DNA of 46,835 bases. It comes from Nitrospirota bacterium. GTDB lineage: Bacteria > Nitrospirota > JACRHL01. A model generated the notes under the pieces. It made no database searches. It saw only the letters and a list, made by a program, of their open reading frames with translations, and was not told the origin of the DNA. Of the stretch, positions 1 to 46,835 are shown piece by piece. How positions within the stretch are numbered: the stretch's first letter is position 1; each line of letters opens with the position of its first letter. The translations under genes were made by a program, and so were the position numbers. Location of the stretch: the NCBI GenBank assembly GCA_029881725.1, contig JAOUMB010000018.1:1-46835 (forward strand), read 5' to 3'.

Positions 1-2
1 AG

Positions 3-113
3 GAGCGCGGCGGGAACCTGGACGTGTTGGCAGGATGGGGAAACGGCCGCAGGAAGCGGCTGCCGGATGACCGGCAAGGGGATGATCGTGGTCGGAGAGG
101 GAGTTCCGGTTAA
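3..113 (+). CDS. Possible 3' end of an upstream gene (partial)
   Basis: The frame starting at base 3 stays open from the window edge to a TAA at 111-113. Its early codons have the strong G/C third-position bias of real genes here. The stop lies 3 bases before gspC, the same spacing seen at gspD-gspE and gspE-gspF. The visible tail is hydrophilic and Arg/Gly/Asp-rich with no recognisable domain. This is inferred from composition and spacing only; the stretch could also be non-coding leader of the T2SS operon. Confidence 0.25.
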   Translation, partial: ERGGNLDVLAGWGNGRRKRLPDDRQGDDRGRRGSSG

Positions 114-116
114 TCC

Positions 117-1007
117 ATGGCGGTGACACGTCTGATTCGCCCCGACGGGGCCATGATATTGGCACGCCTGCTGCTGATCGGCATCGGTGCGTGGATTGCG
201 GCGGATGCGGTCAACCAGTACGCCCTGTCGCGCTGGGATCTGCCGGTGGTAATTTCCTCCGGCGTGGATCAGGCCCCGGAGGCGGTGCACCGCCCGGTGG
301 CCCAGTCCTACCCCGGGATCGTGGCGCGCAATATTTTCAATCCGGAACCGAAGAAGGCCACCGTGCCAACCGTGGCGACGCCCTTCGTTCCCAGCGGCCC
401 GCCGCCGGAACCGCCCATCGAGATCAACGCACGCCTGACCGGTACCGTGGTGGGGGCCACCCCTTCATTGTCGTTTGCCATCATCATGATGGTATCCAAG
501 CGCGAGGAAAGCCTGTTTCGGGTGGGCGATGAACTGGAAAACGGCATTCTGGTGGCCAAGATCGAGCGCGACGCGGTGCACCTGAAGCGCGGCAGCGCCG
601 AGCGCATCCTGCGCCTGTTCGAGGAGCCCAAACAGGCCACCGCCCCGGCGGCGCGCGCACCGGTGGCCGGGCCGCCCGGCTCCGGCCAGACCCAATATGC
701 CCTGGACCGGGGCGAGGTGGACGAGGCGCTGGCCGATCTGCCGCGCCTGCTCACCCAGGCGCGCCTGCTGCCCAATTTCCGCGCGGGGCAGACCGACGGC
801 TTCCGCATCTTCAACATCGTTCCCGGCAGCCTGTTTTCCAAGATCGGCCTGAAAAACGGTGACGTGCTGCACCAGGTGAACGATATGGCCCTCGACAATC
901 CCACCCAGTTTATGGGCATGTTTGAGCAACTTCGCAGCCAGAGCCGCTTTACCGTGGATCTGGTGCGCGGTACAGAACGCATGACACTCGAGTACGAGAT
1001 CCGATGA
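117..1007 (+). CDS. gspC: Type II secretion protein C (inner-membrane clamp to the secretin)
   Basis: GspC links the inner-membrane assembly platform to the periplasmic part of the secretin. The 296-residue protein has a short cytoplasmic N-terminus, one membrane segment (about residues 13-30), a Pro-rich periplasmic linker (95-102) and a homology-region domain (about 104-168, starting ARLTGTVVG). A second Pro/Ala-rich linker is followed by a C-terminal PDZ-like domain (about 228-290, core IVPGSLFSKIGLKNGD). An in-frame stop at 111 makes ATG 117 the first possible start; the GGGAG upstream is rather far away. The stop overlaps the gspD start (ATGA), indicating translational coupling. Family assignment rests on the HR plus PDZ layout and on position ahead of gspD. 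Confidence 0.9.
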   Translation: MAVTRLIRPDGAMILARLLLIGIGAWIAADAVNQYALSRWDLPVVISSGVDQAPEAVHRPVAQSYPGIVARNIFNPEPKKATVPTVATPFVPSGPPPEPPIEINARLTGTVVGATPSLSFAIIMMVSKREESLFRVGDELENGILVAKIERDAVHLKRGSAERILRLFEEPKQATAPAARAPVAGPPGSGQTQYALDRGEVDEALADLPRLLTQARLLPNFRAGQTDGFRIFNIVPGSLFSKIGLKNGDVLHQVNDMALDNPTQFMGMFEQLRSQSRFTVDLVRGTERMTLEYEIR

Positions 1008-2512
1008 CCAGACACATTCAGATGTTGGGGTGCGCCGCGCTGGCGGCGCTGATGATGCTGGCCTTTTCGTCGCCCGCCTTCGCCGCCAGGGCCGGGGACA
1101 AGGGGCAGATGGTCACCATCGACTTCAATCAGGTGGACCTGCCCACGTTCATCAAGTTCGTCAGTGAACTGACCAACCAGAACTTCGCCATCGACGAGCG
1201 GGTGAAGGGCAAGGTGACCATCTACGCCCCCAAAAAAATCCCGGTGGATCAGGTTTACCCGGTGTTCGAGCAGGTGCTGGAGTTGAAGGGCTTCGGTCTG
1301 GTGCCGTCGGAAAACGTGGTGCAGGTGTTGCCGCTGACCGACATGCCGCCCCTGCGCGACATCTTCGTCTACTACCTCCAGAATGCCAATGCCGAGGAAA
1401 TCTCCAAGGTGCTCACCGGCATCGTGTCGCGTTCCGCGCAGGCGGCCGCGCCGCGTCCGCGGGGCCCGTCGGTGGGCGGGCGCAGCGGCGCCGAGTTCGA
1501 GGGCGTGGTGCAGATTCTGGCCGACCCGCCCACCAACTCGCTGATCATCACCGCCTCCCCCAAGGACTACCGGATGATCCGTGACGTGCTGGAGAAACTC
1601 GATATCAAGCGCCGTCAGGTGTATGTGGAGGCGGTGATCCTCGAAGTCACCACCGACGCCGACTCCAAATGGGGCGTGGACGCCTTCGGGCTGGAAGTGC
1701 CGGACGCGGGCAAGTACACCCCGTTCGGCGGCGTCAACACCCTGGGCGCGATAAGCGGCCCGGTCAAGGCGGAGGACATTACCTCCCTGTCGCCCCTGTC
1801 CGGTTTCTCCTTCGGCATGGTGCGCAAGTTCAACCTGGGCACCGCGCAGGAGTATCTGTCCGTGGGCGGCATCGTGCAGGCGCTGGCCACCGACGCCAAC
1901 ATCAACGTGCTGTCCACCCCGCAGATCCTCACCTCCGACAACCAGAAGGCCGAGATCGTGGTGGGTGACAACGTGCCCATCCTGACCAGCCAGAGCACCA
2001 CCGGCGGCGGCAATTTCCAGACCCAGGTGGAGCGCAAGGACGTGGGCATCACCCTGCGGCTGACCCCGCAGATTCTGGAAAGCGACCTGGTCAAGCTGGA
2101 CGTGTTTCAGGAGATCTCCGGAATCCGCCGCGATGTGCCCGCGGAGTTGATCGAGTCCCAGGGCGTGATCACCACCAAAAAGAGCGCCACCACCACGGTG
2201 ATTGTGCAGGACGAGCAGACCGTGGTGATCGGCGGGCTGGTTTCCGATCAGGTGACCGACTCGGTGAAAAAGGTGCCGATCCTGGGGGACATTCCGCTTT
2301 TGGGGTGGCTGTTCAAGAGCCGCAGCAAGGAGTCCACCAAGACCAACCTGCTGATCTTTCTCACCCCGCACGTGATCCGTGATCCGGAGGACCTGCGCGA
2401 ACTGCAGCACGCCAAGAGCCGCGAGACCATTGATTTTATCGAGGAGCAGCGCATCCCCCGCAAGGACGACCGCATCCGCTTCCTGGAGTCGGCGATCAGC
2501 CCGCCGCAATAG
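1004..2512 (+). CDS. gspD: Type II secretion secretin, short form
   Basis: This is the outer-membrane channel of the T2SS. The 502-residue protein has a signal peptide (about 1-27, ending AFAA), one N0-like domain (about 35-110) and a single further N domain (about 115-200) broken by an Ala/Pro/Arg/Gly loop. The secretin barrel follows, with the VPILTSQST, GITLRLTPQI and QTVVIGGLV motifs and the closing VPILGDIPLLGWLF / NLLIFLTPHVI block. Typical GspD proteins are about 650 residues with N0-N1-N2-N3, so two N domains seem to be missing. The retained second domain looks most like N3, because its end (TNSLIITA... KLDIKRRQVYVEA) runs directly into the barrel. No C-terminal pilotin-binding S domain is evident. 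Confidence 0.95.
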   Translation: MTRHIQMLGCAALAALMMLAFSSPAFAARAGDKGQMVTIDFNQVDLPTFIKFVSELTNQNFAIDERVKGKVTIYAPKKIPVDQVYPVFEQVLELKGFGLVPSENVVQVLPLTDMPPLRDIFVYYLQNANAEEISKVLTGIVSRSAQAAAPRPRGPSVGGRSGAEFEGVVQILADPPTNSLIITASPKDYRMIRDVLEKLDIKRRQVYVEAVILEVTTDADSKWGVDAFGLEVPDAGKYTPFGGVNTLGAISGPVKAEDITSLSPLSGFSFGMVRKFNLGTAQEYLSVGGIVQALATDANINVLSTPQILTSDNQKAEIVVGDNVPILTSQSTTGGGNFQTQVERKDVGITLRLTPQILESDLVKLDVFQEISGIRRDVPAELIESQGVITTKKSATTTVIVQDEQTVVIGGLVSDQVTDSVKKVPILGDIPLLGWLFKSRSKESTKTNLLIFLTPHVIRDPEDLRELQHAKSRETIDFIEEQRIPRKDDRIRFLESAISPPQ

Positions 2513-2515
2513 ACC

Positions 2516-4207
2516 GTGACCTTCGCCACCCGAAAACTGGGCGAGATTCTCGCCGCCAACAACTGGCTCAGCGCGGACTCCCTTGCCGAAGCGCTGGAAG
2601 CGCAGGAACGGCACGGCGGCCGCATCGGCGATATCCTGCTGCGCAGCGGCGCGGTAAGCGAGGACCAGTTGGCCCGCGCCCTGTCCATCCAGTGGGATCT
2701 GCCCTACGTGGAGGCGCTCCCCCCCCGGCTGGGCGGACGCTGGGTGAAAAAGCTGCCCATCGGCTTCGCCAAGCACCACCACCTGCTGCCCCTGGAGGAG
2801 ATGGAGGACGGCACCACCCTGGTGGCCATCGCCGATACCATGCTGGGCGATCCGCTCAATGATCTGGTGGCGGTTCTGGGGCCGATCCGTCTGGCGGTGG
2901 CCCCGCCCAACCTGATTCTGCACGGCCTGAACACCGCCTACGACCAGGCCTCCGGCACCGCCGAGGAGGTGATGGAGAGCATGGACGGGGAGCCGATGTT
3001 CACCGGCCTGCTGGACGAGCCGGTGGACCTCCTGGATGCCACCGACGAGGCGCCGATCATCCGGCTGGTGAACTCGGTGCTGTTCCAGGCGGTCAAGGAG
3101 CGCGCCTCCGACGTCCACTTCGAGCCGTATGAGCGCGAATTCGCGGTGCGCTACCGCATCGACGGCGTGCTGTACAACGTGCTCACCCCGCCGCGCCGGT
3201 TGCAGGCGTCGATCACCAGCCGCATCAAGCTGATGGCGCACATGAACATCGCCGAGCGGCGCCTGCCCCAGGACGGCCGCATCGGCCTGCGCATGGCCGG
3301 GCGCGACATCGACGTGCGCGTATCGTCCATTCCCACCGTGCATGGCGAACGGCTGGTGCTGCGCATGCTGGAAAAGGGGGCCATGAACCTGGAACTGCGA
3401 ACCCAGGGCTTCTCCGACGCCCAGTTGCAGACCATGAACCAGATCCTGGCCCTGCCCCACGGCGTGGTGCTGGTCACCGGCCCCACCGGCGCCGGCAAAA
3501 CCACCACCCTGTATGGCGCCATCAGTCAGATCAACAGCCCGGATCGCAACATCCTCACCATCGAGGATCCCATCGAGTACCAGCTCAAGGGCATCGGTCA
3601 GGTGCAGGTGAACCCCAAGATCGACCTGACGTTCGCCTCCGGCCTGCGCAGCATTCTGCGTCAGGACCCGGACGTGATTCTGGTGGGCGAGATCCGTGAC
3701 GGGGAAACCGCCGAAATCACCGTGCAGGCGGCACTAACCGGCCACCTGGTGTTTTCCACCCTGCACACCAACGATGCCGCCTCGGCCATTACCCGGCTGG
3801 TGGACATGGGGGTGGAGCCGTTCCTGATTTCGTCCTCGGTGTCGGCCATTCTGGCCCAGCGGCTGGTGCGCCGCATCTGCCCGGAATGCCGTACCGCCTA
3901 TCAGCCCACCCAGGCCGAGGCCGCGCGTCTGGGGCTGACCGACGGGCAGCACACCTTCTACCACGGCACCGGCTGCGGCGAGTGCGCGCGCACCGGGTAC
4001 CGGGGCCGCCTGGGACTGTACGAGATTCTGGTCATGGACGAAGGGCTGCGCTCGCTGGTGCTGACCCAGCCGGACGCCACTTCGATCCGCGAATACGCCA
4101 GGACCCACGGCGTGCATTTCCTGCGTGAGGACGGCGCCCACAAGGTGCTGGCCGGCATGACCACCACCGAAGAGGTGCTGCGCGTGTGCCAGGAGGAGGC
4201 GGGCTAA
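2516..4207 (+). CDS. gspE: Type II secretion ATPase E
   Basis: This is the cytoplasmic hexameric ATPase that drives pseudopilus assembly. The 563-residue protein has an N-terminal T2SSE_N-type domain (about 1-140) that should bind GspL. The RecA-like motor shows Walker A GPTGAGKTTT (about 322-331), an Asp box ending LTIEDPIEYQ, Walker B ILVGEIRD, and a His box (STLHTNDA). Two CxxC pairs (ICPEC and GCGEC) form the zinc-binding insert typical of GspE. The start is GTG 2516, 3 bases after the gspD stop, and is accepted because the N-terminal domain begins straight away. Length is normal for the family. Confidence 0.97.
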   Translation: MTFATRKLGEILAANNWLSADSLAEALEAQERHGGRIGDILLRSGAVSEDQLARALSIQWDLPYVEALPPRLGGRWVKKLPIGFAKHHHLLPLEEMEDGTTLVAIADTMLGDPLNDLVAVLGPIRLAVAPPNLILHGLNTAYDQASGTAEEVMESMDGEPMFTGLLDEPVDLLDATDEAPIIRLVNSVLFQAVKERASDVHFEPYEREFAVRYRIDGVLYNVLTPPRRLQASITSRIKLMAHMNIAERRLPQDGRIGLRMAGRDIDVRVSSIPTVHGERLVLRMLEKGAMNLELRTQGFSDAQLQTMNQILALPHGVVLVTGPTGAGKTTTLYGAISQINSPDRNILTIEDPIEYQLKGIGQVQVNPKIDLTFASGLRSILRQDPDVILVGEIRDGETAEITVQAALTGHLVFSTLHTNDAASAITRLVDMGVEPFLISSSVSAILAQRLVRRICPECRTAYQPTQAEAARLGLTDGQHTFYHGTGCGECARTGYRGRLGLYEILVMDEGLRSLVLTQPDATSIREYARTHGVHFLREDGAHKVLAGMTTTEEVLRVCQEEAG

Positions 4208-4210
4208 ACC

Positions 4211-5428
4211 GTGCCGGTGTTCGAGTACAGGGGACTCGATACCCGCGGCAAGGGGGTGTCGGGCATGATCGATGCCGATACCGCGCGCATGGCGCGGCAG
4301 CGGTTGAAGTCGTCCGGCGTATACCCTACCGAACTGGTGGAGGGCAAGGAGAAGGCCCGCCGCGAAGCCCGTTCCGTGTCGCTGTTCGGCGGCCGGGTGA
4401 GCCCGATGGACGTGGCCCTGGTCACCCGCCAGCTGGCCACCCTGGTGGAGGCCGGGCTGCCCATGATGGAATGCCTGAGCGCGCTGGTGGACCAGGTGGA
4501 CAACCCGCGCCTGAAGCAGATCATGGCCGAGGTGCGCGAGCAGGTGAAGGAGGGTTCCTCCCTGTCCGACGCCATCCGCGTCCACCCCAAGGTATTTTCC
4601 GAACTGTACGTGGGCATGGTCTCGGCAGGGGAGGCCAGCGGTACCCTGGGTCCGATGCTGGTGCGTCTGGCCGACTTTTCGGAGCGGCAGGTGGAGTTGA
4701 ACGGTACCGTGCGCTCCACCATGGCCTATCCGGTGCTGATGGTGCTGATCGGCGGACTGGTGCTGACCCTGCTGATGGCCTATGTGGTGCCGCGTGTCAC
4801 CCAGGTGTTCGCGGGCATGGACAAGGCGCTGCCGACCCCCACCCTGATTCTGCTGGCGGCCAGTGATCTGGTGCGTGGCTGGTGGTGGGCATTCCTGTCC
4901 GGGGGGATGGTGCTGTATTTCGGTTATCGGCGCTGGGTGGCCACACCGAACGGGCGGCTGAAACGGGATCAACTGGTGCTGCGCGTGCCGGTGGCGGGCA
5001 AACTGGTGCGCATGATCGCCATCAGCCGCTTCACGCGCACCCTGAGCACCCTGATGACCGGCGGGGTGCCACTGCTGGAGGCCCTGGCCATCACCGAGAA
5101 GGTGGTGCTCAACCGGGTGCTGTCCGACGCCGTGGCCACCGCCCGCGAAAACATCAAGGAGGGCGAGGGCATCGCCCGTCCGCTGGCCGCCAGCGGCGTG
5201 TTTCCGCCGATGGTGATCCACATGGTCAAGGTGGGCGAATCCACCGGCGAACTGGAGGCCATGCTGGTCAAAGTGGCGGAAGCCTACGACCGGGAGGTGC
5301 GTACCACCGTGGGCGCCCTCACCTCGATTTTGAGCCCGATCATGATTGTGGTCATGGGTGGCATCGTGTTCGCCATTGTGCTGGCCATTCTGATGCCGAT
5401 CATGGAACTTTCCGGTCTGGCGGGGTAG
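4211..5428 (+). CDS. gspF: Type II secretion inner-membrane platform protein F
   Basis: GspF is the polytopic core of the assembly platform and contacts GspE and GspL. The 405-residue protein has two T2SSF domains (about 70-195 and 275-395), each with the LVTRQLATLVEAG / FTRTLSTLMTGG type signature. Membrane segments lie near 170-192, 222-240 and 375-400. The GTG start at 4211 is 3 bases after gspE. The N-terminal PVFEYRGLDTRGK block is a conserved GspF opening and supports this start. Confidence 0.96.
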   Translation: MPVFEYRGLDTRGKGVSGMIDADTARMARQRLKSSGVYPTELVEGKEKARREARSVSLFGGRVSPMDVALVTRQLATLVEAGLPMMECLSALVDQVDNPRLKQIMAEVREQVKEGSSLSDAIRVHPKVFSELYVGMVSAGEASGTLGPMLVRLADFSERQVELNGTVRSTMAYPVLMVLIGGLVLTLLMAYVVPRVTQVFAGMDKALPTPTLILLAASDLVRGWWWAFLSGGMVLYFGYRRWVATPNGRLKRDQLVLRVPVAGKLVRMIAISRFTRTLSTLMTGGVPLLEALAITEKVVLNRVLSDAVATARENIKEGEGIARPLAASGVFPPMVIHMVKVGESTGELEAMLVKVAEAYDREVRTTVGALTSILSPIMIVVMGGIVFAIVLAILMPIMELSGLAG

Positions 5429-5457
5429 GGAAGTGACCATTCACACAGGAGCGAATC

Positions 5458-5952
5458 ATGCAGCGGATTGATCTGGACGCGGTTGGACGCGAATTGCGGC
5501 AAAAGGCTCGCCGGTTGCGGGCGCTGCTTGCGGACCGGCGCGGCTTCACCCTGCTGGAGATCATGGTGGTGGTGGCCATTCTGGCCATTCTGGCCGGGCT
5601 GGTGGGGCCCAAGCTGATCGGTCAGGCGGACAAGGCCAAGTACTCGGCCACCGAGGTCCAGGTGCGCAACATCGCCCAGGCGCTGGACCTGTACAAGCTG
5701 GACAACGGCACCTACCCGAGCACCGAGCAGGGGCTGGAGGCACTGGTGCGCAAGCCCACCGTGGGGGTGATTCCGGCCAACTACAAGACCGACGGCTACA
5801 TGCGCGAGATCCCCAAGGACGAGTGGAACAACGAATACATCTATCTGTCGCCGGGCCAGAGCGGCCCCTACGACCTGTTTTCCTTCGGCGCCGATGGCGT
5901 GGAAGGGGGTGACGGTTACGACGCAGATATTTCGGCGGCGAACTTCAACTGA
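5458..5952 (+). CDS. gspG: Type II secretion major pseudopilin G
   Basis: This is the major subunit of the pseudopilus, cleaved and methylated by a prepilin peptidase that is not in this window. The processing site is G29|FTLLEIMVVV with the conserved Glu at mature position 5. The C-terminal domain holds the GspG calcium-site signature (FGADGVEGGDGYDADI). The leader before the cleavage site is about 29 residues, much longer than the usual 5-12, basic and helical-looking. It is supported by a good AGGAG seven bases before ATG 5458. The 164-residue length is otherwise normal. Confidence 0.97.
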   Translation: MQRIDLDAVGRELRQKARRLRALLADRRGFTLLEIMVVVAILAILAGLVGPKLIGQADKAKYSATEVQVRNIAQALDLYKLDNGTYPSTEQGLEALVRKPTVGVIPANYKTDGYMREIPKDEWNNEYIYLSPGQSGPYDLFSFGADGVEGGDGYDADISAANFN

Positions 5953-5957
5953 TTCCG

Positions 5958-6494
5958 ATGCGGCGGACAGACCCCATGCTGCGCCGGGAAGGCGGCTTCA
6001 CCCTGATCGAGATCACCCTGGTGCTGTTCATTCTGGGATTGATGGCGGCGGTGGTGTTTCCACGCATTCCCAACGTGGGTGGCGGCAATTTCAAGAAAGA
6101 GGCGCGCACCCTGTCCGGTTTTATCGGCGGACTGTATGCGGAAGCCACCTTTTCGCGTCGCATGCACCGGCTGGTGATCGATCTGGACAGCCAGCGCTAC
6201 TGGGGTGAGTTTGCCCCCGATGTGGAAAAACGCACGGATTACCAGCCGCTGGAGAGCTCGTTTTTGAAACCGGTGCGGCTGCCGTCCGGGGTGCGGGTGG
6301 TGGATGTGCAGGAACCTTCGCGCGGCAAGCGCCACGACGGCAGGGCCTTCGCCCACTTCCATCCGCTGGGGCGGGCGGAACTGGTGCTGATTCACCTGGA
6401 GGACAGCGATGGCGAGGAGCTGACCCTGCAGGTCAATCCGTTTTCCGGCGGCGTGAAGGTGCTGGAAGGCTATGTGGAACTGCAACTGGGATGA
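5958..6494 (+). CDS. gspH: Type II secretion minor pseudopilin H
   Basis: This is a minor pseudopilin expected to help prime or shape the pseudopilus tip. A prepilin-type site (REGG|FTLIEITLVL) is followed by a hydrophobic helix and a soluble domain that diverges from textbook GspH. The 178-residue call uses ATG 5958; ATG 5976 would give a shorter leader (MLRREGG) and is equally possible, since neither has a strong ribosome site. The stop overlaps the gspI start. Assignment as H rather than another minor pseudopilin rests on order (G-H-I-J) and size. Confidence 0.85.
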   Translation: MRRTDPMLRREGGFTLIEITLVLFILGLMAAVVFPRIPNVGGGNFKKEARTLSGFIGGLYAEATFSRRMHRLVIDLDSQRYWGEFAPDVEKRTDYQPLESSFLKPVRLPSGVRVVDVQEPSRGKRHDGRAFAHFHPLGRAELVLIHLEDSDGEELTLQVNPFSGGVKVLEGYVELQLG

Positions 6495-6874
6495 GGCACG
6501 GCCCGTGGCACGAGGACGGCTTCACCCTGATCGAGGTGATGGTATCGCTGGCGATTATCGCCACGGCGATGGTGTCGCTGCTGGGGCTGCGCAATTACGA
6601 CCTGCGCATGCAGACCCTGTCGCGGGAAACCACCCAGGCCACGCTGCTGGCCCAGGCGCGGCTGTATGAGGCGCAGCACGATGAAAACCGCATGCTGGGA
6701 ATTTTCGAGGGCGACTTTGGCGAGCAGGTGCCGTTCTGGTACCGCCAGTCCGCCTCGCCGCTGCCGGTGCCGGGCATGGACGACGTGTGGGTGTTGCAGG
6801 TGTCGGTATTCTGGAGCGAGGATAACCGGGTGGACCTGACCGGCTTTGCGGAAGCCCCGGAGGATAGCCCATGA
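6491..6874 (+). CDS. gspI: Type II secretion minor pseudopilin I
   Basis: This is a minor pseudopilin; in known systems GspI starts the tip complex with J and K. The 127-residue protein has a 10-residue leader ending EDG, then FTLIEVMVSLAIIA and a short soluble domain, which is the normal GspI size. Its start overlaps gspH by four bases and its end overlaps gspJ by four (ATGA at both), so H-I-J should be translated in fixed ratio. The GLRNYDLRMQTLSRE stretch after the hydrophobic helix fits GspI. Confidence 0.88.
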   Translation: MRHGPWHEDGFTLIEVMVSLAIIATAMVSLLGLRNYDLRMQTLSRETTQATLLAQARLYEAQHDENRMLGIFEGDFGEQVPFWYRQSASPLPVPGMDDVWVLQVSVFWSEDNRVDLTGFAEAPEDSP

Positions 6875-7500
6875 GGGGCCAGCGGGGATTTACCCTGATC
6901 GAGGTGCTGCTGGCCATCACCATTTTGTCGGTGGTGGCGGGCATGTTGTACCGTTCCCTGACCCTGTCGGGGGAAATGGTGCAGCACGTGGAGTTGAGCG
7001 CCGAACAGTACCGCTCCGGGCGGCTGGTGCTGACGCGCATGAGCGACCAGTTGATGAGTACCTGGTATCAGAAGGACGACGCCACCGCCCGCTTCGAGGG
7101 GCAGCGCATTTTCACCGCCGACCGGTGGGCTGCGGACACCCTCACCTTCTCCAGCATGTCGGGCATCGTTCCCGATGAGGGGCCGGCCTCTTACCGGGTG
7201 GACCTGAGCTATCGCATGCAGGACGGCATCCTGTACATGCGGGAGGAGGGGGAATTGCGCAGGAGCCTCGAATTCCCGGTGGCGGAGGGACTGGCCGGGT
7301 TCCAACTGGAGTACCTGGACCGGCAGTCGGCGGACGGCCCCGGCAACTGGGTACCGGACTGGACCGCCCAGAACGGCCCGCCGGAGGCGGTGCGGGTGAC
7401 GCTGATGTTTCCCGCCGGGGCGGACAGTGAAGATCTGAATGAAGAGACGGAATTGCTGACCCTGGCATCGGTGATCCCGGTTCCGGTGGGAGGAGGTTGA
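6871..7500 (+). CDS. gspJ: Type II secretion minor pseudopilin J
   Basis: This is a minor pseudopilin of 209 residues. The leader is only six residues (MRGQRG), then FTLIEVLLAITILSVVAG. The soluble domain contains the DRLSYR-like VDLSYRMQDGILYMREEGEL strands typical of GspJ. It is translationally coupled to gspI. In most systems gspK comes next; here gspN follows after only 4 bases, so the usual partner of J is absent from the operon. Confidence 0.9.
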   Translation: MRGQRGFTLIEVLLAITILSVVAGMLYRSLTLSGEMVQHVELSAEQYRSGRLVLTRMSDQLMSTWYQKDDATARFEGQRIFTADRWAADTLTFSSMSGIVPDEGPASYRVDLSYRMQDGILYMREEGELRRSLEFPVAEGLAGFQLEYLDRQSADGPGNWVPDWTAQNGPPEAVRVTLMFPAGADSEDLNEETELLTLASVIPVPVGGG

Positions 7501-7504
7501 CCCG

Positions 7505-8428
7505 ATGGCGCAGGGCAAGGCCATGAAGGTGGTAGCGGTGTCCGCGTACGTGGTGTACGGGGTGCTGGTGTTCGCCATCGCGTTGATGGTCACTTTTCCG
7601 GTGCAGGAGGTGGCGGGCCGGGTGGCCATGCTGGCCGCCGACCGCACCGGGTGGCAGTTCAAGGTGGACGGGGTGCGTTGGGTGCCTCCCGCCGAATTGC
7701 GTGTGGCCAACCTGGAGGCGTCGCCGCCCAAGGGCGACCCGCTGCGGCTGGCCGACGCGCGGCTGGAGTTTTCCCCCATGCGCCTGCGCGAGGGGGTGAT
7801 TGCGGTGCGCCACGACATGTCCCTGTACGGCGGCCGCCTGAGCGGCTATATGGACGTGGAGGGCCGCGGCCGGGACGCGGGCTACACCTGGGAAGGGTTC
7901 GTGCGCGAGATGGACCTGTCCCAGGTGCCGCTGTCGGCGCCGGGAAAGGCCCCGGCCAAGTGGGCCGATGGACTGCTGGTAACCGGCAAGGGCTCCGCCG
8001 AAGGGGCCGCCGCCTGGCGGGGAGAGGAGTGGATGCGCGGGGTGGGACGTGCCACGTTGACCGCCAACGGGCTCAATCTGACCGGACTCAAAACCCAGTT
8101 GGGGGCCATGGATTTGCCGTTGGGCGACATTGAGGGAAAGATTTCCTGGCAGCGTCGCAGCCTCGATGTGGAGTCACTGGTGGTCAAGGGGGACATCCTT
8201 TCCGGTGAAGGGGCAGGACGCATCACCATGGGCAGCTCGCCCCTGACCACGCGCCTGGACCTGCGGATTCAGGCCACCCTGGGCGACAAATTTCCCATGC
8301 GCGAAATCGCGCTGGGCATGGCGGGCGCCCGTGAGGGGGACCCGATCACCATTGCGGTGCGCGGCTCGCTGGCCACCCCGGCGGTGTATATGAACGGTAA
8401 ACCGATGAACATGATGCAGGGGCGCTGA
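7505..8428 (+). CDS. gspN: Type II secretion protein N, AsmA-like type
   Basis: This is a 307-residue protein with one N-terminal membrane segment (about 10-32) and a large periplasmic beta-rich region. Phrases such as LEFSPMRLREG, YGGRLSGYMDVEG and VVKGDILSGEGAGRI resemble the repeated folds of AsmA-like GspN proteins found in deltaproteobacterial and Leptospira-type T2SS operons. GspN is an accessory component whose exact role is unclear. The position between gspJ and gspL supports the call. ATG 7505 follows AGGAGG within the end of gspJ, a good ribosome site. Confidence 0.8.
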   Translation: MAQGKAMKVVAVSAYVVYGVLVFAIALMVTFPVQEVAGRVAMLAADRTGWQFKVDGVRWVPPAELRVANLEASPPKGDPLRLADARLEFSPMRLREGVIAVRHDMSLYGGRLSGYMDVEGRGRDAGYTWEGFVREMDLSQVPLSAPGKAPAKWADGLLVTGKGSAEGAAAWRGEEWMRGVGRATLTANGLNLTGLKTQLGAMDLPLGDIEGKISWQRRSLDVESLVVKGDILSGEGAGRITMGSSPLTTRLDLRIQATLGDKFPMREIALGMAGAREGDPITIAVRGSLATPAVYMNGKPMNMMQGR

Positions 8429-8430
8429 CC

Positions 8431-10071
8431 ATGCGTAGCGTGATCGGAATCCACACCGCGCCGGACGGCGTGGGGGAACGGCGGGCCGCCCGCCTCAAGG
8501 TGGGCCTGAAGGGCAGCGCCTTGATGGAATTGGGGAGCGATCTGGAGCAGAAGGGGGGGGAGCCGCTGGCCCTGGCCGCGCCCGGCGCGGTGGTGCGCGA
8601 GGTGTCGGTGCCGTTTGCGGACTGGCGCAAGGCCACCCAGGTGGCCCCCTACGAGGTGGAGGGGCAGGTGCCCTACGACCTGGACGACGCGGTGACCGCT
8701 TTGGCGCGCCTGTCCGCCGACGCCACCAGCACCCGCCTGTTGGTGGGGGTGGCCACCGAGGACGAGGTTGGCGCACTGGTTGGCGGTTATGGCGACGCCG
8801 CCCGGCAGGTGCAGGCCGTGGTGCCCGAGGCATGGGCGATCTACTGCTTCGGACGCGCCATTGCCGGGCCCGAGGGCAAGGTATTGCTGGCCGACGTGCG
8901 CAGGGACCGGGTGACCCTTCTGGCCCTGAACGGCCGGCAGTGGGCCGGAACCCGCACGGTACCGCTGATCTGGCGCCCGGACGAACCGCTGTCTCCGGCC
9001 AATATGGCCCTGTTGCGGCGTGCCGCCCAATCCCTGTATGGCGGCCGCGACCGGCCGGACGGCATGGTGGTGACCGGTGAAGGTGTCAGGCCGGTGGCGA
9101 CCTCCTCCCTGACGGCGCCAACGCCGGCGCCCGCGCCGGAGCCGGACCTTCCGGCCACCGGCCCGCAGGACCCGGACACCGTTTTCGAGGCCGGATCCCT
9201 GGCCCGGGAAACCCTGTTGGACCTTCCGGCCACGGGTCCGCAGGACCCGGACAGCGCTCCCGAGGCCGAATTCCTCACCCGCGATGATGCGGCGGAGGAA
9301 TATCCGGAACCCCGGACCGCCCCCATGGCCCCCGGCGTGGCCGGCGATTTGCCCGATGCGGCCCGCGAGGGACTGGCCGAGGCCTTGGGCGTGCCCCTGT
9401 TGCAGCTTTCCGACGCCCCCGGTTTCGATACCCTGTCCCAGGGCCGTCCTGCCCACGAGATATCCGTTGGCGCCGTGGCCATCGGTCTGGCCCTGTCCGC
9501 CACCGGGCGGGAGCCGGGACTGAATCTGCGCGCCGGGGCCCTGTCGCTGGACACGGAGGCCGAGGATGCCATCCTTCGCCGGGTGACCGGTATCGGCATC
9601 GGCCTGTTGATTCTCATGCTGCTGTTCTGGGGCGACGGATGGGTGCGGAAGCAGGCGGCCCAGTCCCGTCTGGACACCGTTACCTCCGCCATGGAGGCCG
9701 CCTTTCTGGATGCCTTCCCGAGCGTCACCCGGGTGGTGGATCCGCTGCTCCAGGCGCGCACCGAGGTCAAGCAGGCAGGTGCCCGCTCGCTGCTTTACGG
9801 TCCCGGCGGCTCCGGCGCGCTGGCCTATCTGAACGCGGTCAGCGGAGCCATTCCGCGGGAGGTGACCATTGGCGTACGCGAGTTCTCCGTCTCCGGTGGC
9901 AAAATGAATATGGAGGCCGAGGCGTTATCGTTTGATGCCATTGACCAGATCAAGGCGTATATTGAGCAGGCACCGGAGTTTGAGGACGTGAAAGTAAGCA
10001 ACGCCACCACCAGCGCCAAGGAGAACCGGGTCAAGTTCCGCGTCAGTGCCGTACTGACGGGGGAGATGTAG
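8431..10071 (+). CDS. gspL: Type II secretion protein L (actin-like platform component)
   Basis: GspL anchors the GspE ATPase to the inner membrane. The 546-residue protein has an N-terminal actin-like cytoplasmic region (about 1-220 resuming at about 295-375). These parts are split by a Pro/Ala/Asp-rich insert that contains an exact-period tandem repeat (residues 239-288). One membrane helix (about 385-403) and a periplasmic ferredoxin-like domain follow, ending in the IGVREFSVSGG...KENRVKFRVSAVL region. The fold order matches GspL/PilM-PilN proteins. The protein is longer than most GspL proteins (about 400) mainly because of the insert. Confidence 0.85.
   Translation: MRSVIGIHTAPDGVGERRAARLKVGLKGSALMELGSDLEQKGGEPLALAAPGAVVREVSVPFADWRKATQVAPYEVEGQVPYDLDDAVTALARLSADATSTRLLVGVATEDEVGALVGGYGDAARQVQAVVPEAWAIYCFGRAIAGPEGKVLLADVRRDRVTLLALNGRQWAGTRTVPLIWRPDEPLSPANMALLRRAAQSLYGGRDRPDGMVVTGEGVRPVATSSLTAPTPAPAPEPDLPATGPQDPDTVFEAGSLARETLLDLPATGPQDPDSAPEAEFLTRDDAAEEYPEPRTAPMAPGVAGDLPDAAREGLAEALGVPLLQLSDAPGFDTLSQGRPAHEISVGAVAIGLALSATGREPGLNLRAGALSLDTEAEDAILRRVTGIGIGLLILMLLFWGDGWVRKQAAQSRLDTVTSAMEAAFLDAFPSVTRVVDPLLQARTEVKQAGARSLLYGPGGSGALAYLNAVSGAIPREVTIGVREFSVSGGKMNMEAEALSFDAIDQIKAYIEQAPEFEDVKVSNATTSAKENRVKFRVSAVLTGEM
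9145..9294 (+). repeat. Tandem 75-bp repeat inside gspL
   Basis: Two in-frame 75-base units (9145-9219 and 9220-9294) encode two 25-residue copies of DLPATGPQDPD(T/S)xxEAxxLxR(E/D). The first 35 bases are nearly identical in the two copies; the rest has drifted, mostly keeping the reading frame. It lies in the flexible cytoplasmic linker of GspL and is probably a recent linker-length duplication. Confidence 0.9.
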
Positions 10072-10076
10072 ACGCC

Positions 10077-10616
10077 ATGAACGGAATTGCAAATTACCTC
10101 AAGCAACTGGCCTTTCGCGAGCGGCTGATTCTGGTGGGGGGCGGCTTCGCCGCGCTGCTGATGATGGTGTGGGCGTTCGGGGTGGATACGGCCTACAAGC
10201 AGGCGGGAGCCACCGATCGCCTGGTGGAGCGCAAGCTGACCGCCGCCGACGAACTGTCCGGCGTGCTGGCCGAATACAGCCGCATCCAGAACCGCATGGC
10301 CAGCGCCACCAGCGGCGGCAACACACCCAAAAACTTCTCCCTGCTGTCCTTTGTGGAAGGGCTGGCCACCCGCGCCCAGGTGGGGGAGATCAAGTCCATG
10401 CGCCCGATCACCGCCGACGTGGCCGAGGGGGTGGTGGAGCAGGCGGTGGAGGTGAAGTTGAAGGAAGTGCGTCTGGAGCCGGTGGTGCGGCTGCTCACCG
10501 ACGTGGAAAGGTCCCCCCATGCCCTGCGCATCAAGAGCCTGCATATGAAACGGCGTTTTTCCGACCCGGATCTGATGGAGGTCACGTTTACTGTCGCCCG
10601 TTACGTAGAGGCTTGA
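10077..10616 (+). CDS. gspM: Type II secretion protein M
   Basis: This 179-residue inner-membrane protein has a short cytoplasmic N-terminus, one membrane helix (about 20-38), a helical stretch and a small C-terminal ferredoxin-like domain. That is the standard GspM/PilO layout. GspM pairs with GspL through these domains. It directly follows gspL (5-base gap) and ends the recognisable secretion genes. Sequence identity to textbook GspM is weak by eye, so the call depends on topology and gene order. Confidence 0.8.
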   Translation: MNGIANYLKQLAFRERLILVGGGFAALLMMVWAFGVDTAYKQAGATDRLVERKLTAADELSGVLAEYSRIQNRMASATSGGNTPKNFSLLSFVEGLATRAQVGEIKSMRPITADVAEGVVEQAVEVKLKEVRLEPVVRLLTDVERSPHALRIKSLHMKRRFSDPDLMEVTFTVARYVEA

Positions 10617-10622
10617 ACCCAG

Positions 10623-11705
10623 GTGCTGCGAACCCCACTGTTTGTGGCACATGAGCGGTTGAACGCCCGTCTCACCGATTTTGCCGGTTGGGAAATGCCG
10701 CTGTTTTATGCCGGTACCGCCGCCGAGCACCGTGCGGTGCGCGAGGGGGCGGGGATTTTCGATTTGTGCCACATGGGCCGTCTGGAACTGACCGGCGAAC
10801 ACGCCGTGTCCCTTCTGGAGGCGATTACCCCGTCGTCCATCCGGCGGCTCACCGTCGGCGGCTGCCGCTACACGATGATCCTCAACGAGCGGGGTGGCAT
10901 CGTGGACGACATCATCGTCACCCGCCTCGAGGAGCACCGCTATCACCTGTGCGTCAACGCCGTCAACCGGGAAACGGTTCTGGCGGTGTTGACCGCCCGT
11001 GCCACGGACGGCGTCACGGTGACCGACCGCACCTTTGATACCGGCCAGATTGCGGTGCAGGGTCCCGACACCCCGGAGGTGATCGCGGAACTGCTGGGGG
11101 ACGGGCCGTTTCCGAAATTCATGCGTACCGTGCAGGCGGAATGGCAGGGGCATCCGGTGTCCGTATCCCGCACCGGCTATACCGGCGAGGTGGGGGTGGA
11201 GCTGTTCGCCCCGACGGCGGCGCTGGATTCCCTGTGGGAGTTCCTGTTGGAAAAGGCCGAGCCGTGCGGGCTGGGCGCCCGCGACACCCTGCGCCTGGAG
11301 ATGGGCTATCCCCTGTACGGCCACGAACTCACCGCCGACACCACCCCCCCGGCGGCGGGACTCGGCTGGGTGGTGGACTGGAAACGGGAGAACCTTCCCG
11401 CCCGCGCGGCGCTCCTGAACGATCGGCGGGAGCCGAAGCAGGTGCTGTGCGGCATCCGCCTGACCAAACCCGGCGTACCCCGGGAGGGGTGCCCGGTATG
11501 GATCGACGGGCAGGTGCGCGGGGTAATGGCCAGCGGAAACATGGGAATCAGCGTGGGAGGCGGCATCGGCATGGCGTGGCTGCCACTGGAATATTCCGAC
11601 CCCGGCACCGAGGTGGCGGTGGAGATTCGCGACCGCAAGCTGGCCGCTGTGGTGGAGGAGCCGCCCTTTTACGGCGACGGCACGGTGCGCCGGGTAGTGG
11701 ACTGA
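10623..11705 (+). CDS. gcvT: Glycine cleavage system T protein (aminomethyltransferase)
   Basis: The T protein takes the aminomethyl group from lipoylated GcvH, releases ammonia and makes 5,10-methylene-tetrahydrofolate. The 360-residue length is normal. Family motifs include FAGWEMPLFY near the N-terminus, FDLCHMGRLELTG, and SRTGYTGEVGVELF in the middle. The GTG start at 10623 comes 6 bases after gspM, leaving no room for a promoter or glycine riboswitch, so the gene is probably read from the T2SS transcript or an internal promoter inside gspM. Downstream neighbours encode both P-protein subunits. Confidence 0.95.
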   Translation: MLRTPLFVAHERLNARLTDFAGWEMPLFYAGTAAEHRAVREGAGIFDLCHMGRLELTGEHAVSLLEAITPSSIRRLTVGGCRYTMILNERGGIVDDIIVTRLEEHRYHLCVNAVNRETVLAVLTARATDGVTVTDRTFDTGQIAVQGPDTPEVIAELLGDGPFPKFMRTVQAEWQGHPVSVSRTGYTGEVGVELFAPTAALDSLWEFLLEKAEPCGLGARDTLRLEMGYPLYGHELTADTTPPAAGLGWVVDWKRENLPARAALLNDRREPKQVLCGIRLTKPGVPREGCPVWIDGQVRGVMASGNMGISVGGGIGMAWLPLEYSDPGTEVAVEIRDRKLAAVVEEPPFYGDGTVRRVVD

Positions 11706-11743
11706 TCCGCCCCAGGGGGTGGGCGCAAGGCGGAAGGGCAGGC

Positions 11744-13096
11744 ATGGACTTCATTCCCCACACCGAGCACGACGAGGCACGCATGCTGGCCGCCATCGGC
11801 GTGCAGCGGTTCGACGACCTGCTGGCGGACGTGCCGGAGGCGTTGCGCGAGCAGGCCCGGCCCGACCTGCCGGACGGCCTGGCCGAGGTGGAGGTGGCCG
11901 AGCGGTTGCTGGCCCTGTCGCGCAAAAATCATCCGCAAACCTGCTTTCGCGGTGCCGGTTGCTACGATCATCACATCCCGGCGGTGGTGCCGCAGATCAT
12001 CGGCCGTTCCGAATTTCTCACCGGCTACACGCCGTATCAGGCCGAGCTGTCCCAGGGGATGCTCACCACCATCTATGAATATCAGTCGCACATCTGCCGC
12101 CTGACCGGCATGGAGGTGGCCTCCGCCTCCATGTATGACGGGGCCTCCGCCCTGGCCGAGGCGGCCCTGATGGCCATGCGCCTGACCGGCGGCAACCGGG
12201 TGGTGATCTCCGCCGGGGTCCATCCGCGATACCGGGAAGTGGTGGCCACCTACCTGTCCGGGCTGGGGGCGGAACTGGTCACCGTGCCCCTCACCGGCGG
12301 CGTGACCGATCCCGCCGAACTGGCCCTGCGCGCCGACGCGGACTGTGCCGGGGTGCTGGTGCAGAATCCCAATTTTCTGGGGCGCATCGAGGACCTGGCG
12401 GCGCTGGCTCGGGCCGCCGGAGCGGGCAAGGAGCAGCGCCCCGCGTTTGTCGTGGCAGCCAATCCCGTGGCGCTGGGGGTGCTGACCGCCCCCGGCACGG
12501 TGGGGGCCGATATGGTGGTGGGGGAGGGCCAGCCGCTGGGGGTGCCGATGGCCTTCGGCGGCCCGGGGGTGGGATTTTTCGCCACCCGCACCAAACACGT
12601 GCGGCAGATGCCCGGGCGGCTGGTGGGGCGTACCGTGGACGACGGGGGCCGCGAAGGGTTCTGTCTTACCTTCCAGACCCGCGAGCAGCACATCCGGCGC
12701 GAGCGGGCCACTTCCAACATCTGTTCCAACCAGGCCCTGCTGGCCCTGGCCAACACGGTATATCTGTCCGCCCTGGGGCCGCAGGGATTGAAGCGCACCG
12801 CCGCCCTGTGCCACGCGCGCGCCACCGATCTGGCGGCGCGCATCGGGCGTCTGCCCGGCTGGGAATTCCCGTTTGCCGGGCCGTTTTTCCACGAGTTCGT
12901 GGTGCGCCCGCCGCTGCCACCGGAGCAAGTCAACCGGCGGCTGGCGGCCCACGGCATTCTGGGTGGCGCCGATCTGGGCCGCTACGCCCCGGAGTGGGAC
13001 GGCCTGATGCTGTTCTGCTGCACCGAGCGGCGCACCCCGGAACAACTGGCGGAACTGGCGGAACTGCTGGCCGCCATGCAGCCGGAGGCCTCCTGA
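11744..13096 (+). CDS. gcvPA: Glycine dehydrogenase (decarboxylating) subunit 1
   Basis: This is the N-terminal half of the split P protein, which decarboxylates glycine with PLP on subunit 2. The 450-residue protein carries the family stretch FRGAGCYDHHIPAVVPQI, YTPYQAELSQGMLT and the MYDGASALAEA loop. The start is set at ATG 11744 (MDFIPHTEHDEARML), which has a GGAAGGG upstream and matches the family's opening; the frame is open further upstream but that part is a shadow of gcvT. The stop overlaps the Nudix start by one base. Confidence 0.95.
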   Translation: MDFIPHTEHDEARMLAAIGVQRFDDLLADVPEALREQARPDLPDGLAEVEVAERLLALSRKNHPQTCFRGAGCYDHHIPAVVPQIIGRSEFLTGYTPYQAELSQGMLTTIYEYQSHICRLTGMEVASASMYDGASALAEAALMAMRLTGGNRVVISAGVHPRYREVVATYLSGLGAELVTVPLTGGVTDPAELALRADADCAGVLVQNPNFLGRIEDLAALARAAGAGKEQRPAFVVAANPVALGVLTAPGTVGADMVVGEGQPLGVPMAFGGPGVGFFATRTKHVRQMPGRLVGRTVDDGGREGFCLTFQTREQHIRRERATSNICSNQALLALANTVYLSALGPQGLKRTAALCHARATDLAARIGRLPGWEFPFAGPFFHEFVVRPPLPPEQVNRRLAAHGILGGADLGRYAPEWDGLMLFCCTERRTPEQLAELAELLAAMQPEAS

Positions 13097-13635
13097 TGGA
13101 GGACGTGGAAGAGCTTTCCGTCACCCGCTTGCACGCGGGGCGCATTGTGACCCTGGACGTGAAGGAGGTGCGTCTGCCGGGCGGCGCCGTCACCCGCCTG
13201 GAGATCATCCACCACCCGGGCGCCGCCGCCGTGGTGCCCCTGCACGAGGACGGCAGCGTCACCCTGGTGGTTCAGTACCGCCATGCGGCGGGGGGGTATC
13301 TGTATGAAATCCCCGCCGGGCTGCTGGAGGAAGGGGAAACCCCCGAAGCCTGCGCCCGCCGCGAACTGACCGAGGAGGCCGGGCTGCACGCGGGTGACCT
13401 GGTGCCGCTCACCGCCTACCACACCACGCCGGGCTTCTCCGACGAGGTGATTCATCTGTTCGTGGCCGGCGGCCTCACGGACGGCACCCAGGCGCTGGAG
13501 GAGGACGAGGTGATCGAGGTCACGCGCATGCCCCTGGAGGATGCCCTGGAACGTATCCGCGCCGGAGCCATCACCGATGGCAAGACCATCATTGCCCTGT
13601 TGATGACCGCCGAGCGGCTGCGGGAGGAAACCTGA
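13096..13635 (+). CDS. Nudix hydrolase, ADP-ribose pyrophosphatase-like
   Basis: This is a 179-residue Nudix enzyme. Its Nudix box fits the Gx5Ex7REUxEExGU rule exactly: GLLEEGE, seven residues, then RELTEEAGL (about residues 75-96), giving the Mg-binding catalytic helix. The EIPAGLLE opening of the box and the YHTTPGFSDEVIHLF segment are typical of ADP-sugar pyrophosphatases of the NudF/ADPRase group. It likely cleaves ADP-ribose or a related sugar nucleotide. It is wedged between gcvPA and gcvPB with one-base stop/start overlaps on both sides, so it is strictly co-translated with them. Confidence 0.92.
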   Translation: MEDVEELSVTRLHAGRIVTLDVKEVRLPGGAVTRLEIIHHPGAAAVVPLHEDGSVTLVVQYRHAAGGYLYEIPAGLLEEGETPEACARRELTEEAGLHAGDLVPLTAYHTTPGFSDEVIHLFVAGGLTDGTQALEEDEVIEVTRMPLEDALERIRAGAITDGKTIIALLMTAERLREET

Positions 13636-15182
13636 TGCGCGCCACCACCATCTATGACCGTCAGGCCGAGGGGCGCCACGGGCGGCGCGGACCGGAGCCG
13701 CCCGGCGATGCCCTGGCCGATATCCCCCGCGACCTGTTGCGGCTGGAACCGCCGGACCTGCCGGAGGTGGATGAACTGACCCTGGTGCGCCACTACACCG
13801 CCCTGAGTCACGACACCTACTCCATCACCCGCGGCTTCTATCCGCTCGGCTCCTGCACCATGAAGTACAACCCGGCCATGACCGAGTCCGCGGCCGCGCT
13901 GCCCGGCTTTTCCGGTCTGCACCCGGAGGCCCCGGAAGAGGCGTCCCAGGGAACCCTGGAACTCATGTGGCACCTGGAACGGGCCCTGTGCGGCATCACC
14001 GGCCTGAAGGCGGCCACCCTGCAACCGGCCGCCGGAGCCCAGGGGGAGTTTTGCGGACTGCTGCTGTTCCGCGCCTGGCACAAGGCTCAGGGGAGAAACC
14101 CCACCTACGTGGTGGTGCCCGATTCCGCCCACGGCACCAACCCCGCCTCCGCCACCCTGGCCGGATATCAGGTGAAGGTGGTGCGCTCGGACAGCGACGG
14201 TCTGGTGGATGTGGAGCATCTGGCCCGCATCGTGGACGAGGACTGTGCCGGGATGATGCTCACCAATCCCAACACCCTGGGGCTGTTCGAGCGCGATATT
14301 GCCCGCATCGCCGACATCGTGCATGACGCGGGGGGGCTGCTGTACATGGACGGCGCCAACCTGAACGCCCTGCTGGGCATCGCCCGCCCCGGCGACATGG
14401 GGGTGGACGTGCTGCACATGAACCTGCACAAGACCTTCGCCACCCCCCACGGTGGCGGCGGGCCCGGGTCCGGCCCGGTGGCGGTGACTGGGGCGCTGGC
14501 GCCGTTTTTGCCGGTGCCGGTGGTGGAGCGGGATGCGGACGGCCGCTACCGGCTGGTGCTCGACCGGCCGCAGTCCATCGGCCGCCTGAACGCGGCCCAC
14601 GGCAACGTGGGGGTGCTGGTGCGCGCCTTCGCCTACATCCTGGCGCTGGGGGCCAACGGCCTGTGCCGTGCCTCGCGCGCCGCGATCCTGTCCGCCAACT
14701 ACCTGCGGGCACGCCTGCGCGGGGTGTTTCCGGTGGCCCACGACCGCATCTGCATGCACGAGTTCGTGCTCTCCCTGCGCACCCTGCGCGAACACCACCT
14801 GCACGCGTGGGATGTATGCAAGCGGCTGATGGATTTTGGCTTTCATCCGCCCACCGTGGGGTTTCCGATCAACGTGCCGGAGGCGCTGATGATCGAAACC
14901 CCGGAGACGGAATCGCCCGAGGTGCTGGATCGTTTTGCGGATGCCCTGACGCAGATTGCCGAAGAATGCCAGAATAACCCGGATATGGTCCGCTCCGCCC
15001 CGCACGGAACCCGTCTGGGGCGCCTGGATGAGGCCCGCGCCGTCAAACAGCCCGATCTGTGCTGGCACCCGCGCCCGCCGGAGGAAGGGGACGACCGGCG
15101 CGGCCACGATCGGCGGGAGGGGGACCGGCGGCACGACGGACGGCGGAACGGCAACGGAGATGTACCGACAGGAGCGGCATGA
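13635..15182 (+). CDS. gcvPB: Glycine dehydrogenase (decarboxylating) subunit 2
   Basis: This is the PLP-carrying half of the split P protein. The catalytic lysine is K266 in [18 protein letters not shown]. Other family blocks are [37 protein letters not shown] and [10 protein letters not shown]. The 515-residue protein is slightly long because the last 36 or so residues form a low-complexity Asp/Arg/Gly tail beyond the normal end of the family. The stop overlaps rnhA by four bases. Together with GcvPA this should form the alpha2-beta2 decarboxylase. Confidence 0.95.
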
Positions 15183-15658
15183 GCGACAAAGTAGAGATAT
15201 TCACCGACGGTGCCTGCTCCGGCAACCCGGGTCCCGGCGGGTGGGGCGCGGTGCTGCGTTTTGGCGCGCACGAGAAGGAACTGAACGGTTACAGTCCGCA
15301 CACCACCAATAACCGCATGGAGTTGCTGGGCGCCATCCGCGCCCTGGAGGCGATCAAAAAAGAGGGCACCCGGGTGGATGTGACCACCGACTCCAAGTAC
15401 GTGCGTGACGGCATCACCAAGTGGATTCATAACTGGAAAAAGAACGGCTGGCGGACCGCCGCCCGAAAGCCGGTCAAGAACGCCGACCTGTGGAAGGCCC
15501 TGGACGCCCTGCGAACCGTCCACGACGTGCATTGGCACTGGGTGCTGGGCCATGCGGGGCACCCGGAGAACGAGCGCGCCGACCAGTTGGCCCGTGACGG
15601 GGTGGACCTGGGGCGGCGCGGGCGCATGTCCGCCGATCCCATGGGTGCCGAGGTATGA
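15179..15658 (+). CDS. rnhA: Ribonuclease HI
   Basis: This enzyme cleaves RNA in RNA-DNA hybrids. The 159-residue length is normal. The four carboxylates are in place: D10 ([14 protein letters not shown]), E48 (NNRMELL), D71 (TTDSKYV) and D135 (NERADQLA). The [13 protein letters not shown] stretch holds the conserved His region, and the basic Trp-rich handle ([11 protein letters not shown]) is present. ATG 15179 is chosen because the conserved N-terminus starts there and GGAG precedes it; it overlaps the gcvPB stop. Confidence 0.97.
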
Positions 15659-16374
15659 CCCCCACCGCCGGCATCGTCATCATCGGCGACGAGGTGCTAT
15701 CGGCGGCGGTGCGGGAGGTGAACTCCGTTTTTCTGTGCGAGGAACTGGTCAAACTGGGGGTGGCCGTGCGCCGGGTGGTCATGGCCCCGGACCTGGTGGA
15801 GGAGATCGCCGCCGACGTAAGTGACTGCGCCGCCCGCTTCGACCATGTGCTGACCAGCGGCGGCGTGGGGCCCACCCACGACGACGTGACCATGCAGGGG
15901 GTGGCTGCCGCCTTTGGCCGTCCGCTGGTGCGCTCCGCCGAGGCCGAGCGGATCATTCGCAATTTTTATGGTGCCGACATGGCCGACGCCGCCCTGCGCA
16001 TGGCCGATGTGCCGGAGGGGGCCGAACTGGTCATGCCCGAGGGGATGCGCTTTCCGGTGGTGCGGGTGGAAAACGTGTGGGTGTTCCCTGGCAGCCCGCA
16101 CCTGATGCGCGCCAAGTTCAACGCCATCAAGGACCGCTTCGCCAGCACCCCGTTCATCATGGAGCAGATCTCCGTGAATGCGGGCGAACCGGAAATCGCC
16201 CCGTTTCTGGAATCGGTGCAGAACGATCACCCCCAGGTGGCCATCGGCAGCTACCCGCAGGAGCCCGGCGAGCCGGTGCAATTGATTCTGACCATCAAGG
16301 GCAAGGATCACTCCGCCGTAACCCGCGTGGTGGACTGCCTGCGGGCAGGGCTGGCGGGCAAAATCGCACCTTGA
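15655..16374 (+). CDS. MoaB/CinA-type molybdopterin-binding domain protein
   Basis: The 239-residue protein holds only the MoCF (molybdopterin-binding) domain of CinA. Family signatures are [32 protein letters not shown] and VFPGSPHLM. It lacks the C-terminal NMN deamidase domain of full-length CinA, and resembles stand-alone proteins annotated competence/damage-inducible protein A and the N-terminal part of eukaryotic FAD synthase. Its true substrate is not settled for this class. The start overlaps the rnhA stop (ATGA), placing it at the end of the long operon. Confidence 0.88.
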
Positions 16375-16402
16375 AATTTGAGGGTAAAGTAGGCAGTTGT
16401 TT

Positions 16403-16422
16403 CCTCCGAAATGAGGCGGAGG
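16403..16422 (+). promoter_or_regulatory. Hairpin covering the ribosome site of the small membrane protein
   Basis: CCTCCG (16403-16408) pairs exactly with CGGAGG (16417-16422) across an 8-base loop. The right arm contains most of the GGAGGAG ribosome-binding site for the gene starting at 16433. Folding would hide that site. This is seen in the sequence; a regulatory role is inferred. Confidence 0.4.
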
Positions 16423-16432
16423 AGAAATTGCT

Positions 16433-16663
16433 ATGGTTGATTTTCTGATTGCAATGCTGATTCTGGTATTTGCCCTGGCGCTGTTTGGCGCCGGAATCTA
16501 TGTGGTCTGGCGCGTGTACCTGGACCGCCCCTCCCACCTGACCCCCGGTGAGGCCATGGCCGCGCTGAAGGCCGAGGTGGGCGCGGGACTGGCGGCTTAC
16601 CTGCCGGCAAAAAAGCCAAAGGTTTCACCGGCCGGCCCCCCGGACCTGCCGCCGTCCGCCTGA
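16433..16663 (+). CDS. Small single-span membrane protein, unknown function
   Basis: This 76-residue protein has one hydrophobic segment (about residues 4-26) at the N-terminus, then a short helix-prone region and a Pro/Lys-rich tail (KKPKVSPAGPPDLPP). ATG 16433 is preceded by a strong GGAGGAG at 10 bases. It belongs to no family I recognise. It sits between the end of the long T2SS/gcv operon and a secreted protein, and could be a membrane-anchored regulator or assembly factor; no function is assigned. Confidence 0.75.
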   Translation: MVDFLIAMLILVFALALFGAGIYVVWRVYLDRPSHLTPGEAMAALKAEVGAGLAAYLPAKKPKVSPAGPPDLPPSA

Positions 16664-16812
16664 TTCCGCGCACTCCGGAATCGCACCCGGAAAACGCGCC
16701 CGGCGTCGTTCGCCGCATCGCAGGGCGGGGGATGCATTCCTGTTTTTTCCCGGCCCGCCGTTCGGAATCGAATGGCAGCGCCGGATTTCGTTCCCTTTGG
16801 GAGGAAAACCCC

Positions 16813-17403
16813 ATGCCCCGTCTGCTGTCCCTGTTGTTCGCCCTGCTGATGCTGGCCGCGCCGGTGGCATCCACTGCCCACGCCGCCAGCGCCGACCTGT
16901 TCAAGGACGCGGAAACAGGCGTTAAACTCAAAAAACCGGCGGAATGGGTATTCCTGAGTGCCGACGAACTGATCGCCGCTTCCGGGGGCAATGCCGAGGC
17001 CGCGGAGGGCATGCTGGTGACCGTCGCCCGTCACCCGGAGCCGTATCCCGATCTCAACCCCATGGCCCAGGTGTACCACGTGGCCATGCCCACCACCGGG
17101 GTGCTGCCGGAGGCGGTGCTGGACGGGTTGGTCCGCCAGATCGGCATGGGGTCGAAGGTGTTTGATGTGCTGGAGCCGTTGCAGGAAACCGAGGTGTCCG
17201 GCAACCCGGCGGCCGTGGTGTATGTGCGGCACAACGCCGAATTGCCCGGCCACACGGAACCCGTTCCGGCCCTGTCCCGCATGTGGACCGTGGTGCGCGG
17301 CACCGACCTGTTCATCCTGGTGTTTGCCGGTCCCGCCGAAGGCCCCGACGTGGCCGAGGACGAATTCAAGTCGATCTTCAAGTCCCTGCGCATCAAGGGG
17401 TAG
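16813..17403 (+). CDS. Secreted PsbP-like protein
   Basis: This 196-residue protein has a clear signal peptide (MPRLLSLLFALLMLAAP... ending AHA) and one soluble domain. The opening FKDAETGVKLKKPAEWVFL and the closing EFKSIFKSLRIKG are typical of PsbP/MOG1/DcrB-like folds, which are found in many periplasmic proteins of unclear role. ATG 16813 is preferred because GGGAGG lies just upstream and the signal peptide begins there; the frame is open to 16732 but the extra residues would precede the signal. Function unknown. Confidence 0.8.
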   Translation: MPRLLSLLFALLMLAAPVASTAHAASADLFKDAETGVKLKKPAEWVFLSADELIAASGGNAEAAEGMLVTVARHPEPYPDLNPMAQVYHVAMPTTGVLPEAVLDGLVRQIGMGSKVFDVLEPLQETEVSGNPAAVVYVRHNAELPGHTEPVPALSRMWTVVRGTDLFILVFAGPAEGPDVAEDEFKSIFKSLRIKG

Positions 17404-17404
17404 C

Positions 17405-17422
17405 GCCGGGGGTAACCCCGGC
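17405..17422. terminator. Hairpin between convergent genes
   Basis: GCCGGGG (17405-17411) and CCCCGGC (17416-17422) form a 7-bp stem with a GTAA loop, directly between the stop of the secreted PsbP-like gene and the 3' end of the transporter on the other strand. There is no T-run on either side, so it is at best a weak or factor-dependent terminator serving both directions. Confidence 0.4.
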
Positions 17423-17433
17423 CCCCTGCCGCC

Positions 17434-19206
17434 CTAGAACGGCCAGACCATGGGGATCAACGGCACCGCCACCAGAAAGATCACCGCCTCCAGGGGCAGG
17501 CCCAGCCGCCAGTAATCGCCAAAGCGATAGCCGCCGGGTCCCATCACCAGGGTGTTGTTCTGGTGCCCCACCGGGGTCAGGAAGGCGCAGGAGGCCCCCA
17601 CCGCCACCGCCATCAGGAACGGGTCCGCGTTCACCCCCAGCCGGGCGGCCAGATCCGCCGCCACCGGGGCCATCACCACCGCCGTGGCGGCGTTGTTCAT
17701 CACGTCGGACAGAAACATGGCCAGCAGCAAGACCAGCCCCAGCAGCAGATGCGGGCCGCCGCCTCCGGCCACATCCGCCAGCCATCCGGCCAGCACCCCG
17801 GCGGCGCCGGTCCCGTGCAGGGCCTCGCCCACCGGGATCATGGCCGCCAGCAGCACCACCACCGGAAAATCCACCGCGTCGTACATCTCCCGATACGGCA
17901 GCACGTTGGTGACGATCATCACCACCGCCGCTCCGGCCAGCGCCAGGGCGGCGGGCACGGTACCGGTGGCGATCAGGGCCATGGCGGTGGCAAACACCAC
18001 CAGCGGCAGCAGCAGGCGGCGCGGGTTCATATGCAGCTTGCGGCTGGCCAGGGGCAATGCGCCCAGGGAGGCCGCCACCTCCGGCAGGCCGTCCGCGTCG
18101 CCCTGCATCAGCAGCACATCGCCCGCATGCAGCACCACGTCCCGCAGCCGGGTGCGTACCGGGACCCCCTCTCGCCCCACCGCCAGCAGGTTGACTCCGT
18201 AGCGGGAGCGCAGCTTCAACTGTCCGGGCGTAGTGCCCACCGCCGGGGAACCGGGCTTGAGCACCACCTCCGCCAGCGCCATGTCGGCACGCCGCAGGCG
18301 TTCCTGCAACACCTCCTCGCCCATCACCTTCAGACCACGGGTTTCGGTCAACTGGTGCATCGGATCGGAACCGCCCATCACCAGCAACACGTCCCCCGGC
18401 TGCATCAGCTCCAGCCGCATCAGGCCCCACATCTGGCGCTCTCCCCGGAACAGCCCCAGCACCTGGATGTCGAGCCCGCTGTCGGCCACGAACGACCCCA
18501 CGCTGTGCCCCACCAGCGGGGAGTCCTCCCCCACCTCCAGTTCCGCCACGTAGCGCTCCACGTCGAACAGGTCTTCCGGCTCCGGGCGTCCGGTGCGGGC
18601 GGCGGGAATCAGCCGCCAGCCGATCAGGGCCACGAACAGCACCCCGCACGCCGCCACCGTCAGCCCCACCGGCGAGAAGTCGAACAGGCCGAACGGGGTG
18701 CCGGTAAGGTCCGCCCGGTAATTGGCGACGATGATATTCGGCGGGGTGCCGATGAGGGTGGCCATGCCCCCCAGCATGGTGCAGAAGGAGAGCGGCATCA
18801 GTACCCGCGAGGGTGGCACCTTCAGCTTGCGACAGGCGCCCAGGGCCACCGGCATGAGCAGGGTGAGCGCCCCCACGTTGTTGATGAAGGCCGACACCGA
18901 GGCGCTTCCGGACAGCAGCGCCAGGCGCAGCCGCAGCGGTGTGGCGGCAATCCGCAGCAGCAGCCGGGTGAACAGGTTGGCGGCGCCGGAACGGGTGAGG
19001 CTGCGGCTGATCAACAGCACCGCCGCCACCGTCACCACCGCCGGGTGGGAGAAGCCGGAGAAGGCGGCGCCCGCATCCACCACCCCCAGGGCCACGGCGG
19101 CCAGCAGGGCCAGCAGGGCCACCAGATCGAAGCGCCACCGGCCCCAGACGAACATCCCCATGGCAGCGGCCAGTACGGCGCACACGGCAATCTGTCTCGG
19201 GTCCAT
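17434..19206 (-). CDS. SLC13/DASS-type anion transporter with two TrkA-C domains
   Basis: This is a 590-residue inner-membrane permease of the divalent anion/sodium symporter family, likely for sulfate, dicarboxylate or a similar anion. Two membrane halves carry the mirrored signatures SAFINNVGALTLLMPV / LIGTPPNIIV and SDVMNNAATAVVMAPV / PVGHQNNTLVMGPGG. Between them are two RCK_C (TrkA-C) regulatory domains (about residues 215-290 and 305-385). This layout is common in bacterial SLC13 relatives. The start at 19206 (MDPRQIAV) has GGAG upstream; a more distal ATG at 19263 would add a Pro-rich tail without a ribosome site. Substrate cannot be read from the sequence. Confidence 0.93.
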   Translation of the reverse strand: MDPRQIAVCAVLAAAMGMFVWGRWRFDLVALLALLAAVALGVVDAGAAFSGFSHPAVVTVAAVLLISRSLTRSGAANLFTRLLLRIAATPLRLRLALLSGSASVSAFINNVGALTLLMPVALGACRKLKVPPSRVLMPLSFCTMLGGMATLIGTPPNIIVANYRADLTGTPFGLFDFSPVGLTVAACGVLFVALIGWRLIPAARTGRPEPEDLFDVERYVAELEVGEDSPLVGHSVGSFVADSGLDIQVLGLFRGERQMWGLMRLELMQPGDVLLVMGGSDPMHQLTETRGLKVMGEEVLQERLRRADMALAEVVLKPGSPAVGTTPGQLKLRSRYGVNLLAVGREGVPVRTRLRDVVLHAGDVLLMQGDADGLPEVAASLGALPLASRKLHMNPRRLLLPLVVFATAMALIATGTVPAALALAGAAVVMIVTNVLPYREMYDAVDFPVVVLLAAMIPVGEALHGTGAAGVLAGWLADVAGGGGPHLLLGLVLLLAMFLSDVMNNAATAVVMAPVAADLAARLGVNADPFLMAVAVGASCAFLTPVGHQNNTLVMGPGGYRFGDYWRLGLPLEAVIFLVAVPLIPMVWPF

Positions 19207-19308
19207 GAGTGCTCCGGCTGGGGGAAACCCCCTCTTTGTATCCGGTTGCGGCGGGGATGGCAAGCCACGGCGCCTTTTCGCCCGGAGCGAGGGGTGCTAT
19301 CTTGAACT

Positions 19309-19329
19309 GCCACGGATCGGAATCGTGGC
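19309..19329. promoter_or_regulatory. Inverted repeat in a divergent intergenic region
   Basis: GCCACG (19309-19314) and CGTGGC (19324-19329) are exact inverted copies separated by nine bases, in the 160-base gap between the leftward transporter and the rightward secreted protein. The spacing fits a dimeric repressor site. No convincing sigma-70 promoter was found beside it, so the role is a guess. Confidence 0.25.
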
Positions 19330-19365
19330 GCTTCAACACGGAATGGACTCGGTTGGGAGATGTGC

Positions 19366-19902
19366 ATGATGGGCAAGGGACTCGGCGTGGTGCGCGGTGC
19401 CGCACTGGGGGCGGTGCTGCTTTCGATTGCGGCGGCGCCCGCCTGGGCGGGGGATTTGAGCGTGCGCCTGAGCGGCGACGTGCGCGTGGACGCGGGCCTC
19501 ATCCTGGACCGGTGGCAGGTGGAACTGCACCTGGGACCCGGCGAACTGCAACTGCTGCGCCCGGTGGTGGAGGAACACCTGCGCAACGGCGGCGGCAACG
19601 AGGTGAGCCGCGCGGTGCATGAGGCCCAGCGCGTCGGATGCCGGGGCAGCTGCCTGTCCGAGGTGGTGCATCAGGTGAACGGCGCCATGGGCCGCGGCAA
19701 CAACGCCGGACAGGCCAGCGACGAGGTGATCGCCGAACTGCGTGCTGCGTCGCGCGAGGGGGGCAATCTCGAAATCCGTCTGCACGAACGCATGAAGAAA
19801 AAACACGGCGCCTCGGCCGAGCGCGGGGGCCAAGGTGGTTCCAAACCCGGTCGCGGCAGCTCCGGCCGCGGCGGTGAACGCAACAACGGCAAACCCCGCT
19901 AA
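19366..19902 (+). CDS. Secreted protein with Gly/Arg-rich tail, unknown function
   Basis: A signal peptide (about residues 1-29, ending PAWA) is followed by a mature part of roughly 150 residues. The mature protein opens with short beta-like strands (LSVRLSGDVRVDAGL), continues with a helical region that includes a close Cys pair (VGCRGSCLSE), and ends in a basic low-complexity tail rich in Gly, Arg, Lys and Ser. ATG 19366 is six bases after GGGAG; ATG 19360 would be too close to it. I recognise no family. The Cys pair may form a periplasmic disulfide. Confidence 0.7.
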   Translation: MMGKGLGVVRGAALGAVLLSIAAAPAWAGDLSVRLSGDVRVDAGLILDRWQVELHLGPGELQLLRPVVEEHLRNGGGNEVSRAVHEAQRVGCRGSCLSEVVHQVNGAMGRGNNAGQASDEVIAELRAASREGGNLEIRLHERMKKKHGASAERGGQGGSKPGRGSSGRGGERNNGKPR

Positions 19903-19903
19903 C

Positions 19904-19927
19904 TGCTCCGGTGCTCCGGTGCTCCGC
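19904..19927 (+). repeat. Three direct 8-bp repeats
   Basis: TGCTCCGG occurs twice in a row followed by TGCTCCGC, immediately after the stop of the secreted Gly/Arg-tailed protein. It is a simple short tandem repeat. The rest of the gap to 20074 shows no gene or clear structure. Confidence 0.8.
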
Positions 19928-20074
19928 GCACGGCGATATTGGCTGAAGGGTGGGGGAAAGGCGATCGATGCGGTGGCGCGGATCGAGGGGGGCCGGGTCG
20001 ATTGAGGCCACACCCTGGTCCTTGCCTGACCCGCACCGCATGATTCACCCCAGATCGTTACGGGCGCCCGGTAT

Positions 20075-20103
20075 TTGAAAGCCGCAACCGTCCCCGCTAG
20101 AAT
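20075..20103 (+). promoter_or_regulatory. Sigma-70-type promoter for the PEGA lipoprotein
   Basis: TTGAAA (20075-20080) and TAGAAT (20098-20103) are separated by exactly 17 bases and lie 33 bases before the start codon. Both boxes are one or two changes from consensus. This is one of the best promoter matches in the window. Confidence 0.7.
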
Positions 20104-20136
20104 GCCCGCCACAAGGTAAACAACCGGAGGGAACCG

Positions 20137-20487
20137 ATGGGCAGGCTGCTGGGAATCTGTTTGGCTGTGGCGTTGGGCGGGTGCGCGGCGGCACCGCAGG
20201 CGCCGTTTCTGGCCGGATATGACGGCAGCGACGGGGGGCTGCAATTCGCCGTGCAGCCGGCGGACGCAGAGGTGTTTGTGGACGCCGAGCGCATGGGCAC
20301 GGTGGCCGATTTTACCGGCGACCGGGTGCTGTGGCTGCCCCGCGGACTGCACGCGGTGGAAGTCACCAAGACCGGCTACTTCACCTTTTTCCGCCAGGTG
20401 CAGACCTCCAGCGGGCTGGTGGAGGTGTTCATCACCACCCTGCGCGAGGCCAAAGAGGTGGAAACCAACGCCGACCGGCGCCGGTAA
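20137..20487 (+). CDS. PEGA-domain lipoprotein
   Basis: This 116-residue protein has a lipoprotein signal: hydrophobic LLGICLAVALGG followed by Cys16, the likely lipidated residue. The mature part is a single PEGA-type beta domain (about residues 38-103): QFAVQPADAEVFVDAERMG, then LPRGLHAVEVTKTGYFTFFRQV. PEGA domains are surface or periplasmic beta modules of uncertain role. GGAGG precedes ATG 20137 and a good promoter is present, so the gene seems to be its own unit. Confidence 0.8.
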   Translation: MGRLLGICLAVALGGCAAAPQAPFLAGYDGSDGGLQFAVQPADAEVFVDAERMGTVADFTGDRVLWLPRGLHAVEVTKTGYFTFFRQVQTSSGLVEVFITTLREAKEVETNADRRR

Positions 20488-20526
20488 CCACCGGGTGGCG
20501 GGACATCCGTGTCCCGGTCCCGTCGG

Positions 20527-20934
20527 TCAGCCCGCGGTCACCGCGTCGGTGAGCAGCCGGGTGATCTTCTGGATCATCTGGCTGGGGTCGAACGGCTTGT
20601 ACAGCACCGCGTCCGGCTTGGCGTAGTCATGAAATAACTTTTCGCGCTCCGGATCGTGATCCAGCTTGCGCGCGGTCACCAGGCAGATTTTCATCTGCGC
20701 CGGCAGGATGCCCAGGGACTGGGCCTCGCGCAGCTTGCGGCTGACGCGGTAGCCATTCTCCTTGGGCATCATCACGTCCAGCAGGACGATGTCCGGCTGA
20801 AACGCGTGGGCCGCCCCGAGTCCCTCGTGGCCGTTGCTGGCTGTTTCCACCTGAAAACCGGAACGCTCCAGCAGGTAGCGTACCGATTCGCGCAGATCGG
20901 GCTCGTCGTCGACGATCAGCACCTTGTGTGTCAT
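20527..20934 (-). CDS. Single-domain response regulator (receiver only)
   Basis: This 135-residue receiver domain has no output domain. The phosphorylation set is complete: acidic pair D9/D10, phospho-acceptor D53 (IVLLDVMMP), T87 (LVTAR) and K113 (YKPFD). It begins at ATG 20934 after a strong AGGAGGG. It lies 86 bases downstream of the histidine kinase gene on the same strand and is presumably its partner. With no DNA-binding part it should act by protein contact or as a phosphate relay, like CheY/Spo0F-type proteins. Confidence 0.92.
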   Translation of the reverse strand: MTHKVLIVDDEPDLRESVRYLLERSGFQVETASNGHEGLGAAHAFQPDIVLLDVMMPKENGYRVSRKLREAQSLGILPAQMKICLVTARKLDHDPEREKLFHDYAKPDAVLYKPFDPSQMIQKITRLLTDAVTAG

Positions 20935-21020
20935 GGGTTGGTCCCTCCTTCCCACCGGTTGTCCCCATCTGTTCCCCGTCACCTCCGGTATCCCTGCCGG
21001 ACGTGCGTCGGGGGCCTCTC

Positions 21021-22892
21021 TCAGGCATCCGCATCCGGGCAGGGAGCCGCATCGCGCCGGGCGGCGCGGGCCCTTTCCAAGACGCTGGCGAAGCCCTCCC
21101 CCGCACCGGGGAGGCTCCACCCAATCCTTATCGGATTTTTATTCCGGTTACTCGACCCGCAACTTAACAGCGTTTCCGCGGCGCGCTGGGCGGCTTCGCC
21201 GCCGGGCACCAGCAGCACCCCGCCGTGGGGGCTGGTGGTGGGCGCCCACTGCCAGCCGGGGCGCGCCTGATCGCGCAGCATATCGGTGATGCGGGAAGCG
21301 GTACGGGCATCCGGTGCGGTCACCACCGCCAGACGCGGGTCGGACTGCTCGCGGGTGAGCCGTTTCAGTCCGTCGCGCAGGCCCAGCAGGCCCAGGGCGT
21401 CGGGGGTCAGGCGCGGCAGGCGCACCACAAAGCGAATTCGTTTGGCGCGCGGCTGGGCCCACACCGCGCCGCCGTGGGCGGCCACGATTTTGCGGCATAC
21501 GGCCAGTTCCAGCCCGAAGCGGCCGCTCTCCCAGCCCAGCCCCTTGTCGCCGGGGGCGAACGGGTCGAACAGGGCGGCGGCCTGTTCCGGTGATACTTCG
21601 GCGCCGCTGAAGGTAATCGACATCTCCACCCAGCCGCCCGCCGCTTCCGGCAGGTCGGGCGGAGTCATGGGCGCGGATTCGCTCCAGCGGGTCAGGTGCC
21701 GGGCCGCCAGCCGCACTACGCCGCCCTGGGGGCTGTGGCGCACGGCGCTTTCGATCAGGGTGGTCACCAGCGGCCCCAGACGGGTGCCGTCCCCGTGTAC
21801 CGAAGGCAGGCCGGTGGGCAGTTGCAGGTGCAGGCGCACCCGGCCGTGTTCCGCATCCGCCTTCACCGACAGGGCGGCCTGCCGGGCCAGTTCCGCCATG
21901 TCCAGCGGCTCGGCGGTGAGCGCCGCCTGGCGGGTGTCGAGCTTGGTGTAGTCCAGCAGGTGGTCGGCCAGGGAACCCAGGCGCAGGGCGTTGCGTTCGG
22001 CCATATCCAGAAACGTGCGCGCCGGGCCGGTCTCCTCGCCCTGCTCGATGCGCAGCAGGTGCAGGGCGTTGCGGATGGCGGTGAGCGGGGTGCGCAATTC
22101 ATGGGCGGCCAGGGCGATGAAATCGGACTTGGCGTCGTCCAACCGCGCCAGTTCCCGGTTGGCCGCCTCCACCGCGCGGGCGTGTTGGGCCAGAGTGTCG
22201 CGCTGGCGGGTGAGGGCGTCCTGATCGTTGTGGCGGCCGGTGACGTCCTCCATCACCTCCAGGCAGGTGCCTCCCGCGCCCCCGTGCAGGGCCACGCGGC
22301 TGCACAGCCACACGTGGCCCGATTCCGGGTCGGCCAGTTCGGTCATTTGCAGTGGCCCCATGGTTTCCGGGGTCAGGGTGCGCAGCAGATCGCGGCGCAC
22401 CTTGCGATGCACCGGGTTGCGATACAGGTAGTTGCCGTTGCGGTCGCGCAGGGCGGCGCCCACGGGCAGGGCCTCCAGTACCCGGCCGGGCCAGGCAGCG
22501 GCCGCCGGGGGCGGGGCCGCTTCCGGCAGCATGCCCAGCACGGTGCCGATGCGGTCGGTATTCAGTTCGTTCAGGCAGATGACGTGCTGCGCGCCCATCT
22601 GCGCGCACAGGGCGGCCACGCTGGGGCGGTTGCCGCTGTACAGGGCCGCCACCTGGTGGCCGGGGGCCTGCTCCACCTGGGTTTGCAGGTCGCCCAGTCC
22701 GGCCTGGTCGGTGACCACCACCAGCACGGTGGCATCCGGCAGCGCGGGAACCTGTCCGGGTGCCAGCGGCACCACCCGCGCGGGCAGGGCCTCCAGTGCC
22801 TCGCGCCAGGCGGGCGGAAGGCGGCCCAGGCCGGCGGTCAGAAAGGTGCGCCGGTCGGTTTCCGAAAATTCGTTGTGCGGTTCATCACCCAT
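21021..22892 (-). CDS. Soluble histidine kinase-like protein with a degenerate ATP site
   Basis: This 623-residue protein has no membrane segment. An N-terminal region (about 40-125) has an alternating beta/alpha pattern reminiscent of a worn receiver. A PAS-like part (about 135-220) precedes a coiled linker, then the HisKA helix with His264 (LAAHELRTPL). In the ATPase domain the N box reads TLIESAVRH (378-386) where both usual asparagines are replaced, and the G1 box reads FSGAE (428-432), lacking the adenine-binding Asp. The later GLGWESGRFGLELA block is partly kept. Residues 500-623 form an extra domain I do not recognise. It could be an inactive scaffold, a phosphatase or a phospho-acceptor served by another kinase. 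Confidence 0.88.
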   Translation of the reverse strand: MGDEPHNEFSETDRRTFLTAGLGRLPPAWREALEALPARVVPLAPGQVPALPDATVLVVVTDQAGLGDLQTQVEQAPGHQVAALYSGNRPSVAALCAQMGAQHVICLNELNTDRIGTVLGMLPEAAPPPAAAAWPGRVLEALPVGAALRDRNGNYLYRNPVHRKVRRDLLRTLTPETMGPLQMTELADPESGHVWLCSRVALHGGAGGTCLEVMEDVTGRHNDQDALTRQRDTLAQHARAVEAANRELARLDDAKSDFIALAAHELRTPLTAIRNALHLLRIEQGEETGPARTFLDMAERNALRLGSLADHLLDYTKLDTRQAALTAEPLDMAELARQAALSVKADAEHGRVRLHLQLPTGLPSVHGDGTRLGPLVTTLIESAVRHSPQGGVVRLAARHLTRWSESAPMTPPDLPEAAGGWVEMSITFSGAEVSPEQAAALFDPFAPGDKGLGWESGRFGLELAVCRKIVAAHGGAVWAQPRAKRIRFVVRLPRLTPDALGLLGLRDGLKRLTREQSDPRLAVVTAPDARTASRITDMLRDQARPGWQWAPTTSPHGGVLLVPGGEAAQRAAETLLSCGSSNRNKNPIRIGWSLPGAGEGFASVLERARAARRDAAPCPDADA

Positions 22893-23000
22893 GCTTCCCT
22901 AATTCGGTAAAATAGGCATTAAAAAAAAGCGCACGCGCACGGTTTTTGTTTTTTCCGGGTCCGCAATTCCCGCGGATTTCGGGATTTTGTTTACGTTTTT

Positions 23001-23672
23001 ATGGCAGTTACGGATTGCATGGGCAGCAGAGTCAGAACCGGCACCTTGATTGAAGTGGACCCCCGGTTCGGCGTGGATCCCGACCGGTTGCGGGCCGAGG
23101 GGTGGACCGGCGTGTTCGGGCGCCCCGCGCCGCTGGAGGTGGAGGTGGGCTTCGGCAACGGCATCAGCCTGATCGAAATGGCCCGCCGCCGGCCGGAGCA
23201 CAACTTCGTGGGGGTGGAACTGTACGGGCGCGGCATCGAAAAGCTGGGCAAGCGCCTGGCCCACGAAGGCATCGGCAACGTGCGCATCGTCAAGGGCGAG
23301 GGCATGGAGGTACTGGCCGACTGTTTCCCGAGGGGCGCCATCCACACCTTCCACTGCAACTTTCCCGACCCGTGGCCCAAGGTGCGCCACCACAAGCGGC
23401 GCTTCGTGGGACCGGCCCTGGCGGTGCGTCTGTTCGACCGGGTGCGGCCCGGTGGCGACCTGTTCTTCGCCACCGATTTCGACTGCTACGCCTATCAGAT
23501 GCGTGACACCTTCGATGCCCATCCCGGATTTGTGAATCGGGCCGGCAGCGGGGAGTTCCTGTACCGGATGCCGGACCGAATCGTCACCAAGTACGAGGCC
23601 AAGTTCGCCGCCCGCGGGGCCACCATCCGCTACCTGTGGTACCGGCGCACGGAAGGCGGCGGGGGGGCGTGA
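23001..23672 (+). CDS. trmB: tRNA (guanine-N7-)-methyltransferase
   Basis: TrmB makes m7G46 in tRNA. The 223-residue protein shows the SAM-binding VEVGFGNGISLIEMA motif and the family hallmark FPDPWPKVRHHKRRF, plus LFFATDFDCYAYQM near the C-terminal third. Neither ATG 23001 nor ATG 23019 has a clear ribosome site; a 5-bp stem (22968-22984) followed by a T-rich stretch lies just upstream. It is divergent from the histidine kinase gene (108-base AT-rich gap). The stop overlaps the next gene's GTG. Confidence 0.94.
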   Translation: MAVTDCMGSRVRTGTLIEVDPRFGVDPDRLRAEGWTGVFGRPAPLEVEVGFGNGISLIEMARRRPEHNFVGVELYGRGIEKLGKRLAHEGIGNVRIVKGEGMEVLADCFPRGAIHTFHCNFPDPWPKVRHHKRRFVGPALAVRLFDRVRPGGDLFFATDFDCYAYQMRDTFDAHPGFVNRAGSGEFLYRMPDRIVTKYEAKFAARGATIRYLWYRRTEGGGGA

Positions 23673-24847
23673 CCGACCCCGTGCCACAGGCGCAGGGGGA
23701 GCTGGCGGAGCGGATCCGGGCGGAAATTCGCGCCCACGGCCCGATGCCGTTCGCAACCTTCATGGCCCGCGCCCTGTACACACCCGACCTGGGGTATTAC
23801 ACCGGCCCACGGGAAAAGATCGGCACCGGCGGCGACTTTTTTACCAGCCTGGACGTGCATCCGGCCTTCGGCCAGTTGATCGGCGCGCAACTCATCGAAA
23901 TGGCCGACCGCCTGCCCGACGGGCCGTTCACCGTGGTGGAGATGGGCGCGGGCAAGGGGCTGCTGGCCCACGACGTGCTGCGCACCGTGCAGGCGGCGCG
24001 GCCGGACCTGTTCGCGCGCCTCACCTACGCCATCGTGGACGTGTCCCCGGACCTGATCGCCCGCCAGAAGCAGGTGCTGGCCGGTTTTGCCGCGCACACC
24101 CGCTGGTATGCGGACCTGGAGCAGGTACCCCGGGTGACCGGGGTGTTCCTGTCCAATGAACTGCTCGACTCCCTGCCCCATCATCAGGTGGTGATGACCG
24201 CCGACGGCCTGCGGGAGGTGTTCGTGGAGGTCCGTGGCGATGGTTTTGGAGAGGTGCTGCGGGAGCCTTCCGATGTGCGCCTGAACCGGGTATTCGAGCG
24301 GCTTGGCATCACCCTTCCGGAAGGGTATCGCACCGAGGTCAACCTGGCGGCGGAAGAGTGGGCGCGGCAGGTGAGTGAGCGGCTGTCCATCGGATATGTG
24401 TTAACCATTGATTACGGGTATCCCGCGGACGTGTATTACCGTTCGGATCGGCGTACCGGAACATTTCTCTGTTACCACCGGCATAAGGTGAGTGAAGATC
24501 CCTATTCCCGGGTGGGGGAACAGGACATGACGGCGCATGTGGATTTTTCGTCCGTGGCGCGGGCCGGGGAGGATGCGGGACTGGAGGTGGAGGGGTTTAC
24601 CGATCAGGCGCATTTTCTGGTGGGTATGGGAATTACCCGGTTAATGGAACGGGTGCTCGCGCGGGACGGGGGAGACCCGGAAAATTCGGCTGAATTTCAG
24701 GCCATGCGCAAGTTGATGGATCCGCACGGAATGGGCAAGGCATTCAAGGTGCTGGTACAGCGCAAACAGGTGCCTGCGGGGGGGCTTTCCGGCGTGCGGT
24801 TCAAGGCATTCGACGTCAGTGACCTGTTGGGGACGACGCCCCGCTGA
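23669..24847 (+). CDS. MidA/NDUFAF7-family SAM-dependent methyltransferase
   Basis: This is a 392-residue member of the DUF185/MidA family. Motifs include GYYTGPREKIGTGGDFFTS near the N-terminus, the SAM loop VVEMGAGKGLLAHDVL (about 89-104), FLSNELLDSLP and LTIDYGY. In mitochondria the family member NDUFAF7 dimethylates an arginine of the 49-kDa (NuoD-like) complex I subunit; bacterial roles are little known. GTG 23669 overlaps the trmB stop and gives the normal family start; an earlier GTG at 23636 lies in the trmB body. A complete nuo operon lies about 4 kb downstream. Confidence 0.92.
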   Translation: MTDPVPQAQGELAERIRAEIRAHGPMPFATFMARALYTPDLGYYTGPREKIGTGGDFFTSLDVHPAFGQLIGAQLIEMADRLPDGPFTVVEMGAGKGLLAHDVLRTVQAARPDLFARLTYAIVDVSPDLIARQKQVLAGFAAHTRWYADLEQVPRVTGVFLSNELLDSLPHHQVVMTADGLREVFVEVRGDGFGEVLREPSDVRLNRVFERLGITLPEGYRTEVNLAAEEWARQVSERLSIGYVLTIDYGYPADVYYRSDRRTGTFLCYHRHKVSEDPYSRVGEQDMTAHVDFSSVARAGEDAGLEVEGFTDQAHFLVGMGITRLMERVLARDGGDPENSAEFQAMRKLMDPHGMGKAFKVLVQRKQVPAGGLSGVRFKAFDVSDLLGTTPR

Positions 24848-24916
24848 TCGGTTGGAAACCCCCGCTTTCACCGGTCAAAACCGCCCCTTCATTACGACCT
24901 TTTTTCCGGTTTGTTG

Positions 24917-24946
24917 TTGACAGCCGGTGTGTGAGGCGGGTAAAAA
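24917..24946 (+). promoter_or_regulatory. Promoter for the basic 105-residue protein
   Basis: A perfect TTGACA (24917-24922) is followed after 18 bases by TAAAAA (24941-24946). A second TAAAAT at 24960 has no matching -35. The leader to the ATG at 25006 is about 55 bases and AT-rich against the GC-rich background. Confidence 0.6.
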
Positions 24947-25005
24947 TCTGTCACGGGGGTAAAATTTTTAGGTGTTTAAGTCAAACCAAAAGAGGGAGCA
25001 TCCCG

Positions 25006-25323
25006 ATGCCAAGGAAATCCGTTCAGGTTGAGCTAACCGAAGTGTCGCTTAACCGCCGGTTCCGTAAATTCAAGGGTGACAAGCCGGACCGCAAGGCCAA
25101 GGTTCGTGCGCGCGCCAAGGTGGACGTGGTTCAGGTTGAATCCGATCAGTATGGTGTCACCATCCGTCGTGGTACGGTCACGGTCAAAAAGGGCGTTGTT
25201 TCGGGTCCGGACCTGACTGAAAAATCCGTCAAATCCGCCGTGCAACGGGACATTCGCGCGGGCAAGTACGACGCGGCCATTTTTGACGAATACGACCGGA
25301 TTAGCGCGGCCAAGAAAAAGTAA
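25006..25323 (+). CDS. Small basic protein, unknown function
   Basis: This 105-residue protein is strongly basic (27 Lys/Arg against about 14 acidic residues) with no signal peptide, membrane segment or cysteine. It opens with MPRKSVQVELTEVSLNRRFR, has a Lys/Arg run (KFKGDKPDRKAKVRARAK), a beta-like middle (QYGVTIRRGTVTVKK) and an acidic-then-KKK end. I know no family for it. ATG 25006 is preceded by GGGAG. A TTGACA promoter in front and a strong intrinsic terminator behind make it a self-contained, probably well-expressed gene. Nucleic-acid binding is a reasonable guess from charge only. Confidence 0.8.
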   Translation: MPRKSVQVELTEVSLNRRFRKFKGDKPDRKAKVRARAKVDVVQVESDQYGVTIRRGTVTVKKGVVSGPDLTEKSVKSAVQRDIRAGKYDAAIFDEYDRISAAKKK

Positions 25324-25363
25324 CCGGCAGAGCGTCGGGGCGGCTGCTCCACCGGCCTGTTTC

Positions 25364-25397
25364 GGGCGGACCCCCAACGGGGTTCGCCCTTTTTTTT
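25364..25397 (+). terminator. Strong intrinsic terminator
   Basis: GGGCGGACCCC (25364-25374) pairs with GGGGTTCGCCC (25379-25389), with one G-U wobble and a CAAC loop, followed by eight T residues (25390-25397). This is a textbook rho-independent terminator 40 bases after the basic-protein gene. Confidence 0.93.
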
Positions 25398-25454
25398 GGC
25401 CGGAACCGCCACCGACAGTTGACGGGCATGCGCGGTTTTGCGCAATATCGTGGC

Positions 25455-25916
25455 ATGATTGGGAAAACGTTGCGGATTGCGCTGACGGCGCTGGTGGTTT
25501 TGGGAATCGGGTGTGCCTCCGGTGGAGACAAGCGACACCCGGCCCAGGTGCGCGTGGACGCGGTGCGCGGCGTGCTGGCGGAAATGTCCGCCGCGCTGGA
25601 CGCGGGCGATGCGGAGCGGCTCACGGGGATGTGGCGCGAGGACCGGCGGGACGAGGCCCGGGAGCGCGTTGCCCACGGGTTGCGGCAGGGGGTTGCCCGG
25701 CAGGTGAAGTTCACCCTGCTGGGGGTGCGGGTGGCGGGTGACCGCCTGGATGCCCGCATCACCTGGGAGGGTACCCGGGGCGACGAGGCGGTGGCCGGCA
25801 CATTCATGCTGGGGTTGGACGAAGGTCCCCCGGTGCAGGTGGTGGAAGTGAGTGGCAGTGATCCGGTGAGCGGCGGCGCGGCGCAGGTGGATGTGCCCGC
25901 GGGAGGACTCCGCTAG
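25455..25916 (+). CDS. Putative lipoprotein, unknown function
   Basis: This 153-residue protein has a lipoprotein signal (IGKTLRIALTALVVLGIGC, with Cys20 as the lipid site). The mature part contains an Arg/Glu/Ala-rich helix region and then a beta-rich domain (VKFTLLGVRVAG, ARITWEGTRG, GPPVQVVEVSGSD), reminiscent of small NTF2-like or SnoaL-like periplasmic domains, though I cannot confirm it. ATG 25455 is preferred because it begins the signal peptide directly; ATG 25428 would add nine residues. Neither has a clear ribosome site. Confidence 0.65.
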   Translation: MIGKTLRIALTALVVLGIGCASGGDKRHPAQVRVDAVRGVLAEMSAALDAGDAERLTGMWREDRRDEARERVAHGLRQGVARQVKFTLLGVRVAGDRLDARITWEGTRGDEAVAGTFMLGLDEGPPVQVVEVSGSDPVSGGAAQVDVPAGGLR

Positions 25917-25938
25917 CCGGGGTCGAAGGGTTTTGGAG

Positions 25939-25955
25939 GCCCCCCCGGTGGGGGC
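25939..25955 (+). terminator. GC-rich hairpin after the lipoprotein gene
   Basis: GCCCCC (25939-25944) and GGGGGC (25950-25955) form a 6-bp stem with a CCGGT loop about 20 bases past the lipoprotein stop. There is no T-run, so termination is uncertain. The rest of the gap up to nadB contains a TATAGT (25964-25969) with no -35 partner. Confidence 0.3.
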
Positions 25956-26037
25956 GCCTATCTTATAGTAGTGTGGGACCGCGTCGGAGGATGGCGCGGC
26001 CTCCCGGGTTTTCACGCGGGGTTTGCTGGGGCAGAAC

Positions 26038-27582
26038 ATGCGCACCTGGACAACCGATATTCTGGTCATTGGCGGCGGCGTTGCCGGGCTTTCGGCCGCC
26101 ATTGCCGCCTCCCGTGGCGGACGCGTGCTGCTGGTGAACAAGGGGCAGGGGTGCTCGCCCTTGGCCCAGGGCGGCGTGGCCGTGGCCCTGTGCAAGGACG
26201 ACGCAGATACCCTGCACCTGGCCGACACCCTGTCCGCCGGCAAGGGAGAGTGTGACGCGGATGCGGTGCGGGTGATGGTGGGCGAGGGGCCGCGCCGCAT
26301 TGCCGAGCTGATCGAGTGGGGTGCCCGCTTCGACATTGGCAAGGACGGGCAGTTTGCCCTGTCCCGGGAAGGCGCCCACAGCCGCCGCCGCATCCTGCGG
26401 GCCGGCGGCGATGCCACCGGGCGTGAACTGATGCGCGCCCTGGCGGAGCATGTGGACACCCTGCCCGGGGTGGAACGCCTGGACGACTATTTTGTATCGG
26501 AACTGCTCACCCTGCCGGATGGCAGCGTGCATGGCGCGCTGATGGTGCCGCAGGCCGGGGGCGAGCCGTTGGCGGTGGCCGCGCGCAGCGTGATTCTGGC
26601 GGCGGGGGGCGCGGGCCAGGTGTACTCGCGCACCACCAATCCGGTGACCGCCACCGGCGACGGCATTGCCATGGGCATGCGCGCCGGGGCGTTGGTGCGG
26701 CATATGGAATTTGTGCAGTTCCATCCCACCATGCTGGCGCCGCCCCATCCGCCGTTCCTGCTTTCCGAGGCGGTGCGCGGGGAGGGGGGCGTGCTGATCA
26801 ATCAGGCCGGTGAGGCGTTCATGCGCCGCTACCACCCGCTGGCGGACCTGGCCCCGCGGGACGACGTGTCCCGCGCTATCTGGCAGGAAATGCACCTGGC
26901 GGGAAGCGCCCATGTTTTTCTGGACATGCGGGGCATCTCCCGCGCAAGATTGCATACTCACTTTCCAACCATCACCGCCACCTGCGCGGCGGTTGGAATC
27001 GATGTGAGCCGGCAGCCGGTGCCGGTGGCGCCCGCCGCCCACTTCATGATGGGAGGGCTGGCCACGGACGCCTGGGGACAAAGTTCCGTCCCCGGACTGT
27101 TTGCGGTGGGCGAGGTGGCCTGCTCCGGCGTGCACGGAGCCAACCGGCTGGCCAGCAATTCGTTGCTGGAGGCGCTGGTGTTCGGCGCGCGGGCCGGAGA
27201 GATGGCGCGCGCGGACGTCGGCGGAGTGGATGTGGATGCGGTGCGGGGTGCCGCGGAGCGGTTGTGCGAGACTGCCCGGCGGCCCCGGGGCACCGGCAGG
27301 GCGAATGATCCGGCGCGGTTGCGCGTGCAACTTGCCGACCGGATGTGGAACAATGTAGGTCTGGTGCGGGATGCCGCCGGTCTCATGGCCACGCTGGCGT
27401 GGCTGCGGGGGCGGAAGCGAATGTCGGTGGACCCGCTGGATATTGGTCGTAGTGAGTGCCGGAACCTGCTGGAGGTGGCGTACGCCATTACCCGAGCGGC
27501 GCTGGCCAGGCGAGAGTCGGTGGGAGCCCATTACCGGGTGGATGGGGTCGAACTGGAGAGGGCGGCTGCGGCTGCCGGATAA
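26038..27582 (+). CDS. nadB: L-aspartate oxidase
   Basis: NadB oxidises L-aspartate to iminoaspartate, the first step of de novo NAD synthesis, with FAD. The 514-residue length is normal. Motifs include [15 protein letters not shown] (FAD site), [55 protein letters not shown] and [14 protein letters not shown] followed by [23 protein letters not shown] 26038 is chosen; an upstream TTG adds five residues without a better ribosome site. NadA and NadC are not in this window. A Fis-like gene follows after 16 bases and may be co-transcribed. Confidence 0.95.
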
Positions 27583-27598
27583 CGAGGGAGGAGACACA

Positions 27599-27919
27599 GT
27601 GGGTCGGAAACGGGAGACGACCAAGGTGGACGTTCAGGCCACGTCACTGGAGGACCTGGTTGCGGGCAAGGTGCGCGGATTCGTGCAGGCCATGGCCGGG
27701 GCCGGTCAGACGGGGCTGTACCACATGTTGCTGTCCGAGTTCGAGCGGCCGTTGATTGCCATCACGCTGGAGGAAACGCGTGGCAATCAGGTGGCTGCGG
27801 CCAAGCTGCTGGGCATTAACCGCAACACGTTGCGCAAGAAAATCAACGACCTGAGCATTCCGGTGGAACGCCGCCGGGGACGACCGCCGCGGGAGCGGGC
27901 CGCCCAGGCCGTCGGCTGA
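27599..27919 (+). CDS. Fis-family DNA-binding protein with basic AT-hook-like tail
   Basis: This 106-residue protein ends its core with a Fis-type helix-turn-helix (about 45-85: [17 protein letters not shown], then [16 protein letters not shown]), closely matching E. coli Fis (98 residues). The N-terminal part is variable, as in Fis. Unusually, the HTH is followed by a basic tail [10 protein letters not shown] (91-100) that contains the RGRP core of AT-hooks. The start is GTG 27599 behind a strong AGGGAGGAG. It could be a nucleoid-type Fis or a local regulator; its place after nadB is unlike the dusB-fis arrangement of enterics. Confidence 0.88.
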
Positions 27920-27955
27920 GGCCGGCGGGCGGGTTGCCGGAGGTGGTCCTTTTGG

Positions 27956-27985
27956 TTGACCATCCCGCGCACTCCCTTTGATAAT
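27956..27985 (+). promoter_or_regulatory. Promoter for the ferredoxin-thioredoxin reductase gene
   Basis: TTGACC (27956-27961) and GATAAT (27980-27985) are separated by 18 bases, about 70 bases before the start codon at 28055. Each box has one mismatch to consensus. Confidence 0.6.
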
Positions 27986-28054
27986 CGGGGTTCGGCGCTG
28001 GATGGGACAGGTTGGCGCCGGGTGTATTTGTTTGCTTGAAGCCAGGGGAGTGGT

Positions 28055-28405
28055 ATGTCTCAATCCGCCGCCGAGAAGCAGGGAAAGCCCAAGAAAGACC
28101 TGGAAACGTGCGTGGCCGAAACCCGCGTTTTCGTGGAGAAGGTTGTCGACCGGTTCAACGTCAAGTTCAACCCCGATCCCGAGGTGAACGAGGTCATCAT
28201 TCAGGGGCTGGCACGTCACCAGCATCTGCACGGCAAGCGCTACTGCCCCTGTTTTGTGATCCAGTTCGACCGCGCACTGGACCGGGTGTGCCCGTGCAAG
28301 CCGGGGCTGGAAGAGGAAGTGCCGCGCGACGGTCACTGCCATTGCGGCATCTTCTGCGCGCCGGACTTTAACGGTCTGCCCTACGAGCCCCAGGGCTCGG
28401 CGTAA
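28055..28405 (+). CDS. Ferredoxin-thioredoxin reductase, catalytic (beta) subunit-like
   Basis: This family passes electrons from ferredoxin through a [4Fe-4S] cluster and a disulfide to thioredoxin-like partners. The 116-residue protein has the three diagnostic pairs CPC, CPC and CHC (YCPCFV, VCPCKP, HCHCGIFC), an N-terminal helix region, and the HGKRYCPC lead-in. The spacing is CPC-x12-CPC-x13-CHC, whereas plant-type enzymes have x16 and x8. No variable (alpha) subunit gene is nearby, as in many non-photosynthetic bacteria. It has its own promoter and shares a short unit with the next gene. Partner proteins cannot be read from the window. Confidence 0.9.
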   Translation: MSQSAAEKQGKPKKDLETCVAETRVFVEKVVDRFNVKFNPDPEVNEVIIQGLARHQHLHGKRYCPCFVIQFDRALDRVCPCKPGLEEEVPRDGHCHCGIFCAPDFNGLPYEPQGSA

Positions 28406-28414
28406 GGGAAAATC

Positions 28415-28717
28415 ATGTATATCGCGATGAACCGGTTCACTGTGGCCGAGGGTCGCGGGACGGAGTTCGAAACCGCCTGGCGGGAGCGCGACAGCCAGTT
28501 GCGCTCCGTGCCCGGGTTTGTGGATTTCAGGCTGCTGAAAGGGGAATCGGGAGAGTACATCTCCCATTCCACCTGGGAGAGCGCCGAACATTTCGAGGCG
28601 TGGACCGAGTCCGAGGCCTTCGCTCAGGCGCACAGGAAGCGTCTGCCGGAGGGGGTGCTGGCGGGACCGCCGAATTTTGCGGGATATCAGGTGGTGCAGG
28701 AGATGCGCGCCGGATAG
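28415..28717 (+). CDS. Antibiotic biosynthesis monooxygenase (ABM) domain protein, HmoA/IsdG-like
   Basis: This 100-residue single ABM-fold protein opens MYIAMNRFTVAEGRG, then FETAWRERDSQL, VPGFVDFRLLKG and YISHSTWESAEHFEAW, all typical of small heme-degrading or quinone-type monooxygenases of the HmoA/IsdG group. Members of this fold also include enzymes of unknown substrate, so heme breakdown is a possibility, not shown. It begins 9 bases after the reductase gene with AGGGA upstream and is surely co-transcribed with it. Confidence 0.85.
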   Translation: MYIAMNRFTVAEGRGTEFETAWRERDSQLRSVPGFVDFRLLKGESGEYISHSTWESAEHFEAWTESEAFAQAHRKRLPEGVLAGPPNFAGYQVVQEMRAG

Positions 28718-28801
28718 ACCGCCCATAGGGTTACGGGCGTGGTGTGACGGCCCGTTGGGGCGCTGTGTGGCGTCCATGGCGGGCGGGAGGCTCGTTTCGG
28801 T

Positions 28802-28831
28802 TTGACAGGGGGCGGGCGGAATGCGTATGAT
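28802..28831 (+). promoter_or_regulatory. Promoter of the nuo operon
   Basis: A perfect TTGACA (28802-28807) and TATGAT (28826-28831) are 18 bases apart, about 80 bases before nuoA. This is the strongest sigma-70-like match in the window and fits a heavily expressed respiratory operon. The gap 28718-28912 otherwise holds only short GC-rich inverted stretches. Confidence 0.75.
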
Positions 28832-28912
28832 CCGGCCCCTGCGTTTTTTACAACACGGTCCCGATACCGACTGCGGGCGTCTTCGAGCGCCATCCGCATG
28901 AGGGAGTTTTTT

Positions 28913-29284
28913 GTGACGACGGAATTTGTACCAACCGACTACCTGCCGGTATTGATCTTCTTCCTGATCGCCGGTGGGTTTGGCTTCGTGACCATGATCG
29001 CCGGGCGCTTCGTGCGGCCGCAGGTGAGCTATCGCGAAAAACTGCTGCCCTATGAGTGCGGCGCGCCGCCCATTTCGGATGCCCGGCAGCCGTTTCCCAT
29101 GCGCTACTACATCATCGCCATGCTGTTCGTGCTGTTCGACATCGAGGCGGTGTTCATGTACCCGTGGGCGGTGGTGTTCAACCAGATCGGCCTGTACGGG
29201 CTGGTGGAGATGCTGCTGTTCATCACCATTCTGGTCATTGGTTATGTCTACGCGTGGGGGAAGGGAGCTCTGGAATGGGACTAG
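28913..29284 (+). CDS. nuoA: NADH-quinone oxidoreductase subunit A
   Basis: NuoA is a small membrane subunit near the quinone site of complex I. The 123-residue protein has three membrane helices and the conserved loop [15 protein letters not shown], then [25 protein letters not shown] 28913 is chosen because GGGAG lies six bases upstream and the length then matches the family; ATG 28898 in the same frame is less well placed. It is the first gene of the nuo operon and overlaps nuoB. Confidence 0.95.
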
Positions 29285-29751
29285 GACGTGAATTCGAACC
29301 CGGCGTGATGACCACCACGGTGGATTCCGCCGTGAACTGGGCGCGCAAGAGCGCCCTGTGGCCGATGACCTTCGGTCTCGCCTGCTGCGCCATCGAGATG
29401 ATCGCCACCGTGGCCGCGCGCTACGACGTGGACCGCTTCGGCGCCGGCGTGTTTCGTGGCTCGCCCCGGCAGAGCGATCTGATGATCGTGGCCGGCACCC
29501 TGACCCGCAAGATGGCGCCGGTGGTGCGCCGCATCTACGATCAGATGCCGGAGCCGCGCTACGTGATCGCCATGGGCTCGTGCGCCACCAGCGGCAACGT
29601 GTACAACACCTATTCGGTGGTGCAGGGGGTGGATCAGATTGTGCCGGTGGATGTGTACATCGCCGGTTGCCCGCCGCGCCCCGAGGCGCTCATCGACGGC
29701 ATCCTGATGCTCCAGAAGAAGATCATGGAACAGAAGGTGTTTGCGAGGTAA
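29275..29751 (+). CDS. nuoB: NADH-quinone oxidoreductase subunit B
   Basis: NuoB carries cluster N2, the last iron-sulfur centre before quinone. The 158-residue protein shows [11 protein letters not shown] with the vicinal Cys pair, [12 protein letters not shown] and the closing [19 protein letters not shown] 29275 overlaps the nuoA end by ten bases, which gives the family's normal start; the frame is open further upstream only as a nuoA shadow. Confidence 0.97.
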
Positions 29752-29754
29752 GTC

Positions 29755-30264
29755 ATGGCTCAAGCGATCGACAACGACATTATCGCCAAGGTGGTGGCGG
29801 CCTTCCCGCAGGGGGTGACCGCCCACAAGGTGTTTGCGGACGAGCCGTATATCACCGTGGACAAAGCGGTGCTGCGCGACGTGTGCCGTCTGCTCAAGGA
29901 CGACCCGTCCATGGAGTTCGACTATCCGGTCGAGGTCACTGCGGTGGACTACCTGGGTGAGACGCCCCGGTTTGAGGTCATCCACGTGCTGTGGTCCATG
30001 CGCCACCGGCGCCGGGTGACCCTGAAGACCCGTGTGGCTGAGGACGACTGCGAGGTCGACACCGTGTGCGACATGTGGCGTGGCGCCGACTTCATGGAGC
30101 GCGAGGTGTTCGACCTGTATGGCATCCGCTTTGCCGGGCACCCGGACCTGCGCCGGATCATGATGACCGACGATTTTGAGGGCTATCCGCTGCGCAAGGA
30201 CTACCCCATCGAAGGTGACGGCTGGCGCGAGAACTACGACTTCATTCCGATGATTGGAGACTGA
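29755..30264 (+). CDS. nuoC: NADH-quinone oxidoreductase subunit C
   Basis: NuoC is a peripheral-arm subunit that packs against NuoD. The 169-residue protein shows the signature EREVFDLYGIRFAGHPDLRR and the RKDYPIEG close. It is a separate gene from nuoD (not the fused nuoCD of enterics). It begins 3 bases after nuoB and ends 3 bases before nuoD. Confidence 0.95.
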   Translation: MAQAIDNDIIAKVVAAFPQGVTAHKVFADEPYITVDKAVLRDVCRLLKDDPSMEFDYPVEVTAVDYLGETPRFEVIHVLWSMRHRRRVTLKTRVAEDDCEVDTVCDMWRGADFMEREVFDLYGIRFAGHPDLRRIMMTDDFEGYPLRKDYPIEGDGWRENYDFIPMIGD

Positions 30265-30267
30265 CCC

Positions 30268-31503
30268 GTGCAGGCTGAATATCTTTGGGATCCGGAAAGC
30301 GTTACCGAGGACGAGGAGCTTCCGCTTCTGCGTACCGAGAAGCTGCTTCTCAACATGGGTCCGCAGCACCCGGCCACCCACGGCGTGCTGCAGGTGATTC
30401 TGGAGCTGGAAGGCGAAAAGATCATCAAGGCGACCCCGCACCTGGGCTATCTGCACCGGGGCACGGAAAAGATCGCCGAGGCCGGATCCTACCAGCAGGT
30501 GATTCCGCTGACCGACCGGCTCGACTACATCTGCGCCATGTCCAACAACTGGGCCTACGTGCGCGCGGTGGAGAAGCTGCTCCAGGTTGAGGTGCCGGAG
30601 CGCGCCGAGTGGCTGCGCACCCTGATGAACGAACTGGCGCGGCTGTCGGGCCATCTGTTCTGGCTGGGCACTCAGGCGCTGGATATCGGCGCCATGACCG
30701 TGTTCTTCTGGACCTTCCGCGAGCGGGAGATCATCCTCGATGCGTTCGAGCGCATCTGCGGCGCCCGCCTGACCAACAGCTACATGCGCGTGGGCGGCGT
30801 GGAGAACGACATCGACGAGCGCTCGGTGCGGGAACTGCGCGAGCTGCTGGCCATCTTCCCGCAGCGCATCCACGAGTACGACGTGCTGCTCAAGGAGAAC
30901 CGCATCTGGGTGGCCCGTACCCGCGACATCGCCATCATCACCGCCGAGGACGCGATCAACTACGGCCTGTCCGGTCCCTCCCTGCGCGGCTCGGGGGTCA
31001 ACCACGACCTGCGCAAGAGCGAGCCGTTCGGGGTGTATGACCAGCTCGACTTCGAGGTGCCGCTGGGCAGCCGGGGTGATACCTACGACCGTTACTACAT
31101 CCGCGTGCGCGAGATGGAACAGTCCGCCTCCATGGTCACCCAGATTCTGGACCGCCTGCCGGAGATCGACGGCCCGATCATGACCGAAGATCCCAAGCTG
31201 AAGCGTCCGGACAAGGTGCTGGTGAACATCTCCATGGAAGCCATGATCCAGCACTTCAAGGTGGTGGCCCACGGATTCGACGTTCCCAAGGGAGAGGTGT
31301 ACTGTGGCACCGAAACCCCCAAGGGCGAGCTGGGCTTCTATCTGGTGTCCGACGGGTCCGGCAACCCCTACAAGTGCAAGATCCGCGCTCCGTCGTTCGT
31401 GCACATGGGGGCGCTGGATCATATGTCGCGCGGATATATGATCGCGGATATCGTCACCGTGTTCGGTTCCTTCGACGTGGTGATGGGTGAGTGCGACCGG
31501 TAG
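30268..31503 (+). CDS. nuoD: NADH-quinone oxidoreductase subunit D
   Basis: NuoD forms the quinone pocket with NuoB. The 411-residue protein has LLNMGPQHPATHGVL, PHLGYLHRGTEKIAE (with the quinone-site His), YVRAVEKLL and the closing SFDVVMGECDR. GTG 30268 gives the family's usual start plus a short extra N-terminus. Its N-terminal arginines around the LHRG stretch are the type of site methylated by NDUFAF7 in mitochondria, relevant to the MidA-family gene upstream. Confidence 0.97.
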   Translation: MQAEYLWDPESVTEDEELPLLRTEKLLLNMGPQHPATHGVLQVILELEGEKIIKATPHLGYLHRGTEKIAEAGSYQQVIPLTDRLDYICAMSNNWAYVRAVEKLLQVEVPERAEWLRTLMNELARLSGHLFWLGTQALDIGAMTVFFWTFREREIILDAFERICGARLTNSYMRVGGVENDIDERSVRELRELLAIFPQRIHEYDVLLKENRIWVARTRDIAIITAEDAINYGLSGPSLRGSGVNHDLRKSEPFGVYDQLDFEVPLGSRGDTYDRYYIRVREMEQSASMVTQILDRLPEIDGPIMTEDPKLKRPDKVLVNISMEAMIQHFKVVAHGFDVPKGEVYCGTETPKGELGFYLVSDGSGNPYKCKIRAPSFVHMGALDHMSRGYMIADIVTVFGSFDVVMGECDR

Positions 31504-31542
31504 CCGATTCAGGTTGCCAATGATGTTTCCGGAGGCATGAAA

Positions 31543-32052
31543 ATGACCGCGAAAACCGAAGAGCAGGAACTTGACCTGACCCGCGCCTATGAGATCGCGG
31601 AGGAGGAGTACGGCAAGCAGGGGCCGATCATCCGCGTGCTGCAGAAGGTGCAGGCCGAGTACGGCTACATCCCGCCCGAGTATCTGCCGGAGATGGCGGA
31701 AATCCTCGAGGTGCCGCTGGCCAAGATCTTTGGCGCGCTGACCTTCTATTCACAGTTCTACACATCCCCTCGCGGTAAATACATCGTGAAGGTATGCGTG
31801 GGAACCGCCTGCCACGTGCAGGGGGCCAAAGACATCCTTGACCGTATGAAGGATGAACTCAAAGTAGGGGCGGGGGAGACCACGGAGGACATGATGTTCA
31901 CCCTGGAGCCGGTGGCGTGCATCGGCTCCTGCGGGCTCGCCCCCTTATGTCTGATCAATACCGAAACGGCCGCAAACATGACTCCGGCGGGGATGGCGGG
32001 AAAAATCCAAGCCATCGTTGAAAAGGAGTCCGCGGGCGTCGCGGAGGAATAA
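31543..32052 (+). CDS. nuoE: NADH-quinone oxidoreductase subunit E
   Basis: NuoE is the thioredoxin-fold subunit with the [2Fe-2S] cluster N1a. The 169-residue protein has all four ligands: CVGTAC (C-x4-C) and CIGSC (C-x3-C). ATG 31543 is preferred over ATG 31537 because GGAGG then lies seven bases upstream instead of one. The 39-base gap after nuoD has no extra structure. Confidence 0.96.
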   Translation: MTAKTEEQELDLTRAYEIAEEEYGKQGPIIRVLQKVQAEYGYIPPEYLPEMAEILEVPLAKIFGALTFYSQFYTSPRGKYIVKVCVGTACHVQGAKDILDRMKDELKVGAGETTEDMMFTLEPVACIGSCGLAPLCLINTETAANMTPAGMAGKIQAIVEKESAGVAEE

Positions 32053-32054
32053 TA

Positions 32055-33965
32055 ATGGCCGAGGAAAAAAAAGGCGGGACCGCGGTGATGGACGCTCCGG
32101 CGGCCAAGTCCGGCGGGCTGTCGGTAATGCCCAAACGCTACGTGCCGTGGCCGGAGGGAAACGAAAAACCGCAAATCTGGATCGGCATGGGCACCTGCGG
32201 CACCGCCGCCGGAGCCAGTGCGCTTGAGGAGGAAATCCAGGCTTGGCTCAAGGAGCACGGCATGGAGGCGGACATCCACCCGGTGGGCTGCGTGGGCATG
32301 TGCCACAACGAGCCGCTGGTGGACGTGCAGGTAAAAGGCCGTCCGCGCGTTTCCTACAAGAAGGTTTCGTCCAAGAATCTGGCGCAGATCCTCAAGGAGC
32401 ACCTGCAGGACGGCAGCGCCTCCAAGCGTGCCGCCTTCGGGCAGCTGATCAACCCGGACGAGAAGCAGGAGCCGTACGACGGCATTCCCAACTTCCACGA
32501 GGAGCCGTTCTTCAAGAACCAGGTGAAGATTGTCATGCAGCGCTGCGGCGTGATCGACTATCACTCGATCGACGACTACCTGGCCACCGGCGGCTACGAC
32601 GGGCTGAAAAAGGCCGTCACCATGAGCTCCGACGAGATCATCGAGGAGATCAAGAAAAGCGGCCTGCGCGGCCGTGGCGGCGCCGGGTTCCCCACCTGGA
32701 TGAAGTGGAAATTCGCGCGTGACGCCGAAGGGGACGCCAAGTACATGGTGTGCAACGCGGACGAGGGCGACCCCGGCGCGTTCATGGACCGGGCGGTGCT
32801 GGAGGGTGATCCCCACTCCCTGTTGGAGGGGATGATCATCGGCGCCTTCGCGGTGGGCGCCCAGTACGGCTACATCTACTGCCGCGCCGAGTACCCGCTG
32901 GCCATCCGGATCCTCAACCAGGCGCTGGATCAGGCGCGTGAGAAGGGCTTCCTGGGCGAGAACATTCTCGGCACCGGCTTCTCCTACGACATCATCATCA
33001 AGGAGGGGGCGGGGGCCTACGTGTGCGGCGAGGAAATGGCGCTGCTCAACTCGATCATGGGTGAGCGCGGCATGCCGATGATCAAGCCGCCGTTCCCGGC
33101 CACCCGCGGCGTGTGGGGCAAGCCGACCAACATCAACAACGTGGAGACCTTCGCCAACATCGCCGAGATCGTCGTCAACGGCGGCGACTGGTACGCGGGC
33201 TGGGGTTCGGAGACCACCAAGGGCACCAAGACCTTCGCCCTCACCGGCAAGGTGAAGCGCCCCGGCCTGGTGGAGGTGCCCACCGGCACCACCATCCGCG
33301 AGCTGGTGGAGGACATCGGCGGCGGCATGACCCTCAAGAAGGTGGGTTTCAAGGCCGCCCAGTTCGGCGGCCCCTCCGGCGGTTGCCTGCCCGGCGAGTT
33401 CATGGAAACCGGCATCGACTACGAGTCCCTCAACTCCGGCGGCGCCATCATGGGATCCGGCGGCGTGGTGGTGCTGGACGAGTACAACTGCATGGTGGAT
33501 ACGGCGCGCTTCTTCATGGAGTTCACCGTGGACGAGTCGTGCGGAAAGTGCACCCCGTGCCGGGACGGCACCGCGCTGATGCTGCAGATTCTGGAGCGCA
33601 TCACCCACGGTGAAGGCAGGCTCGAGGACATCGAAAAGCTGGAGCAGATTTCCGGCTTCACCAAGGCCAACTCCCTGTGCGGCCTGGGTCAGGTGGCGCC
33701 GAACCCGGTGCTGACCACCCTGCGCTACTTCCGGGACGAGGTGGTGGAGCACATCGTGGACAAGAAGTGCCGCGCGCACTCCTGCGACGAGCTGATCGAA
33801 TACGTGGTGCTCGAGGACAAGTGCACCACCTGCGGATTGTGCAAGCCGCCCTGCCCCACCGACGCGCTCGAGTGGGAAAAGAAGCAGACGGCTTTCATCA
33901 ACCATGAGACCTGCATCCGCTGCAAGGCGTGTGTGATGGCCTGTCCGTTCATGGCCATCAAGTAG
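32055..33965 (+). CDS. nuoF: NADH-quinone oxidoreductase subunit F, long diaphorase-type form
   Basis: NuoF is the NADH-oxidising FMN subunit. This one has 636 residues, not the usual 430 or so. The core has GLRGRGGAGFPTWMKW (about 202-217), the NADEGDPGAFMDR block and the N3 cluster motif ESCGKCTPCRDGT (C496 region) with SLCGLGQ. An N-terminal thioredoxin-like [2Fe-2S] domain (about 35-120) keeps three cysteines (C48, C79, C83) but has Gly where the first ligand is expected. A C-terminal ferredoxin domain (about 585-636) holds two full CxxCxxCxxxCP motifs. This layout is that of HndC/HydB/HoxF-type subunits of bifurcating or NAD-linked hydrogenases and of some bacterial complex I variants. 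Confidence 0.95.
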   Translation: MAEEKKGGTAVMDAPAAKSGGLSVMPKRYVPWPEGNEKPQIWIGMGTCGTAAGASALEEEIQAWLKEHGMEADIHPVGCVGMCHNEPLVDVQVKGRPRVSYKKVSSKNLAQILKEHLQDGSASKRAAFGQLINPDEKQEPYDGIPNFHEEPFFKNQVKIVMQRCGVIDYHSIDDYLATGGYDGLKKAVTMSSDEIIEEIKKSGLRGRGGAGFPTWMKWKFARDAEGDAKYMVCNADEGDPGAFMDRAVLEGDPHSLLEGMIIGAFAVGAQYGYIYCRAEYPLAIRILNQALDQAREKGFLGENILGTGFSYDIIIKEGAGAYVCGEEMALLNSIMGERGMPMIKPPFPATRGVWGKPTNINNVETFANIAEIVVNGGDWYAGWGSETTKGTKTFALTGKVKRPGLVEVPTGTTIRELVEDIGGGMTLKKVGFKAAQFGGPSGGCLPGEFMETGIDYESLNSGGAIMGSGGVVVLDEYNCMVDTARFFMEFTVDESCGKCTPCRDGTALMLQILERITHGEGRLEDIEKLEQISGFTKANSLCGLGQVAPNPVLTTLRYFRDEVVEHIVDKKCRAHSCDELIEYVVLEDKCTTCGLCKPPCPTDALEWEKKQTAFINHETCIRCKACVMACPFMAIK

Positions 33966-34017
33966 CCCCCCCGGGCGAACGAACCGGAACGGACAGGAAC
34001 TAGCGAAGAGGCAATTG

Positions 34018-36714
34018 ATGTCGACGGCCACCACCAAGGTTGACACCATTACGGTCACCATCAACGGGCAGACCATTCAGGTGCCCAAGGGGACCCGGAT
34101 CATCCAGGCGGCGGAAATGCTGGGGATCGAGATCCCCACGTTCTGTTACCAACCGCGCATGCGACCCAACGCCGCCTGCCGCATCTGCACCGTCGAGGTG
34201 ACCAAGCCCATGAACAAGATGTTCATGGCCTGCGCCACCGAGATGATGGACGGCATGGAGGTGCTCACCGACTCGGAGCGCACCCTCAAGGACCGCCAGA
34301 CCAACCTGGACCTGCTGCTCACCCAGCATCCGCTGGACTGCCCGGTGTGCGACAAGGGCGGCGAGTGCAAGCTGCAGGACTACTCGGTCAAGTACGGCTC
34401 CTTCGAGAACCCGTTCGAGACCAAGCGCAAGGATTTCCCCGAGGATATCCGCTCCGTGGCGCTGGACTTTAACAGCAACCGTTGCATCCTGTGCGGCGGC
34501 TGCATCCAGGTGTGCGGCGACATTCAGCAGGTGGACGCCATCGGCTTCTCCAAGCGCGGCTTCATTACCGTGGTGGGCGCGCCCATGGGCGAGGCCCTGG
34601 ACTGCGAATTCTGCGGCCAGTGCATGGACGTGTGCCCGGTGGGCGCCATCACCAGCCGCTTCGCCAAGTACAAGTTCCGTCCCTGGCAGGAGGAAAAGAC
34701 CCAGACCACCTGCACCTACTGCGGCTGCGGCTGCCAGTACGATCTGCGCACGGTGGACGGCGAAGCCTCCCGGGTGACCCCCATCGAGGGCGTCGGGCCG
34801 GGTCAAGGTTCCCTGTGCGTGCGCGGCCACTTCGGCTACCACTTCATGGAAGACGACCGGCGCATCACCCGTCCGCTGGTGCGGCGTGGGGACAAGCTGG
34901 TGGAAACCACCTGGGAGGAGGCCGTGTCCGAGGCGGCGCGTGGCCTGGCCGGTGCCAAGGCGGCGGGCGCTGGACGGGTGGCGGGGATTGCCGGTGGACG
35001 CCTGACCAACGAGGAGCAGTACCTGTTTGGCCGTCTGGTGCGGGACGTGCTGGGTTCCTCCAATCTGGATTCGTCCCTGCGTTATGGCGCCATCAACGGC
35101 GTCACCGTGACCCGTGAGGCGCTGGGCGTCACCGGCATGATGAACAGCTTTGACGAAGTGCGTGCCGCCGATGCGGTGCTGCTGATCGGCTGCGACATCA
35201 CCCAGGAGGCGCCGATCCTCGGACTGGCGGTGAAGGAAGCCATCCACAAGGGCGAGAAGCCTGTGCTGGTGGCCGATTCCATGAAGACCGAGATCATGAA
35301 GCGCGGTGCGGGACGACTGGTGTATACGCCGGGCACCGAAATCGCGGTGATCAAGGGGCTGGTCAAGGCGGTGGTGGACGAAGGGCTGATCGACGAACAG
35401 GTTGCCAAGAAGTACCCCAAGGCGGTCCAGGCCCTGCGCAGCGAACTGTCCGGCACCTACAAGGAAATCGAGACTCCCACCGGCCTGAAGAAGGACGACA
35501 TCGTGGCGCTGGCCAAGCGCTTCGCTGCGGCCTCCAAGGGCATCATCCTGGCGGGTCCGCGGGTGACCGGGGGCCTGAAGGGCAAGAGCGCCATGACCAT
35601 GCTGGTGGATCTGGCGTTCCTGACCGGCGGGCTCACCACGCCGGGCGCCGGGGTGAACGCCATCACCATGGAAAACAACGAGTTGGGTCTGGCCCTGAAC
35701 GGCATGGCGCCGGAACTGGTGCCGGGCGGCGGATCCTGGGACGATGCGGAAGCGCGGGGGAAGGTGGCCACCGCCTGGAACTGCTCCCTGCCGAACCATC
35801 AGGGCGACACCATGATGGAGATGTTCGACGCCATGCGCGAAGGGCGCATCTCCGCCGCCATCGTCGCCGGTACCGATCCGGTGGGACGCCTGCCGCAGGA
35901 TGCCGGGGCGGCCGAGGCGCTTGGCGCCTTGGACTGTCTGGTGGTTTCGGACCTGTTCCTGTCGGAAACCGCGAAGCGCGCCCATGTGGTGTTCCCGGCC
36001 CGCTCCTACGCGGAGAAGGACGGCACCGTCACCAACATGGAAGGGCGGGTGCAGACCATCACCAGTTGCATGAAGGCGCCGGGCAAGGCCGCTTCCGACT
36101 GGAAGATCGTGTCCGACATCGCCCGGGAGATGGGCCATCCGCTGGAGTATGCCAACCCGGGTGAAATTCGCGCCGAGGCCGCTGCACTGGTGCCGCAGTT
36201 TGCGGACACGGACGTGACCAACGCGGCCCGGGGCGGGGTTTCCACCGAGGCGCTGGAGGCGTGGCTGGCGGGCGGATTCGGCACCGGAATGGGCGAGCGT
36301 TACGACCTGCCGGCCAAGCTGAACGAGGCCAGCGGGCACGAGATGCGCCTGTACGTGGGTGAGCTGCTGTTCCATTCCGGCTCCATGTCCACCTACAACT
36401 GGGGGCTGATGAAGATCAACGACGCCGCGTCGCTGCAACTCAACAGCCGTGAGGCGCGCAAGCTGAAGATCAAGGAGGGCGACCGGGTACGCCTGACCGG
36501 TGACCGCGGCAGCTGTGTGGTGACCGCCAAGCCGGACCCCAACATCATGCCGGGTACCCTGTTCTTCCCGCGCCACTCGGTGCTGGACGACGTACGCAAC
36601 CTGGTGCAGGTGGTGGAAGGCAGCGAGGAAGAGGGTTCGGTGCCACAGTTCCGCTTTACGCGGGTCACCATGGAAAAGGTTTCCGGCGTGGCGGAAGCCG
36701 AGGCCTCGGCGTAA
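34018..36714 (+). CDS. nuoG: NADH-quinone oxidoreductase subunit G, hydrogenase/formate-dehydrogenase-like form
   Basis: NuoG wires electrons from NuoF towards NuoI. In this 898-residue protein the N-terminal [2Fe-2S] domain (C43 region) and the H-x3-C-x2-C N5 motif (QHPLDCPVCDKGGEC) are followed by two complete CxxCxxCxxxC sets (from C156 and C196). Ordinary complex I has only part of these. A molybdopterin-oxidoreductase domain follows, beginning CTYCGCGCQYD (C232 on) with the fourth Cys in SLCVRGH, i.e. an intact N7-type site. ATG 34018 has AGAGG upstream. The domain is probably structural, since no cofactor-bearing residue is obvious. Confidence 0.94.
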   Translation: MSTATTKVDTITVTINGQTIQVPKGTRIIQAAEMLGIEIPTFCYQPRMRPNAACRICTVEVTKPMNKMFMACATEMMDGMEVLTDSERTLKDRQTNLDLLLTQHPLDCPVCDKGGECKLQDYSVKYGSFENPFETKRKDFPEDIRSVALDFNSNRCILCGGCIQVCGDIQQVDAIGFSKRGFITVVGAPMGEALDCEFCGQCMDVCPVGAITSRFAKYKFRPWQEEKTQTTCTYCGCGCQYDLRTVDGEASRVTPIEGVGPGQGSLCVRGHFGYHFMEDDRRITRPLVRRGDKLVETTWEEAVSEAARGLAGAKAAGAGRVAGIAGGRLTNEEQYLFGRLVRDVLGSSNLDSSLRYGAINGVTVTREALGVTGMMNSFDEVRAADAVLLIGCDITQEAPILGLAVKEAIHKGEKPVLVADSMKTEIMKRGAGRLVYTPGTEIAVIKGLVKAVVDEGLIDEQVAKKYPKAVQALRSELSGTYKEIETPTGLKKDDIVALAKRFAAASKGIILAGPRVTGGLKGKSAMTMLVDLAFLTGGLTTPGAGVNAITMENNELGLALNGMAPELVPGGGSWDDAEARGKVATAWNCSLPNHQGDTMMEMFDAMREGRISAAIVAGTDPVGRLPQDAGAAEALGALDCLVVSDLFLSETAKRAHVVFPARSYAEKDGTVTNMEGRVQTITSCMKAPGKAASDWKIVSDIAREMGHPLEYANPGEIRAEAAALVPQFADTDVTNAARGGVSTEALEAWLAGGFGTGMGERYDLPAKLNEASGHEMRLYVGELLFHSGSMSTYNWGLMKINDAASLQLNSREARKLKIKEGDRVRLTGDRGSCVVTAKPDPNIMPGTLFFPRHSVLDDVRNLVQVVEGSEEEGSVPQFRFTRVTMEKVSGVAEAEASA

Positions 36715-36748
36715 CAGTCCTCTGGTGTTTGGATAAGGACGGACCGCA

Positions 36749-37777
36749 ATGGAAATCGGATCAATGGTTGCCGTGACGCTGGTGCAGATCGCCGTCGTCA
36801 TGGGTGTGGTACTGCTCACCGTGGCCTACATGACCTATGCCGAGCGCAAGGTGCTCTCGTTCATGCAGGACCGTCTCGGTCCCATGGAGGTGGGCCCCTG
36901 GGGGCTGCTGCAGCCGATCGCGGACGGGCTCAAGCTGTTCTTCAAGGAGGACATCATCCCGTCCGGGGCCAACAAGATCATCTTCGCCGTGGCGCCCATC
37001 ATCTGTCTGGTTCCGGCCCTGATCGGCTTTGCGGTGATCCCCTACAACGGCAGCTTCACCCTGTTCGGCCTGGAGGGCGGCGGCGTCATCTCTGACCTGA
37101 ACGTGGGCCTGCTGTACATCTTCGCGGTGGCCGGGATGGGCGCCTACGGCGTGATCCTGGGTGGCTGGGCCTCCAACAGCAAGTATGCCTTTCTGGGTGG
37201 CTTGCGCTCGGCGGCGCAGATCATCTCCTACGAGTTGGCCATGGGCTTTTCCATCGTTGGCGTGCTGCTGCTGTCTGGCAGCCTGTCGCTGGTGACGGTG
37301 ACCGAGGCGCAGGCGGGCACCTGGTTCGGGTTTATCCCCCAGTGGAACATCTTCCTGCAGCCGGTGGCCTTTGTGGCCTACGTGATCGCAGCGGTGGCGG
37401 AAACCAACCGCCTGCCGTTCGACATGCCGGAGGCGGAGTCGGAACTGGTGGCCGGGTTTTTCACCGAATACTCGGGCATGCGCTTCTCCCTGTTCTTCCT
37501 GGCCGAATACGGCAACATGATTCTGGTCAGCTGTCTGGCCTCGATCCTGTTCCTGGGCGGCTACAAGGCGCCGCTGCCGATCCTGGAGTTCATCCCCGGA
37601 TTCGTGTGGCTGGCCCTGAAGACCTGGGCGCTGCTGTTCTTCTTTATCTGGATTCGCGGTACCTACCCGCGGGTGCGTTTCGATCAGCTGATGAAGTTCG
37701 GCTGGAAGGTGCTGATTCCGGTCACCCTCGCGAACCTGCTGGTCACCGCCCTGGGCGTGTACATCTACAACAACTGA
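36749..37777 (+). CDS. nuoH: NADH-quinone oxidoreductase subunit H
   Basis: NuoH is a membrane subunit that closes the quinone chamber. The 342-residue protein has about eight helices, the AERKVLSFMQDRLGPMEVG loop, and ETNRLPFDMPEAESELVAGF with its chain of acidic residues. ATG 36749 follows a GGA in a 34-base gap after nuoG; the gap carries the TGTTTGGAT motif. Confidence 0.97.
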   Translation: MEIGSMVAVTLVQIAVVMGVVLLTVAYMTYAERKVLSFMQDRLGPMEVGPWGLLQPIADGLKLFFKEDIIPSGANKIIFAVAPIICLVPALIGFAVIPYNGSFTLFGLEGGGVISDLNVGLLYIFAVAGMGAYGVILGGWASNSKYAFLGGLRSAAQIISYELAMGFSIVGVLLLSGSLSLVTVTEAQAGTWFGFIPQWNIFLQPVAFVAYVIAAVAETNRLPFDMPEAESELVAGFFTEYSGMRFSLFFLAEYGNMILVSCLASILFLGGYKAPLPILEFIPGFVWLALKTWALLFFFIWIRGTYPRVRFDQLMKFGWKVLIPVTLANLLVTALGVYIYNN

Positions 37778-37821
37778 CGCGGAAGCCGTTCGCGCCGGTT
37801 GGCACATAGGAATAACGAGCC

Positions 37822-38439
37822 ATGGGCCTGATACGAAATATCTTCATGACCGAGCTTCTGATGGGGCTCAAGATCGTGTTCATGCAAATGTTCAAACCGA
37901 CCATCACGTTGCAGTACCCGCACGTGAAGCATCCGATTCCGGACGGCTATCGCGGGTTGATGAGCCTGCTGCGTTACGAGGACGGTACCGAGCGTTGCGT
38001 GGGGTGCTCCCTGTGCGAGGCGGCCTGCCCGTCCAACTGCATCAAGGTGGTGTCCGACGAGGTGCCGGGGCAGCCGCTGGTGCGCTACGCCCGCGAGTAC
38101 TACCTGGACATCACCCGCTGCATCTTTTGTGGCTTCTGCACCGAGGCCTGCCCGGTGGACGCCCTGGCCATGACCAAGGTGTATGAGGCGGCGGTGTACG
38201 ACCGGCGTGATCTGATGTTCGACAAGGCCAAGCTGTATGAGCTGGGCGAGCGATATCTGGAAGATGGCAAGGCCTATCTGACCCACCACCGCATGGACGA
38301 CGGCACCCTGCACCCGGTGGAGGGGCTGGGTGACAACCGCTATCACTTCCCGGCCGTGGACGCGGAGCACGGTGGCGTGCAGCCGGAACAGATCGGCCTG
38401 ACCGCCGAGGCGCTGGAAGTGGAGGAGACCACCCGATGA
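37822..38439 (+). CDS. nuoI: NADH-quinone oxidoreductase subunit I
   Basis: NuoI carries the two [4Fe-4S] clusters N6a and N6b. The 205-residue protein contains CVGCSLCEAACPSNCIKVV and CIFCGFCTEACPVDALAM, both complete. The opening has an amphipathic helix that anchors it to the membrane arm. The stop overlaps nuoJ (ATGA). Confidence 0.97.
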   Translation: MGLIRNIFMTELLMGLKIVFMQMFKPTITLQYPHVKHPIPDGYRGLMSLLRYEDGTERCVGCSLCEAACPSNCIKVVSDEVPGQPLVRYAREYYLDITRCIFCGFCTEACPVDALAMTKVYEAAVYDRRDLMFDKAKLYELGERYLEDGKAYLTHHRMDDGTLHPVEGLGDNRYHFPAVDAEHGGVQPEQIGLTAEALEVEETTR

Positions 38440-38957
38440 TTGAGGCCCTGTTCATTTATCTGGCCACCGTGTGCGTGATCTGCGCGGTGCTCACCGTCAG
38501 CCTGCGCCAGCCCGTCTACAACGTGCTGGCCCTGCTCACCATGTTCTTCCACGTGGCCGGCCTGTATGTGCTGCTGAACGCGGAGTTTCTGGCGGTGGTG
38601 CAGATCATCGTTTACGCGGGCGCCATCCTGGTGCTGTACCTGTTTGTGCTGATGCTGCTCAACGTGCGCACCCAGTCCCGCCACCTGCACCGGCAGTGGC
38701 CGTTCGCGGTGCTGATCCTGGGTTCGGTGACCGCCATGCTGGTGGGCGCCCTGCAGGATGGCACCTGGGGTGTCGCCAGTGGCGAGTACACCGCGGCCGC
38801 CATTCAGGAAATCGGCAATACCCAGGCCATCGGCCTGCGTCTGTACACCGACTATCTGTTGCCGTTCGAAGTGGCCTCCCTGGTGCTGCTGGTGGCCATG
38901 ATTGGTGCCATCGTGCTTACCAAGAAGGGCCTCATCGACGACCACATCAAGGAGTGA
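38436..38957 (+). CDS. nuoJ: NADH-quinone oxidoreductase subunit J
   Basis: NuoJ is a membrane-arm subunit with about five helices. The 173-residue protein shows the conserved [18 protein letters not shown] segment (pi-bulge helix) and ends in a short hydrophilic tail. It is coupled to nuoI by a four-base overlap, and AAGGAG at its end serves nuoK. Confidence 0.95.
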
Positions 38958-38961
38958 TGCC

Positions 38962-39264
38962 GTGATTCCGCTTTCCAGTTATGTGATTCTGTCCGCCGTG
39001 CTGTTCTTTATCGGCGTGGTGGGCGTGCTGATGCGGCGCAGCATCATCGTGGTGCTGCTGTCCATCGAGCTGATGCTGAACGCGGTCAACATCAACTTCG
39101 TGGCCTTCTCCCATTACCTGGAGTCGATCACGGGGCAGGTGTTCGTGTTCTTCACCCTGACGGTGGCCGCCGCCGAGGTGGCGGTGGGGCTGGCGCTGTT
39201 GATCGCCATCTACCGCAACCGGCAGACGGTGAACGTGGAAGAGCTGGACATGATGAAGTGGTAG
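38962..39264 (+). CDS. nuoK: NADH-quinone oxidoreductase subunit K
   Basis: NuoK is a three-helix subunit related to MrpC with proton-channel glutamates. The 100-residue length is standard. The conserved [14 protein letters not shown] and [17 protein letters not shown] segments are present. GTG 38962 is chosen because AAGGAG sits seven bases upstream and the length then fits exactly. Confidence 0.95.
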
Positions 39265-39345
39265 CGCCTTGCGCCCGCTTCGGATTGTTCCGTGTGTTTG
39301 GATTGAGCGTTTTTTTAGAATTGCCAGGAAGAAAGCCGGTTTGAC

Positions 39346-41439
39346 ATGTTGTACGTGCTGATTCCCCTGCTGCCCCTGTTCTCCTTCATCATGGTGGGGC
39401 TGTTCCAGAAATGGATGCGCAACCAGGCGCACCTGATCTGTGTGCCGATGGTGTTCGCCTCTTTCGGCCTGTCGGTCTATGCCTTCATGCAGGTGGCCGG
39501 TGGAAACCCGGTGAACTTCGACCTGTACGAGTGGATCCCGGTAGGAGACTTCCGGCCCACCTTCGGCATTATGATCGACCAGCTGACCGCATCCATGCTG
39601 CTGCTGGTGACCCTGGTGTCGTCGCTGGTGCACCTGTACACCGTCGGGTACATGCATGGGGACGGCGGTTACGACCGCTTCTTCGCCTACATCTCCCTGT
39701 TCACCTTCTCCATGCTGGCGCTGGTGATGAGCAACAACTTCCTGCAGCTGTTCTTCGGCTGGGAGATGGTGGGCCTGTGCTCCTACCTGCTGATCGTGCA
39801 CTGGTATGAGCGCAAGGCCAGCACCAACGCCTCGTTCAAGGCATTCATCCAGAACCGGGTGGGCGACCTGGGCTTTGCGCTGGGCATCTTTCTGGTGTGG
39901 GACACGGTGGGCAGCCTGGACTACGGCACCGTGTTCGCCGCCATCGGCGACCACCGCAACGACACCATGAACCTGCTGGGCACCCAGGTGAACGTGGTCA
40001 CCATGATCGCCCTGCTGCTGTTCGTGGGCGCGGTGGGCAAGAGCGCGCAGTTTTTGCTGCACTCCTGGCTGCCGGACGCGATGGAGGGCCCGACGCCGAT
40101 CTCCGCGCTGATCCACGCGGCCACCATGGTGACCGCGGGCATCTTCATGGTGTCGCGCTGCCACCCGATCTTCAACCTGTCCGAGACCGCCATGATGGTG
40201 GTGGCCCTGACCGGCGCGTTCACCGCCCTGTTCGGCGCCACCATCGCCCTCACCCAGAACGACATCAAGAAGGTGGTCGCCTACTCCACCATGAGTCAGC
40301 TGGGCTACATGGTGATGGCCTGCGGCATCGGCGCCTACGTGGCGGGCATGTTCCACCTGCTCACCCACGGCGTGTTCAAGGCGCTGCTGTTTCTGGCCGC
40401 CGGTTCGGTCATCCACGCCCTGTCCGCAGAGCAGGATATCCGCAAGATGGGCCAGGCTAAAAAGTACATGCCCACCACCTACTGGACCATGCTGTGGGGT
40501 TCCCTGGCGCTGGCGGGCATCTTCCCGTTTGCCGGGTTCTTCTCCAAGGACGAGATCCTGTGGGAGGCGTGGAACGCCGGGGTGATGGGCAAGGGCCTGT
40601 GGCTGATCGGGGTGATTGTGGCCTTCATGACCGCCTTCTACACCTTCCGCGTGTTCTTCATGGTGTTCTACGGCAAGGACAACATGACCGACGAGATGCG
40701 TTCCCACGCCCACGAATCGCCCCGGGTGATCACCATCCCGCTGGTGGTGCTGGCCGTTGGCGCCCTGTTCGTCGGCTGGCTGGGCAACCCCATGTTCGGC
40801 CCCAACCTGTCCCACAACTTCCTGGGCCCGGTGTTCAATACCCCGGTCTCCCACGTGCCCGTTACCGAGCACGCGCAGTTGCAGATGCCGAACCTGGTGG
40901 GCGAGGCGTTCGCGGAGGAAGGGCACGACCCGCACGCGGCCCCGGCCCCGCACGGGGAGGACCCGCAGGCGGCCGATCCGCACGCCATGGCCCCGGCGGC
41001 CCACGGCGCCGCCGCAGCGGGTGGCGCGGAGCACGGGGGCGGACACAACAAGACCATGGAGTTCCTGCTGATGGCGTTCTCGCTGGCGGTGGCCGGCTCC
41101 GGCATCTTCATGGCCTACGCCTGGTACTACCGCCCCAACGAGGCACCGGCCAAGCTGGCCGCCAGCTACAACGGGCTGTATCAGGGGTCGTTGAACAAGT
41201 GGTACTGGGACGAACTGTACGATGCCGTGTTCGTGCGCCCCACGGTGAAGTTCGCCCACGGCCTGTGGCGGGTGGCCGACGAGATCGTGATCGACAAGGT
41301 CCTGGTCGACGGCGTGGCCATCACCACCCGGATCGGCGGCGAGATTTTGAAATTTTTCCAGACCGGTCGCGTGCAGCATTACGCGATGGTGATGTCCCTG
41401 GGGATCTTCGTGATCCTGGGTGGCTTCTTCCTGTTTTAA
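39346..41439 (+). CDS. nuoL: NADH-quinone oxidoreductase subunit L with a His-rich insert
   Basis: NuoL is the distal antiporter-like proton pump of the membrane arm and bears the lateral helix. The 697-residue protein has the channel blocks FFGWEMVGLCSYLLI, SAQFLLHSWLPDAMEGPTPI, TMVTAGIFMVSR and YSTMSQLGYMV. Between two late helices (about 523-568) is an Ala/Pro/Gly/His stretch with seven histidines, which is not a normal NuoL element. The stop codon lies inside a perfect 20-base palindrome. A weak AGGAAG lies 20 bases before ATG 39346. Confidence 0.97.
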   Translation: MLYVLIPLLPLFSFIMVGLFQKWMRNQAHLICVPMVFASFGLSVYAFMQVAGGNPVNFDLYEWIPVGDFRPTFGIMIDQLTASMLLLVTLVSSLVHLYTVGYMHGDGGYDRFFAYISLFTFSMLALVMSNNFLQLFFGWEMVGLCSYLLIVHWYERKASTNASFKAFIQNRVGDLGFALGIFLVWDTVGSLDYGTVFAAIGDHRNDTMNLLGTQVNVVTMIALLLFVGAVGKSAQFLLHSWLPDAMEGPTPISALIHAATMVTAGIFMVSRCHPIFNLSETAMMVVALTGAFTALFGATIALTQNDIKKVVAYSTMSQLGYMVMACGIGAYVAGMFHLLTHGVFKALLFLAAGSVIHALSAEQDIRKMGQAKKYMPTTYWTMLWGSLALAGIFPFAGFFSKDEILWEAWNAGVMGKGLWLIGVIVAFMTAFYTFRVFFMVFYGKDNMTDEMRSHAHESPRVITIPLVVLAVGALFVGWLGNPMFGPNLSHNFLGPVFNTPVSHVPVTEHAQLQMPNLVGEAFAEEGHDPHAAPAPHGEDPQAADPHAMAPAAHGAAAAGGAEHGGGHNKTMEFLLMAFSLAVAGSGIFMAYAWYYRPNEAPAKLAASYNGLYQGSLNKWYWDELYDAVFVRPTVKFAHGLWRVADEIVIDKVLVDGVAITTRIGGEILKFFQTGRVQHYAMVMSLGIFVILGGFFLF

Positions 41440-41447
41440 AACAGGAA
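41428..41447. repeat. Perfect 20-bp palindrome over the nuoL stop codon
   Basis: The sequence from 41428 to 41447 equals its own reverse complement, with TTTTAAAA at its centre and TTCCTG/CAGGAA arms. The nuoL TAA (41437-41439) is at the middle. Flanking GGC/GCC could extend a stem with a small bulge. It may act as an RNA hairpin between nuoL and nuoM or as a protein-binding site. Confidence 0.75.
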
Positions 41448-41500
41448 AGCCGGGCTGGATTTGTAATCGTTTGTTTGGTTAACGCGAAGGGACCGGATTC

Positions 41501-42991
41501 ATGGACCACTTGCTTACCTGGGTGATCTTTCTGCCGCTGATTGGCGCGGGGATTGCCTTCCTGGTGAAGGACCACCAGACGGTGAAGGTGCTGGCGCTCG
41601 TCACCACCATCGCCGACTTTCTGATTTCGCTGCCCCTGTGGATGAAGTTCGACCACGGCACGGCGAATTTCCAGTTTGTCGAAAAGTACTCCTGGATCCC
41701 CACCTTCAACATCAACTACCACATCGGGGTGGATGGGATCAGCCTGCTGCTGATCATCATGACCACCTTCCTGGCGCCGTTCTGCGTGCTCTGCTCCTGG
41801 AATGCCATCGCCGACCGCAACCGCGAGTTCATGATCAACATCATGGTCATGCAGACCGCCATGGTCGGCGTGTTCGCGGCGCTGGACATGGCCCTGTTCT
41901 ATATCTTCTGGGAAGCCATGCTGATCCCCATGTACCTGATCGTCGGGGTATGGGGCGGGGTCAACCGCATCTACGCGGCGCTCAAGTTCTTCATTTACAC
42001 CCTGGCCGGCTCGCTGCTGCTGCTAGTGGCGATGATCTACATGTTCTTCAAGGCCGGACATACCTTCGATATCCCGGCGCTGATGAACACGCCGTTCGCT
42101 CCGGAGGCCCAGTTCTGGCTGTTCCTGGCCATGTTCGTGGCGTTCGCGATCAAGGTGCCCATGTTCCCGTTCCACACCTGGCTGCCGCACGCGCACGTGC
42201 AGGCACCCACCGCCGGTTCGGTGATTCTGGCCTCCGTGATGCTGAAGATGGGCGCCTACGGCTTCCTGCGCTTCTGCCTGCCGATGCTGACCGAGGCATC
42301 GCTGTCGCTGACGCCGTTCATCCTCACCCTGAGTGTGGTGGCCATCATCTACGGCGCCTACATGGCGCTGGCGCAGACCGACATCAAGAAGCTGATTGCC
42401 TACTCGTCGGTGAGCCACATGGGCTTTGTGACCATCGGCATGTTCGTCTACAACCAGCTCGGCATCGAGGGCGCCATCATGCAGATGGTCAACCACGGTG
42501 TGACCACCGGCGCCCTGTTCCTGTGCGTGGGTATCATCTACGACCGGCGTCACACCCGTGACCTGTCCGAATACGGCGGGCTGGCCAAAACCATGCCCAT
42601 GTTCGCCACCTGCTTCGTGATCTTCAGCATGGCCTCCATCGGCCTGCCGGGGACCAACGGCTTCATCGGCGAGTTCATGGTGCTGCTGGGGGCATTCACC
42701 TACGACCGGCTGACCGGCGTGCTGGCCGCCACCGGCATCGTGCTGGGCGCGGTCTACATGCTGTATCTGGTGGCGCGGATGATCTGGAGCGAGTGCTCCA
42801 ACCCGGAGAACCAGAAGCTCACGGACCTGAGCCTTCGCGAGTTCACCATCCTTGCGCCGCTGGTGGTGCTGACCTTTGTGATCGGCCTGTACCCGGCTCC
42901 GTTCCTGGAAGTGATGCACGTCTCGGTGGAGCACCTGATTAACCAGACCGCGGGGCTTGCCGGTGCGCCGCAGATTGCGCTGCTCAAGTAG
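41501..42991 (+). CDS. nuoM: NADH-quinone oxidoreductase subunit M
   Basis: NuoM is the second antiporter-like proton pump. The 496-residue protein has YHIGVDGISLLLIIMTTFL, FWEAMLIPMYLIVGVWG, FPFHTWLPHAHVQAPTAGSV, YSSVSHMGFV and PGTNGFIGEFMVLLG. Length and motifs are ordinary. The 61-base spacer after nuoL contains the palindrome end and a TGTTTGGTT copy. Confidence 0.97.
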   Translation: MDHLLTWVIFLPLIGAGIAFLVKDHQTVKVLALVTTIADFLISLPLWMKFDHGTANFQFVEKYSWIPTFNINYHIGVDGISLLLIIMTTFLAPFCVLCSWNAIADRNREFMINIMVMQTAMVGVFAALDMALFYIFWEAMLIPMYLIVGVWGGVNRIYAALKFFIYTLAGSLLLLVAMIYMFFKAGHTFDIPALMNTPFAPEAQFWLFLAMFVAFAIKVPMFPFHTWLPHAHVQAPTAGSVILASVMLKMGAYGFLRFCLPMLTEASLSLTPFILTLSVVAIIYGAYMALAQTDIKKLIAYSSVSHMGFVTIGMFVYNQLGIEGAIMQMVNHGVTTGALFLCVGIIYDRRHTRDLSEYGGLAKTMPMFATCFVIFSMASIGLPGTNGFIGEFMVLLGAFTYDRLTGVLAATGIVLGAVYMLYLVARMIWSECSNPENQKLTDLSLREFTILAPLVVLTFVIGLYPAPFLEVMHVSVEHLINQTAGLAGAPQIALLK

Positions 42992-43053
42992 CGCGTGGCG
43001 GGCCGGACTGTTTTGATTTTTTGTAACGGGATGCAACCCGGAGAGTTCCCATC

Positions 43054-44496
43054 ATGAACATGACCATCCCCATGGACAACGTCATCGCCCTGCTGCCCGA
43101 GATGATCATCGCGGCATTCGCCTGTCTGGTGCTGATGTTTGACCTGATGCTTCCCCAGGGGCGCAAGAACCCCCTGGCCTGGTTTTCGCTGGCCGGTGTG
43201 GCGCTGGCGGCCTTTGCCACCTTCCGCCTGACCCATCAGCACATCTCGGCCTTTGCCGACACCTTCCAGGTGGATCCGTTTTCCAACTTCTTCAAGTTGC
43301 TGTTCTACCTCATCGTGGCGCTGGTGATCCTGATGAGCCGGGCTTACCTGCAGCAGGACCGCATCCACATCGGCGAGTATTACCACTTCATTCTGCTGGT
43401 ACTCACCGGCATGATGATCATGGTGTCGGCCACCGACCTGATGACCGTTTACATGGGTCTGGAACTGGTTTCGGTGACCCTGTACATCATGGCCGCCATG
43501 AAGCGCTATGAAAGCCGTTCCACGGAGGCGGGGCTCAAGTATTTCGTGCTCGGCTCCTTCTCCAGCGCGGTGCTGCTGTATGGCATGTCGTTGATCTATG
43601 GCGTTACCGGCACCACCAATCTGGCCGCCATCGGCGCCTTTCTGGGCGACGGGGTGCCCAACAGCGCCGCCACCGTGGGGCTGATCATGATGGTGGTCGG
43701 GCTGGCCTTCAAGGTGGCCGCCGCTCCGTTCCACATGTGGGCCCCGGACGTTTACGAGGGCTCGCCCACGCCGATTACCGCGTTCATGAGCGTGGCCCCC
43801 AAGGCCGCCGCCTTTGCCGTCATCCTGCGTGTGATGCTGGAGGCCTTTGGCGGCATGAAGTCCGACTGGGAGGCCATTTTCACCGTGATCGCGGTGCTCA
43901 CCATGGCGGTGGGTGCGGTGCTGGCGCTGGTGCAGACCTCTCTCAAGCGCATGCTGGCCTATTCCTCCATCGGTCACGCGGGCTATGCCCTGATCGGCGT
44001 GGTGGTGGGTGACGCACTGGGTACCTTCTCGGTCATGTACTACCTGGTGATCTACGCCGTGATGAACCTGGGCGCGTTCGCCATCATCATCATGCTGCGC
44101 AACCAGGGCCTGATGGGCGAGGAACTGGACGACCTGAAGGGGCTGTCGCGCACCCATCCGTGGGCCGCGCTGTTCATGCTGGTGTTCATGTTCTCGCTGG
44201 CGGGAATTCCGCCCACCGCGGGCTTCATCGCCAAGTTCTACATCTTCATGGCGGCGATCAACGCCGGCTACATCCTGCTGGCCATCGCCGGTGCCCTGCT
44301 GGCGGCGGTGTCCGCCTACTACTACATCCGTGTGATCGTGGTGATGTACATGCAGGAGCCGGAAACCGACCACGTGCTCACCGCCCCGGCCGGGCTGCGG
44401 TTGGCGCTGGTGTTCTCGCTGCTGTTCGTGATCGGGCTGGGCGTGTTCCCGGATCCGCTGGCCGACTTCGCCCAGCAGGCCATTCTCTCGTTCTAG
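43054..44496 (+). CDS. nuoN: NADH-quinone oxidoreductase subunit N
   Basis: NuoN is the third antiporter-like pump and last nuo gene. The 480-residue protein has MGLELVSVTLYIMAAMKR, AGLKYFVLGSFSSAVLLYG, FKVAAAPFHMWAPDVYEGSPTP and YSSIGHAGYALIG. With it all fourteen subunits A-N are present in the standard order with separate C and D. Confidence 0.97.
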   Translation: MNMTIPMDNVIALLPEMIIAAFACLVLMFDLMLPQGRKNPLAWFSLAGVALAAFATFRLTHQHISAFADTFQVDPFSNFFKLLFYLIVALVILMSRAYLQQDRIHIGEYYHFILLVLTGMMIMVSATDLMTVYMGLELVSVTLYIMAAMKRYESRSTEAGLKYFVLGSFSSAVLLYGMSLIYGVTGTTNLAAIGAFLGDGVPNSAATVGLIMMVVGLAFKVAAAPFHMWAPDVYEGSPTPITAFMSVAPKAAAFAVILRVMLEAFGGMKSDWEAIFTVIAVLTMAVGAVLALVQTSLKRMLAYSSIGHAGYALIGVVVGDALGTFSVMYYLVIYAVMNLGAFAIIIMLRNQGLMGEELDDLKGLSRTHPWAALFMLVFMFSLAGIPPTAGFIAKFYIFMAAINAGYILLAIAGALLAAVSAYYYIRVIVVMYMQEPETDHVLTAPAGLRLALVFSLLFVIGLGVFPDPLADFAQQAILSF

Positions 44497-44498
44497 CC

Positions 44499-44545
44499 CC
44501 TCCCGCCGCCCGCCGGGACGGACCGTCGTTTCCGGGCGGGGGAGG
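44499..44545 (+). terminator. Large GC-rich hairpin after nuoN
   Basis: The left arm at 44499-44512 pairs with CGGGCGGGGGAGG (44533-44545) through 13 bp with one bulged G, and a small inner inverted repeat (GACGG/CCGTC) lies in the loop. There is no T-run. It may be a weak terminator or a 3' stabiliser of the nuo message. Confidence 0.45.
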
Positions 44546-44574
44546 CAGGGGATCACCGCACGGGGAGACGGGTT

Positions 44575-45078
44575 ACGTCTGATCGGCTGCACACCCCCCT
44601 GTCCCAATGGGATACGCGCCCGCTGGCGGAGCGGGCCGCCCTGTGCCTGGAGCGGGCCGCCGACCTGCTGGAGGGGTTTGGCGAAAACCCCCACCGGGTG
44701 CGTGCCTACCGCACCGGAGCGGACACCCTGCGCGCCCGTGGCGGGCAGGTGAGCGCCCGGCTGAAGGCGGGCACCCTCACCGAACTACCGGGCATCGGCA
44801 AGGAACTGGCGGCCAAGACCGCCGAAGTGGCCGAAACCGGCACCCTGGCCGCCCTTTCCGAACTGGAGGCGCGCATCCCGCCAACCGCCGCACGGCTGGC
44901 CCCGCTGCCCGGCGTGGGCGAAAAACTGGCCATCTATCTGACCTGCCGCCTGCATGTGGATACCCCGGCGCATTTGCGCCAACTGGTGGCCACCCACATG
45001 TTGCGCACCATCCCCTGGGTGGGTCCGGAAGGGGAGGCGGCGGTGCGCAAGGGGCTGGCGGAACTGGTGGAGGGGTGA
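44575..45078 (+). CDS. Helix-hairpin-helix protein, DNA polymerase X N-terminal-like
   Basis: This protein of about 167 residues has the 8-kDa-type lead-in of polymerase beta/X (ERAADLLEGFGENPHRVRAYR) and then HhH motifs LPGIGKELAAKTAE and LPGVGEKLAIYL, plus a weaker IPWVGPEGEAAVRKG. It binds DNA or is a regulatory fragment; there is no polymerase catalytic or PHP domain. The frame has no ATG, GTG or TTG between the nuoN stop and GTG 44698, yet homology runs about 35 codons before 44698. A GGGGAG at 44562-44567 is seven bases before ACG 44575, so ACG (or CTG 44587) may be the start. If only 44698 is used, the first helix is lost. Confidence 0.65.
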   Translation, partial: TSDRLHTPLSQWDTRPLAERAALCLERAADLLEGFGENPHRVRAYRTGADTLRARGGQVSARLKAGTLTELPGIGKELAAKTAEVAETGTLAALSELEARIPPTAARLAPLPGVGEKLAIYLTCRLHVDTPAHLRQLVATHMLRTIPWVGPEGEAAVRKGLAELVEG

Positions 45079-45100
45079 CCACCGTGCCGGGGGACACGTC

Positions 45101-46105
45101 ATGCATATTTTAATTACTGGCGCGAGCGGCTTTATCGGACGCCATCTGGCCACCGCCCTGCGGGACCGTGGGCACCGGGTCACCGGTTGCGTGCGCGATC
45201 CCCGTCACCGGTGGCCGGGTGTCGATTTCATCCAATCCGACCTCACCCGCGACCAGACCACACAGGCGTGGCTGCCCCGGTTGCACGGGGTGGACGTGGT
45301 GATCAATGCCGTGGGGGTGATCCGCGAAACCGGTGCCAACACCTTTGACACCCTGCACCACCGGGCCCCCTTGTCCCTGTTTCAGGCCGCTTCGGAGGCC
45401 GGAGTGGGACGGGTGATTCAGATCTCCGCCCTGGGGGCGCACCCGGACGCGGCTTCGGAATTCCACCGCAGCAAGGGGCGCGCGGACGCCGCACTGGCTC
45501 AGCTTCCGGTGCGCGGCGTGGTGCTGCGGCCCTCGGTGGTATATGGCTCCGGCGGGCAGAGCACGGAGCTGTTCGAGGCCATGGCGGCCCTGCCACTGGT
45601 GCCCTTGGTGGGGGCGGGGGAGCAGGTCATTCAGCCGGTGGATGCGGACGATCTCACCGCTGCGGTGGTGCGTCTGGTTACCATGGACGATCCGCCCGCG
45701 CTGGTGGATGCGGTGGGGCCGAAGCCGGTCACCTTGCGGGAATTCCTGACCGCCTTCCACACCGGCTTGGGGCTGTCGCCGCCCCGGTTCCTGGCTGTCC
45801 CGCGTCCGCTGGTGGGGTTGGGGGCGTGGCTGGGAGACCGGTTCGGCACCGGCCCCTTGACCCGTGAGGCGCTGGGCATGCTGGAGCGAGGCAACACCGC
45901 CGATCCGGCCCCGTTCGCAGCGTTGCTTGGCCGGGCGCCCACGGCGCTGTCCGACGGGGTGGCCGGGATGGCTCCCTCTCGCGCCCGCCTGTGGCATGCC
46001 CGCCTGTATTTCATGGCGCCCCTGTTGCGGGGTGTGCATTGCCGCCGTGTGGCTGACGGCGGCCGTGGTTTCCGCTTTCGTGTGGCCGGTGGAGCGCAGC
46101 CTTGA
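45101..46105 (+). CDS. SDR/NAD(P)-binding epimerase-like protein, 3' end apparently frameshifted
   Basis: This is an atypical short-chain dehydrogenase of the NAD(P)H-binding/NDUFA9-like class. It has the Rossmann loop LITGASGFIGRHLA, then DVVINAVGVIRE, IQISALGAHPD and VVLRPSVVYGSGG. The usual catalytic Tyr before the Lys is Phe (EFHRSK), common in non-enzymatic or divergent members. The reading frame then enters RLYFMAPLLRG, the start of a DoxX-like domain, and ends in unrelated Arg/Gly-rich sequence; the true continuation lies one frame over (next entry). ATG 45101 begins the Rossmann fold directly. Confidence 0.8.
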   Translation: MHILITGASGFIGRHLATALRDRGHRVTGCVRDPRHRWPGVDFIQSDLTRDQTTQAWLPRLHGVDVVINAVGVIRETGANTFDTLHHRAPLSLFQAASEAGVGRVIQISALGAHPDAASEFHRSKGRADAALAQLPVRGVVLRPSVVYGSGGQSTELFEAMAALPLVPLVGAGEQVIQPVDADDLTAAVVRLVTMDDPPALVDAVGPKPVTLREFLTAFHTGLGLSPPRFLAVPRPLVGLGAWLGDRFGTGPLTREALGMLERGNTADPAPFAALLGRAPTALSDGVAGMAPSRARLWHARLYFMAPLLRGVHCRRVADGGRGFRFRVAGGAQP

Positions 46106-46373
46106 GTTGTTGTCCCGGGTGGGCATCGGCGCAGGGTGGCAGGTTCCGGTCCTGTACGGGGCGTCGGCGCTGGACGCGCTGATCGGCCTTTTGGTGCTGG
46201 CCGGGGTGCGCCCCCTTCCGGTGGGCGTTCTGCAATTGGTTGTGATTGGCGGCTACACGGCGATCATCACCCTGTTCCTGCCGTGGATGTGGGCCGATCC
46301 GTTCGGCCCGCTGGTCAAGAACCTGCCGCTGGCGGCGGCCATTCTGGTATGGATGGCGCTGGAGGTGGAATGA
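46032..46373 (+). CDS. DoxX-like domain, probable C-terminal part of the SDR protein
   Basis: This reading frame encodes about 113 residues of a DoxX_3-type four-helix membrane domain (IAAVWLTAAVVSAFVWPVE, ALDALIGLLVLAGVRPL, GGYTAIITLFLPWMWADPFGPLVKNLP). SDR-DoxX fusions are a known protein type, and the two halves join smoothly if one G is removed from the GGGG run at 46029-46032. GTG 46032 has no ribosome site of its own. So this is most likely the broken or mis-sequenced 3' part of one gene (45101-46373); a separate overlapping gene is less likely. Confidence 0.6.
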   Translation: MCIAAVWLTAAVVSAFVWPVERSLELLSRVGIGAGWQVPVLYGASALDALIGLLVLAGVRPLPVGVLQLVVIGGYTAIITLFLPWMWADPFGPLVKNLPLAAAILVWMALEVE

Positions 46374-46834
46374 CGTACCTATGGCTCAAGACCGTGCATG
46401 TGCTCAGCGCCACCGTATTGTTCGGCACCGGTGTGGGCTCCATGTATTACTTTTTCCGGGCAAACCGGTCCGGGGAGCCGCGCCTGATCGCCGCCACGGC
46501 ACGCCACCTGGTGCTGGCCGACTGGGTATTCACCACCCCGGCAGCGGTGGTGCAGCCGGTTACCGGCCTGTGGATGCTGTCGCTCAGCGGAGTGCCCCTG
46601 TCCTCCCGCTGGGTGTGGGCGTCGCTGATGCTGTTCGTTTATGTGGGCGCCTGCTGGATTCCGGCGGTGGTGCTTCAATTGCGCATGCGGCGCATGGCGG
46701 AGTCGGCGCTGGAGGCGGGCGGTTTGTTGCCCCCGGCTTACGCCGTATACCTGCGCATCTGGATCGGGCTGGGGGTGCTGGCCCTGCCGGCCATGCTGGT
46801 GATCTTCTGGTTGATGGTGGTCAAGCCGTCCTGA
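46370..46834 (+). CDS. DUF2269-family integral membrane protein
   Basis: This 154-residue membrane protein has four hydrophobic segments. Signature parts are LWLKTVHVLSATVLFGTGVGSMYYF, ADWVFTTPAAVVQPVTG and YLRIWIGLGVLALPAMLVIFWLMV, matching the DUF2269 family. The conserved His in the first helix and the TG/GTG motif are present. Function is unknown. ATG 46370 overlaps the stop of the DoxX-like frame by four bases, and such proteins often sit beside SDR-DoxX genes. The stop is complete at the end of the window. Confidence 0.85.
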   Translation: MTYLWLKTVHVLSATVLFGTGVGSMYYFFRANRSGEPRLIAATARHLVLADWVFTTPAAVVQPVTGLWMLSLSGVPLSSRWVWASLMLFVYVGACWIPAVVLQLRMRRMAESALEAGGLLPPAYAVYLRIWIGLGVLALPAMLVIFWLMVVKPS

Positions 46835-46835
46835 T

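Follow-up and report, generated by a model that had tools for sequence, protein, structure and literature searches.

The locus analysed here raises the question of what a histidine kinase may still do when its phospho-acceptor histidine is kept and its ATP site is lost. It lies in a stretch of 46,835 nucleotides from a Nitrospirota bacterium (contig JAOUMB010000018.1, assembly GCA_029881725.1), hereafter the window, in which a gene for a pseudo-histidine kinase is followed by a gene for a stand-alone receiver. An initial annotation had proposed that the product may be a phosphatase, a scaffold or an acceptor in a relay rather than an autokinase. Our findings support the second half of that proposal well, whereas the choice among the roles is not settled by the sequence; we tentatively favour a dimeric histidine phosphotransferase that exchanges phosphate with the partner receiver. 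The features on which the argument draws are the following.

21021..22892, minus strand: pseudo-histidine kinase, a single ORF of 623 aa (Pfam HisKA and HATPase_c)
22533..22847, minus strand: receiver-like N-terminal domain, residues 16-120, without recognisable receiver active-site residues (strand and helix order in the AF2 model)
22227..22490, minus strand: PAS-like region, residues 135-222 (PAS_4 match in one orthologue; AF2)
21933..22136, minus strand: DHp (HisKA) domain, residues 253-320, with complete H box (Pfam, alignment)
22101..22103, minus strand: codon of the phospho-acceptor His264 (sequence; His in 9/9 operon kinases)
21408..21917, minus strand: degenerate HATPase_c (CA) domain, residues 326-495 (Pfam, structure alignment, orthologue table)
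21732..21761, minus strand: degenerate N box TLIESAVRHS, residues 378-387 (HK853 register and alignment)
21630..21689, minus strand: insert between N box and G1, residues 402-421 (orthologue alignment)
21594..21617, minus strand: degenerate G1 box ITFSGAEV, residues 426-433 (HK853 register and alignment)
21498..21524, minus strand: degenerate G2 box GRFGLELAV, residues 457-465 (alignment)
21057..21395, minus strand: predicted GGDEF-fold C-terminal domain, residues 500-612, without GGDEF or RxxD (Pfam, AF2, Foldseek, VIA-align, alignment)
20527..20934 (stop at 20527), minus strand: partner gene, a stand-alone receiver of 135 aa (Pfam, orthologue alignment)

The operon is flanked on the plus strand by genes for a PEGA-like small lipoprotein and a TrmB-type methyltransferase (window 20137-20487 and 23001-23672), and ORFs resembling both also occur at the orthologous loci L002, L003 and L004. 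A CitMHS-type transporter with TrkA_C domains is encoded on the minus strand at 17434-19263.

Loss of the ATP site

Pfam recognises HisKA at residues 254-320 (51.6 bits) and HATPase_c at residues 367-494 of the protein, no NCBIfam family stood above its cut-off for either the kinase or the receiver among the matches listed, and the AF2 model of the full-length pseudokinase has a mean pLDDT of 82.5 and a pTM of 0.59. The highest 19-residue hydropathy mean is 1.27, in agreement with the earlier view of a soluble protein. The H box, HELRTPL, is of the HisKA type and complete (H264, E265 and T268), as had been read from the letters alone, and the replacement of both N-box asparagines by Thr and Ser (T378 and S382) and the loss of the G1 aspartate in FSGAE (F428) likewise held on alignment. 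That list of losses proved too short, since the N-box lysine (R385), the second G1 glycine (E432, with G430 kept) and two G2 glycines (R458 and E462) are gone too. When the domain was aligned with structures of HK853, NLLNNGVKYS of its N box fell on TLIESAVRHS and VEDNGIGI on ITFSGAEV, and this register, together with the structure alignment, ruled out intact N or G1 boxes elsewhere in the HATPase domain.

The HATPase_c match scores 42.3 bits, compared with 96.6-113 in intact relatives, and ranks 37th by score among the 39 matches of its own genome. In the 30 of these 39 matches that were read, a count made without filtering, the second N-box asparagine is kept in 30/30 and the G1 aspartate in 29/30. 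The motif comparison table includes all 26 loci L005-L030, which passed a motif filter, and its own-genome rows are biased, having been pre-filtered by motif (22/30 passed). Another kinase of the same genome (L046, G000:C98:6597-6917) carries Asn in place of the G1 aspartate (VENTGEPI) together with an intact N box. With the N box and G1 lost, no self-phosphorylation is expected, and the conclusion that the window protein does not autophosphorylate from ATP is well supported by the N-box loss in 4/4 orthologues against intact boxes in all five operon relatives. The CA domain is folded in the AF2 model (pLDDT mostly >90 outside the lid) and, as described below, evolves under purifying selection, so that it may still bind some nucleotide or protein.

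Conservation within the family

Full-length orthologues were found only in three other genomes of the same Nitrospirota family, f1 (61 genomes searched; 70, 42 and 41% identity by search), and a profile of the N-terminal part matched in 4/395 Nitrospirota genomes, the four of this family. When 84,980 genomes of named species were scanned with two peptide patterns, an approach that could miss distant orthologues, 36 loci were returned, three of them full-length orthologues and all three in Nitrospirota MAGs. Across the four family members the catalytic N-box asparagine is replaced by Ser, Ser, His and His, the second G1 glycine by Glu, Glu, Met and Thr, and the G1 aspartate position reads Phe, Phe, Asp and Asp, the aspartate being retained in G001 and G002; G001 also retains a G2 glycine. 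Two stages of decay can thus be told apart: the N box is gone from 4/4, and the window protein and that of G003 lack in addition the G1 aspartate and a larger share of G2. It is probable, from the distribution of these residues, that loss of the N box was ancestral to the family and that loss of the G1 aspartate came later. The degeneration is therefore shared by orthologues, as the initial annotation had suggested checking: the N-box asparagine is present in 5/5 operon relatives (L107, L108, L109, L124 and L125) and in 0/4 family members. The same division holds for an insert ahead of G1, some 20 residues long or longer, which occurs in 4/4 family members and is absent from the five intact relatives; its residues W403, P408, P412, L414, P415 and W421 are invariant within the family.

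H264, E265, R267, T268 and P269 are invariant in all four proteins, and the DHp is the most conserved named domain of the family, with 85, 55 and 58% identity compared with 72, 40 and 34% for the CA domain. Nei-Gojobori dN/dS values against the nearest orthologue, which come from one pair only and with an approximate dS, are about 0.15 for the DHp, 0.21 for the CA domain and 0.36 overall. The family's ratio of CA to DHp identity is 0.59-0.85 and that of the intact relatives 0.62-0.84, so that this ratio alone does not show a faster decay of the CA domain. Two other explanations of the losses were rejected. An artefact or pseudogene is contradicted by the open frame in four genomes and by dN/dS values that stay under 1 for each domain examined (0.15-0.73); a recent loss confined to a single strain is contradicted by the lack of the N-box asparagine in all four genomes of the family.

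Active relatives and origin of the operon

A profile of the receiver (E<=1e-40) matched in 8/395 Nitrospirota genomes, four of f1 and four of f25. At three of the f25 loci (L107, L108 and L109) a receiver-PAS-HisKA-HATPase-tail kinase with all boxes intact immediately precedes the receiver. A profile of the full-length kinase (E<=1e-70) matched in 14/395 genomes and added G298 (f41) and G210 (f23), each with a kinase and a receiver and with intact boxes; five further matches in family f5, of which one (G032) was inspected, cover the kinase core only and were left out of the operon set. The relatives of the receiver thus stand directly behind an intact kinase whose domains follow broadly the same order in 5/6 loci, and they are 48-52% identical to the window receiver in f25 and 36-37% in f41 and f23. 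At the sixth locus (L110, in G291, the fourth genome of f25) the receiver gene at 6352-6738 is interrupted by two TAG codons in frame, and a search of 14 kb found no kinase, which looks as if the receiver were decaying after the loss of its kinase.

Like the window operon, the intact relatives in f25, f41 and f23 show the order receiver-(GAF/PAS)-HisKA-HATPase-GGDEF-like, with a stand-alone receiver encoded next; unlike it, they have all ATP boxes intact and no insert before G1. In a tree of 58 sequences, of which five, including three from the family, are unusual in letter composition, the kinase cores of all nine operon kinases form one clade (support 98/93), and G210 is tentatively placed as sister of family f1 (93/60). 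The occurrence of intact relatives of both kinase and receiver in three other families points to an active operon as the starting point. It is likely, therefore, that an active kinase-receiver operon was converted into a pseudokinase-receiver operon and that the family form is the derived one, a polarity that rests on the intact state being the general one rather than on a rooting of the nine in the tree.

The same data bear on whether the window protein might have an unusual ATP site that leaves it some weak autokinase activity, or whether its gene might be functionless and in decay. In favour, G001 keeps the G1 aspartate and a G2 glycine, and the branch of the family in the kinase-core tree is long (1.39); the loss of the catalytic asparagine in 4/4, however, speaks against residual kinase activity, and the absence of internal stops in four genomes and the overall dN/dS of 0.36 speak against decay, so that we consider both highly improbable.

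Another kinase could instead supply the phosphate within a mixed dimer, an intact subunit phosphorylating H264 of the pseudokinase subunit, which would then feed the receiver. The H box and its H+1 acid are complete in the window protein, 33 HisKA matches in the genome are possible partners, and native ChrS-HrrS heterodimers have been demonstrated (PMC9491836). However, no close intact paralogue was found in the own genome with the full-length profile at E<=1e-70 (one match), and in the ChrS heterodimer the histidine of the pseudokinase is reported not to be involved (PMC9491836), which leaves this arrangement very unlikely.

The partner receiver

The stand-alone receiver gene follows the pseudokinase gene after 86 bp and adjoins it in 4/4 genomes of the family. 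Its catalytic residues are all present (D9, D10, D53, T87 and K113), and the description of the downstream receiver as intact was right, the DD pair, Asp53, Thr87 and Lys113 being in place. It is better conserved across the family than the kinase (74, 64 and 61% identity compared with 70, 41 and 38%). The counterparts of A271 and D297 of HK853 are Asn and Arg in 9/9 operon kinases, that of V294 is Met in eight and Ile in one, and the remaining two specificity positions vary conservatively (Ala/Ser and Leu/Ile); according to the title of a structure entry, HK853 has been rewired for receiver specificity at these positions. The same or nearly the same residues at the specificity positions of the nine kinases suggest that the receiver-docking surface of the kinase is largely kept. 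Neither a second receiver nor a donor kinase was identified for this pair, the closest receiver paralogue of the genome being only 41% identical (E 8.5e-17).

The domains around the kinase core

The N-terminal 120 residues follow the order b-a-b-b-a-b-a-b-a in the AF2 model, which is that of a receiver minus one helix, and alignment with the genuine receiver domains of the relatives shows that the window protein lacks the phospho-aspartate. No Pfam family matched this domain, and hhalign against the domains of the relatives ranked the receiver first with a probability of 2.2%, which is not significant. From the predicted fold and the alignment, it looks like a dead receiver. In the PAS-like region a PAS_4 match (E 0.0019) was obtained in one of the four orthologues, and hhalign of this part against the relatives matched nothing.

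The additional C-terminal domain noted at the outset is present and, on the evidence of its AF2 model and Foldseek, has a GGDEF fold that lacks both the GGDEF and the RxxD motif. Modelled alone it has a pLDDT of 83.2; all six Foldseek matches at E<=0.001 are GGDEF domains, and the best GGDEF match in VIA-align reached Z 13.1 (121 residues, 3.1 A). Neither a receiver nor a GGDEF structure was among the full-length VIA-align matches listed, the kinase core having filled the list. At the sequence level, Pfam GGDEF_2 remained below its cut-off for the tails of the window protein (E 0.0012), L107 (0.092) and L124 (0.24), the tail of L125 alone passed the Pfam GGDEF cut-off (27.5 against 23.8 bits), and hhalign put the corresponding domain of the relatives at the top with a probability of only 0.5%. 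Read by eye in the alignment, the GGDEF motif is absent from 9/9 operon kinases and the I-site RxxD from 4/4 family members, while an RxxD-like inhibitory site occurs in G313, G298 and G210. The own genome has nine strong GGDEF matches, so that c-di-GMP is probably present in the organism. L125, L124 and L108 encode kinases with intact boxes that end in a GGDEF-like domain without GGDEF and with the RxxD-like site kept, which makes them possible candidates for c-di-GMP sensing.

Proposed role

The retention of the DHp helices, the phospho-histidine, the receiver and the partner surface points to a protein that handles the phosphate of the receiver, and the invariance of the histidine and of its H+1 acid favours a phosphotransferase. 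The ancestor would have been a soluble sensor kinase (receiver-PAS-HisKA-HATPase-GGDEF-like) in an operon with a stand-alone receiver. Its ATP domain, and apparently its N-terminal receiver too, would have lost their catalytic residues, with the phospho-acceptor helix and the partner receiver kept under selection. The partner receiver would now be charged by another kinase or by a small phosphodonor, and H264 would take the phosphoryl group from it and either pass it onward or let it be lost, the PAS, GGDEF-like and dead ATP domains gating the transfer. Several observations weaken this reading: neither a second receiver nor a donor kinase emerged from the genome, the CA domain is folded in the model and under purifying selection, the G1 aspartate persists in G001 and G002 and a G2 glycine in G001, and the conservation of T268 suits a phosphatase equally well.

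A phosphatase for the partner receiver would be a bifunctional kinase minus its kinase half, with T268 (H+4) activating the water. Threonine occupies H+4 in 9/9 operon kinases, and the phytochrome DrBphP, a HisKA protein in which the N-box asparagine has become His, as in two of the orthologues, is reported to be a phosphatase without kinase activity in which H+4 matters (PMC8292422). Conservation of the histidine would also fit, since it is described as contributing to HisKA phosphatase activity without being essential (PMC12632262). DrBphP, however, needed ATP for its phosphatase activity (PMC8292422) and the ATP site is worse in the window protein; moreover, DrBphP has lost the H+1 acid, which is of no use in phosphatase activity, whereas E265 is kept in 4/4 family members. 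A phosphatase thus seems to us rather unlikely, if a serious competitor.

The third role to be weighed is that of a phospho-specific sensor or scaffold which, like DivL of Caulobacter, would bind the phosphorylated receiver and act on another kinase without handling the phosphate. DivL heads the VIA-align matches of the DHp-CA part (Z 21.0, 224 residues, 4.4 A; rows within 1 are tied), and it is described as binding DivK~P with neither kinase nor phosphatase activity (PMC4211667). DivL has nevertheless lost the histidine (Tyr550), whereas His, H+1 and H+4 are invariant in the window family and would be needless for pure sensing; the conservation of H264 hence favours phospho-His chemistry, and a purely sensory role appears improbable. 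Returning to the phosphotransferase, the broader picture that would follow, which we hold with more doubt, is that of dead kinase, receiver and cyclase-like domains arranged around a living phospho-His and receiver, with phosphate flowing from the receiver to the 'kinase', so that an operon acting as a source elsewhere would serve as a sink or relay in family f1.

Comparison with known systems

Pseudo-histidine kinases are a recognised class (PMC12632262), and the combination of a kept histidine and a degenerate ATP domain, as in proteins of the PhyT/Spo0B/ChpT type, is found in the window protein as well. PhyT (formerly PhyP) of Sphingomonas melonis, with its histidine kept and its ATPase domain degenerate, is reported to transfer phosphate from a single-domain receiver (PMC5898713). 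It shares with the window protein the phospho-His on a kinase-like helix, the single-domain receiver as partner and, according to its authors, descent from a kinase (PMC5898713), but PhyT is membrane-anchored and has HRxxN, whereas the window protein, a soluble one, carries the HisKA box HELRTPL and ends in a GGDEF-like tail, and its receiver is encoded in the same operon. DrBphP, as described in PMC8292422, resembles it in the HisKA domain, the lost N-box asparagine and the kept H+4 side chain; the window protein differs in keeping an acidic H+1, in its lost G1 and G2 residues and in having no phytochrome domains. DivL, in turn, is a pseudokinase with the DHp-CA fold and a single-domain receiver (PMC4211667), with Tyr in place of the phospho-His that the window protein and 4/4 family members keep. 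Kinases ending in a degenerate GGDEF domain are already known from SgmT of Myxococcus (PMC3509222), described as a hybrid kinase that is active and has kept its I site intact, in contrast to the window protein, which has no A site, I site or active kinase.

No published description of the operon was found among titles and abstract openings, which is no proof of absence. What appears new is the family itself, its operon with active relatives, and the presence of dead ATP, GGDEF and (probably) receiver domains around a conserved phospho-His. We know of no comparably close set of active operon relatives for DivL, PhyT or Spo0B. Here one operon is seen both in an active form (five relatives) and in an inactive one (four members), and with these matched proteins and the related receiver the conversion of a kinase into a relay or phosphatase is open to direct test. 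If the backward flow proves true, the same operon would supply phosphate in some Nitrospirota and drain or relay it in family f1.
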